A stretch of 64,000 nucleotides of DNA, taken from contig JAKZAN010000005.1 of the NCBI GenBank assembly GCA_023053545.1, positions 9,920,001 to 9,984,000 of the forward strand, given 5' to 3'. This DNA is from Lepidurus packardi (lineage: Eukaryota > Arthropoda > Branchiopoda > Notostraca > Triopsidae). Numbering within the stretch: the first letter of the stretch is position 1; each line of letters begins with the position of its first letter. A model generated the notes under the pieces. That model worked only from the letters and a program-made list of their open reading frames with translations, did no database searches and was not told the DNA's origin. Below, piece after piece: positions 1-64,000 of this stretch. The translations under genes were made by a program, and so were the position numbers.

Positions 1-2719
1 CTAAGTCAAATTGAAATTGCTGTAGAAAGTTGGTTAGAAAAAGAAATAGCCCCATGCGGGCCACATTATCCCCAATGCACTGTCTCTTCCCTACATGTGC
101 AAAAATATGAATAAATATTACGTCTTTATCCGACGTTAATTATTTATGTACACACCCACTAGAAACGGCATAAATCCCGCACTGGGAAGAGTAAATTCTC
201 CCCTTTCGTTTAAAAAATGTTCTGGGTAAAATTCATCTGGATTGGTCCAGTATTTGGGATCTCGGTGAACCCTCCTCAGGAACGGGATTATTAGCGTCCC
301 CTGTACAGTGTTCCAAAGTATTATTGTTATTACTAATACTAGATACGTATTAAAGGCAGTAAACATTCAGCGATTTTTTTCAATATTGCTTCTTTACATA
401 TACATTATTGTTAATTACTTGTGGAATTGTGAAGCCGCCGAGTTCGACATCGGCGCTTGTGTAATGAAAAACTCCAAAAGGCGCTATGTCAGCAAACCTT
501 TGCACTTCGTGTAGTACAGCATCCGTGTAAGGCATCCTAGCAAGTGTACGACACATTTTAATTACTTACATGTGTTTTCTGAAACTAAAATTACTTGGAC
601 CGGTCGGCTAGGCACGGAACTCGTTCTCTGCCCACAGTTTTGTCAAGTTCTTGGTGCAACCTTTTCTGCACCTCAGGAAATTTGGACAAGATCAAAATAG
701 TCCAACGCAGTGTCAACGTCGTGGTTTCACCTCCTGCCGCAAATAAGTCTCTGATGGAAACGATCAATTGGGTATCTACACAAAACGATATGATGTTTTC
801 GAAAAATGAATGATTTTATGTCTCTCACATGTGAATGTAGTTTCAGGTTTTGTCTGCTTTTGCATTGCAACCAGGAAGTAGTCAATATAGTCGCGAATGT
901 TTTCTGGGTTAAGTGTGTCTTCATGCTCTTTGATTACTTTCTATTACAAACTGTAGTTAGTAAAAGTTACCAAGTCGATTGAGCGACGTAAATCTATACC
1001 TCCACATATTGTTCCAAGTTTAAAACAGTGTTTTTTAGCGTATCTTTGCCTATGAGGCTGTTTGGCAAGCATTTTGCAAGCCAAGGGAGAAAGCCAAGAA
1101 CTCCCATCTGAGAAATAGTAGTCACAATGAAGTCCAGGTTTTTCATCAGGCCCAGGAAAAATGGGTCATCGTATTTCATGCGTTTGCCAGCTACCAACGC
1201 CCACACCGTATTTGTCATACTAATATTCAAATCGAAGCTCAGATCTATAGGCTTGCCTGCTTTCGCAAGGAAAACTTCACTCATGGCTTGCGCTTCTTGG
1301 ATCATGTGTTCTTCCATGCTAGATTTGCCCATTCCCAAATCCCGTAGATGTTTCATGGAGAAACGACGGTGCTCATCCCATAAGCGTCCACTCGAGCTTA
1401 TTAAACCTTAGACAGTTAGGTTTTGGAAATTTAGTTCTCTGGCCATTTCTAAAGATGCGATTGATAGGTAAGGTACTTCTGCTTTACCATGGCCACCGCG
1501 ACTGAGGTCGTCGAAGATGATGAAAGGTGGCCGATTGGTGACGGTTCGCATCTGGAAAGCTTGCTTAATCAGGTCGTAATCAGCAATGACGACAGAAGAC
1601 CAAGAACCGAGTTGTAGGCTAAACAACGGACCATAGCGCTGACGTAGTTTGTCAATACTCTTGGGTAGGTACCCGGTGTCCAAGAATGGCATGTAGCCCA
1701 ACAAAGGCAGACCAATGGGACCTTTACAAATGAAACATACGCAAACTATATTCGTCCTTTTCTTTTAATCTCTTTGTCACCCTTTGCAATTATTCAAACT
1801 TCTTTTTTAGCATATTTTATCAAAACATTTACACTCGACTCATTCGATTTTAATTAGGTTACAGCGTATGGTCTTCTTCCGCTCAACAAAACATTAATTT
1901 AATTACAAGGACTGAATAGCTTGTTTCGTGTGTTCTTTTCATGCATGCGTGTGACACTCTTTTTAGTGTAACGGGGAAGTAGCCCTTGCAGTTAAACAAA
2001 AAGAAATTCCTAGTACGGGGATGTTGTTTGTGTGTGCTGCTGCTGAATATTCACTTCCTATGAAATATAGACAATAGAGCCACGTTTGTTTCCGATTTTC
2101 ACCCATATAGCTCTAATTGTAGTTATTCTATTGATAAATAGTTCCAGTACTTCCATTACTACTTACATTTTCTGATGACTCTCGTTAAACTAAGGAATTC
2201 TAAATTTAATCAAACGTGTATACAATTTCTATGCCAGCATATAATAATAGCCCAATTTGAGTAAAGAACGAATTCAAATTGTAGTTTTACACAACTTTTT
2301 GTCTAAATATAGCATTTGAAGCATTTCTTCTCCAACTCTAACTTTTCCTATTTCGTTTTCGTCCTTTGTATGGTTATACCGCCATTTATTGCTGGGAACT
2401 GTCTCCAACATCGTCTTCTTCTTTTTCTAATCATTGCTATCATTGTTATTCTCTTCCGGCTGCTTCTAGAGATCTAATTGTAACACCACCAGGAACAACA
2501 TTCTGTAAACTTTGTCATATATTGTATAAAAATATACGAAAACGAAGTCGTCCAAGAGCTTAGCTCACGCTGTTATATAACAATACAAATTTTGTATGAA
2601 AACGCGGTTATAATAATGAAATGTTTCTGTTTTATTTTACCTGGAGGTGTGTTGCGCTTATTTTTCCAATACCACAACACACACAAGAAAGCAGTAACAC
2701 TGATCAACCACGGCAGCAT
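1..2719 (-). CDS. Cytochrome P450, clan 2-like (copy A), 3' end cut by the window edge
   Basis: Probable microsomal monooxygenase; the substrate is unknown. Exons on the minus strand: 2641-2719, 1488-1721, 1000-1406, 829-940, 595-775, 419-536, 156-300 and 1-90 (open at the edge). Every junction is GT-AG and the frame is continuous. Exon 1 encodes a hydrophobic N-terminal anchor starting MLPWLIS, followed by a basic stretch and PPGPIGLP, the usual proline hinge. Further marks are the C-helix WDEHRRF, the I-helix AAGGETT, the K-helix ExxR as EVQR, FYPEHF, and the heme loop [10 protein letters not shown], whose cysteine ligand is intact. The start is the first ATG of the anchor exon and matches copy B. 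About 455 residues are visible and some 30 more should lie left of position 1. No disabling change is seen. Family and subfamily cannot be assigned without a database comparison. Confidence 0.9.
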
Positions 2720-2940
2720 GTTCCAGTTAAAATTTCACTTGCACTTTTAGACTTTATGTTAACCGTAAGTGCGACCTACAAAGACGGCTTCTACAGACAG
2801 CACTAAGCTACATAGTATCTTCTTTCAGCTATTTAGTGGTTCTGTTTTTCAGCTTTTCGGGTTTTCAGGTTTTCCTTCCCGACGTGCGGCACGCTAGAAA
2901 CTACCTGTTGTCGCCAGACTTCGGCCTGTATAGTCTACTT

Positions 2941-2950
2941 AGTATATATG
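2941..2950 (-). promoter_or_regulatory. Possible TATA element of P450 copy A
   Basis: An AT-rich TATATA motif lies about 225 bp upstream of the copy A start codon. A similar AGTATATA word occurs about 165 bp upstream of copy B, and both are near a CTTT-CGGGTTTT word on the plus strand, so the duplicated promoters appear related. No transcript evidence is available. Confidence 0.3.
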
Positions 2951-3293
2951 AGAAAAATAGGTAAACCGGAGAAACGCCCGTAGCCCTTTATGTTTTAGCG
3001 AGTAAAACTTTTTAGTGAGTTAACTTTATGTATTCTTAATTGATATTTTATCCTTCAAACTCACCCGTAACGTAGAACATCGGAGCAAACGGAAATTTAG
3101 GAAAGATCGGCCTGTCAACCAAGCGTATAAACATATAACGCTTATTAACGCGCACTAACCGAGCGTATAAACGGATATTCACAGTGCATTTAATACCGAA
3201 AATGCGCATAAACGTAAGTTCCAGGAAATCTGTATTAGTTTACAGTTAAATCTTTATCTGAGAAAATCTTTATTGCGGACAATAGAAGATATT

Positions 3294-3430
3294 TTAACAT
3301 GCGCGAATAACAACTTTGTAAGGAAGAGGCTTCCGAATAAATCCTCCAAGTTGAACTTTCGAACTGACATAGACTGGCCGAGCGTAGGTGTCCCTGGAGG
3401 CAGTTCTGCTTCTAATTTGTAATTTTCGTA
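3294..3430 (-). pseudogene. Decayed last-exon fragment of a third P450 copy
   Basis: Read on the minus strand, this stretch ends with a P450 tail, [17 protein letters not shown] then stop. It closely parallels the end of copy B ([17 protein letters not shown]). The sequence before it, reading YKLEAELPPGTPTLG, is typical of the segment preceding that tail but is in another frame, so at least one frameshift separates the two parts. No heme-loop exon or other P450 exon is found directly upstream. An AATAAA signal remains on the minus strand at 3269-3274, about 20 nt past the relic's stop. It lies between copies A and B, as expected for an eroded tandem duplicate. It could instead be an alternative terminal exon, but the frame break argues against that. 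Confidence 0.65.
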
Positions 3431-3924
3431 AGGGTTTTGATTAACGTGGATATAGCCTACATGGAAGTAATGCAATCATCACAATGACATGGTAAAAAAG
3501 TATCCATCTTAATACAGGCTTCTAAGCTTTTTTAGATCTCAAAAACAAAGTTCGGATAAAATAAAATTCTTTCCAATAAAATATTGGAGATGAAAAATTT
3601 TTCAATCGGAGCTCATTGATCATAGAGAAAGTGTTTTCGTCATTGTTTACTAATTCTGTTTTTGCCTGTTAGTATTGTTTTACCAACCTTTTTCTTTTCT
3701 TGCCAAATACAAACAATGCCTGGCACGATAGGCAATACTTTTCTGTATTCACTTTTATGGGTGTTTCTTAGGGCATAAAACTAAAGTTTAAAAATTACGA
3801 AAATGTGAACTGACTCAGTATTAGGTTTAAAACGAAGGAGAGGGAATAAGATATTAGTTGGTTAGAGTGTATTGTTGATATTGTGGCAGTTTTTGCATAA
3901 GCTTATTTGTCAAGGGAAGTCCCG

Positions 3925-4080
3925 ATGCGTGAAACTTTCTTTAGCGAATTGATAGAGACATCATATGAAAATTATCCATCACCAAGTGCTTTAAATCAAT
4001 TTTACGATGAAGGGACTACACATATTCCTTCCACTTCTCTATCCTGCTTCTGCTGGCCAATTTTTTTTAGCGTGCTCGAA
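3925..4080 (+). other. Small antisense open frame downstream of P450 copy B
   Basis: A 51-codon frame starts with MRETFFSELIETSYENYP and ends in the antisense of copy B's last exon. Its composition looks protein-like, but I recognise no family and a stop lies shortly upstream in frame. It may be a chance frame or a piece of an old insertion. Confidence 0.12.
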
Positions 4081-6669
4081 TAACAACTTTGTACGGGGCT
4101 GGCATAACAATAAATCCCCCAGGTTTACCTTCCAGACTAACTTTCGCACTCTCAGAAGCCAAAGTAAATTCAAATTGCTGAAGAAAATAGGTTAGAAAAA
4201 TAAAAAGTTCCAGACGAGCCAGATTCTCTCCAATGCACTGTCTCTTTCCTGTGAAAGAATAATACGCAAATATTTGAAATTGTATCTTACGTTGATTTTC
4301 TAAATATTACCTATTGAAAATGGCATAAATCCTTCGCTGGGAATGACCAATTTTCCTTCTTCGCTTAAAAAATGTTCAGGATAAAACTCGTTTGGCTTTG
4401 CCCAGTATTTGGGATCTCGGTGAATTCGCCTCCCAAACGGTACTATCAGTGTCTCCTGTTATATTGAAAAATTATTATTATTATTATCATTAGTTACAAC
4501 TTGTTCAGGGAAGGACCCGGCATAGATTTTTCACATTTCCCTTATTTGAGATTAGATTTATTTACTTGGGGAACTACGTAGCCGCCAATTTCGACGGCGG
4601 AGCTTGTATAATGGAAAATTCCCATAGGAGCTATATCAGCAAATCTTTGTACTTCGTGTATTACTGCATCTGTGTAAGGCATCCTAGCAATTGTGTAACA
4701 AATTTAAGTCATTTAAATATATTTTTCCTTTATGAATAAAATTTTATTAACCTGGACCGGTCGTCAATGCACGGAGTTCGTTCTCTACCCACAATTTCGT
4801 CAATTTCTTCACGAACCCTATTCTGCACCTCAGGAAATTTGGACAAGAGCAAAATAGCCCAACGGAGTGTCGTCGAAGTGGTTTCTCCTCCGGCCGCAAA
4901 CAAATCTCCAACGGACACAAGTAACTGCGTATCTGTAGAGTTCCAACGTATTATTTTAAAATTAAAATCATCTATTTTAGTCTGTTTTACGTGAGAAAGT
5001 TGAGTCAGTGTCTTTCTGCTTCTGCATTTCTGCTAGGAAATAGTCGATGAAATCACGAATATTTTCTGGGTTGAAGGTCTTTCTATGCTCCTCAATTTCT
5101 TTCTGTAAATTAAAATAACATTTATAATAATAAATTGTATCAGATCGTTTCAAATGACGAAATACCTCTGCATACGATTCAAAATCAACGAGTGATTTCT
5201 TCAAAGCATCTACGCCAAGGACTTTTTCTGGTAGATATTTAGCAAGCCAAGGTAAAAAGCCTGCAATCCCCATCTGGGTTGCTACTTGCACGTTGTTGTT
5301 TATGGATTTCATAAGGCCCAGAAAAAAAGGATCATCATATTTCATGCGTTTGCCGGCAACCAATGCCCACACGATATTCGTCACACTGATATTCAAATCA
5401 AAGCTCAGATCCGTAGGCTGGCCAACTTTGCCGAGAAAAACTTCGCTCATGGCCTTCGCTTCTTGGATCACGTGTTCTTCCATGCTAGATTTGCCCATAC
5501 CCAAATCTCGTAAATGCTTCAGCGCAAAACGGCGCTGTTCACTCCATAAATGTCCATTCGAGCTCAATAAACCTTAAGAATACATTTTTAAACATTTAAA
5601 TCCTGCACTTTAGAATTTTTTTGTTTAAATATTGTAGCTTTACCATAGCCTCCGTGACTGAAAGTTTGGAAGAAAATGAAAGGTGGTCGATCGCTGACGG
5701 TTTTCAGCTGCAAAGTTTTCTTTATGAGGTCATAATCCGAGATGACGACAGTAGACCATGACCCAAGTTGTATACTAAATACAGGTCCATAGTGCTGACA
5801 TAGTTTCTCAATGCTTTTGTGGGGGTAACCGGCGTCCAAAAAAGGCATGTATCCCAACAGAGGCAGACCAATTGGACCTTTTTAATTTAAAATAGAAACA
5901 TAATTAGACTTAAGTCATTGGCATTTATTTTAAAAAAAGTCCTTTTAGTATCTTACACTTATTCATACTTTATTTATACGTTCCCTGTTTTTTTATAATC
6001 TGGCGCGTTAACGCCCCGCCATCTATTGATAGCTTAAGAGTTACACGCCGTATCCTGTATTTTCACTTAATTGTTCCGAACTCTGGCTTCCCTTCAACAA
6101 GTGGATAAATCTTTCGCCTTAATTGTTCCAAGGCCCAGACGGCACTAATGTCCCTCAACTTTCGAACGTTTTCGAAAGAGTATTTTTTAAAAATGCCAAC
6201 AAAAGACTTTTCTTTCACTAATTGGTGGAGCTTATACTGGACGGAATTTAGTTTATAGACCATGTTATTCCAAGCGAGAACGCAGAACCGAGAGAAAACA
6301 CTCACGGCATTTGTAATAGCGTTCGTTGTGTGCAGTTGTTGACATTAGTGGGTTTGGCCTTGGCGTCCGTCTGCAATATTTTTGTTGTATTTATGAATTT
6401 TGGATTTTGAAAAACGAGTTTCCTTCTTTCTGAAGTCCTCGAGATTAAACCAGTGGCTGCACCTTGGTTAGCAGGTACTATCAATATTTATAAACTAATC
6501 GTAATCAGTAAATCTAAAAAACAGAACTATAAAATACTGTTATAAAGATGGACGAAACCTGTCTCTTGTAATCTTTTTTTTCTATTTTACCTGGAGGCGT
6601 ATTTCGCTTAGTCTTCCAATACCAAAACACAGACAAGACAGCCGTCAGGCTAATTAACCACGGAAGCAT
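4067..6669 (-). CDS. Cytochrome P450, clan 2-like (copy B), complete, about 485 aa
   Basis: Probable ER-anchored monooxygenase. Minus-strand exons: 6591-6669, 5644-5877, 5166-5572, 4991-5102, 4752-4932, 4566-4683, 4311-4455 and 4067-4248. They sum to 1458 nt, in frame, with stop TAA at 4067. The N-terminal anchor starts [18 protein letters not shown], followed by PPGPIGLP. The C-helix is WSEQRRF (about residue 115), the I-helix AAGGETT (290-296), the K-helix EVQR (348-351), then FYPEHF, and the heme loop FSIGKRQCIG with Cys430 as thiolate ligand. Length is normal for the family. Exons 1-7 have the same lengths as copy A (79, 234, 407, 112, 181, 118 and 145 nt) and the same phases, so the two are tandem duplicates. 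The first intron (713 bp) is the only long one; the others are about 60-230 bp. The substrate is unknown and a subfamily cannot be given. Confidence 0.93.
6066..6263 (-). other. Unassigned open frame inside intron 1 of P450 copy B
   Basis: A minus-strand frame starts [16 protein letters not shown] and ends shortly before exon 2, with amphipathic, Lys-rich composition (includes [12 protein letters not shown]). It is open upstream of its first ATG for roughly 20 more codons. I do not recognise a family. Copy A's intron 1 has no clear counterpart, so it is not part of the P450. It may be chance or a fragment of an inserted gene. Confidence 0.15.
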
Positions 6670-6828
6670 CCTTCATTGGCTGAAATTTGACCCTCGACTT
6701 CACTAACGACCTTTAGCGTTTTAAGTCGAGCGTAAATCTAACCACACTGACGGCCTTCTGAAACAGTACTGTGCTTTGTTCGCACTCCTCTTTCGGGTTT
6801 TGGGTAACGAAGTAGACTCTCGTGGAGC

Positions 6829-6838
6829 TAGTATATAA
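6829..6838 (-). promoter_or_regulatory. Possible TATA element of P450 copy B
   Basis: On the minus strand this reads TTATATAC, about 165 bp upstream of the copy B start codon. The neighbouring sequence resembles the region upstream of copy A. It is a weak call based on motif and position only. Confidence 0.35.
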
Positions 6839-6839
6839 C

Positions 6840-8118
6840 CGGATCTAAACAACGCTATACGTATACAGACTTATCCGGTTCGTGTCTGATAAGCTTTTGC
6901 TTTTATTTGCACCTCAAGCTCAGTGTCCATATGGTTTGGGATGCAAAATTCGATGATAAGAGAGATGTTTATCGCGTAGAGGTGACTGACTACAAACAAC
7001 GAGTCTTCCCTTCTTGCCTTGGACTCCCCGATTTAGCTTGTTAGCATAATTGGAACATTCTTTATCCTTTTTTTTATACCAGACCAAAAGATAATGAGCC
7101 ACTGAACAGGATTGAACATGTATGGCCCGTTTGAAAAGCTAATCTTCAGTAATGTTCAACTGAAATACTTATTTATCGGTTATTTAATTAGTTGTTAATC
7201 AATTGTATTTATTTGCATCTTTACGCAGATGATGCACTAGCCTAGGTTAAGCCCTATAAAAATCATATTTAATATCAAGGCGTACTTATATATTATAGGC
7301 ATATGGGTGGTGGGACGAAATGAACAAGAGCCGAAGTATCACACAATCGAAATTTCATATAAAAATATAATTGTTAGCCTTGGGCTGGTCGTTTGATTGA
7401 CCATTTCCGGTTCTCGTTGCAGTGAAAGTACAGTGTTGAGTACTGTATGACCCTCTCGCGCAATTGTTGAGGAGGTTATTGCCTCTTTAGATTTGTTCGA
7501 AGGGAAAGGTATGAAAAAGACTTATAAGTCAGTTTCGTTGTTTCCGGTACTTGTAATATTTGTTTTGTCTTTTCTTAGAGTGCAGTATGGGTAAAATGGC
7601 CCAGAGCCAGCGAGATAAAAGAGAAAAAAAAAGAGGCAAAACCTTCCCAGTGACACCTGAATGGATGGTCTGAGATGCCTTGGACCCAACAACATACAAA
7701 AGGCGTCTTTCTCTCTGGTCGTGGGATTGCTCCGAGAAGAGAGAAGAGAGAATAGATGCCCATTAGAACTGATGCTTTGCATGTATCTCTTTCATGTTTC
7801 ACTTTGGAAGCTTTTGGAAGAGAGAAAGAAAGAGTCTGAGCGAAAAAAAGCACTGGCAACGAGCCTTGGACGGTTAAGCACGTGTCGCTGCGTTTTACTT
7901 CTTTTTTCTCTCTACAGTTTCTAACATGGATTTCTCCCAGTAAACCCTTTGCCAAAGAAATTCACAAAAAGAGAGCAGTGAAATAATAGGCAAGTTGACA
8001 ACAATTGGGCCGCGAGAAACAGAGAAGGGCAACGGAAGGGAAACGAATTTGCAAACGTCCCTTTCTTCTAATTCTGAGAAGCAGGTTGTTTGCCTTCTAG
8101 CATGCATCTCTCCACTAC
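6840..8118. other. Spacer between P450 copy B and the IQSEC locus
   Basis: Several short open frames overlap here on both strands (7522-8107), but none has a recognisable domain, codon bias or splice context. Purine-rich GAGA-type runs lie around 7618-7630 and 7730-7850. I see no gene that I can support. Confidence 0.4.
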
Positions 8119-8400
8119 CTAAATAATATACACTAACCCTGGTGCTGGTACTCGTGCTATCTCTTTAGATAAAAGCGTCTCCCGTAGCTGTTGAAACTCG
8201 TCAAGCCGTTTTGCAAGGGAAATTGGATACAATTTTGAATATTGTCGTGAATTGGATTTCGAGATTCTCACCTTCCAGAAAAGCCGTTGACACACAACAG
8301 GATTGAAGATTATCATAACTTACGTCGAAAGATTTCTCTAGTAGAATGTTGAAGGGGACATTGTGATCCAATATCCCCTCGAAATTCTTCCGAACCTCTT
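8119..8400 (-). other. Possible gene relic, unidentified
   Basis: Two overlapping minus-strand frames look coding-like. One includes ILDHNVPFNILLEKSF and runs on to about 8205. The other includes RLDEFQQLRETLLSKEI and ends at a stop at 8119. Splitting of plausible peptide between frames suggests either a frameshifted relic or an unrecognised small intron. A GTGAGA donor-like word sits near 8270. I do not recognise the family and chance cannot be excluded. Confidence 0.2.
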
Positions 8401-8644
8401 ATTTTTCTAGCGAACTGTTTACAAGAATTTCCTGTTCTTTCAGTGATGGAATTTTCTTGAATAACGCTGGAACAACTTCTGTTTACCTACTTTAACCATA
8501 ACTTTTACCCGAATAAATGGTTTCCTGTCATACTACGATAGCAAGATTCCTAAAAACGAATCAGTTCAACATTTACATTATTCGAAATGTCTAGCGAAAG
8601 CTAGGTTTGCAAATTGCCTATGACATTTATTATCAAAGGTTCCA

Positions 8645-8828
8645 AACACAAATATATAATAAAACTATACAATACAAGTAAATAACACAATATATAACAT
8701 AAATATATGACACAACTAAATAACACAATATATAACAAAACTATACAATACAAATAAATAACACAAATATATAACAAAACTATACAATACAAATAAATAA
8801 CACAAATATATAACATAAATATATAACC
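8645..8828. repeat. 39-bp A/T-rich minisatellite
   Basis: About four to five tandem copies of a unit near 39 bp built from ACAAATATATAAC, AAAACTATACAATAC and AAATAAATAAC. Two consecutive units between about 8725 and 8805 are almost identical; the outer ones are shortened or mutated. No gene overlaps it. Confidence 0.85.
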
Positions 8829-9752
8829 ACATTATAGACTGTGGTTTAAACTTTCAACTAGTACTGTATAACTACTTATGGATCGGTTTTAACTGCGTAT
8901 GCTTTTGTTCTGTTCATTAGCACTCAATTACATCCCAATGAGGTCCCGATTAGTGCAAACCAGCAGCTTTTCTTTTCCGTCTTTAAAAAAAGCCACGGTT
9001 GATTTTTCAAGAGTCTACACCTATTTTTAGCATAATTTCGCGCAGCCGGCGTTGTGCAAGCCATAAGCAGCTCGGATTCACTTGTGGTTGTAGTACATGT
9101 GTGATAATGACGAGGAATGTGGATCGGTGCTCTGCTTCCTGAGAACTAGACTAAAGTGGAAAACCCGTGTTTTTAAAGAGCTGTGAGGAGTAATTTGGGG
9201 AAGACCGGTTTCGAAGAAGGACTGAGCGAGTTTTACAAGTGATTATTTGCTTGTTAAAGGCTGCTGATCTTGGCCTTGGTGGAAGTCGCTAGCTTTTTCC
9301 CAACTGGCTTTGTGCCGCAGGACTTCCCGGTACGGAACGAAATCGTCTTTTGAAATACGCCCTTAGCCACGCCTACTGGCCGTCCTTTTTCCGTTCCACG
9401 GCCCATCTTATACACTCATGCACATATACACACACTCACCCAGAGAACCCGGGCTCAACAACACGAGCCCAAAAGGAAGACGAGGCTTTTCGACGTTCGC
9501 CGTGGCTCTCTTGGTGGCGTTTTAGTTTAACTCCCACCGGCTTTGTGGAACACATGTTCGCTTTTCGGGGCATATTGCGTTAGTGGCTGCAATAGAGTAG
9601 CGCGGATTACTGTGTCGATGTGCATCTGCGACTGAAAGTGTTGGCTTTTGGCGCAAAAAGTGTGCCAATGGAGTTGGCAAGAGTTCCAGACAGTGTTTAA
9701 GGCTCAACACGATCGATTTTCAAGGAGGGTATAACCAAGTGTGGCCAAAAAA
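8829..9752 (+). promoter_or_regulatory. Presumed promoter and 5' UTR region of IQSEC/Schizo, distal start
   Basis: From about 9300 the sequence becomes noticeably richer in G+C and CpG than its surroundings and leads straight into the first coding exon. An in-frame stop at 9732-9734 shows that the stretch just before the start codon is untranslated. No convincing TATA box is seen. The transcription start cannot be placed from sequence alone. Confidence 0.4.
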
Positions 9753-12700
9753 ATGGCCGATAAGAGTTTGCAGGAGGAGGAATCGGACAAACTCAAGCAC
9801 TTGCAGGAGATTATCAACGAATTGGATGCGATTCTAGTAAACGATTTAAGGTCGGAGAGTAGTGGCAGTGCACCAATTGGCAGTTTGGGTGCGTCGCAAG
9901 CGACGGCCAAGTGCTGGAGTGAAGGAAAAGGTGGAGATGGAAATGGAGAAGAAGATGAGGAGGCGGACGAGACGCTCCACGTGAGTGATTTGCACAGGGA
10001 ACTACGGCATATGCTCAGTGAGCGAGATTCACTACTCATTGAAGTTAACCAACTTCGGTTTGAGCTGGAAATGGCCGAATTAAGCAAGCTAGCAGATCAG
10101 CGGTAAGGTTTGACAGGTTTTTCTCCTTTTTCGGGTTTGTCTACTTGCGGCCCCTTTTTGTAAAAGACAGGTCTTTTATCGAGGCAAAATCTGCAGCTGT
10201 GGGGAGAGATTATTGTGCGTTGTTACCGAGGGAGAAAAACAGGGGGGTTAACTGCTGGCATACCTGTTTCAAACAAGGTTTAAAACATTCTAAAATTGTA
10301 TTTTGGATATATAGCCAATCTAAAAAGGATTGACATAATCACTTTTTGACAGTAATATAAGGGTACAATATTGACACAAACTATTGCTATCCAACTTTCG
10401 AATTTGGGGTAGCAAATCCTCAATTTACAAAAAAAATCGAAGTTAGAACTTCGGCAAAAATAACCAATAGGACCATGGCACATCAAAAGCAATCTTGTAG
10501 TTTTAAGTGCATGCGAAACCAGACTAGCGAGACAAGGTTCGAAGGTGGCAAAATAGACAACATAGTCCCGGAACTTTGCACACGTGAGATAACACGTTTA
10601 AACAGCTTGAGGGTTGTTTGTGCCAATTTCGTGGGGTTTCATAAAGCAAAAGACTAACGGGGATTTTCAGCCTAGAAGTTGTAAATTACGTTCCCTAGCC
10701 GTCAGTTTTGGAAACTGTCTGTCGTTGACAGCCATAAGAGCACTTAATTAACTTGAACCATAGGGGGGACTTGGGAAGGGGGCTGGTTGCTAACGTGTTA
10801 AAAAAAAAATCTTCTTTTTGTATACCCTACCTGCATAATATAAATTTTCATCGTTTACGACCCACCTCTCAAAAAAAGACATCTGTGTTGTCATATTGTA
10901 AGGTCTGTTTTAATTAAGGGCAACAATTATAGCCGTGTTATCGACTTGTCGGGGTCTCGCTATCTGGAACCATTTGCGTTCGCCAAGACGGAACTTGGTG
11001 GAAGTTGAATACGTCTCTTGCTTCTCTTTCCAAGCCAATTTGCTTAGATTTTTTTTGATTTTTTCGCCTCTCTCCTCTCTTCTCCATGCCAGCTAGTTGG
11101 CCATATAAAGCATGACGGTAAGTGTGTAGTGTAGTGGGCGCCCCATTAGCATCAGGTCTTTCAACTCTCAACTTCCAAATGCCCAAGCGAATTTGTTGGG
11201 CAAGTTTTTATTATTATTTTTATTGTATTTTTGTAGACAAGCACTTGTGGACTGGGTATAGTATATTTTTATATTGTACGCCAGAAACGTGCAATAGTAG
11301 CCCATGGAGGAGATTTGGATGTGGCAATCCCGGACAGCTTTGGGATTAAAGTAATAAAAAAAATCTGTTCTGGGATAAAACTTTTTTTCACTCTGCCACT
11401 TAGCTAGAACTTTAGGTTTATATATTATAAAGTAAGGAAACTCAATTACCATAAATGAGCCATCTAAACTTCCGTACACTGTGAAAATTAACTTTTTGAG
11501 TTTACAGTTAATAAAAAAAACTCAGACTGAAGCGGTGCTGATTTATTTTTTGTCCGTTGTAAATTAAATTAGCTGTGAGAAGTAAGTGAATTTTTTATTT
11601 CTATTTTTGCTGGAATATTTTGTCCATTTTTGGCAAGGGACGCCAAAATGATCGAAATTGCATGCATTTTTTGACATAATGTTTTACCTTAATATAATAA
11701 TAACATCTTGTGGAAGCAATTGCAGCAATGCAGGTTGATCCGCAAGTTAAGTAGATAAGAACAGCTTTTTGCGATATTAAAAAAAGGATTCCAATTTGAG
11801 TAATTTTAATTAAACTTCACACTATCATTACTTGCTAAATCGATTTAAAACGCTGTTTTTCCTCCTTTTCCCCTTAAAATTCCTTATAACGAAAATGTTT
11901 TTTTAAATAAAAAGGTACTGTTCTTAATATAACGCTCTGATACATGTTTCATAGGGGAAATTTTTTCATTTTAAGAAAATTGTCATTAGGGGTTTTTAAT
12001 TGTGATAAACAAGCGATGACGCAGCGACGATCCGTATTGACTTCTAAGGAACGGAAATCAGGGAAAGAAGCGGGATGTTGTGGTTATTGTGTCATTTAAC
12101 AGGAAACTTTTTTGTCCCCCTCCCCTCCGAATAAATGAGAAAATAAATTACAATTAGGCATGGGTAGTAAACTTTCCATTAAGTTTTCGTCATTTGGACA
12201 AGTTTCTGTTATTTTTTATTTTATTTCGGTTCCCTCGCCTCCTTCCGACTACTGTAAATTACTTCCTGATAGGAGATTGCAAGGCGAAAAGGAAAGAACC
12301 CGTGCTCTGACTTAATTTTAGACCCTTTTGGGTTGGGTTAATTCCAGCACCCGAGTGCTCCCCCCTTTTTTGACGTATTTTGTCATTGGAATGCGAGAGC
12401 AGGAAAAGAGTTGACTTTGGGGGGTTTTTTCGTTAGTATTACAGCTCAGACGAGGTTTACCCAGTACCATCCCAAATTGGGCTATTTCGAGAGCGGGAAA
12501 CAAGCTTTCTAAAGGGGTTGGTGGAACCTTTGGGGTGCTACATTTTGTGACTCATGTGAGCACATGATCAGGCAATTAGCTGCGTTTCAAATAGTCGAGT
12601 CAACGACCGGTTTCTCTTCCGAGTAGTTATTCTTCTTCTGCTTCTATGCTGTTGCATGTGCTTGGATGTGCTTGGAACTTGGATGTGCTTGATTCGCCAG

Positions 12701-15700
12701 CTATTCTCCAGGACTTGACTGTGGGAGGAAATGGGCAAATGGAAAGGAAAAGTGGCAAATCATCGTATGTTTTGGCTACAGTGAAAGGCATTAGGCTTAG
12801 GAGTCGTTTAACCTCTAGGACCCTTTTAACCTAACCTGAGCTTAGACGGTTCTTAAAAAGGTGTTGAGTGGTGTTGGGTGTTGATGTGTTTCAACCTCTC
12901 AAGTAGAAGCTTTTTGTGGGCGCTTGGAAAACTTTGGAATTTGCCGAGGCCGAAGTTATGTGAGAAGTTTCGTGAAATGGAAGAACTCAATTCTCGGTAA
13001 AAAAAAAGTTGTAAGTCACATTAACACTGTTGTAAAATTCGTAGTAAAGAATAGGGAGAGGCTGGTGGAACATTGAGAGAGTTGAAAACGGTGGGAAAAA
13101 AGATGGACAGGACAAGAGGCCAGCAGGGTATTTTGAATAATGTGCTGGGAAACGGGCGTTTTCTTCTCGGGAGAAGATCATGAATCACATTTGGAACATG
13201 TTTTGCGGGCTTGCAGCCATAAACAGGGAACTGGAGAAGGACAATATTATGTTCGACAGGAATGTCGTCAACACTTGACAATGAAAGTTCTACCTTACCC
13301 ACCTTTTCTACCGCTTTTGTGATAAGTGTTTGTGCGGAAATCACAAAGCATATCTAGGACGTGTGTATTTTTGCCCTGAAACTTGCAGTAGAAATGTTAC
13401 CTGAAAGCTTACAAATGAGCGGCTTTGAAGATCAAAGTGAGTAGGCGCGAACGGAGCTTAAAATAAACATTCAAGGATCAAAGTGTAAGAAGTTTGGACA
13501 TTTTAAGCTTAAATGACTGCATTTCGAGATTTACCACATAGCCTTAAACGCTATTTATATTTTTATAAACTCGATCTTGACGACTAAACAGATTTCCAAA
13601 TGGTAATTTAAAATGGCTTAAAACGAAAAAAAATTATCGATCTAAACCAAGACAAAATTGAAATTTATTGGGAATTTCGTTTAACGTTCAGTGATTTATT
13701 TTACAATTTCAATTCACAACTGAGAACGTCTTAGTTAGGCTTTGGAATCTTAAATGTAACGGAAAGTTTTTCTTGAGTTCATGCGGTTTATGTGATAGTT
13801 TATTACTTCGGTATTTATCAAAAGAGTATGGTGATGTTTGAATTTTTTATGTAAACATTAAGATTCAAATAGGTTGAGAGCTAAAGGTTTGAAGGATTGA
13901 CTGGCCACGATTCGCTTTGTTATGAAAAGCTGGAAAAAAGTGGGGAGAAGGCGTAGAAAACTAAGCCGGGTTTCATGAATGAGGGTACTGAAAGAAGCAC
14001 CAGAATGTTATTTGCATCAGCGCCTCGAGATCATTCACTGCCAAGCAAAGGCAGACTGCCCAATCCATCAAGCCTGAACTATTCAGAAACTTCCTTTAGG
14101 TCTTGACTAACGAATTATGGCACTAAGGATTTTTAGGGGTGGCCTTGATACGGGGGGTCGTGGAATTACATGTAGTTCTTTGCGAGTAAAAGAAAACAGG
14201 TGCCCTTACACCCTCCTCCCACACTTAGTCTTCTTTTCGAAAAGGCGTCAAGTTTACAAAGGGTCCTTTGGGCTTGAAATCCCCCGAAGTTTCAGCACAT
14301 GGTCGTAGTTTGTTCTTCTGGAGTAAAATTTGAAAAAGCGGGAAATAGAGTCAAGACTCCCCCCTTTCTGTCCCTAGACTTGGAAATCCTTTACAGCGTC
14401 CTATAAAACCATATACATGCTTTTTGCGTTGTAAAACTTATTCCTGCAATGCGCCAGATTGGGTCAAGTGCCGTATGGGTACGGTCCTTAACCGTCGTCC
14501 AACTTTACCGATGTAAACTCTTGTTTCCATCTGGCATAACAACTAGAGATCTACGATTTTATATTGGTATGCCTGAGAAGCCATTGGAGAAGATCTTTTA
14601 TTGCGTTTGAAGTAGGAAGGCTTGGGAAAAACAGAAGTCCTAGATTGTAGAAGAAGTTGGCTTTACGTTAAATCTTTAAGTTACTATGTCTTTCGCCAAT
14701 TCGAATTTGAATCTCGTACAGTGTATAACGGATAAAACTAGGATAGGGCATATGTTTGGGAAGCTTGACGTTAGATGGCCTAGACGGGACATGTGTCTGC
14801 AAACCGTAGTGTTAGATGGTGCATCAGCGAAATGTATGGGTAAAATTCCCAAGGGATAAACGTTGGAAGGGAAACTGAAGCCTAACGAAATTTCCCGGAT
14901 TAGGTTGATACAAAACTGAATCAGGGAATTTTGAAGCGCCACACTGCTGTTTTGTTCGTTTTCATCACCCGAGGCAACGTTCGGTTTCGTTCGCGTACTT
15001 TCCGCGAATAGATTTTCCGTAATGCGGATCATCTTTGATTTGTTCCATTTTTTATGAGATTGGAACTGGGCAAAGTGGTGCAAAAGCTCCATGCAAGGTT
15101 TCTTTCGATATCCCCCTTGTTGGGGTTGTGTGGGGAATCTGCGACGTCGATAAAAGACGCCGGTTCAAAGGGACGCTCTCTTGTATGTACATTGGAGAAA
15201 AAGGAAAAGGAGGGGGCGTTAGCTAGGCTAACTCCCGTTCGCCCCGCCATGGACACGTTTCACACACGACAGACGATACGGGATCAGGATATACGCAGCC
15301 TAAACCATTCCTGTTTCACTTTCGGTCGCCTCTGACGGCAAGTTGGGAAGCACAGTCATTCTTATCCCGTGTTCGAAAACAGAATCTGCTCTAGTTTCTA
15401 CTAGCTCAGCGTTTGTCAAAGTCCCTCATCCTTGGGAAAGGAAACAAAATTGCGCAATTTATTAGCATTGTTTCTATTCTTGTGTAGCGTTACCCAAGAT
15501 GGCCGCCATGACTCGCGGTTAAAGTGGCGAGAATCAGGATTATTTGTTTATGTTATGAACTGTGTATCTTAACAAGTTAGCCGAGCGATGCTGCAAGTGT
15601 AATTTGTGAAACAGGAAGCCCTCAAACGCTCTGGGTAAATATCGATTTTCTTTAGCGCTATTTTAGAACAGGAATGAACCCGTAAAAGGGGCGTTTGTCC

Positions 15701-18700
15701 AGATACACCGGGGCTTTAAATTACCTGGAGTAACACACGGTTTTGGATTACGTGAGTGTAAGTGAAAGCGAAACTGGACTAGCAGCATGTGCGTGCTGCT
15801 TTTTTTATTTTCTTATTTCAGAGCAGGTTGCCTTGGTAACGCCCCATTTATAACCTGAGACAGAACGGCCGGTTTCGTTTGATCAATAATAGACTCGAAA
15901 AAAAAATTGTTTAATTTCTCTCCTGTCTGATTTTTTTTTCTAACTGTGGAACTACCGTAACTCGAAGCTGCGGGGAGTTATTCTGGGATAGTTTTCTCCA
16001 TGGGAAACTATTGAATGGATGCGAGGGAGAGAAAATCGAAGTCGAAGAGTGAGTCACCCGAAGAGTACGGCAGAGTCGAGAGATGGTAGAGGTCGACGTC
16101 CATGGCGTCTGTGGAAAATGAACGGAGAAAGGGGGAGAAAAAGGAAGCTGGTACTAAATGACGGAGGGAAGCAAGACCCTTTAAATTTGCGTGTTTATTG
16201 CTCTAGGGAGCGAAAGCAACGCCTGGCGAAGAAAATTGAAGTTATCCGCTCGTTCTCTGCTCTCTTGCTTAACCCTTCAGTGTCACTTCCAAGAATCTAA
16301 GGAACTAAATTAAGCCTAATTCCCTAGGTTCCTTCCTCTAGGTCAGACCTGGACGGATTTGGCGAAATTTCCATTGGAATGCGTAAGAGGAGTTCGGGAT
16401 ATATGTTTCAAATGAGGATTTAGTCAAATATTTACATCACTTCTGATCTCCTGAGGTTTTTTGGCGCCAATCAAGCTGGATTGGATCAAACTGTTTGATA
16501 GTCAAAGCTAATGTTCGTCTAGACATTTTTTTTTTATTTTGCCGTTGCGAGACGTTGGTATAAGGTCCAACTTCCCTTGCTAGCCTTAGTTGGGGGGGAA
16601 GGGGGTTGGCTTGATAGGCTTTAATAGTGGTAGTATTGATCTAGTTCTGGCTTGAGTCCGAGCAGCGCTGCGCTTCAGAGGGAGCTTTTATCTCCTTTAA
16701 GTTGGCATTGTTGCGTTTTTATGCCTATTGGAGAACGCTTTTGCTTGCTTTTTGTCGTTGTGGAACTCGATGTTGAAATCCTGATAGGAAGCGGAAGATT
16801 TTTTTTCTTATTATTTTGTTCGAAATGTCTAGGGTTAGTTTTCACTGTTGGGGAGAAGAATTTCAACAGGAGGCCATTTGAAGCCGTTTTCATTGTTGAG
16901 AGAGGATAGAATCGTTTGGCTTTGTTGGGTAGTACTGTACACAGTACAAGGTAGAACACAAATAGGCCCGCATAAGTTTAACCCAACCTAGTTGTAGCTA
17001 ATTGGCCTGATTTGAATAAGTGAAAAGGGAAAGGGGTTTCATTGTGGTTCGCCACTCGTGTTGGAACGCTTTGGGAAAGACATGGACATGGGACTAATGG
17101 ACTATTTTTGTTTATGCTTTTGCAGAGTGAAACCTTTTTGCGGGGGAATGGCTGCAAGTTCTCCGCGGACTTCAAGAGGAAGGTAACAACCATTTATCAA
17201 TGAATTCAATTCCATCAATGTTGTGCTGTCGGTGCTATTTTTTTCTCTTCAGATAGATAGCTTGGGAAGAAACTGAAAATCTTCTAGGTTTTTTAACAAG
17301 GGTATCTCGTTGTTTTCGATCTAATCAAACTGAACTTGTAAACCAACATAGTGTTACGAAGATAAGGAAATAATTGGGTTAGTTTAGTTTTCAAATTTGA
17401 AGAAGATCCGAAGTTCTGTACGGTACATTGTGTTAGATAAGTTATGAGACTTTTTGATTAAACGTCCTACATAATATTTAATGTAGGACTACAGTACGTC
17501 TATCGGAGTGCACTAGTACAATAAGTCGTTGTTCCAGACATTCCAGTTCGTTTGGGACGAAGAATAATTGTGTTATAAATAGACACTAAGTTGGTTAACA
17601 AAACGAATGTTTTGACACGTGGGCCACAGTATGTTTTTTTTTTTGTTTTTTTTTTTACCAGCGACACGTGAGTCACTAACCGTTTTGTTGGATCTTACGT
17701 AATTGTCAACTTAAAAGGATATTTGTATTAAGAAACTCAGTGTATGAAAATTTCGCAAAAATGTTTAACCTAGATTTCTTGATTCAGCAATGAATTAAAC
17801 TTGGATGAACAACTCCGCATTGCCTAAACAATATTCCGTATTTTACTTTTTTCCAAGACAATCTTAACATTGAACTTTATACAGTTTAATATTTAATGCA
17901 GGACAAACTGCGATGCCTAATATCATTGATTAAAAGATCTCCGAGAAATCCTCTGCTGCGTCAATCAAACGTCAGCTGTCTCTTTCTCACATTGCTCTGG
18001 TGTTAACTTTCAGGGATTGATATGCATTACAGTCCGTAAAAAAAGAATTTTTAAAAAATCAGATGAAGTTTTTCCCAAACCAATCTACCATGTCTGTAAA
18101 CAACTTTCTCGCCCTTTCGCTCTTTTGGACTCTTGTACGTGCAAAGTCTACCATTATGTCAAGCCTGTATAGCTCAGTGGCAGAGCACTGGTCTTGTAAA
18201 CCAGGGGTCCGGAGTTCGATCCTCTGTGCGGGCACTTTTTTTCTTCTTTTATTTTTCTCTTTTTATTTACAAATCCTCCCATTTTGTTTTATCCTAAGCA
18301 TAAGTTGGATGCTTTTCAAGATTTTATCTAGTAGAGTATGCACCCAAATAACGCCTAGTTTTAATTTATTTTAATTACATTCACCATATGTAAGACTGTT
18401 ATGTGCCAACGAGGGGATTTTGAGGAGCGAAAGTGACCACGAAGCCAGCAGTTTCATTCTCTCGCGTTTAGGTGGACCTCTTTAGAGAACATGTGAAAGT
18501 AGGAAGCTTAGAGCTAACGACAGTACCTGTTTTAGAAAGTGGTTACGTGTTGAGCGTTTTTAGAATACGTCGGACCGCGTTGCACCATTGGTCTGAAAGC
18601 CATGCCACTTCTTGGGCTTGAATATTACTCCCGAAAATTACAATCACTTCTAGAAGCTTCTTTTTACTTGACAGGTGTCAAAAGTGGTTAGATTACGACT

Positions 18701-21700
18701 GCATTTCGCCTTGACGCGAATAGAAAAGTCAAAACCGGTCAAATACTGTGAGACCTTGGGAAATTAACAACGTCAATCTGAAGCCGGTTTGTAGAAAACT
18801 TAAAAGCGAGCGATAAGCATCCGGGCGAAGGTCTCCTTAATATGTGCTCGGCTGCCTTTCTCTCGTTTATATACATTTCACAGATTTGCGAGAGCAGAAC
18901 AAAGTTGCATAAAAAAGTAATTCTGTTCTTTCCGTCACCTGTGCAACTTATTCCACTCCATTTCAGACAGGAGAAGATTCAGAGATAGTTTTTCTTTCTT
19001 TTATTCTTCATTTTTTTTATTTAATTCGTACTTTTTTTTATTTTATTTTATTATTAAGTTTTTTTCAAATGGTATTCTTAAGTTTCTTCTATGGTATTTT
19101 ATGCTTACAAAACTTTGCAGCTGAATAGGCTCTGCTTGACAGGCTTAGACAACTTTTGGGTTTAAAAAGATTAGAAGTGTTATCGAAGCCAAACGTGTTT
19201 TTTTCCTCCCCACTTATGCAGATGTTTTGAGCCTTTTCTGTCGTTGCTCTGACATTACGGAGCGAGTTAGCAATGAGCTCAGTTGAAACTGTAACGTGCA
19301 CCTGGACAGGTGCGCATCGTTGGAGAGTGAGTTGCACTTTCTCGTTTTGAGGCTAGCGGATAGTATAGTTTTTCACACGCTCAAGAGCTTCAACGTATTC
19401 CTCGATTCTGCGGGGGAAAATGGACATATTTTAGGCTCTTCTTCTTAGCAAGCTTTTAGTTGTGGATATGCATGGTGTGGCATGAGAATTGGGCATTAAA
19501 AGCTGTGTTTTTGTGTGCGTGCAGAATATGAGGTGTCTTTGACGTCACAGAAAGTTGATTTAGCAGATTTACCAGCTGGTTTCAAGCGGTTAAAGGACCT
19601 TTTTGGATTATTTGATGAGCAAAAGTGACACAATTTTTTTTTTAACTGAAATTAATGTGTGCGCGGTCAGACTGAGTGAGTTTCTGCGAAATTCATTTCC
19701 ATACAACAGTTTCGAAAAAGGGATTTTTTGGAAGAAGTAAATATGGTTCTGGCGCAGTATAACTGCCGCTTTGTGGAAATTGAGTCGTTTATGGTGCCAA
19801 TAATGCACGTCATTCCTCGAGCCGCGTTACGACGTCCACGTACACAGTCGTTGTTCATGGATATGAGGTAATTATTATCATCGAAGACTTTGGGGAATTT
19901 TTTGCCGTTGTTTTTTCCCCAGGGGAATGGTTTCACGTCAAACGTGGGGAAAAGATTAGTTATTGCTTTACTTAAGCGACAGTGCGTTATGACGTACACT
20001 ACTTTCCTTCTTAGAAATTCCCTCGCAAGCTTTCTCCTGAGCAAGTTCCACTGCTATAGTCCCTTGAAAATACCGGTTTCTATTTTAGCCAAATGACCAA
20101 GTGGATCATTGATTAAGCTTGTTGAAAGTAACTCGAAAGTTAAGTATTAGAATGTACGCAGTGCTGAAAGTTCTGCAGTATTGTTGATGAAATTTGCTAA
20201 TGTAAATGTTACTTATTATCAATATTAAGAAGCTGAAATGCACTTACGTCCTACGTGATGAAATCCGAGTAAAATCATAACACTTCATGAAACTTGGAAA
20301 AATTATAAACTTGGAAAAAGGAAACAGTAAAATTCTAGAAATTCTTATGTAATTTGTTAACTTAACTTGAATTTGCTGTAGCTATAAACTAGCTATACTA
20401 ATTTCTAAAGCTGTGCTAATAATTTTACCACCTGATTTAATTATTTAGTTGGGAATTTAAACTACAATTAAAGGAATTTACTTGTAAAATGATGGAAACT
20501 CGTTTGAAAATTGTTGAAAATTGTACAGCAATTGAATTCTTAAATCCCTGCAAGTAGTTCATATATTTCGCGATAGTTTTGTGTACTCTTAGCAAATGTA
20601 GATGAAAAACCTTCTGAACTGGCTTCTAGCAGTAACTCTAAATTACAGTCATTTGACTCTGTAAGTAAGTATATCCTTTGAATGACATTTTGACCCTATA
20701 ATTGGGCGCCAAGAGTTGTTCTTAAAAATCGAACAGAAGGTAACCTTGTCAGTTTGATACGTTTGATTCTCTGGTCGCTACAGCGGCAATGACAGTAATC
20801 AAAAAGCAGTATCTCTAGAAGTTGAGAAAGAAAACCCCGATTGTGGGCTCGTTTTCTCTCAGATTTGGGCTCACTGATAAGCTGTCGCACGCAGGCAGTC
20901 AATACGCTACTTCCTTGTTCCACTCTACCGTGCACGGTTTCCTTTATTAGGCAGCATTTTTCTCGTAAGCGCTGAGTAAATGACGCTAAAGATTAAAAAG
21001 GACAGAGAAACGCAAGAAAGATGAGCAGGCTCTCCATTAGCATCCGGTGGGAGACTTTAATTGACAGGCAAGGCTCTCGTGTGTTTTCGACCGTGAGGTG
21101 TGTGCTTAATTGCGTATATACATCAACAGCGCAACACACAAACGCCGCACCTGCGTCCTTTTCACTGCTCAGCCTGTCGTCTCCTCGGCTGGTCGTCTTG
21201 TGTTCTCTAAACCATTCAAGTTCCAAGCGTGGCCATTTCCTTCCATTTCATTAGTTGGGGCTCTGGAAGTCCGCTCAAAAGCAGATCCAAGTTCGAGAAT
21301 CTATAACTTTCTGCAACTTGATTGAAAAGTGCTCCCTGCGCAATGTTTGACGACGAGGATAACCAAGTGTTGGTGTACCAAGAAGCCTTATGGGTGGATT
21401 CAGCCTCGTCATCATCCTCTTCCACTTTGGCCAGTCATCAGCAATCAGTGTATCAAAGTCAAACATCAAGTTTGCGAGCAGCCAGAACTGCAACGGGGTC
21501 ACAGCCTTGGCAAAACTATCTCCGAGATTTCAATCCGTATGCAGGGTACTGTTTAAGGACAGCTTACGTCACCAGGTATTAACTGCCAAATCACAAACTT
21601 GAAATCAAATGAAAATAAAGAAAAAAAGAAATTAAAATAAGTTTTTTAAAAAGGTACTAAAGAGCAGTACTGTCCAAGGAGAGAAAATTAGGACGGTTCC

Positions 21701-24700
21701 GAAGTGAGGGCTGGGTTTTTAATATATTTTTTTTTTTTGCGAATTGGACCTTGAGCTTGTATAGCTGGAGTTTGCTAGAAATGAGGACAAGTAATTTAGG
21801 ACAATCAGGGCGTTTTTGGTTTTTACTCTCACGGAGCATTTGCATGATAGATTGAGTTGCTACGTGCGAGTGACCAAACCGCGAACCAGAGCAAAAGGAG
21901 GTTTTGAATTGTAGGCATGGAAAAAGGGGGAAAAAAAGTTCCCAATTTGGGTCTAATTATCGCACTTGGAGATCGCCAAGGCACAAGGCATATGTATTCC
22001 ATTGCTTTTTTTGTTAGTGTGGGTATGATGCTGTCAAGCGTGCGAAATTGAGGATGAGTAGAGCCAAAGGGGAGAGCGGAAGTGCGGATGCCACAGTTGT
22101 TTTTCATGGCACACATGCTGCGGTTTTGCTCGTGTCCAACTTGCTATACTTTTTGGCAAAGGAGAAGGAGACCCGTGGTGCATTCGGGGTATAGGAACTG
22201 TAACTGTACTGTCCAAAGGAGCTGGAAAGTTTTCCTCGTTATGGAAACCATGAGAAAAGGGAACTTGGTGGGTCGTGCTTGTTAATTTAAAGTTTATGGA
22301 AATGAGTTAAACGCGCGTGCCTACATGCGTTTTGTTGCTTATTTACCGCAACTTTTTTTGAAGTAAAAGAGAAATTGGCGTTGCAGCGAGTGATCCACGA
22401 TCATTTTTCGAAGGTTTTGTGTTGTTGTTTTTATTTTTATTGTATTTTTCAGTTTGTTTTTATTGGGTTTAAATGGATAGAAACTCGGAAGTGTAAAGCA
22501 AGATTAATCATTGCGGACAAATCTTGGCATCTTTTTTAGATTTTATTGACCTATAAAAGCTGCCTTGACCAAATGACCAGTAAATTCCAGTTCAGTGATT
22601 AACAATGCGTTGGGTTTTATTTGAAGAAAGAAGCTAACTGTTGATACCCTTCACTGAAGTTTGAATTCACTTCAAGTTTACTCAAACTTTCAAAGTTATT
22701 TTATCATAGTGCTTTATGGTAAGGAAGTTTTCGTAAAAAAAAGGTGGAAAAGGTTAATTGTTGTGGTTGGCTCGTACAGGAGGAATGAGTGTCTTCATAC
22801 ATCACATGATGATGATGCTTCATCTTCACAGCTATTCTGGTTGTCAAGCACTAAGAAAAAAAAACGAGTAAGAAGAATAATAGTATTTTGTTTTCGTACC
22901 ATCAATTTTTTGGTGAAGTTCTTTCTCCCGGTCACCAAGTTAAATTTGAGCAAATGTGGGTGAATGGGCGCTTCTAGAACGAGCAAATATCCAAATAAAA
23001 TTCCCTAAACATTGTCGAAATTTTTCAATTCGAACTTGCGAATTAAATGCACAGTTATCTTTTGAATAATTAAGTATTGCACAATTGCCAACTTCGTATT
23101 AAATTTAAGTCAATACAAGGTAATGGAATCTATGCAAGTTTGTACAGTGATTCTGTATAAGGTGTTCTATATTCTTAGTCTTTATTCTATTATTCCTATT
23201 TTTTAATTTGATTATATGTTATTATTATAATATTATGGATATTGTTATTATTATTATATTATTCTATTACTGTAGCATTAAAACCACTTTCCTGAATTAA
23301 TTGCGATTTGGCTGCTGGGTATAAGCGAGTTCAAATGCAATTAACCCAGAGTTTCACAAGGACTTAATTCGTACTAATTAGAAAGTTTGGGAAGAAACGG
23401 TTTGAATTCTGTTCACGAGTCCGATGCTCAGTTAGTTAGTTCTCTTGCAGTTTTGCATTTAATCAGAACAAAGAAAAGTCCTTGTACTGCATTTATATTT
23501 TCTAAGCAAAGTTTAGTTGGTGTGGTAGTAACTTTAACTTTTTTAAACCCTCTGAGAAGAGACTGTGGCCCCGGTAACGTTGCCACCATAATAATACTAA
23601 AAAAGTAAGAAAAGTAAAGAAAAACAAACCGCTGGCAGCTTTTGTTGCGGAGCCAGTTGGCGAGTCGCAGTCCAGGTTGCGATTTCGCTTGTGCTACTAG
23701 CCTCTTCACAAGCTCACTTTTCAAGTCTGTTATTCTGTTAAGTTATTGTTTTTAAAGCGTTCTTCCAAGGATTTCTAGAAACGTGCGCTTTTTAAATCCT
23801 GGATTACTTATGTTCGAAGTGCATTTTAATCACAGTTGAAGTTACAGCTAAGAGGGTTCAATGGTTGACTAAAACAATGGCTCCAACACGATTTTCATGG
23901 AGCTCAGTGTGGTTTAAACGTTGGTCGATTAAGTCGACCTACAAAAGACCGGTTTCTGTCTCAAAAACTAAGCACAGGTATGATCCCTCGTTTTTGAGCA
24001 CCTTATGAATGAGTGTAAGTGTCGGGCTTTCGTAACGGTTAGAAAAGTCAAACTTTATGACCAAGATTGGTTCATTTTGTCGTTGACCTTTTGTCCTGAG
24101 CGCCACTGGGCGGATTCTCTGTTCTCTGTCTCTTTCCAACTTTTGTTTCACGCTTTAAAATGAATCCGGATCGTCGGATCACGACGCAAAAGCTGCCAGT
24201 AGTTGGGGACTTCCAAGTCAAGTCGACTTCCAAGTCATCTTGGAGTATATTTGCAGGACTTGCGTGCTTTACATAGAAACCAGTGGCACCGAAGGGGCCA
24301 GTCAAGGAACACTGTGCCGTTCTTTCTTGTAGCCAATATGGGTTAATTTTTGACCCCGTATTAATTAGGGACAGTTTACCTTTTGACCTCACCTCGCAAA
24401 GTTTTGTAACGTCCTAGCGACGATTTGGTGTCCCTTTAAGAGATCATTTCAACCCTCCCAACAATGAATACGTAGTGGTTAGCTGCAGTTTCAGTTTGCC
24501 AGGTCATTGGTCCAGATTGTGGAGTATTTGATTAGGTTGCTACTTTGTAGGCGTGTGATTTTTTTTGAGTGGTGGGACAATAGGCATTCGAGTTATAGTT
24601 CTAAAGTATATACATTGCGGACTTTTATGAACAATGAATTTCAAATGGAAGTTTCGTCGTTTCTCCATGTTTGCTAGGTAATGTGAATCTTTGTGTGGAG

Positions 24701-27700
24701 AAAAAGGTTTTGTTTTATGATTCAATTCTATTTTTTTCCCGTGTTGAAGCATAGAGGGAAATGCGAAGTTTTCAAGGAAGTTCTTGAAATTTTTGAGTGC
24801 TTGAGAAAAGCTAAAAAGTCGAGAAGCCGAACGTGCTGATGTGGAGACATGTGCTGTTATAAGGTCTCCTAGAGGGCTAAAAATAAGACGTACTCTGGGT
24901 GCCAATGGTCATCCGGTCAGATTTTTTTTTCTTTTCAGCGGGGTATAACTTTTGTGTGGCGAACGTGGTGACATAAAAAACACGCTTTATTTCCTTAGCG
25001 ACAGAAATTTTACACGTTGTGGACACTCAAGGTTAGGTGCAATACGCAAAGTGATAGGTTCGTTGTACCAGTTTTTTTTGTGGGAGCTAGGATGAACAGA
25101 GAAGGACAAAATAGGTTTCCGGTGATATGACGTCACGAAAGGTGGCCCATTGTCAATGGCGAATAGTCTGCATATGATTATGTGTGAACGTATTCATATT
25201 GTAGGTCAGCTGTGTGTATAACTAATTGTTGGAAAAATAGTTTTAATGGTTTTCAAGGTCTTAGGCTCCGCCCCCTTGTCCCAACTCCTGCCCTATATGT
25301 GGTATTTATGTTAAAAAAAACGTGGTATGTGTACTAATTTTCACGGCTTGTATTTTTAACACACATATGTTTACAGACATGTGTAAGTTTTCAGCTTGTA
25401 GATGTTAGCGTTATGTAGTATGTTAATTGGGATAGATTCAGCATTCTATTTGTATTTAATTGGAAGTGAATTCATCATTCTATTTGTATTGAATTGTAAG
25501 TAATTTTAAGAATTTTGGGTGAAACAACCTAATCGGGTTGTTATTTTAGGGGAAATTTGCTAATTTTGTGTGTTCTTGTTATACACGTACTATTTCCTTA
25601 GCATTTTTATTGGCTCGAGTCAAGTTATCATTAAAAAAACATCCCGAAACAATTCAAAGCACCTTGGGACAACCTACAGCGTGTAAATATTTGTACGTGG
25701 CAGGATTTCGAGCTCTTGTTTTTAACGAAGTATATTAGTTTGAATTAAAAAGTTAAAACTTTAAGAAAATGAACCGTAATTTGACTACCGATTTATCATT
25801 ATGAAAGCGTGAGATTGTTCGAAGTAGGCCTAAATTAGTAACGGAAGTAGACATATGAGAAAAAATTAAAAGTCGGCGTATTCCTAAAGTACTCTGCCGG
25901 AAGGCGTAAATAATTCGAAGTAAACGGTAGTATATAGGGTATGTTTTGGCTTTCTAGGCTCCACCCTTTTCCCCCATAACTGTCATAAACATGACATTCG
26001 GCTGAATGGGGGACATTTATGAGTAAGGCGTGGTTTTAGGATGGTTATTACGTATAGGTTGCTCTGTACCCTGTTAATCTGACTCTTATCTAATGTATTT
26101 TCCTTTTATTCTTTTTTTTATAGGTAAGAGAATCTTTACGAGCGTATTTCAGTGTCGTGTTCCATGCTGTTTTCGCTGATGTCATCGCGATTACTGTGGG
26201 AACTGCGAAGAAATGAAGACAGATAATTAGTAACACTCGAAATACGATATCTATAAGTAACACGGATATTTATCTCTTTTTCCTTACTATGTTTCGAAAA
26301 TTCCCCGAATTGGACCCACAAAAGTTCCTCTGTTTTGTCCGTCTTCTCCCCGAGGTTACAGATAAATTGCCCTCTCTCATGTCACTGCCATCTCGAAAAG
26401 GACAGCCACGAGCCTTGGGGCACTCAGACAAATCTACAATAAGAGTTTCCAAAATACGAAATTCTCTATACCTGGACATTTTCAAGCACAGGAACGGTGA
26501 AGTGTCATTGTTAGTACACCGGGGACCGTCTTTTGTTATTTGCACGAAACAAAAGCTCGACACAACTTCTATTTACCTTACAAGGTATGAGGCGTAGTAA
26601 GGATGGTAGGATATGTTGTTCTGCGGACGGTTAAGCGAAATCTAAGAGCTCAACGGATTTTTGGCAACCTAAGAAAGCCGGAAATTAGCGAAAAAATTCG
26701 TTTTAAATTTAGAGAAGAATGGGAAGGGCGTTTCTTTCCGGCTGGAAACCAAGGAATGAACCAAAAGACCCACTTGTGGACACGTGCTTAAGGGCTAAGT
26801 TTACAATTAAAAGAGGGTCAACGGCGGAAAGGGATGAATAGTGTTTTGGTCTGTGGTAGTGGTAGCGTTGTTCTGTCCGGAGGCGTGGCCTGGGCGAGGT
26901 TCTGGGGTTTTCCTGGCAGGTCTGTGCCATCGCTAGCGCAGTTGCGCCTTGTGAGTTGTACGTGCTGTTTAGGTACGTTTATACAGTACGGGCATTCCAA
27001 ACGTCCTGTATTGTTATCTTTTGCGTTGTTTTGTGAGTGTGATTCACCAGTTTTTGGCGTTGTCAGTGCGCTATTTTTTTATCAGCACAGTCGGTCGGAT
27101 AAAGGTTAACCCCATTTGAAATCGTTTTGAAACGATCTTTTGCGTTGGAAAGAAAAATTGAGGTATTGTACTTAACAACATTTCGAGCATTCCTTTTGTG
27201 GTTCCAAGACGATCAGACAAAGAGGCTGAAGAAGAGCACAAAAATCAGAAGGCAGAGCGAGGCAGAGTGATCCCATTTTGCATCCTATCTCGCTCAAAAG
27301 CATATCTGCATATCTCATTGAACAACACCAGCTTTCTCTTAAGAGTTCGGGGGATTCTGGGAGGGTATAGAGCATATGCACTGCAAATGGGAGGTTTTCA
27401 GGGTGGAAAGTTTACCAAAAAGGACCTCAACAACTTCCTGCCAGGGTGCAATATGTGTTCTTTTACGTACACATGCAGATCACATGAGCCTTTTTCCCTC
27501 TTTCAGAGTCTATAGAATGGATCTAACTTTCAACAAACAGCTGCGTCGCATGCGTTCAAGTCACGCGCCCAATTTCCTTTTCCGGGAAAATTGTTAACCC
27601 TCAGTACCTTCCTGAAAGCTCGTACAACATGAACCCTTTGACTGAAGATCATTAGTCAAAAAGGAGGGGAAAATTACAATTTATTAAAGAATTTATTTGA

Positions 27701-30700
27701 TCCGTTAAGATGCATTTCAGCGAGTAAATTGTTATTATTCGTTATTATTGTTCCAATTGTTATTTATATTTACTATTCGTTTACTACTTAAAATTATTTG
27801 TTTGAGATTAAAATTAGTAGTTACGTAAGTGAGTTGATAAGAAATGACAAGCGAAAGGAAAGGATGCAATTTCCGTGTTATTTTACAAACGAGATTTACG
27901 TAAGGCGTTGACATCTTAAGACGTCAAACAAGACTTTTGGGAGTTGGATTTGACAAACGTAGTCCACGCCCATCTTTCTCTATTTTTAAAATTATTCTTT
28001 TTGAGCTTTGTAATGTTTAAGAAATTATACTTTGAAATGAAAATGTGTTAAGCAAGGAAAAAAGGGTTTAAAGCCAAATCAAAAGGATGTTTGGGAGATG
28101 GGTGGGCGGAGCCTAAAGACAGGCGCCCTGGAGTGAACGCGTCTCGCCATAGCAATTTCCTTACTTAATTCTGCGGCCATGGCTGCGAAACCCGTTGTCG
28201 CCTGGGCCCACCAAATGCACTTTCCTTTGTCAAATCTCTATCTAGCATGCCAATTGTCAAGCTCTGTGTCACTTTCTGGACTTGAGAATCACGCAGGAAA
28301 AAACAGGTGGTCTTATTTATGGCCATGTGTATTTTTTTCTATTTTAAAAGCCTAGGCAAATTTGCATAGACGACGGGTTTTAGAGTGTTGTGTGGTAGAC
28401 AACGTCCTTGGCCTTTTCTGCTCCAAGAAACAACATCCCTACAGCGTTTAAAAACCTTTTTCTCACCTGTTAATTTCGTTTCTTTTAATTTATGATGGAC
28501 AGGAGACGCAGTTAAAAAACATTGCAGTATATTATAAAGCGTAAATAATAACAAGTTTTTCATATATTTGCTTTGCAAACTATTTTATACCTGGAAGTTT
28601 AAATAAATAAATATTGTAAATGATAAACTTGTCTATAACTAAAAAAATAAAAATAGTATTAAAAAATATTGGTAAAAACATTATAAAATTATATATAAAT
28701 CTTTTATTTATACATGAATACTTTCCAAGTTAGTCATCGTTGTTGACAGGGAACGAAAGATTAAAAGTTGGGAAACTTTGCCATTCGAAAAAATGATAAG
28801 ATTTTTTTATGATTTTTTTTTTCCTTGTTGAACATTTGGAGGAAACGCGAGGGAAGATAAGCGGTTTTGACTGTGTGAGAAAGTGCATATCGAGGATCAA
28901 AAGCATTCGTTCGTCAATTGAGTGGAATTTGAGATTCTCATTCCTATTGTTGCACAGCTAGTGTGTGTGGCATTGTCGATGGGCTCTTAGACGGCTTGTA
29001 AACCTCTACTTCTTTGAGTTTGACGGATTAAAAGCCCCCTCTCTTCTCTTTTCACTTTGAAGACGTATTTCATTCCCCCTTCATCAAGAAAAAAAAAATA
29101 AAAAAATGGAAAAACCTAAAGAACGAGAAACGCAATTGTTGAGATAGAAGAGGAGGATCTCAAGCATTTTGGGTTGTAAATTGACGCCATTTTTTTAAAA
29201 AAAGAGAGCTCCTTTCTTGTTTGAAGATATCACGTTTTTCGTATTTCTTATTCATCCTATAATAGCTCCTTCCTCTCATGACACAGTGAAGTGGACAAAA
29301 AGATGTTTTATTCTATTAGAAAAACATTCCAAAGACAGAATTGTAGCACAAAGAAACTCAGCTGGAGGTCTCCAAAACAAAATCTCTCTATGCGTTTACC
29401 TCCTCTGCAGTCTCGCCACTGTGAAATGACGCATTAGGCGTTCAATGTGTTCGGACTGTGAAAGTCACTTTGGTGCTCTTCTTCCGTTTTTGTCTTAAAA
29501 ATTCTGGAAAATCGTCTTGGAACACACATAAAAAAGGGATTTTTCTTATCTGGTGACGAAACTATCGGCAAAATGGTGGTGATTTCTTTAGTTGCGAGCC
29601 CAGTTGGGGCTGATCCTGCGCCGTTTCAGCAGCCACGGTTACGGTCGTCTTACCGAGATTATGCTGGCGCATTACTACGCCCGGATTACCTGGAAATGAC
29701 TGATATTTACGCGACGCAGCGCTGGAAAGCTGGCAGTACGCCTAAAAGCAAGACTTCGACGAGTAATAGCAGCTCAGGATTATGGCATTTGCTCTGTGGC
29801 TTAGGTTTGGATGTTCCCAACTTGCCCACGCGAAGGTAAAAACGAAAAGAAAGAATTTTTATTGTCTTTGTCTTCGGAGATGGTGAGAATGGATAAGGTT
29901 GCCAACGCAATTGAAGGGATAGTCATTTAGCTTGCGTTTAAGCTTTAAGTTACCTGGGACTGTATGGAGCTGGTGTAATCTTGCACATTTCGTTTCGGTC
30001 CATCCTTGTTGTGTGGGTCTACGGGGCCCCCCTGCTGCGATTGCGGTAAAAGGTTCCCAGACTCTCTTGACAGGACCCAACAATGCTTTGTGAGGTAGTG
30101 CGAGCTCATATTTGCATCATGACCAGCGAGTTTGACCTGGTTACTTGTCAGACAAATATTTGAATACGAGATTCCGGGATGAAAAGCTTTAGAAAGTATG
30201 CACAATAACAGAATTTTGCGGTCAAGACTTTACTTTCTGGTTATTTAATTATTTAGCGGAATAAGCACCGCCTCTTTACGTTAAATGTCAAAACGGAATC
30301 AGTTTTTTAGTTCCTTCACAAACTTAATCACAAAAATTTACATTTCCTTCGCGCCGTGACTTGCGGGCTCCACTGTACGCCATGCAGCACATTGCCCAAA
30401 CCGCCACGCGCGGTCCCGTTGACAGTGGATTGGCTCTCGGCTGCTAAGCCGAACCGAAACTTGCCGAAAAGCTCTCAGGGGCGGGACTCGGCCCGGCAGG
30501 AGGGCAAGCAACCACAATTGCGCGAAGAAAGTCACTCTTTTATGATTGAGTTTTAAAATTACCCAGAGCATCTACAGATCTACTAGGGATGGCACCACTA
30601 CCTTTCTTTTGAAAGCTCAAACAAGTCTGTAGATGCCCTGGGTAATTTTAAAACTCAATCATACAATATTGAGTTTACATATGAATGTGACTTTAGTGAT

Positions 30701-33700
30701 TTTATAGTGACTTTGTAGTGAATGTAAGCAAGTCACGCGTCATCCAAAAGGTTTGGGGTTGGAATGCAGAATTAAAAAAGGTTTGGACTTTGATGCATAA
30801 CATTGTTATATCAGGCGTTTAGGGGTTACCCCGCCTGCCTTTTCTGGCACAAAAGCCTTAAATAAGCAAAGGGTCCCATGAATATGTCACACGTGGAAGG
30901 GTTTTAGGGACGGACACGACACAATTGCCGAGCTGAGGCATTTATATTTACATTTACATTTATACGTAGGAGGTAGATAAGGGAGCCTATAGGTTATTCG
31001 GTTTGGGGCATTTCAGGGCTCCGTTTACCTCCTGCAGTGTGTTTTTGACTGGGTTATGGGGCCCCTTAGGGGATGTTTCCTGTCTAAAACTTGCTTGTCC
31101 CACCTGACAAATTATTCACAGTCTAGAAAACCTGGTCCTGTGCATTTATCTAGGAATTTAATTGCGTTCTTATCACGAGCTTTCAATCTTGAGCCCCATC
31201 TGGTTAATTTGTCGCCGTCATGACCCTCTACATCTACCCTCCTACATAGTTGAGCAATTGGAGCAACGAAGTGGATGTCCTTGACCATTTCAGCCCACTT
31301 TTTGGAAGTCAATTAAGCCATTTTTGGGGAGAGATTTTTGGATTCTGACGGCTGCAAGTAATTGAAATAAGTAAGGATGGGTGGTGTGGGGTCTATGTTA
31401 ATAAGCAACGCCACAGTTTAGGGAGCAGTAGGTCTCTCGAACTCTGCGTGCGTTTGTCACCCGAGTAAACCTCAGATGTCTGCAGCTGCCCTTATACGCT
31501 TCCAGCTGGCTTTGCCATATATTTTGTTAGACTCTTCTCTTCCCTTATTGTTAAACTCTTCATAGGCTGGGCACTGACATAGAGCGGCCGTTTTTTCGAA
31601 GGGGCGTGTCTAAGAGTGTCACTTTTCTTCCTTTGGATTGTCATAAGGTCGAAGGGGAAAACAGTCAGTTGTAAATATATAAAAAAAAAAAAAAAAAAAA
31701 AAAATATATTTCACCGTTCATTAAATTGTATATTGTTCGTAAATGACTGAGTTATTATCGATTGAATCTTGTCTTCCACATGTGTTTAACTTGTACCGTC
31801 CAACCCAAACTGTAACTTGTACCGTCCAACCCAAACTGCATTAACGTTTACTATAGTTTAACATTAATTTACCATGAACAGTTTACACTTAAGTTTAACA
31901 CAGTTAAATTGGATTGTTACTTAACTAAAGCGTCATGGAAGTTGAAATTTACTTCAGTTAAAGTTTAAGTACAATTTTATAGAATGAATATAATTATTAA
32001 TAATTTATATTGTTAATTATAAAATTAGTTAATGTATTAATTAGCGAGATTTTCTCGAATTAGGCTCGAGTTAATCTTAGTGAATTAGTCTCATACTCAA
32101 GATGTTCTATTTTCTATAAAAAAAAACCTTAGAACTTGAGTGAATTGTGAATTATGTTTACTTAAAGTTTATTTATTAAGTTTCTAAAACTAGGAACATT
32201 CTTATAATATTTTATTATTATTTTAGAGTGAATGTTAGGAAATTAGGAAATCTCGGATTGGCTGGATTCATATTTCGGTTATTCTTAGCTCTAATTATAT
32301 ATTTTTTTAACGGCCGAGGTCGGGCTAATAAAAGCGAAATGACTAAGAAAAGAGTAATTGTTGCAGCAACACATGTTTGGAATGCAAGGAGTTCCAGATG
32401 GTAGCCCGAGTCAGGGTTTGCAATTGTTGAACCGGTTGAACCAGGCACACACGTCAGAAGGTTGAAAGGTTGGGAGGAAAAAAGAGCGCGTGGCAGATGT
32501 CTGGCTTGTGTTGCAGTCTTTTAGAGACCCAGTGTCCCATGTACTGTACGTACCACATGTTGTGTGGCTAAGGAGGGAGAAAAGAGCCCCGAAAGTGCGC
32601 TACACGCTATCTGTAAGATTCCACGAGGCGTAGGACACCTCGCACACCACCTGCCTTTCTGGACGGACCTTTTCTTTTGTAATTGTCTCCCGAATCAGAC
32701 TTAAAAGGTGGGGTTGTGGGTTTTTGATTTGACTCTACGTCTACTAGTCCTACCTGCACAACCACGACTAGACCTCGACACCACTGAAATGCACGAAGGT
32801 GTTTTTCAGTCTCTTTCTGGTCGTGTCAGGCGAAGGACCTCTTTGGTAAATTCTGCAGTAATTTAGGATTCTTAGATTGGTTCTACGAAAATTTTAAATT
32901 GGGGTTAAAAGGATGTTGATCTGCATATCTGGATTCATCTGGTGAGTGTGAATCCCTTCGTTGCGACCTGGGATTCGTGCTACGAATCGTTAGAAGGATC
33001 ATTATGGAAGGTCAAATCTTGTTTGGCCCAGTATGTTTAATTCCTTTTTTTATTTTGTATATTTTTTCTATATAGCACGCCACAAAAAGCGCCAGCTTGT
33101 GGGCCTGGACCGCCCTCAAACGTGCCTAAAGATGCTTACGACCCACATTTCATGACTCCCACCAATTCCCACCGATATCCGGGAACGGCGGCAGGTACAG
33201 GCACGGTGCGCCGCGGTAATCTCAATGGAGTAACCTTGGCGCAAAACTCGGGCAAGAAAACTCCCGCTCGCAGTTCAGAGGAAGTGGTCAAACGCACCAG
33301 ATCGCAAAATGGGTAAGATAAAGCGGAAAAAAACTACAGTACTTCCCAAACCACAAGAATTAGAAATTAAAAAAAATATGAAAAATTAAAATAAGAGTAA
33401 AATAAAAACATTTTAAACTGTTCTCTACATTTATCGGCAATTAACTACAATACTTCCCAACCACAGGAATCTGAACTTTGAAATGGAACTTGAAATTATA
33501 ATTACTATATGGAACTGGAATGAAACTTGAAATTATCTTTGAAATTAAATTTGAAATTAACTTTGAAATGCATCTGCATCCAAAATGTGAAAGAAAAAAA
33601 GGTAAAGTAAAAGCATTTAAAAATATTCTCTGCATTTATCGCCAAATTAGGTACGAATTATCCCAGGATTTACTAGACAAGCAGATTGAAATGCTGGAGC

Positions 33701-36700
33701 GAAAGTACGGAGGCCGGGCCTGCGCGAGCCACGCCGCATTGATCATTCAGCGCGCATTCCGCCATTACACGATGCGTCGGAAGTTCGCGGCAATTACTGC
33801 CATGGCGAAAGCCGAACGACGCTTGAGTCGACGTCTACACAGTGACATCTGGCCAGATTACTATCCGCAGACGAACGGGAACGCCCCGCCCTCGCCTGCA
33901 CCGGTGACGCTCAACAACTTGAACCGCTCCGAGTCGAGCAGTTCGGACGCGGAGCTGACTATCAAAAACCACTTTGACTCGCTCTACCGGGAGCTGTCGA
34001 ACGCGTTGGACTCACCACACGGGCCCGAATCGCCGCCTATCGGAGCTACCAGCCAACAGAATTACTACCGGGGTCGGCCGCCCCATCGCGTTCATTCCGT
34101 GCGAGCTGTGCCTCCTCAGCAGCATCCGAATCACTGGACAGGACCAGCTGGTCCTACCGCTGCGTCGCCCTCGCCTAGTATGCACCACAGTATGAGTGCC
34201 GGGAGCGGAGTGCGTATGCGACATGGCAACTTGGACGATTCCGCGTCCTCGTCCTACTACACGCCCATGGGCTCACCCCAACAACAGTCGAGTCCTGCCA
34301 AGGACCAGTTTTACAGTCCTAGTCATCACACGGAGGCAAGTCAACTGAGCCGCGAGTCCGTGGCACGGAGAACGGTGACTGGAGCGAGGACCCTGTCGCC
34401 CCAGCATCGAGCGAACCCGAGTAATGCCGGAGCCAAGAAAGTACCTCCACAAGTACCACGCCGGACCTCGTCCATCAGCTCCAAAGGAGGATCGCCCTAC
34501 GTTCAGGAACCAAATGTAAGTTATAGCCATGGACGGAGTTCGTCCACGGCCGGAACGACTACAGCGCCCAACATGAGTGGCAGTCAAAACAGCGTCAAAT
34601 CAGGGAGTAGCTCGAATAGTACCAGTTCCTTGCCAGACGCTGGATGTGGACCAGCTTCTGTACCACATTGGGCACGCCCATTGCAAACGCATCTGGTTCA
34701 CAGTACTAGCCAGGATGGACGACCCGGCGAAAGCGAAGAAGAACGACGATTTTCCAATGTATCCGAGACGAGCGAAGACTCGATCGAGGGGCAGAATACC
34801 ACAGGGTACCTGCACGAGTCCGTTTCACATGGATCGCCCTTCTTACCGCCAATTTACGCCAATGTGGGCGATACCGTCGCTATGAACGCGAAGGTAATGA
34901 TTTTCTCTCTTCTTTTATTATAATTTTGGTACAAATTTTTCTTAGCATTTATTTCTTATATTTTAGTATAATGTTGTGTGGTACACTTACACTTATACGT
35001 CACATTCTAAACACCAACCGACGAATGTAGTACTGCCATTCATAGTGCAGAAGCTTTCGTGACTCTTTAGAATGCAAACAATAGATAACCTTAACCCCTG
35101 TACAGTGTGCGTTCTTAAGTGTATAAGTGCCAATTTTGTTTCAAATTGATTTTTTTTACTCTAATTTATTTCGTTTTTTATTCGTTTATTATTACGTTAT
35201 TATTGCGTTTAGGCCCTATTATCGCTTTAATATTACGTTATTATTACGTTACGTTATTAGTACGTTTTTTCTTAGAATTTCTTATTGTTTATTCTAATTT
35301 TGTTTCAAGATTCTTATTTTACTGTAACTTAGTTAAAATTAATATGATTTTACGCAAATGAATAGCCTTGTAAGCATTTAGAAGGATTTTGTCCGGTAAA
35401 AAAAAAATAAGTAAGGATTTTTTCTAATTATTTTTACTCCAAGTTATTTATTCTTATTTTGTTTATTATTTTGCTTAGTATATGTTTATTAGGGTTTCTT
35501 TGTATTTTTCTTGTTACTTGAGATAGGTTGGAACTGTTTTAAATTGCTTGAATTCGCTGAAGAACGTTTTTCCAAATTTTGTTTACGTTACAGGCGTTGG
35601 AGAATCTGCGCAAGCGCCAATATCGTGTTGGCTTGAATCTGTTTAATAAGAAACCTGACCGTGGAGTGACGTACCTGATTCAACGTGGCTTTCTGGAAAA
35701 CTCGCCTCGTGCTGTGGCCAAATTCCTCATCACTCGCAAAGGATTGAGCAAGCAAATGATTGGCGAATATTTAGGAAACCTGCAAAACGCGTTCAACATG
35801 GCTACACTCGAGTAAGTTTGCCGACCGAGACCTATATCGAATGTTGTCTTCAACCAATTCCTTATTGTTTTTTGTTTTTTTCGGTGCAGTTGTTTTGTGG
35901 AGGAGTTGGATTTAATGGCATTGCAAGTGGACGTGGCCTTGCGAAAATTCCAAACACATTTCCGCATGCCTGGCGAAGCGCAAAAGATTGAGCGTTTAAT
36001 GGAAGTCTTTGGTCAACGCTATTGTTTATGCAATCGTGATGTGGTAACGCGGTTTCGCAGCCCGGATACTGTGTTCGTGTTAGCCTTCGCCATCATCATG
36101 CTCAACACGGATTTGCATACGCCCAATATCAAACCGGAGCGACGCATGAAAATCGAGGATTTTATCAAGAACTTGAGAGGGATTGATGACGGGACGGATA
36201 TTGAACGCGATATGCTAATCGGCATCTATGAACGAGTCAAAGCCACTCCTTTCAAACCGGGAGCGGATCACGTGACGCAAGTGATGAAAGTACAAGAAAG
36301 CGTCGTAGGCAAGAAACCGGTATGTTTTGTTTTTATTTTTATTTTAAAAACTTCTTTTCAATGTTTTATTATATTTTTTTCTTTTTTTCAGAATCTTGTG
36401 TTACCTCATCGTCGACTCGTGTGCTACTGTCGCTTATACGAAGTGGCTGATGCGTCAAGAAAAGAGCGTATTGGCCTGCATCAGAGGGAAGTCTTCCTTT
36501 TCAACGATTTGTTGGTAGTCACCAAGATCTTCCAGAAGAAGAAGAGCGCTGTAACCTACACTTTTCGCCAAAGTTTTACGTTAGTTGGCCTTCAAGTCTC
36601 ATTCTTTGAAACTCCAAGTAAGTTTTCCAGTATAGTTACAGTTTTAGTGGCATCGATCGATAGAATGACTAACGATATCTCGATTCCAGATTACTCGTTT

Positions 36701-37468
36701 GGGCTGAGCTTAGTACAGCGCGTGGATAACAAGGTTCTAATCATGTTCAATGCGCGCAACGATCACGATCGCCTCAAGTTTGTGGAGGATCTGCGCGAAG
36801 CCATTTTGGAAATGGATGAAATGGAAACGCTGCGCATTGAAGGCGAATTGGACAAGCAAAGGACCACGACACGGGTGTCTCGTATGCCAAACGAAGTAAA
36901 AGCTCACTATTCCTCTTCCAACCGCGACAACCGTGACAGTGGAGTAGCAGACGTGGAAGTATTAGCTGTCGCTCCAGTCCCGCTTCGTCCAACTGATAAA
37001 GATGCGTTGCTAAGACCTGAAGCGGCACTTAAACGATCCACTTTGTCCAACTCGCTACTGGACATGCATGACCCTCGTAAGTTTTGGCTTCTCAAAACGT
37101 TTGTTTGAAAGAAGTTGTCTAACTGTCTTTGTGTTTTCGCTATTTTCGCAGTTGACAAGCCTCAACGGCGTGGCAGTGTAGGCTCATTGGATAGTGGCAT
37201 GTCTGTGTCTTTCCAGTCCTCGAGTACGAGCACTGTGACGTCCGTAAGTCGTGATTCTTCGCCTCAGAACCTGCCTCCCGCTGCCTTACACGGCGGTCCA
37301 CGGAGTACCGTGCATCATTTACATGCACACGCGCATGTGAACGTTCAGATGGCATCCAATCCGAAGGCGTTAAATACCCAGCCGTCGTTCTTGGGCGGGA
37401 TTTTTGCTAAAGGCAAAAGTGCGAGCGGATTACCTTCACATTATTTGGCTCATAGCACGGATGTTTAA
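9753..37468 (+). CDS. siz: IQ motif and Sec7 domain Arf guanine-nucleotide exchange factor (IQSEC / Schizo-Loner family)
   Basis: Activates Arf GTPases at the plasma membrane; in flies the family acts in myoblast fusion and axon guidance. Exons for the longest form: 9753-10102, 33076-33312, 33651-34893, 35594-35811, 35890-36319, 36392-36617, 36690-37076 and 37152-37468, giving 3408 nt and 1135 aa in one frame. Residues 1-116 are coiled-coil-like and acidic. An IQ motif, IIQRAFRHYTMRRKF, lies near 223-240. A long Ser/Pro/Gln-rich linker follows. Sec7 spans about 611-800 with FRMPGEAQKIER, whose Glu712 is the expected catalytic glutamate, and MLNTDLHTPNIK. A PH domain covers about 827-950. The C terminus HSTDV fits a class I PDZ ligand. 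The ATG at 9753 is the first after an in-frame stop and has a good context. The first intron is 23 kb and holds candidate alternative first exons. Confidence 0.93.
10103..18162 (+). other. First intron of IQSEC, left part: no gene seen
   Basis: Starts with a consensus GTAAGG donor. Several short frames occur (for example 138 codons on the minus strand at 14676-15092), but none shows domain features, splice context or biased codon use. No conserved element can be recognised by eye. Confidence 0.5.
18163..18234 (+). tRNA. trnT-UGU: tRNA-Thr (anticodon UGU)
   Basis: A full cloverleaf can be drawn by hand. The acceptor stem GCCTGTA pairs with TGCGGGC, the D stem is GCTC/GAGC, and the anticodon stem CTGGT/ACCAG holds loop CTTGTAA with anticodon TGT. 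The T stem CGGAG/CTCTG has loop TTCGATC, and the discriminator base is A. A run of T begins two bases past the discriminator and serves as RNA polymerase III terminator. No intron. It lies in the sense orientation inside the first intron of the IQSEC gene and should be transcribed independently from its own A and B boxes. Confidence 0.96.
18242..21342 (+). other. IQSEC intron between the tRNA gene and the second candidate first exon
   Basis: AT-rich with no recognisable gene. A full CRE palindrome TGACGTCA lies at 19540-19547. The 300 bp before 21343 are the likely promoter of the exon that starts there, but I see no clear core element. Confidence 0.4.
21343..21575 (+). CDS. siz: Candidate alternative first coding exon of IQSEC (second)
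   Basis: An open frame begins at ATG 21343 directly after an in-frame TGA at 21319-21321 and runs 233 nt to an AG|GTATT donor. It encodes an acidic start (MFDDEDNQ), a Ser-rich stretch and WQNYLRDFNPYAGYCLRTAY. The donor leaves the frame in phase 2, exactly as the exon at 9753 does, so it joins the common exon at 33076 without a shift and gives a protein of about 1096 aa. No acceptor is needed if it is a transcription start exon. It could alternatively belong to an unrelated nested gene, but the strand, phase and location favour an isoform. Confidence 0.65.
21576..26288 (+). other. IQSEC intron segment: no gene seen
   Basis: Holds an ATT-rich simple repeat near 23185-23275, a CRE palindrome at 25128-25135, and two related AGGCTCC(G/A)CCC words near 25260 and 25956. 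No frame is long or structured enough to call. Confidence 0.4.
26289..26584 (+). CDS. siz: Weaker candidate alternative first coding exon of IQSEC (third)
   Basis: A 296-nt open frame from ATG 26289 to an AAG|GTATGA donor, again in phase 2, compatible with the common exon at 33076. The peptide starts MFRKFPELDPQKFLCFVR and ends SIYLT before the split codon. The ATG context is poor, and a polypyrimidine-AG acceptor-like signal lies upstream at about 26105-26123, so it might instead be part of an internal or non-coding exon. Phase agreement alone has a one-in-three chance. Confidence 0.35.
26585..29572 (+). other. IQSEC intron segment: no gene seen
   Basis: Mostly AT-rich. Short frames on both strands (26603-27600) show no domain features. 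An inverted copy of the AGGCTCCGCCC word is near 28100. Confidence 0.4.
29573..29835 (+). CDS. siz: Candidate alternative first coding exon of IQSEC (most proximal)
   Basis: A 263-nt frame from ATG 29573 (good context, purine at -3 and G at +4) to an AAG|GTAAAA donor. It ends in phase 2 like the exon at 9753 and joins the common exon at 33076 in frame, giving about 1106 aa. The peptide has MVVISLVASPVGADPAPF, then a YRDYAGALLRPDYLEMTD stretch and a Ser/Thr-rich tail. Codons are richer in G+C than the surrounding intron. It carries no known domain, so this form would lack the coiled-coil-like N terminus of the distal form. Confidence 0.65.
30241..30430 (+). repeat. Dispersed repeat, copy 1
   Basis: Shares with 63735-63915, in the same orientation, the blocks TAATTATTTAG-GG-ATAAGC at its start and GCCGTGACTTGC-GGCTC and CGCCATGCAGCA further on, ending in a CCGCC block followed by GCGGT. 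The order and spacing of blocks match, which makes it a diverged interspersed repeat. No coding capacity seen. Confidence 0.7.
30541..30663. repeat. 38-bp inverted repeat with 47-bp spacer (fold-back element)
   Basis: Arms 30541-30578 and 30626-30663 are reverse complements with one mismatch (TATGATTGAGTTTTAAAATT at the outer end). It would form a long hairpin. It directly follows the dispersed repeat at 30241-30430 and may be a small non-autonomous element. Confidence 0.8.
31681..31704. repeat. Run of 24 A
   Basis: A24 flanked by ATATAT on both sides. It could be a simple repeat or the tail of an old retroposed copy; no clear target duplication is seen. Confidence 0.7.
31789..31838. repeat. 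Short tandem duplication, about 25 bp unit
   Basis: The segment CTTGTACCGTCCAACCCAAA occurs twice in direct succession, with almost no divergence, in the IQSEC intron. Confidence 0.8.
33336..33550. repeat. Local duplications in the IQSEC intron before the IQ-motif exon
   Basis: A block near ACTACAGTACTTCCCAAACC at 33336 recurs with changes near 33445, and GAAATTAA/GAAATTAT-type words repeat at 33510-33545. These extend an open frame upstream of the true exon start at 33651, so the longer frame should not be taken as coding. Confidence 0.6.
34980..35131. mobile_element. MITE-like element, family 1, in IQSEC
   Basis: The ends carry related inverted CACTTA-ACTTA words (left near 34984, right near 35130). 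The left end continues with CACATTCTAAACACCAACCG, which matches the terminal repeat of the element at 46766-47052 in Lar. No coding capacity. It lies in the intron between exons 34893 and 35594. Confidence 0.55.
35187..35270. repeat. ATTACGTT-type simple repeat
   Basis: Imperfect reiterations of TTATTACGTTATTATT-like words in the same IQSEC intron. Confidence 0.6.
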
Positions 37469-38090
37469 ATTCTTTGGGTGCGGTCATTTGAAAGAGCTTT
37501 GCATTCCGGAAGAAGATCTTTCAAACAACTTAAGAAACGAGAGTGGGAAGTGCCTCGTACCGATGTGGAAGATGAAGGGGAAACGGAATCGTGGTGCCAG
37601 GACACTAGGCCACTTTTTTTAGTGTTATATTTTTCTTTCCCAAATCTAAGACCAGTGTTGTTACGTATAACGTGGCTTTCTATAGGAGAAGAGTTATGTC
37701 CTCCTCTTCGCTTTTCCATACAGGCTTCTTTATTAATCCGCTCCCAAGAAAAGGCAACGACACTAGGTTATTTTATCATGGAACTACTTCCTAACGTATC
37801 GTCAGTGTCGTTAAGTATATATCGCGGGGAAGGGGGCAAAAACAAAGAGTACATTTGCAGTAAACAGTGGAAGATTTCACATATTGTTTTCCTTGTTTTT
37901 GTTTTCAGCAAAGTTGAAATAAGGTGATGGCAGGAGAGGACACTAGTTGAGTTTCAGTTTCGAGCGTTTTTCCCTTTTTTTTGTTTATTTTTTACAAGTG
38001 CCGCAAGAGCCAAGCTAAAGGGAAAGAAGTTGTCCGAGCTAGTCAGCGTACATTATTTTGCCAAATGTGAATAAATGCGATATTGTGAAA
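37469..38090 (+). terminator. 3' UTR and poly(A) signal of IQSEC
   Basis: After the stop TAA at 37466-37468 there is about 600 bp without a gene, ending in a canonical AATAAA at 38070-38075. Cleavage is expected some 10-30 bp later. Frames in this stretch are not supported as genes. Confidence 0.6.
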
Positions 38091-38720
38091 TTTAGTACCG
38101 TCGAAGTCTTACTTATTATTCATCTTTTTGTTTACGTAGTAGAGGTGGAATTAACTTACTTTATAAGTAAGTTAACATCTGCAGAATGACCTGTGGTAAT
38201 CTTTCAGGTAATATTTGGTTGATTTTCCAGATACTTCACCTTACCTCAAGGCTACGATTTGATTAGATTCTAAGAGTACGTAAATAGAAGACTCCAAGGC
38301 GACAACTTTTGCACATCATGTAAACGCAAGTAAGATATACGTTAAACCTACCTACAGTACTTAAAAGTATTCATTGCTACATGGACAGTTAAGTTTCCTG
38401 TCCATATCGACCATAGAGTGTCATTTGAAAACGTGTATTGTATGTTTGAGCTTTCAATAAAAATATTTTTGAAGCAAACGAATGGCATTGTTACTATTTT
38501 GAATGGTTTTGACTCGTTCGCAAAAATGACGTAAAGATTTTTTGGTGTTACATTATAACGGAAAGTAATATAATAATGCAAACTCCAAGAGACAACAAGA
38601 TACAGCTAAAGGATGTTCGATTTTTATAAATCGAACAAAATATAGAGTACTTACCTAAGTACACAAGTCCGCCAGCTGATTTCATAGTATTTATATAAGT
38701 TCCGCTACATATCAAATATA

Positions 38721-38790
38721 AGCGTTTGACCGAGTGGCTAAGACGGATGTCTTACGAACGAAAGGTTCTTGGTTCGAGACCAGGTCATTT
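38721..38790 (+). repeat. tRNA-like sequence, probable tRNA pseudogene or SINE head
   Basis: An A-box-like TGACCGAGTGGCTAAGAC and a perfect B-box GGTTCGAGACC within a paired T arm (CTTGG/CCAGG) are present at tRNA spacing. The acceptor stem does not pair and no proper anticodon stem can be drawn, so a functional tRNA is unlikely. The sequence is followed by a T/A-rich run. Confidence 0.5.
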
Positions 38791-39080
38791 TATTTCGTAA
38801 AAAAAATGAAATATTAAATGGCGTCCTTTCTCTGTACCTATTGCCTTCCCAGCAACGTTCCTATACCCATATTCGATATTGTAAAGCTTCGGCAACACCA
38901 GCTCGAATATCGGGGATAGGAAACCAAGCAGGGGAGTTGGTAACAGGGAAAGGGGCGAGGCTCTCAATTTTTGACGATTTCTGAAGGGGACCCCCTTGAT
39001 ACAGCATTATTCCTTATGGAGAAAAGCCCTGAAAACGATTTCCCAGCTCGAAAAGGAGCCACGCCCTCTTTTTGGTCCTT

Positions 39081-39560
39081 TCCACCAATAGGATTTGTCC
39101 TTCTTGTGGAGGCCACACCCTTTTTCGCGGTTTTTACGAAAAATCACGCAAAGATTTTCCAAATTTCGCCTTTAATTTCAAAAATCGTACATCCCTTTTC
39201 GCGAAGTTTTCGAAAAATCATGGAAAATTTCAAAAATTTTTGCTTTTATTTAAAAAAAATACAAATCGTACAAGGACATATTTAAAAACTCGATTTTGCA
39301 GGTAATATGTTTTCGGGGCTGGAAGCCAAACATCTAATTCGCGTAATTTATAATTAGAGCTTGAAAAGTATCCACGCACTTTTCTGGCCGAATCCACCAA
39401 TAGATTCATCCTTTTCCCATAGGACACACCTGTTTTAGCGGACTTTTTTCTAAAAATCTCTCAGAAATTTCCCAAATTTCGCTCTTATTAAAAATAATTA
39501 CAAACCGAAAAAATTGCTTATTTAAATTAGGCGTTATATTTTGCGTCCAGCAGATTTGTT
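39081..39560. repeat. Diverged direct repeat, about 312-bp period
   Basis: The block starting TCCACCAATAGGATTTGTCC at 39081 recurs at 39393 as TCCACCAATAGATTCATCC. Both are followed by similar ACACCC/ACACCTG-TTTT-GCGG and CCCAAATTTCGC-type words. The copies are clearly diverged. No gene is present. Confidence 0.6.
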
Positions 39561-39682
39561 TGAAGGACGATTTGCACGAAACCTGTGCCAAAATTTAAGT
39601 TACTTACTTAATTTAATATTAATTAATTAATTTGTTTGAAGGACGATTTGAACGAAACCTGTGCCAAAATTTAAGTTACTTA
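39555..39682. repeat. Recent direct duplication, 76-bp period
   Basis: A 52-bp segment beginning TTTGTTTGAAGGACGATTTG at 39555 recurs at 39631 with one clear difference, separated by AT-rich sequence. Confidence 0.85.
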
Positions 39683-40650
39683 ATGTAAGTTACTTATGTT
39701 AATAAATCATGGCGTAATGAATAAACTTAGACAATTGTATAGTTGAGAGATGTAGTGTATCTGCCGACCTACACTTTGCCCGGCACGAACACAACAGTTT
39801 TAAAAAAATCAATGCCAGTCTACATTAAAAGACCCCAAGACTTGAACATAAACAAACTAAAAAATCACGTACTTTTTTCACAAGGCTTGGACGTACAACA
39901 CTTGCGCGAGGCTTAAAATAAGTGAAAAAATCATGCAAGGCGACTGTTACGTTTGTCTGTTCGTGTGCTTTTCTTCTAACATGTGCTTTAGATGCCTGCT
40001 TTCAGTTTTTCTGTTACGGTACACAAACTTAAAAAATGTACACAGAACCGCGAATGACCCTTGATTGGGATCTCACGGTTCATAGCTGCTTAACCTAGCT
40101 CGCTTCATTTTCTCAGTAACTAAAAAAGAGAACACAAAACAAAAAACTCAATATTGTAGCTGGGAAATTAACATGAACAGGGGAGGGAAAGGTTCCATGA
40201 AGGAATGATATGGCAGAACGTCGGTTATATACACTTTTGCACGTACTGTCAGAATTGGCATTCTTCCATGGGTTAAACACAAAAGAAAACAAAGTTAAGT
40301 TTGCTCAGGATTTTCGCAACTTAAAAAAAAACACACACCGAAATGACTCGTTTCCTGAGCTGGTCAATGGTGTTTCCCATCCTTCCACAGACACACATAA
40401 TGCACAAAGCAGAAGGAAAGGTTTGTATATGTTGCACCCCGAAAATCTCGTCCATTTTCAAAAATGCTTCAGACGACACATTCAGATCTGGAGGAGTGTT
40501 CAATGAGTTCATATGTGTTACGTGTGTGTGAATGTGTTTTGTGTAACGGGTTACGTTGTGACTCAATTCACAAGCGGCGCAGTGCGTTTTTGGGTGGGTT
40601 TAACATCCTTCTTCTCTTGAAATCTGCTTTTCATGTGGACCTTCTTTGCC
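39683..40650. other. Convergent spacer between IQSEC and Lar
   Basis: The two genes end tail to tail here. Short frames on either strand (40210-40566) show no domain. Nothing else is recognised. Confidence 0.4.
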
Positions 40651-40656
40651 TTTATT
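40651..40656 (-). terminator. Candidate poly(A) signal of Lar
   Basis: AATAAA on the minus strand about 122 nt beyond the Lar stop codon, the first canonical signal downstream. Confidence 0.5.
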
Positions 40657-40777
40657 TTTTTCTTTTCGATTTTGCTTCCGCTCAACGACGCGTTAACGTG
40701 GCTGAGCGTCGTCCTAAAGTTCCACTACCACAAATACTTGCTGTCGTTCCTCCAACCGCGCACTGGCCGCTCCGCCG

Positions 40778-43434
40778 TCAGTCACAGCCAGCGTAATGGT
40801 CAAAAGAGTTCAAATACTCTAACGCTGCCTGGTAACAGAACTCGTATTGCTCCTGAAAATAGCACAAGAAAACCAAAATGGATTTCTGGAATCTTCTTCT
40901 TTTCAATCAAACTTGAAATACCTCCGTCTGAACCATGGCTGGTCGTTGAGTTCGTAACGTCCGCACAGTTTGGAAGATATCGACCAAGCCTTCATACTGC
41001 ATTCTCTCCAATACAATGCTTAACGTGATGAAAACCCCTGTTCGACCCACGCCCGCACTAAACCGAAGACAAATAAAACCAATAAACTCGAAACTGTCCT
41101 TTTCGCGTTCAAATATAAAAAGGAAATAGAGCAAAACGAGGTCTATTTACCTGCAATGGACAGTGATGGGTCCTTCTTGACCAAACTGATCCTTGGTCTT
41201 GTGCACTTGACCGATGAACTCAATCATACCTTCGCCAGTCTTGGGCACGCCTTCCTCTGGCCAATCCGTGAACTGGAATTGCCTCAAGGTCCGCGACTGT
41301 CCGTCTCGTGCGTCAGTAACCTTAAACTCGCGTAAAATATACTGTGGCATGTTGTACTCGGCTACTGGCTCAACCACAAAGTATTGGTATCGAACTGACC
41401 GATCATTTGGCCAATATTGATGGCACTTATCCTATACATAAAGAAAATGAAAGTGGAAAGTTAAGCTAGAGTAAGAATGTTGAGTAAGAGAACACAAGTT
41501 TACCTGGCCCATTTCTCGTAATTTCGTGAGCATGACAACAATATTGGAATTATGTTCCCAGAGCATACGCCAAAAATCTTCTGTGGTTTCCTGTAACGGC
41601 CCTTGCGTAGCAACGTACGCATTCCGGTACCGGTACCCGTCCACAAAACTGGCGTTGATATAATCGCTGCCTTCGACACCCCGAATGGGTTGCAGACACA
41701 CACGACTGCTCTCATAGGGCAATACATTCACGAGGCGATTTTTCGCCTTGTTGACTGGTAAATTGGCACTAACGAATCTCGAAGGAGGCATTTTAATAGA
41801 ACCTAGTTTCTAAGAAAGGAACCCCAAAAAAGGAAACTAGTTAGAGCAAGCAGTTAAAAAAAGAAAAGGTTAAAAAAGTTTTTTTTTTTTTTCTTTACCC
41901 TAAACTCCACTTTCATGCCTGTAAAGGTACTGAGCGTGGCAGTGTCGCCTGGCTGCGCATTAGTCCTTGCGCTGAGATCAGTTTGGAGCAGTCCTTCCAA
42001 ATGCGCTTGTAAAGAGCGTGCGGGGACTTCGGTATTGTTGCATACGACCGCTTCAAGCACTGCATCATGGATAAAGATATACTGGTCTTCCGTCTGGACC
42101 ATATAATTGCGCTGAGCTCGGAGACAGGTCACATGACCGTAGATATCCACCGTTTTCTCGTACTTGAGGCGCTCCAGCATGGAATCAATCACGATAAAAG
42201 CGCCCGTACGACCCACGCCTGCCGAACAATGGATCACCATTGAACCAGCATCGCTTGGGTTCAAATGGCGGACGCGACGAAGAAACTGTAAAAATGGAGC
42301 GGGGTGATCGGGTACGCCATGGTCTGGCCAGGCTGTAAATTGCAGCTGCTTCATTTCACGATGTTCAGTCGTTCCCAACTATATAAAAAAAGAATAAAAT
42401 GAAAAAGTCTGAAAGTTCCTAAAGAAATTGCTCTCTATCATACATGAAATTATTCTAAATCATACATTTGACATTGAAATTCCTCGAATAAGTAATGTAC
42501 ATCAACTGAATTCATTAACCTCTTGAAAGAATTGAATAAAGTCGCTCAACTGAACTGATTTAATCCCTCGAAAAACTGATAAGTTTGTTCAATTGATTTC
42601 ATTAAAACCTGACAAAAACGGATTAATCTCAAATAAAATCTTTTAAGAAAAGACGAATAGAATAAGGCTCCCGTATACCTTAGCTCGGTATAGGCGATTA
42701 GTATGGGAAATTCCGGAACAACTTCTTGGAAAAATCAGATTAAAACAAAAACAATAACCATGAAAATAAAAAAAATAAAAAACATCAGTGCCATCTGTTA
42801 TAAATAATAAGTAATAAATAACAAACATCAGTGCCATCTGTAATTGTTCCGTACCAATAAGCTAAGTTATGCGGGAGCCTTAACTTTAACTAATTCCTTG
42901 AAAATTTTTTCTAGAATCTATTCATAATCTTTCTTACGCGATGCAGTTGGAAGGTGCGTAAAGTGTAAGTAGCCAATTCTTGGACATCCGTGAGCATAAC
43001 GGATACAACTCCGTAAGTATCGGCACCCCGACTTGGCCAGTACTGATCGCATTTGATTCTCGCCCGTTCCTCCAAACGAGTCATCATAACAATAACGCCT
43101 GTACGTTGTTCCCAACACATTCTCCAAAAATCCGCAAACGTTTCAGGTAAGGGACCCTAAGAAAAAGAAAGAAAAGCAAATCGTAATGGATCAATAACAT
43201 CCTCAAAGCTGGCAGTAAAATTGTGGGCTTTACTTGGGTGGCGATATAAGCATTCCGCTTCCGATATCCATCACAGAAATTGGCGTTGATATAATCGCTT
43301 CCAGGAACTCCAGGCACAGGCTCCAATATGACCCGCGAATGATCATACGCGATGACGTTCGCGTAGCGGTTCTTAGGCTTGTTCACATCCGCATTCGAAT
43401 GATCCCATGTAAACTGCTGACCCGTTTCAATCGA
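40778..43434 (-). other. Lar: Lar cytoplasmic phosphatase domains D1 and D2
   Basis: D1 has [15 protein letters not shown], the acid loop WPDHGVP and the signature [14 protein letters not shown], so cysteine, arginine and general acid Asp are all present and D1 should be active. D2 keeps [12 protein letters not shown], but its acid loop reads WPEEGVP and its substrate loop KNRLVNV, with Glu for Asp and Leu for Tyr. In Lar-family proteins these two changes make D2 almost inactive and regulatory. The D2 signature is split by a 93-bp intron within the Ser codon after the cysteine (exons 41151-41431 and 40922-41057). D1 and D2 are joined by a linker in exon 41899-42378 ending GMKVEFR. Confidence 0.93.
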
Positions 43435-46400
43435 CTGTAAAATAATCACAAATATGAAAACAAAAAGTGAACAAACATGTAAATAAACACATTCTGATGC
43501 TAAAAGCAAGCGACACTTACCTCGTATTCCTGAGAAAACTTGACGTTATCGGTTGCTTTGAGAGCTTCTATATGTCCTGAGAGGTCTGCAACAGAAATAG
43601 GCGGATGGGAGGCCATGCCAGGTGTTTTGAAGTTCAAGCGTCTCAATTCTACGGGATCGTTGGGCGTGGGTGCTGACACTACATCCGCGGACATGAGGGG
43701 CTTCATAACGGAGGCGTGTTCCGAGCTCTTGGTGGGTTTGCTTCTTCTTTTCACGCAAACGAGGATCAAGGCCACGAGGATAGTCAACAACACGGCACCA
43801 GCAATGGGTCCAATAAGCCAAACTAGTCCTGCCTCCTCCGTTTCCTGCACGGGGATGAAGGTGGAGTCTAAAGGCGCAAGAGGATTTGGACGTTGGGGTA
43901 AAGCACCCGAAGGCACCTCTCGCATGTCCAAGGACAAGAAATCCGAGAAAGGACTCGAAGTATACAAATGCTAAAAACACGAAAGTATTTCAATTCCGCT
44001 TTTAATTCAAAGTTCAGTAGATGCCGCTTATTTTGATCACGTTTGTCACGTGGATATTCTATTAAGCGAAGATTCTAATAACCGAAAATCGGAAATATGC
44101 AATAGAAGGATACGATTAATCGGCACGTGAAACGAACTGGCTTGTTTAAACCAAAGAAACAAGGCATCTTCTACTTTTTGACACGTTCCTACATGTTTCC
44201 TTTTTCTAGATTCACTACACCCACTACTGTTTATTTCATTACCAATTTTTCAACAATTTTGATAGAAATGATTGAGGAATTCCTACCTTAACGGCCGCTT
44301 CCCTTTGTCGCAAATCTCTTAAATTTAACGTGTCATAAGTTTTTAATGAGCCGCAACTTCTCTTTTACATTTAGACCAGCTATTTTCTTGTTTGTCGCCA
44401 TGTTTATATAGCCACATGTCTAAAATACAATATATGCTGCGCCTTTGAAGCCTACTTTAGCCACGTTCGTTTTGACGAAAGCTTAAGTAGACTGAAAAGT
44501 CAACACATGAGTTTGCGCTTATAAGCGTTCGAGATAGGTACACTTCGCCAGACTTTGGGCTTATAAGTGTTTTCTTTAGCTAGTCGACTTAACTTTTGTT
44601 TTGGTTTGTTTTCGGAAATGACAGGATTGGTCAAGACGTAAAAGCAATGTCACTAGTCAATATGCTAAGTCCACGTAGCAATCACTACTGTACATGAGAA
44701 GATTCTTTTAAAATTGATTCTAATATCCGAAAGTGTGATTCTAATAACCAATTAAAATGCTAGGATTTTTCGAGTATCATTTTGAATCCTTCTTTAAAAC
44801 CTGATTCCATAAAGCGGCTGATTCTTATAAACAGTGATCACAATAAGTGGCATCTACTGTATATCGAAATAAATTACCTTATGGGGCGTGTCTACCACCG
44901 CGCGCAGGAAAATCCGGTACCGTAGCAGTTTATCTAAAGGCTTATTAAGGAATCCATCGTATTCCTTGGTGTCACCTAGCAAAAACGTGTACGGAACATT
45001 CCGGCGCACGAACTTGGCCGCGATATACGCCGAATTCCTTTCTTCTGCACTCTTGGGCATCCCTGCTTTGTGATTAGGCAGCAGCTACGTTGGGAAACGG
45101 TCAATAAACAACCGATTAGCCTTTTTTTGGGCCACTGACTGAACAGAAGAAGAAATAAACGCAAAAAGGAGGATAACACACCTCGTTAGTCAGAAATTGG
45201 TCCGGATTCCTGTTCAGATTGCGCTTATCGTCAGGTACAACCATTAGGAAGTAGTGACTAATGGGCCCGTATTCTTCCGAAGCTTGGGGAAGGATGACAG
45301 TAATTTCTTCGCCGTTTAAAACGCCATAAAAGTCTGGCTTGACCATCGGCAAAGGAGCTGTATGGGGAAAATGGGACTTCTTAGCGACATTTCGCCTTTT
45401 TATTAAAAAGTATGATAGATATTTACCAGCCATTTGGGTAGTAACTGTGATCCTCGCAGGGGGGCGATACGAACGATCCGGTGGAACAGCGCTTACATTC
45501 ACGTTATAGGTGGTGAATGGGGCCAATTCATGAATGGTATAACTGAAAACGTCTGGTGACAATAAAATCGTGCGCGTCTGCACCTGTTGCGTCTGCGTCA
45601 TGCCCTGTGAGTCCACAAACTCCTTGAAAGCGTCAAAGGTGATCTGCGAAAGAAGTAAAAAAAGGAAAAAAAAACTGAACTGTTTGGAAACTAGTTCCGT
45701 GAACTTAAAAAAGGTGAAATTACTTTATAATTAACAGGATTGAGACGAATCGGTTGCTGCCATGCGAGCGACATACTGTGGGTGCTCACGCTATGCGCGC
45801 GCAGGTCTGTAGGAACGTCTTCCGGCTTCACGGTCACAGTTACTTTCTCGGACAATCTCCCAAACCCCTTGAGAAATGTAAGAATAAATATACTTACGAT
45901 GCATAAATGCGGTTCGCTTTTCACGAAAAAGTTTCTTCCCCAATTCAAACTTACGGATTTGGTCTTGGCGGCCACAGTAATGGCGTATTGACTGTTCCTC
46001 TCCAAGCTCTGCAATTCCGCCGAGCCTGTAACGGGTACCGCCTTTTGCTGCCACTCGTCCAAATCTTCGACGGCCGTCATGGTATAAAAGACTTGGTATC
46101 CAATAACCTTGCCTCGGGAGGGTACTGTTTCCCACCACACTTCCACGGAATTGTAGGAAGTGGCCATGGCTCGTAAGTTCATGGGAGCACGCACGATATC
46201 TCTTTCCGTTCTAAACACGGTTCGCTCGGAATAGGGTCCGGGTCCTTTGGCTGTACGTGCTTGGATCCGAAACTCGTAGTCCATGTTTTCCTCCAAACTA
46301 GTAAACACCGCCTTGGGCTGGGTTGTATTCCGCTCGGTAATGACGGTATTGTCCACTTTCTTGTAAAACTGGACCAAGTAGCCTGTTACGCGGCCATTGC

Positions 46401-49400
46401 GCTGCTCCAAAGCAGGCAATTCCCAGCGAATCGATACCACGTCCGGTGTCTGGAACCGGTATGTGATATTCATGGGTGGAGCCGAAGGAATGCCCTCGGG
46501 AGTTAACAAAGCTTGCACGGCTTCTTGGCCAAAACCCACGTGGTTTTGTCCAGCGACCCGAAACTCATATTCCACTCCCCGCTCTGAGAAAAAAGGATCA
46601 TGATACTTAAATATTAATAAAATAATTCAAGACTTAATTACAAACTGAAAACACTAAACGGATTTAAATAATGTAAAGTCATTAAAATTGGTATTCATAA
46701 TATAATTTAAAAATGATTATGAACAGAAGATTGGAAACATAAAAACAGATTTTTTAAAATTCAGGTACTTGTACAGTTTACGCCCCACATTCTAAACACT
46801 AATCCACGAATCTACATCATACGTTCTAGTCGTTCAGATCGTGGGTTCTAACCCACGATCCTATCTGCACAAGTTCCCCATTTTCTAGGCGAAACTTTAC
46901 GTCATCTCCTTCAGACAACCAAAAGCTATAATGAGAGCTTTGTTCTCAGGAACTTATCATTCAATCAAGTCGCTTCAACACTAACCCGGTTGCAGTCATA
47001 TTGTAGATTCGTGGGTTAGTGTTTAGAATGTGGGGCGTAAACTGTACAAGTATCAAAATTCAAGTTCTAGATTACACATTCATAATCGAATTAAAATAAA
47101 TAGGAGATTATCAATCCTAAAGAAAAAATGTAGACTTGAAAAAGATAATTTTTAAATATAAATATTTACAAACTATAGAAAAATACATTGAAAACGGAAA
47201 AGTGGGGAATTACACATATTTAAGTCATTAGATTCCCCATCCCATTTCATGTTTATAAATATTCGTGCAATATTTTGTATATCACAGAATAAAGATCATA
47301 ATCTTCAGTCTTCGACCCACGCTTGACTTTGGAAAAAAAATTCCTAGATTTCAAATACATAATAAAGGTACAACAACTTGGAAATTGAAAATTAAAAATT
47401 GGGAACTAACAACATCTGAACCTATTTGAAAAATCTTTAAAAAGAAAATCTGAAAATTGTTGAAAATTTTAAGTGAATTCAAACATCTTTCAGAAGATCT
47501 TGTTTCTTACCTAAGCCTTCAACTCGTCGGTGTTGTACTTGAGCTCCTTCCAGCAAGACATCAGCCAATTCTCCATCTTTGGGTCCGTACCGGAGCCGAT
47601 AGCCTCGTAGTTCACCAAAAGTCAATGTCGGGCGACTCCACTCAATTTCGACTGTAACCGTTGGTTCTTCTTTGAGCATTCTAAGACCAAAAAATCTATC
47701 AGCAAATGCCAATGAGCAATACTCTCCAAGAGCAAATAGTGCCACAAACAAAATAGCTCGAATGTCACAATTTGGACAAATAATTCTGGACTTCAAAGGG
47801 ATTTGAATGGTTTTTTACAAGCTAAGAATGGTTTGATGGAAGGAAACTATCCTAAACTAACAAGGCCAACCTTAATGTGATAGTAGGACGATTGGGAACG
47901 CCCCCTGGCGTGGTCACGACTTTAGGAGGGGACCTGGAGCCATCGCCTTTCCGTGTAACGGCGGCTACTTGTATTGAATACCCAGTATCAGGCTGAAGTG
48001 TACTCATGACGTACTCTTCAACCAACCCGCCCATGACGTCATATCGAACAGCTTGTCCTACTGCTCCTCCCTTTCAAACGTTTAAGGTAATTAGTTCGTA
48101 AGTTTGGATGATTGTAGATGATTCTACTTTGGCGTCCAATTCCTGGACGTGGATCTGGTACCCACGGATGATTCCATGCTGCTCTTTTTCGGCCGGTGGC
48201 TTCCATTCGACCATGACAGACGTAGAATTGACCACAGTAATTCGTACTTTCTGGGGGTCGCCGGGCACTAATTCAAGAATTGATCATTATACACCGTTTC
48301 TAACCCAGAACTTACGGCGCCCTGGACATGTAGGGCCAAAACAACCAATCCAGTCTACTAACGAATCCATTCAACGAATGTAAAATCTCTCTCACAATCC
48401 ACACACTTATTTTTTTTTAACAAAAATTAGTAGGAAGTTATTCACCACTCGTCACGCACTCACTGACTCATCCATTCATTCAACCATCCTCATAGATCAC
48501 AAGAGAATTTATAGTGAAACGAAGACGTTTTCCATAGCAAACAAGGAACATAAAAATTGAAAGAAAATCGAGAGCAAATCTGAAGAAATATGATCTAGTT
48601 GAAACAAGTCAACAACGGAAGAAAATGGACACGAAATAGAAGCCGAAAAAAAAAGACAGCATGTTTTTTTTAGTTACTTACTTCGAAGAGCTGGAAGTAG
48701 ACCCAATAGTTAGTGTGGAGAAGGGGGGAAATAGGGGGAAAAGAAACAAAGAGACAAAAAATGCGTTCAGAGGATAACACGCACGCACGCATACACACCA
48801 AACGGCTCGCGTAAAGGAAGCCGTTCCCAATTAGCCAATCACGGGATAAAAAGAGACATAGAAGGAAATGAGCTTCATTCTTTCTTCTTCTTTTTTAGGG
48901 GAAATGAAATTGTCTCAGTTCAGTTTTTTGCTTTTTTTTCTTGCTCTGGTCAAGTTGTTTTAAGGCGCGCAGGCCAGGCCAACGGTGATTTATATAAAAA
49001 AAAAGTAGAATCAAAAGTGTTGTGTGTGGGTGATCCCCGATACGTTCAGCAACAGTACATCCATGCGAAAGACGTGGACAACAAAAAGCAGCCAGTCAAT
49101 TAAATTCCCAAAGCTTTTAATCTTTTTTCTCGAAACTGGAGAGAGAAAATAGTGTTCAAAAGTGCCCTAGATGGCAGATCTTTTCAACAATACTATGCCT
49201 TAAGGCCGCGGTGTACAGCAAGTAGTTGACACTTTTGTCAAAAGATGGCAGTGGTGTCATACCATTTCCCATTGTAATGTCATTAAACTTTAAACAAGGA
49301 ATTAAAAGAAACAGATAAAGACAATTGAGAAATTATTTTTCTAAAAGTATCTTAATAGATCTTAGAAAGGAAAATCAACAGGTGAACTAGATCTATACAC

Positions 49401-52400
49401 CCCATGCATTACCGTGGCAATACAATTTCATTATATTGCACAGGACTAGAAGTTTCGAATCAAAATTTTCCATGCTGTAGCACCATAAGGGGTTCCAGTA
49501 TACCGTGTCCATAACAAACTTTACGGAAAGCTTGGATCAGGATTATCAAGCAATCCTCTTGTAAACACAATACACATAAACTGAAAACTGTTAACAGCTC
49601 TTGTGATACAGTGAAACGAGAACAACGGTTGCGACAGAAAAAGCCCGAAATGAGCCAGGAAAGTGTTTGTTTATGTTCTTTCCGGAGTAATGAAGAAATG
49701 TAACTGACTATATTTTCTCTCCATAGGCATTCCAATTAAAGTTTCAGCGTTCTTTCTAAGCACACGGCCATGTAAAAGAAAGAGTAAAAAGCCACTCCCG
49801 TAAGCGATTGGATGTAAAGAGGGTGGTTTACAACTGAAGGAGGAGAGAGAGAGGACAAGATCAGATACATCCAAACAAAACAGTAAAAAAGGGCATCCTC
49901 AAGGTCAAGTTCAAAGTTTCGTCAAAGTCGTAAAAAAGGGAACCCAATGTAGACCCAATTCTGTGCATGCAAGATATGATAAAAACGAAGGAATGTGGGT
50001 GACTTGTGTTAGTTATTCCTAACTAAAGAGTAAAATTGCGAAGAAAGGAAAGAAAGATGTGTTGGGAGAAAGAGATAGGACACAGAACAGTACAAGGTGC
50101 CACTACAAGACCGCCAGGCAATGTGAACAAGTGCCTCCATTAACTTCTCACAACGCAAACCATCTTGCAAGTCTATTTGTGTCGAATAAAAGGTGCTCCA
50201 AAATGTGACCTGTGTGTATGTGTATGTGTGTGAGATGTGTGTAACAAGGAGTGATTCTGTGCTCGGCATTTCCAGTGCAGTTAATGTAAATAAATAACTC
50301 AACGAAAAGAGAAACAAAGAGCCTTTCCATGTTCTATAGGACTCCCCAAACTATGGATTCAAGAGAATCCACAGGTTTCAATAATTCAAAGGTTTCCAGC
50401 TTCCTTACGGCATATTTTTTTTTAAAAAAAATTAGTAACTTCTTTTTTTCTCCAAAGAAGCTAATTATGATTTGTCATTCCCTTTTTTCTTTCTTAGAAA
50501 GAAAAATGCCCCACCAAATGTTATTCAATTAGTCTTGTTAGGCAAATACAAAATAAATAGAAATAAAAAAACTCCCAAAAGTAAAACAGAAAAATTTACC
50601 GTCTTCCTCGGTCCGTACACTGATGGGCATGGACTGGGGTCCATCCCCTACGGCGGTACCAGCTACTACCCAAACTCGGTACTCGGTCCATTTCTTAAGT
50701 TCGTCCAAAACGAACTCCGTGGCTTCGCGGACCAACACAGTAATCGCTTCAGAGTCCGCCCGGGAGGCCTCCACGTAATACAACTTGTAATGGGAAAGAA
50801 TTCCATTCTGGTGTTCCACAGGGGGCGGAGCCCAAGTCACTCGTACAGAGGTGGAATCTTCCGCTTCGGCTCTGAGGTCTTGGGGAGCCGCAGTTGGAGC
50901 TTTTAACGAAGGAGGACGCGCCGGATGAGGCGAAAATTACCAAACAAAACTCACAACTCAAAATACTCGCCAAATAATACTCTTTTTGTACATGTATAAA
51001 AATTAAACATGAATAACTTTACGCTTTGGGAAGTAACAACAAAAAAAAATGCCCAAAGAAAAATTATCCATATTTATTTTCTATTTTCTTCTTCTTCTCC
51101 CCCTTTTCATAAACTCAAATACAAGTCAAAAGTGCTCGTATATATACGCAAACATTGAGTGCTGGTGCTGTTGGAATGTGAAAAAGTGCGTTAGTGCTTT
51201 GAACACAGAAAGACCATCGACGTTCATCAGGAGAAAAACAACCAATATACACAGAAAAAGTCGGAAATACGGCCGCTGGAAATACACGGAAATTGTTTCC
51301 GATGCCAATAACCATGCTTTTATTTCTCTCCTTCTTTGTTCCTGCTCCACCTCCTCGTGGGTTTCTGTGTGGTGGTGGAGGTGCGAGGGTAGAGGGAAGA
51401 GGGAAAAGTACCCAAGACGGTACGGTCTTATACAGATAACGGACACGAAATCAGAGGGTTTTGACGTGGAAGGGAGGTTTGGGGACCACGCCTCTTTTCT
51501 TGTCTTTCTGTCCAGAGGGTGGGCCCTGAACCCAAAACGTTCGTTTTTTTCTTACCTGGAAAACTACTTTCAAGTAAACTCCTGAGGATTCCGGCTGTTT
51601 CAGCTTTAGCCAAAAGTAGAAAAAACTTTTACGCAGTACCAGAACTCAAAAGACCCCCAAAAAATAAATACAAGTCGAGCTTTTTTCTCTACCCTTACGC
51701 TCAAATTTACCAGAGGGTCTTGTAAATCACTTTAGGAACCCTGGGAGAAAGTCGGGAAAACATTCGGGAGAAAAAACGCTGGAAAAAAAATAATGTTACT
51801 TACCATATTGTTCCGTTCGGACGCTGATAGGGGGCGTCGTCGCACCTTCACCTCGACGCGACTTGGCGGCTAACCAGATATGGTAAAGCGTATTCGGGTG
51901 GAGGTCTGTTAACGTGTAAGTTTCTGCCATGGGAAGGGTTCGATGGTGCTTTTCCTAAAATAACCCAATTAGTTTACGTCATTGCCCATGGTTATTTTTT
52001 CCTTTTCTTTTTTGTTCTGGGATGTCTTACATTGATGAAAGTGTCATTCCAATAGAGCTCGTAGTTGATAATATGCTCGCTAGAATGAGCTGGCCGGACC
52101 CATTCCAAAGAGACAGAAGTGGCAGTAATGTCTGTCGGTCGTAAAGTACTTGGTTGACTTGGCACTATGAAAAAAAAAATTGCTCTTTTAGGACTTGCTG
52201 CTCTCTTCACTTTCTTCAAACAAACAGAGCTAAAGTCAATTAAGGGCAAAACAACTTTGACTTTCAAAATAGAGAAAACTATCTAGTTTTCTACTGATAG
52301 TTTTCCTTCCCATCATGATTGAAATGGTACTTCAGCTAGAAAAGACAGAAATATCAACAAACAGAATAACTAGCTTTATAAGGTCACAGACGTGGCAGTA

Positions 52401-55400
52401 TCACGCTACCCAAGAAGCAAGGAAGTAAATAGCAAGCATGGCAACAAGCGCCATGACACCTCTGTGACGTCACGAAGGATAGTTTCGATTGTTTAGAATT
52501 ATGTAAACGAACTGCATGAATCCAAACCTGAACATATGATTTTGGTGGCTACAGTCCTTCTAATCAGGCTTGTAAGAGTACGTTTCAAGTATTTTTATGC
52601 TATAACAAACATTCGACGCCAAAAAGAAACTACAGATTTGTTCAAATTCGCTCAAAAACTTTCAGTCAAAACAGGTCAAATACTTTACACTGGAACGAAG
52701 GTTTAGTTAGTCTGAAATCCCGAGCTATTTTCCTTATTAACTATAGAATTACTTAGCTAGTGACCGTGCACTTTACGTGCATCACAATCACGCATTGCGT
52801 GACTGTAACACCTCTTGGGATTTCCAAGAACTCTCGGAATTTCAACACACATATGCATAGCCCTCTTAAAGCTCAACAATCCCGGTAAAGCTTTACCTCC
52901 TTGCTGTGTTTTCACTTGCACCGGAGCAGACAGTGGTCCTGGACCCACCGAAGTGTGTGCTTGGACACGGATCGTATAAATGGTGTGTGGTGTCAAGTCG
53001 CTAATCGTGGTTAACTGATTATTATCCACGCGTTGCGAATCCCAGGATGCAATGGGGAGATTAGGGTTGGTGGTATAGTACACTTTGTACGCCTGGAACG
53101 GAAAATGTTCAAACAGACAAATTATGCAGGGAAGCAACATCTTCCGTCGACGTGTGATTCACTCAAGTCTCACCCGTCCACGTCAACAACTCTTTAGTGT
53201 CGAAATACCGGAATAATCTTAGAAAATCAAACGGCGAAAATTTACCGTCACTTGTCCATTAGGCGTCTCGGGCTCTTCCCATTGAATGACCATAGTACTC
53301 GAGCTGAGTGGCCGTACTTGGACGTTCCGGGGCGAGCTGCCGGGTTCTGTGTTGGATGCAAACAAGCAATGTCTTAATTAACTGGGCTATTCCTCCCCTG
53401 ACCCCCCTTCATTCCTCCCATACAAGCTTTTCATCTCTTACTCGCGTGTCAACTCCTTCTTCAAACATTTAGACTCCGTACACAACCCACCCAAAACTCA
53501 TCCCACCCCGTTTTCTACCTAAAGCCGGAATGTACGTTTCCTGACATGTACAAACCTTGTCCCTTCATTGATATCGGATCTAGATGGTACAAAAGAGGAA
53601 ATAACAAGCACGTAAACAATTCCGGAGCGAGTTCTTCGTCCCCTAAACCCCCTACCCCTGTCTTCTTTTCCCCTCAAATACGAAGTATTGTCCTGTACAA
53701 TGGGTGCAGATGGCGTTACAAGACTTACTTGGTCCTCCGAAACTGGGGTCAGCTAGAATAAGGGAAAATGGAAGCTTTGCGTTAGTGGGGAATTTTGATT
53801 GGTTAGCAACGACGAACAGAAAGTCAGAAAGAGACCCAAAACTCAAACTATGAAACGTTCTAACATAAAGGGAGAGGTACAATCAAAATAAAGCGTAAGG
53901 TACACGAATCTACGAGCCTCCCCACCAGAAAGGCTAGAAAACTAGTAAAAAAAACAAACAAAATAAAAATAAAAAAAAAACACACACCTGTTTCGCCGGT
54001 AGTCACAAAAGCAGGAGTACTGGCCGGTCCCCTTCCCACGGGATTGACCGCCAGGACGTAGAACTCGTACTCGGTGAAAGGACTCAGGTTCCGTACTGTG
54101 TAATAGTTGGTTTTGACGCCGCTGATCTCTGATTCATGGCTGGCCGCTAGTTTCGGTTTATACTGGATCACAAACTCGACAGCATCGGTGGGTTGGGCGT
54201 CGTAATGCCATGAAACGTGGACTGTCGTGGCCGTCACTTCCGAAATTCGGACATTGGAAGGCGCGTACGGCAATGCTAATACCGAAAAAACACAGACATT
54301 AGATAGAGAGTCAGAGGGACGACGTCCCAAAAATAAAAGCAAAACGACAGAATGAAAAAGGAAGGGACATAGTAAGACAGAGTACCAGCATCAACACGAA
54401 CAGCAATCAGGCCACGACGCAAAAAGGGGAGAAACAAAAAAAAAAAACGAAAAAAACAAAAACAGGAAAAAAGGTTAAAGTACTTTAAACTTTGCATTGG
54501 CTTTCTATGCTAGCAAATGGCAGTAAGAGCTATTTCCACAAGATTTGAAGCACATCAACCTTTAGAAGAACCCAAAAAAATCGCTTCCACCAAATTCAAT
54601 TCTCCTCCCACTTTTACGTCTGTTTTTCATTCAGCGTTTGAGAGCAACGGAGGAAAAATCTTTACGAATCTTTTCTTTTCCCGAAGAAGAAGAAAGCCGC
54701 CTAACTTTCTGACTCTTAACTTAGTCCTCAGCTATAATTTCTCTTCCTCACAACTTTATATCGGACTCGGAAAAATAAGAAAAATAAATAAAACAATCTG
54801 AAAAAGGAAAAGAATAAGAGACGGAACACAACTAAGAATTACTACCAACGGAAGAATAGCACGTGAACTTGGTTCAAAAATCCTAAAGAAAAAGGTACTT
54901 CGTGACTTCTCGCGGTTCTCGACAACTTGTGGCCGATACAGGGCCAAGTTAACTGGCCTGAGTACCCACAATAAACGAATAAGTATAAAACGAGCTGAAA
55001 AGTCTGAAAAAATTGACCTTGTAAAAAGTTTTCAAGTTTTTGTGCCCCGCAAAATAACCTTTCAACTTTTCTTATTTTGCTCTTTGGTGCCAAAACAAGG
55101 TAGCTTGTTTCCTACATTCTTTAGCCGGATTTTTTCTTTTTTGCTTTTTGGGGCTAGAGAAATATTTGACAAAATACAGTTACCAAAAAGGACAGAAGAA
55201 AAAAAAAATTAGTCAAATTTACTAAAGAAAACAACGTAGAGAATACGAACTAACGTTTTTACAAAAAAAAAAAAAAAAAGAAAAAAAAACGAAGGAAAGA
55301 AATACAGAAGCCAAACTTTTTTCTTCCATGAGCTTCCACATAAAAGCTGGAAGGCCATAACCATAAAAAAAAAGGAAAAGAGAGGGCCTGGGGAAAGTGA

Positions 55401-57368
55401 TTCTACCTTCTACGCGGACTAAGGTGGTATTCTCGACGGATCCTAATTTACTGGACGCCACGCAAGTGTAGTTTGCGGATTCCTGGATGTCTTCGAGTAC
55501 CAAAATATTGCGTCCAATGGGCAAACTATCCTCCGGAGACAAATCTTCCAGGCCTTTCCTCCATTTGACGTACGGCAAGGGAGATCCTGCTGCAATGCAG
55601 GTGATGTTGAGGGAACTTCCGGCTTTCACTTCATACACAGGTTGAGGGGCTTGCGTAAAATACGGAGGCACTCGTCGAACTTAACAAGAGATACGCAAAA
55701 AAAGGGGGAAAAATAAAAAGGGAATGCAAACAACGAAATCATTAGCATATGGGCATGGTAGACAAGCAAAAAATGGAATCCTTAATCATATTTTTTTTAT
55801 TTTTTAGAGTTCCCTCTAGTTCTTCCGGCCCCCTCCATCCCCCCACAGCATGTACTCATAGTGTACCAAGCTAAGCTCGGAGCAATACTACCAGATGAGT
55901 GCTCAAGAGCAATAACAACGTACGAAAACCTGATCCACTTTCTGTTTGCTGTTGATCTTATACTTCGCTGTGCTTACCTCGTTAGTCAACCGTTCTTTTA
56001 GACAGACAACAAGGGCTGCACATCTTGTTAACTTGCAAGAGAAAAGACGGACTAGCGCAACTCACGTTACAAGACTGATTTCATCACAATCTTTTCACAA
56101 ATGCACAAATTTATGTCTTTTCTATTCTTCTTTTTGCGTTTATCAGCATGAGTTGCACTTCATTTTCTTCTCCCGAGGAAACTTTCAAAGAGGTTTAGGA
56201 TCGTTGGGTTAAAACCGCGAATTTTTATACTTATGTCAGGTAAGGCTTCCGTATACCTTATAGCGCGTTCCACTGGTTGCACTGGTGCAATATTTTTGGC
56301 ACTCAGTGCGTAAAAATAATACATGTTTGACACACTGAGTGCCAAAAATAGTGCACCAGTGCAGCCAGTGGAACGCGCTATTAGCTTGGGGAATTGTCAA
56401 ACCAGCAAATGTCATGAAAAATTTCTTTGACAGTAAGCTTGAACATAGTATCATGTTTCTTTTTTAACTTTAATACACAAGGCTTTCGCGAAACAACAAC
56501 AGACATAAGTGCCATCTGTGTGACCGTTTCGCATCAACAAGCTACGCTATACAGGAGCTTTAATGATAATTTTTTTCATTTTTCCTTGCTTTTTAATTCA
56601 CTTTGCATGTTGTTGATTTTTTCTGTTTTGCCGTTTATTTATTTAAATTCACTTTGATTTTTACTTTCTCAGGGAACTTTCTCAGGGAATATAGTCTTCA
56701 CTGTAGAGGAGTACCCTAGCCTATTTTCAAAATGCTATTTACTTTATTTTATTTATTTGATTTTGTTTCTTCTTTTTTATTTTATTTTGGCTCTTGTAAA
56801 CTTGGATAACTTTTCAATCGAACTTGAGAGCAAACAATAAAAGAGGGCAAAAGGAAAAGTTTACCTCGGACGTGGAGAGTCGAAAAATTGGAAACTTCGG
56901 TACCAATCGAATTCTCTGCCACGCACTCGTATTTGCCTTGATCTTCTTCGTCACTGTTGGAGATTTGCAAAGAACCTACAAATGAAAAAAATTAATTATT
57001 GTACGCTTTTTTTTCCCCCCGGCACTGCCCAAATCGATTTCGCCCAATTTCTATTTTCATTCCTTTTTCCAATCTTGTTTTTAACAATAGTACAGAGATA
57101 TTCTTACGTCTTTTTTTTTTTCTTCTTCTTTACTTCTCTTTTTTTTAAGTTTTTCTTCCTTCTCGTGCTTTACCTCGAGCGCCAGAATCCAATTGAAGGT
57201 ATCTGGAATTGGATAAATTGACAGGAATCATGTCACGAACCCAACTAATGACAGGTTCCGGTACTCCTGACGCTTCACATGTCAATACCGTCGTCCTCCC
57301 CTTCTCCACTACCGGCATTTGTTGCGGCCAATACGTAATCCGAGGAAAGCCCACTGGTAGTTCATCCG
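40778..57368 (-). CDS. Lar: Receptor-type protein tyrosine phosphatase Lar, 5' end beyond the window
   Basis: Cell-surface phosphatase for axon guidance and synapse assembly. Exons, 5' to 3': 57174-57368, 56865-56975 (Ig2); 55407-55679 (Ig3); 53988-54275 (FN1); 53246-53346, 52897-53092 (FN2); 52031-52164, 51804-51954 (FN3); 50600-50899 (FN4); 48128-48267, 47871-48070 (FN5); 47511-47680, 45955-46583, 45724-45867, 45427-45643 (FN6-9); 45182-45357, 44878-45084 (membrane-proximal); 43521-43970 (membrane segment [20 protein letters not shown] then CVKRR); 43234-43434, 42938-43156, 41899-42378 (D1); 41504-41809, 41151-41431, 40922-41057, 40778-40852 (D2). They sum to 5780 nt, about 1925 codons, frame intact throughout. 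Sequence follows fly Lar closely, from VGFP in Ig2 to the terminal [14 protein letters not shown]. The signal peptide and Ig1 are not found up to 64000. The donor after 47871 (GTTGGC) is unusual. Confidence 0.95.
42663..42882. mobile_element. MITE-like element, family 2, in a Lar intron
   Basis: 220 bp with inverted ends: TAAGGCTCCCGTATACCTTAG at the left and the reverse complement of TAAGGCTCCCGCATAACTTAG at the right. Inside, the word CATCAGTGCCATCTGT occurs twice. No coding capacity. It sits between exons 42938 and 42378 and is related to the element at 56241-56562. Confidence 0.8.
46766..47052. mobile_element. MITE-like element, family 1, in a Lar intron
   Basis: About 287 bp with terminal inverted repeats near 50 bp, almost perfect: TACTTGTACAGTTTACGCCC at the left, its complement at the right, both continuing through CACATTCTAAACACTAA. 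The middle includes a short palindrome ATCGTGGGTT-ACCCACGAT. It lies between exons 47511 and 46583. A related left end is found at 34980. Confidence 0.85.
48282..50599 (-). other. Lar: Long Lar intron between FN4 and FN5
   Basis: 2.3 kb, the longest fully contained Lar intron. The only supported content is the candidate 9-nt exon at 48682-48690. Short frames at 49460-50330 show no domain. Confidence 0.5.
48682..48690 (-). CDS. Lar: Candidate 9-nt cassette microexon of Lar (FN4-FN5 boundary)
   Basis: On the minus strand the order is pyrimidine tract, CACTAAC branch-like word, CTTCCAG acceptor, CTCTTCGAA, then a near-perfect GTAAGTAAC donor. No other AG lies between tract and acceptor. Nine nt keeps the frame. 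Inclusion would change the junction from Asp-Val-Pro to Asp-Ala-Leu-Arg-Met-Pro, inserting three residues between the FN4 and FN5 repeats. Vertebrate Lar-family receptors use mini-exons to tune ligand binding; a homologous site is not claimed. Confidence 0.6.
51556..51594 (-). CDS. Lar: Candidate 39-nt cassette exon of Lar (FN3-FN4 boundary)
   Basis: On the minus strand, an acceptor AAACAG and a good GTAAGAAA donor bracket 39 nt, which preserves the phase 1 frame between exons 51804-51954 and 50600-50899. Inclusion would add [13 protein letters not shown] just before the FN4 start. A pyrimidine-rich stretch lies upstream of the acceptor but is shorter than usual, so this is less certain than the 9-nt exon. 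Confidence 0.4.
56241..56562. mobile_element. MITE-like element, family 2, interrupted copy in a Lar intron
   Basis: Left end TAAGGCTTCCGTATACCTTA and right end GCTATACAGGAGCTTTA resemble the ends of 42663-42882, and AAGTGCCATCTGTG is an internal shared word. It is interrupted at 56261-56380 by another element. Without the insertion the left end would continue TTAGCTTGGG, like TTAGCTCGGT in the intact copy. Confidence 0.75.
56261..56380. mobile_element. Nested 120-bp inverted-repeat element with TTA target duplication
   Basis: Starts TAGCGCGTTCCACTGG and ends with its complement CCAGTGGAACGCGCTA; the arms extend about 48 bp with few differences. TTA flanks both sides (56258-56260 and 56381-56383). 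A three-base TTA duplication is typical of PIF/Harbinger-derived MITEs, which is inference. Its host is the family 2 element. Confidence 0.85.
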
Positions 57369-60300
57369 CTAGAAAATCCAAAGAAAAAGACAAAAAAATG
57401 TAAACAAAAACGGAATAAAGGACCTTCATTAGTTCAGCTCGTTCCAGACATACAAGGCACAAAATACAACGCTCGTATACTCATCTAGGACCAAAAAAGG
57501 TCCCTAAAACTGACAAAAGACCTGTTTTAGGTTTCATTTCCCAAGTTTTCATTCCACTAATGAAGGCACCCTAAACTCATTTCATGACTTACATTCATGT
57601 CTACATGCAGCCCACCCCCCCTCCTTGTTTAACCTTTTGGCTGCACCAAGTATAATACGAGTAAACAGTACACCGCACCCTTACTTATTCTTTTCCTTGA
57701 CTCTCACCGGGTTTATCCCTCTAGTATATAAGAATCTGACAATTTCAGTCCACATCTGCCACTCGGACATTCTGATGACAGTATAAACTCGCCCTCATTG
57801 GATTACCGCCTGTCTCGTACCCCGAAAACATGCTTGACAGGATGAAGGGTCTAATATTTGCATTTTAATTTCTTTTAGAAGAAAATAAAAATAAAACATT
57901 GGCTTGCCAACGCATTTATAAAGCTTCCGCCTCCTCATTTTCATCAATATACTGAGTTGAGTAGACGGGACACCTAATACCATTTCCTCCCTTTTAAGAA
58001 CGCTTTTGGAACTTTTGGTCTTAGAGACCAAAGTACGAGAAAGAGAGAAAGGAGGAAACAGACAGGAACATATAGGTGCGTTTTCACTTAGGTTAATTCA
58101 ATTAAGGGGTCAATGGGGTGAGGCGTCGTCAGTCATGCCATGGCAACGTTTTTGTCAGTCAAGTGTTGACTATTGACTCGCTTTAACAAAAGTGAACCGG
58201 TAAACAAATTACCACCCTTTTCTCCGTCCCTTTCAGGTTAATGCAATTATATGCGATATCAACTCTTGGCGCGTCTATAAGCGGCTTCACCCCCCAAACA
58301 AAAAGCAAAAAGAGCGTAGGAAAACAAAAAGCCTTTTCATTGGAGTAACTTTAACCTTCCACACGAGCTCTCTAGAGAACTTAGAGAAGATTTTTTAGTT
58401 TATTTACAAAAAAAAATCACCAAAAAAATCTTGTATCCCAAGTTTTGGACGGAAAGAAAAGTAAATCCCGACTGCCAAATCCGGATTCTTCCCAAAAGGG
58501 AGGAAAAAAAAATCTAATTAAAAATAGGAATGGGGAATTAGTTCTGGATGCGTTTTTAAAAGCAACACTACCTGAGGAGGCGAGTTTTCTTTTTTGGGGT
58601 AGTGCTAATGCAACTACATCATTTCCTTCACAAATCCCTGTTCCATTACCAGGCTAAGCCCTTTGGAAAACATCGTCCTGGGCTCAAAACGCCTGAACTT
58701 TGCACTTGTCAACATTTTTAAAGATCCCGACACCAGCGATTTCAAGCTTCTCTTGCCTGTAAAGCTGTCGGTGCAACAAGACAGGCGAGATGAAGGAAGA
58801 ACTGTATTTATTCAGCTACGGAATCTTTGTTGGCAATCCGCTACTTTTCTTATCATTAAAAACCTCAGAAATGGTGGTGTCTGTATTTTCTTGACGGCAT
58901 TTCAGGATTGACTTGGCAGTATTTTTGACGAGAAAACGTTCCCTTTTAATCTTAGGAATCTTTGCCTATTGCTTGGCAACGGATATTATGCATAAATGTC
59001 TGGTACGGACGAAATATAGACATGTGAAAGGGCGAAAGTCAGCAACGTCACATGCTGAGATAGTGATGGATACTCTTGTGGTTTGCATTACGCTAAGAAA
59101 GGGGAATTTTGTTTCACATTTTTGGGAATACCCGTTCACGAGTTATTAATATAGCAAAAATCGGGTCTGGTGACGTCACAGACGCACCATGGCGTGGCTT
59201 ACGCTGCTTGTTACCATGGTTTACGGTTTATGTGCGGGCTTGACACAGTAAACAATGTCCTCGGGTGCCGCGAACACCAATACGTGTGTGACGTCAGAAA
59301 CTACGTGAAACTTTTGTTCTTCAATAGCTGGCTTATTACTTGGCGCATTACGGAAACGAAAATAATAGAAATTAGATTGTGTGTGCTACCTTTAAGGCTT
59401 CTTTGATGGCTTTTGCCTTTTAAACGTGAAACACTCATTTCAGAAAAGTGGGTGGAGCTCCTAACTGTTTAATCGTTAAGAACTCTTTTAATATCGAGGA
59501 TAAGGCAATACCACATCTGAAAACTCGTATCAGCCTACTTTAAACAAGTATAAGACAACTAAATCAAAATGCTGTTTAAGTCCTTTCATTCCACGTTTTA
59601 CTAAAAGGGGGCGGGACGATCGAAATGTGTTTTCCCCGGAAAAAGCCAATGTATCCATTTTGGGAGCATTAATAGAGATTAAGAAAGACAAGTCGCTTTC
59701 TTAAAAAGCCGCAGGTGTTATCCTTTTGTCTGCTCACATTTGCTAAGGGATCTAATACGGTCATCATAAGTCAATTTTCATTAGCCGGGGCAAAAGCTAA
59801 TCATTACCTCCTTGGGAGGCCCGTATATTTTGGCTAGTAGGAACGGGGGGCTTCACGAAAGATAAAAAAGTACAAGAGAAAGCTTTTGGAGCTCTTCAAT
59901 TACCTGCGCCCTGCCAAGCTATTACTTAGATGCTTTGGGGGGGCGGGGGGGTTGCAGGAGGGCAAACTGGCAAGAAAAGGAGCGTCGTCCACGGGAGTAT
60001 CCGCTATATACAACCTAGCATGCCAACAAAAGAATAGCGAGCAAGAGAGAGAAAGAGAGAGAAAGAAGCTCATCAAAGACCTAAGACGTTGCCATTTTTC
60101 TTTGATGAGGCTCCGAGCATAGCCCCCGGCCAAAAGGCGTGTGCTGTTACGAACAGAAAACGTAAAAAATTAAAGCGAGCTGAGATAAATTACCCGCACC
60201 CCTTGTCTGCCCTCCCAAGACAAAAAAGGGGATGGCCATAACCAGCCTTATTGTAAGCCGTCAGCTAAAAAAGACAAATAATAATAAAAAAACTCAATAA

Positions 60301-63300
60301 AAATAAAAACGGTGGCTTTTTTTTCCAAACAGATAACTAAAGGGCTTGTTTATACTTCCGTATATAATTTTCTGCCCCTTTTTGATAAATAGCCTCCCAT
60401 AAGGAAAAATATAAATGAGTTCAAAGGGGGGAAGTCTTAGTACAACGTTCCAGGTCCACTAAGAGCAATTAGGTACCCCCCCCCCCCCCCCCACCCTACT
60501 TTCGCGCCTTTAATCTTTACCCACATGACCGCTAGTGGGCGAAAAAGTTCCCGCTGCAAGAAATAAAAAAGAAAAAAAAGTGTGCTGGCCTGTTTTCGTG
60601 CTCATATCTAATTAATCGACTTATTGATACCCAGGACGACGCAAGCATTAGTGGAATGGCCCCACACAGGGCAATAACTCGCCTTTTTCTCCCTTTCGGG
60701 GGGTTAATAGTATATGAAGGACGACGATCTTTTGCCTACCCCACCCACTTTTTGCTAGAATGGGTTTAAACCCTCGTATTACGTACTGTTACTAACCTTA
60801 GCGTTATGTCATGCGATCGCTCCAGGATTCGATAATTAAGCTAACCTCCACTGTGCAGAAGCTCATTAGAAGCCCTAATTACATGTAGTATGTGTGTGTA
60901 TGACACACGAAACTGACTTCTGATTTGTGCAGAAATAGAGCTTTCTCTGAACGTCTACGTCGTTCACGATAGGAAGCACTAGAAACGGCTCCGTTTCGCT
61001 TTTTTTTAACAGTGAGCTCAATAAACAGTTTTCGTAGCAAGGCTAAAGGCAAAATAATTATCTTTTGGACTGTAAGGTAGCATTTCTCCGAACCATAACC
61101 CCCTTCCCTTCCTTTTTGGTTCGGTGTGAATACTAATGGTAGTATAAAAGCTTTTAGGATCGCGCTTAATGCATGGAGATTTGACCTCTGTCTTACGTGT
61201 CAGACTCCCTCCCTCTCTTGTCTCCCTCTCGCTTTTATAGCTTTCGCTTTCCGATTCATTTGCATACACCGAGGACAGAGCCAGAGCGTATTTTCCACCC
61301 TGCTCTTCGACCCTCGTCCCGACTCCCCTTTTCACTTAGGTTTTAGGTTCAGGTTTCGCCCCTCGACTGTCTTTTCCAAGGAATCTACAAACGCTCTGGG
61401 CACGAAAGCATGACACGCTGAGAAACTTGGGGCTGTCCACCAACACACGAGCTTTGCTTACTCAATCCATTTTTAATGTGGCCCGGTTCCTCAAAAGCAT
61501 TCCATCTGTTTCGCTTTGCGCGAGCAATGAGACACACCAAAACTACGGAATTCTATTCAGTGATCTTAAGGATACTGGACGCTAAACGTACCGCTTTCGA
61601 CTCAGTTCAAAAGAGTGGCTGCGATTTAAGATTAAAGTGAATACATACACAAAGTTGGCCTCAAGTTATCAAAATCGACTTGCCTTTTACTTCCTACTAT
61701 GCTAAATATTAGAATTACGAGCTGGCTAAATACATCCTTCCGAACTTTGCTGTTGAATTTCATGACTTTGAAGTATATCACCCTTCATTTTAAAGATTCA
61801 AATAGGTGTGAGATGACCTATAGATTCCTGTTGTATAGTTTGAGGTTTGCACAATAGTAGTTTATACAGTAGAGGACTGAACATTTAACGTACCCATTTG
61901 CAATTCTATTGTGCTGAATCCGTCAACGCGACACAAGGACTACGGTGCACCCGACTTAAGGACTAGACTAGGTTAGTTTAAGTTAGGTTAGGAGTTTGTA
62001 GTCCTTTTGTCGAGTTGTATTTGTGTCTTCGTACCATTCAATCCATGGAAAAGTTAAGCTGAATGAATGCGAGCTACGAAGACTTCCTCACGCCTTCATA
62101 GGCTAAGAACCCTATCTGTTTAGAGACGCGAACGGCTCACTGCAGTGCTGTGTATGCTAGCACTGGCTGTCTTGACCGTTAGAAATGACTACTGCTTGAG
62201 AGACGCATTTTGGAATGAAGGTTTAGCTTAAGGTTATGTTAAGACTTGGTTATTCTCCCGGTTCTAAGGAACTGCGGTGTAAAAGCAAAATAATGGTATG
62301 GTTTGCTGCGATTCCCTAGCCGCCTCCCATAACCTGACTGAAATCCGCTAGTCTGTGTACAGTATCCACAGTACTTAGTGACTGTACTGAATGGAAACTT
62401 CTACCTTATCTCGACAAGCTATAAACCTGTTGAACAATCTATAATACTACGCCAACAGTTTTTCGCCCCCAAAAGGATTATACATAAAAGTTGAAATGTT
62501 TACATAAAGCCTATCTGTTTATTTGAGAACAAGTCTTGTGGCTAATCCCAAGCCACACATTAGCATCCCTTATAACTTTGGATCTCCTAAATAAGACTTG
62601 ACAGACTAAAGGCAGCAACGTATACAGTATGGTGAACTCGTTTCAATCTTTAATTCCCCGAGCTTACAAAATAATCGGCTTGGTGAATAGCCAAACAAGT
62701 TGGGGCCAGACAAACTATTAGCACAGAAATGAGAACGACAAGCAAGTCCCCAAAGCTTCTTACATGTAGCTGCGTGCTCCACATAATGCAATCACTATCT
62801 AGGCTCAAAGATTAAGCCTTTGCAATGTAAATAAATGGAGGAACCCACCAAAAGCGAAAAAAAAAAATCGTAGAAGAAGCCATAGCATCAGACATCGCAT
62901 CGCAACGTTTCATATTACATCCTGAAAAACCGAGTTCCATAAATTTTACATGGCCTAAGCAGGGACTAATCCATATGTAGCTTCTCCCCCCACGACCCCC
63001 CTTTTTCCCTGTCTGACTGTCTTGTCTTTCTCTCACAAACGACCAAAAGTTTCAGAGCGTTTCAAATGACGTTACATGTTTTGCTCTCCACAAAAAGCTT
63101 TCAACAAGAATTCAAAGTCCCCTTTCGCCCTCGGGGGGGTTAAATCCTATAAAAACCTCTATGCCATACCGACACAAATGGACGGACGACAAGAAAGCCA
63201 TGTGACATGTCCCTTTTACTTTCCATCTAAAATGCTCCCAGCACTGAATAATAGAAATCACAAGGTTTGTTTTTTTAAGAAAAAAGGAACGTCTTGGTCC

Positions 63301-63734
63301 TTCAACAGCCTCTTTTCGTCCCATTCACTCTTGACCGCTAGCTAACTTGGTAATTTCCCGTATATTAAAGGTAAAAGCCAATTTCCCCCTCGCTGTCCCC
63401 CCCTTCCAACGAACTAGTACTTTTCTCCCGTCTGGAGGCACTACAATCGTATCCCACGAACATTTCTGCTTGGCTGAACCAACATAAAGAGAATTCTTGA
63501 CAAAGATTCCTTGAAGAATTCCTTGAATAAAGCATATGGAAATATTCCTTTTTTATGCAGCTATAAATAAATGCATCAAAGAGCTACAGATAACTAACAA
63601 GAGCTATTCAATGACAAATTGAATTAAAGGGGGAGTAAGGTTTCAAATGGGAAAAAAATATAACAAAAAGACATACAGAAGGAAGTGTTCCGGCTGAAGA
63701 ACCCCTATGTCAATCATGCATATTAACCGAGTAA
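57369..63734 (-). other. Lar: Lar 5' intron: no exon recognised
   Basis: Upstream of the Ig2 exon nothing resembling Ig1 or a signal peptide is found to the edge. The stretch contains two CRE palindromes at 59171-59178 and 59289-59296, GAGA-type runs near 60042-60065, and poly(C). Short frames (58445-59406, 61018-61413) lack domain features. Confidence 0.5.
60476..60492. repeat. Run of 17 C
   Basis: Uninterrupted homopolymer in the Lar 5' intron; its exact length may be affected by sequencing or assembly. Confidence 0.9.
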
Positions 63735-63915
63735 TTAATTATTTAGTGGGATAAGCTCCGTTAATTTCCGCCAAATTTGAGATTTTCCTTTCTTATAACA
63801 TTGGGTGACAGTTAGCCGCTGGCCGGATAACTGACTTTTGCACCGTGACTTGCTGGCTCTGCTATTCGCCATGCAGCATGCGTTGCCTCATAGTCGGAAC
63901 CGCCTTGTGCGGTTT
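63735..63915 (+). repeat. Dispersed repeat, copy 2
   Basis: Same blocks in the same order as 30241-30430: TAATTATTTAGTGGGATAAGC, CACCGTGACTTGCTGGCTCT, CGCCATGCAGCA and a CCGCC block followed by GCGGT. Diverged from copy 1 by substitutions and indels. Confidence 0.7.
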
Positions 63916-63970
63916 TCTCAAATAGTTTGTGTTTGTGTTTTCTCAAATAGTTTGTGTTTTCTCAAATAGT
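63913..63970. repeat. Triplicated TTTTCTCAAATAG word
   Basis: TCTCAAATAG occurs at 63916, 63941 and 63960 with GTTTGTG spacers, next to the dispersed repeat. Confidence 0.8.
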
Positions 63971-64000
63971 TCATTCCTGGGTGACCCTATTATTACAAAG

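Follow-up and report, generated by a model that had tools for sequence, protein, structure and literature searches.

A candidate 9-nt cassette microexon at the FN4–FN5 boundary of a Lar-type receptor gene of Lepidurus packardi

The 9-nt candidate and its host intron

Nine nucleotides (CTCTTCGAA, 48690..48682, minus strand) within the FN4–FN5 intron of a Lar-type receptor phosphatase gene carry splice signals on both sides, lie in phase and contain no stop codon. The single best interpretation of these nucleotides is a cassette microexon, in view of the quality of both sites, the frame-neutral and stop-free insert, a rare AG-free stretch upstream, a match to the eMIC domain elsewhere in the genome and a second candidate of 24 nt in the same gene. 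Whether they are a genuine optional exon of Lar we regard as evenly poised. The letters, coordinates, strand and frame neutrality given in the original prediction were confirmed on re-reading the sequence.

The window, that is the whole 64,000-nt stretch analysed, corresponds to C4:9920001-9984000 of a 108.56 Mb assembly of 344 contigs. The receptor is encoded on the minus strand from ~57.4 kb down to 40.8 kb of the window. Its exons were placed by homology and by eye; a fly Lar protein served only for this placement. Single exons match the Pfam profiles fn3 and Y_phosphatase, which, together with the PTPRD matches of joined exons given below, assigns the gene to the type IIa receptor tyrosine phosphatases. 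The upstream constitutive exon, FN4 (50600..50899, minus strand), matches fn3. The downstream constitutive exon (48128..48267, minus strand), comprising the first part of FN5, matched no Pfam family when searched alone. The joined FN4–FN5 pair gave a solved PTPRD chain (6x3a) as its best match, with a chain named Lar (6x38) also among the matches, and a PTPRD chain was likewise the best match of the Ig2–Ig3 join. The assignment of the site to the FN4–FN5 boundary of Lar, as originally proposed, is thus supported by the fn3 match and by the PTPRD match of the joined exons. The junction formed in the absence of the insert, EED-V-PGDP, aligns with EDVPSGPP of PTPRD.

The host intron is 2332 nt in length and of phase 1. 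The candidate had been placed in the middle of this intron; it actually sits 82% of the way through, with 1909 nt before it and 414 nt after. Inclusion converts EED-V-PGD to EED-ALRM-PGD (phase 1-1, stop-free). The predicted gain of three residues is correct as a net figure, but this is not a plain insertion, since V is replaced by ALRM. The candidate is bordered on the minus strand by ...CTACTTCCAG and by the donor GTAAGTAAC (48673..48681, minus strand); the longer flanks read ...CACTAACTATTGGGTCTACTTCCAG before and GTAAGTAACTAA after. The acceptor region (48691..48805, minus strand) is free of AG for 113 nt upstream of the acceptor AG and is 76% pyrimidine over 80 nt. Four overlapping TCTC/CTCT motifs are found within the upstream 115 nt. 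A CTAAC begins 23 nt before the exon, and the 19 nt between its branch-like A and the exon include GGG. All three acceptor elements described originally (CTAAC, pyrimidine tract and AG) are present, but not in the order described: the long tract lies upstream of CTAAC and not between CTAAC and the AG. Either site could in principle pair elsewhere, such that the two would belong to different or longer alternative exons. The lack of any AG within the 113 nt upstream argues against this, as does the donor being the only sense donor in the host intron to score at least 8.59, and we consider such pairing exceedingly improbable.

A dispersed repeat copy of ~160 bp (49200..49357), with at least 40 further matches in the genome at 79–85% identity (one of them short), occupies the upstream part of the host intron and does not overlap the candidate. 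The copy ends ~500 bp before the candidate, whose flanks matched only themselves with no second copy found in this genome, and a repeat origin was therefore rejected. No relatives of the FN4 exon were found in genome_contigs, a collection not meant for other arthropods, so this result has no bearing on conservation; a 22-nt pattern across the 9-nt exon had no exact match in viral_contigs, likewise not meant for arthropods.

Splice-site strength and the rate of chance pairs

Splice models were self-trained on introns joining open frames, drawn from 20 segments of 10 kb spaced 1 Mb apart on C1–C4, and comprised 183 introns with the window or 152 introns without it. By the window-trained model the acceptor of the candidate is of median strength and the donor stands at the 84th percentile. 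By the model without the window the two sites score 8.3 and 8.1; among the Lar sites, 10 of 25 acceptors and 5 of 23 donors reach or exceed these values. Both sites match many real Lar exons in quality, and the description of the donor as strong is borne out. Among 706 acceptors scoring at least as high as the candidate, which is itself counted in, nine reach an AG-free stretch of 113 nt, as do 0.23% of 30,450 AGs. A pyrimidine content of 76% over 80 nt is reached at 6 of the 706, again counting the candidate; AG-free length and pyrimidine content are correlated. This long AG-free, pyrimidine-rich stretch is rare and adds weight to the microexon reading.

The branch-point motif adds nothing here, because CTAAC turns up at trained introns no more often than at other AGs that resemble acceptors. 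Placed upstream with no AG in between, it is seen in 2 of 183 trained introns (1.1%), at 12 of 1132 other acceptor-like AGs (1.1%) and at none of the 25 Lar acceptors. The degenerate form CTAAY is so placed in ~12 of 183 trained introns (6.6%) against 36 of 1132 other AGs (3.2%). Used as a filter at a summed score of 16.5, CTAAY retains one pair in the Lar introns (the candidate), none in 400 kb of random strand and 7 in 1500 shuffles of the host intron; this filter was picked after the candidate had been seen, and the branch point was dropped as evidence.

The uninformative branch motif is one point in favour of a chance origin, by which a pyrimidine-rich stretch of a long intron has come by accident to end in CAG, with GTAAGT nine bases further on, and is not spliced at all, or at most as occasional noise. 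We put this at somewhat under an even prospect. In-frame acceptor–donor pairs lying 3–36 nt apart, with both sites at least as good as those of the candidate, were counted using the model trained without the window. The training set is noisy and real short exons occur within random DNA, so that all such rates are only approximate. Seven pairs were found in 400 kb of random strand (about one per 57 kb), three in both strands of the window, and two in the sense strand of the 24 scanned Lar introns (~10.86 kb) with none in antisense. Out-of-frame pairs numbered four in the 400 kb, one in the window and none in the Lar introns. The corresponding expectations are 0.041 for the host intron, 0.19 for all scanned Lar introns and ~2.2 for both strands of the 64-kb window. 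Observing at least two pairs in the Lar introns has P 0.016, yet the threshold was set by the candidate itself; given the candidate, one more Lar pair has P 0.17.

The same test with the window-trained model gave two Lar pairs against 0.11 expected (P 0.0055), and three looser thresholds gave 3 against 0.35 (P 0.0056), 4 against 1.03 (P 0.021) and 5 against 2.66 (P 0.13). At a summed score of 16.5 the Lar introns hold three pairs in sense and none in antisense, where 400 kb of random strand yields 21 and shuffled Lar introns average 0.6. At the loosest setting there are seven in sense and two in antisense, where ~4 are predicted from the random rate of 155 in 400 kb. At relaxed thresholds the Lar introns are hardly enriched. 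When the host intron was shuffled preserving dinucleotides (window-trained model), 3 of 300 shuffles held an in-frame pair equal on both sites and 17 of 300 a pair of equal summed score. The candidate is thus unusual for its intron, where only 0.04 equal pairs are expected, but would not stand out in a whole window inspected by eye: with about two chance pairs expected per window, a reader scanning 64 kb will find some. The splice motif by itself is not decisive.

Further splice-site pairs and a probable eMIC machinery

A second candidate microexon of 24 nt, CTGACCCCAGTTTCGGAGGACCAA followed by GTAAGT (53752..53729, minus strand), lies in the 641-nt FN1–FN2 intron, which separates the exons 53988..54275 and 53246..53346. 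It is in frame and stop-free, and would replace the E of TGET-E-PGSS by ADPSFGGPK. Its splice sites outscore those of the 9-nt candidate, and its summed score of 21.1 (window-trained) lies above 20, a range to which 400 kb of random strand contributes one pair and the 128 kb of window strand two. The presence of this stronger pair in another FN-boundary intron, like the rarity of the long AG-free pyrimidine zone, speaks against a chance origin of the 9 nt. Pointing the other way, a 30-nt pair at 51740 has the same summed score as the 9-nt candidate (16.6) and contains an in-frame stop, thus good-looking pairs that cannot be coding do exist within Lar. A 33-nt pair at 47851 also has an in-frame stop if its intron is of phase 1, as assumed, and pairs of 3 nt at 52213 and 12 nt at 51644 have lower scores. 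Apart from the 9-nt and 24-nt candidates, the pairs in the Lar introns look like chance. Outside the scanned Lar introns, the window-trained model picked out two other strong in-frame pairs, one of 30 nt at ~21597 on the minus strand and one of 9 nt at ~5243 on the plus strand.

The host intron itself contains one weaker in-frame pair, GGCGCC (6 nt, 48316..48321, minus strand) followed by GTAAGT. It scores slightly lower than the 9-nt candidate and starts 54 nt before the FN5 acceptor, so its use as an exon would leave an intron of 48 nt; it is probably chance or a decoy. The FN5 acceptor is weak (score 1.3), the second lowest among 25 listed Lar acceptors, and none of the 24 scanned introns is longer than the host intron. 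Both features would suit a role of the 9-nt candidate in splicing regulation, in which it would act as a decoy exon or pausing site and detain the spliceosome ahead of this acceptor. In true zero-length recursive sites the AG directly abuts the GT. Here nine bases separate them, FN4 joined to CTCTTC would, as judged from its letters, rebuild no donor, and regulation of this kind leaves the frame neutrality unexplained; we consider it very improbable.

According to the accessible text of PMC8797185, neural programmes of microexon splicing are driven by the eMIC domain of Srrm234 throughout Bilateria. The SRRM_C profile gave no match at E ≤ 0.001 in this genome or in 14 control genomes. At a loose threshold there are three matches in this genome, and 3 of the 14 control genomes also yield matches, none over the cut-off. 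The first match (profile positions 2–58, C5:4360862-4361029, E 0.0014) stands at the 27-bit cut-off with its neighbours; it has one TAA inside and is RS-rich and of low complexity. The second covers positions 55–67 (C5:4361643-4361681, E 0.018) and the third is on C6 (E 0.32). The two pieces on C5 are collinear on one strand, 5 kb downstream of a Cwf21 match (C5:4355795), and together with RS-rich frames weakly suggest that C5:4355795-4361681 is a Srrm234-like gene. The residues encoded there are SPSFLDKRRIT and then TSARKRPIPYHRP, which we take to be the core of the human SRRM4 eMIC. From the collinear pieces following Cwf21 and these core residues, eMIC machinery is probably present in this genome. 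A second Cwf21 locus, over the curated cut-off, is located at C2:2528288-2528422 on the minus strand.

The eMIC exons of fly, in the portion of PMC8797185 available, have long AG-free zones, UCUC tracts and CUAAY, features that the 9-nt candidate shares. They are also described there as having weak splice sites at both ends, a UGC next to or close by the acceptor, and short introns on either side. The candidate differs in its median acceptor, 84th-percentile donor and introns of 1909 and 414 nt, and has no UGC in the last 60 nt before the exon. The microexon interpretation originally offered therefore receives partial support: site quality, frame and the AG-free zone favour it, while the chance rate of pairs, the uninformative CTAAC and the features unlike those of fly do not.

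If the cassette microexon is genuine, skipping of the 9 nt would be the default and yield EED-V-PGD, whereas some cells, most probably neurons, would retain them and make EED-ALRM-PGD. The FN4–FN5 linker would then gain three residues with one positive charge (Arg), and its greater length would likely change the interdomain angle or the flexibility of the ectodomain. We infer that splicing would be biased to neurons through an eMIC protein and that the altered linker would affect binding; partner switching may be conceivable at this boundary.

Comparison with vertebrate LAR-RPTP mini-exons

Vertebrate LAR-type receptors are a prominent example of very small exons that decide synaptic partners. 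In the available text of PMC8711739 and PMC12598525, meA is placed in Ig2, meB between Ig2 and Ig3, meC inside FN5 and meD near D1; tuning of partner choice is shown there for meA and meB, and the function of meC is given as unknown. The precedent of partner-tuning mini-exons on which the original prediction drew therefore holds for vertebrates, as far as these texts go, but at Ig2 and Ig2–Ig3 and not at the boundary considered here. The meA and meB exons of PTPRD, PTPRS and PTPRF, as described, resemble the 9-nt candidate in being very short, frame-neutral, optional and sited in the ectodomain of receptors of this family. The candidate is likewise short, with a frame-neutral and stop-free insert (phase 1-1, ALRM). 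The 4-residue insert of meB also sits at a domain boundary, as the candidate does; the likeness of ALRM to the ELRE of meB we take as coincidence. The candidate coincides with none of the known positions meA, meB, meC and meD. From the same partial sources, meC shares its region of the ectodomain with the candidate but is embedded in FN5 and not at the FN4–FN5 boundary.

Solved PTPRD chains carry ELRE exactly at the Ig2–Ig3 exon junction of this Lar gene, and in one PTPRD chain IRGALQI aligns with ARGSLQI at its Ig2 junction. As read from the accessible parts of PMC8711739 and PMC12598525, IRGALQI corresponds to the end of meA6 plus the next exon. The alignments at these two junctions place introns of this gene at both the meA and the meB position. 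Neither of these introns holds a microexon candidate, even at relaxed scan thresholds. A microexon of mouse Ptprd and Ptprf, located after the last FN repeat and before the transmembrane segment according to the available text of PMC10883964, differs from the candidate in position and illustrates that new LAR-family microexons are still being discovered; the intron matching its position here (~908 nt) contained no candidate in the scan.

No report of an arthropod Lar microexon or of an FN4–FN5 mini-exon stood out in the openly available literature that was searched. Mini-exons are already known in the LAR family; the FN4–FN5 position, if real, is new so far as the literature was searched. A wider proposal, that this arthropod Lar has its own set of FN-boundary microexons (24 nt at FN1–FN2 and 9 nt at FN4–FN5) with none at the meA and meB positions, strikes us as rather unlikely. 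If true, it would represent a microexon code that evolved independently within the same receptor, tuning the FN stalk instead of the Ig tip. An arthropod Lar microexon at a site different from those of vertebrates would raise the question of whether splice-tuned adhesion arose twice in one receptor.
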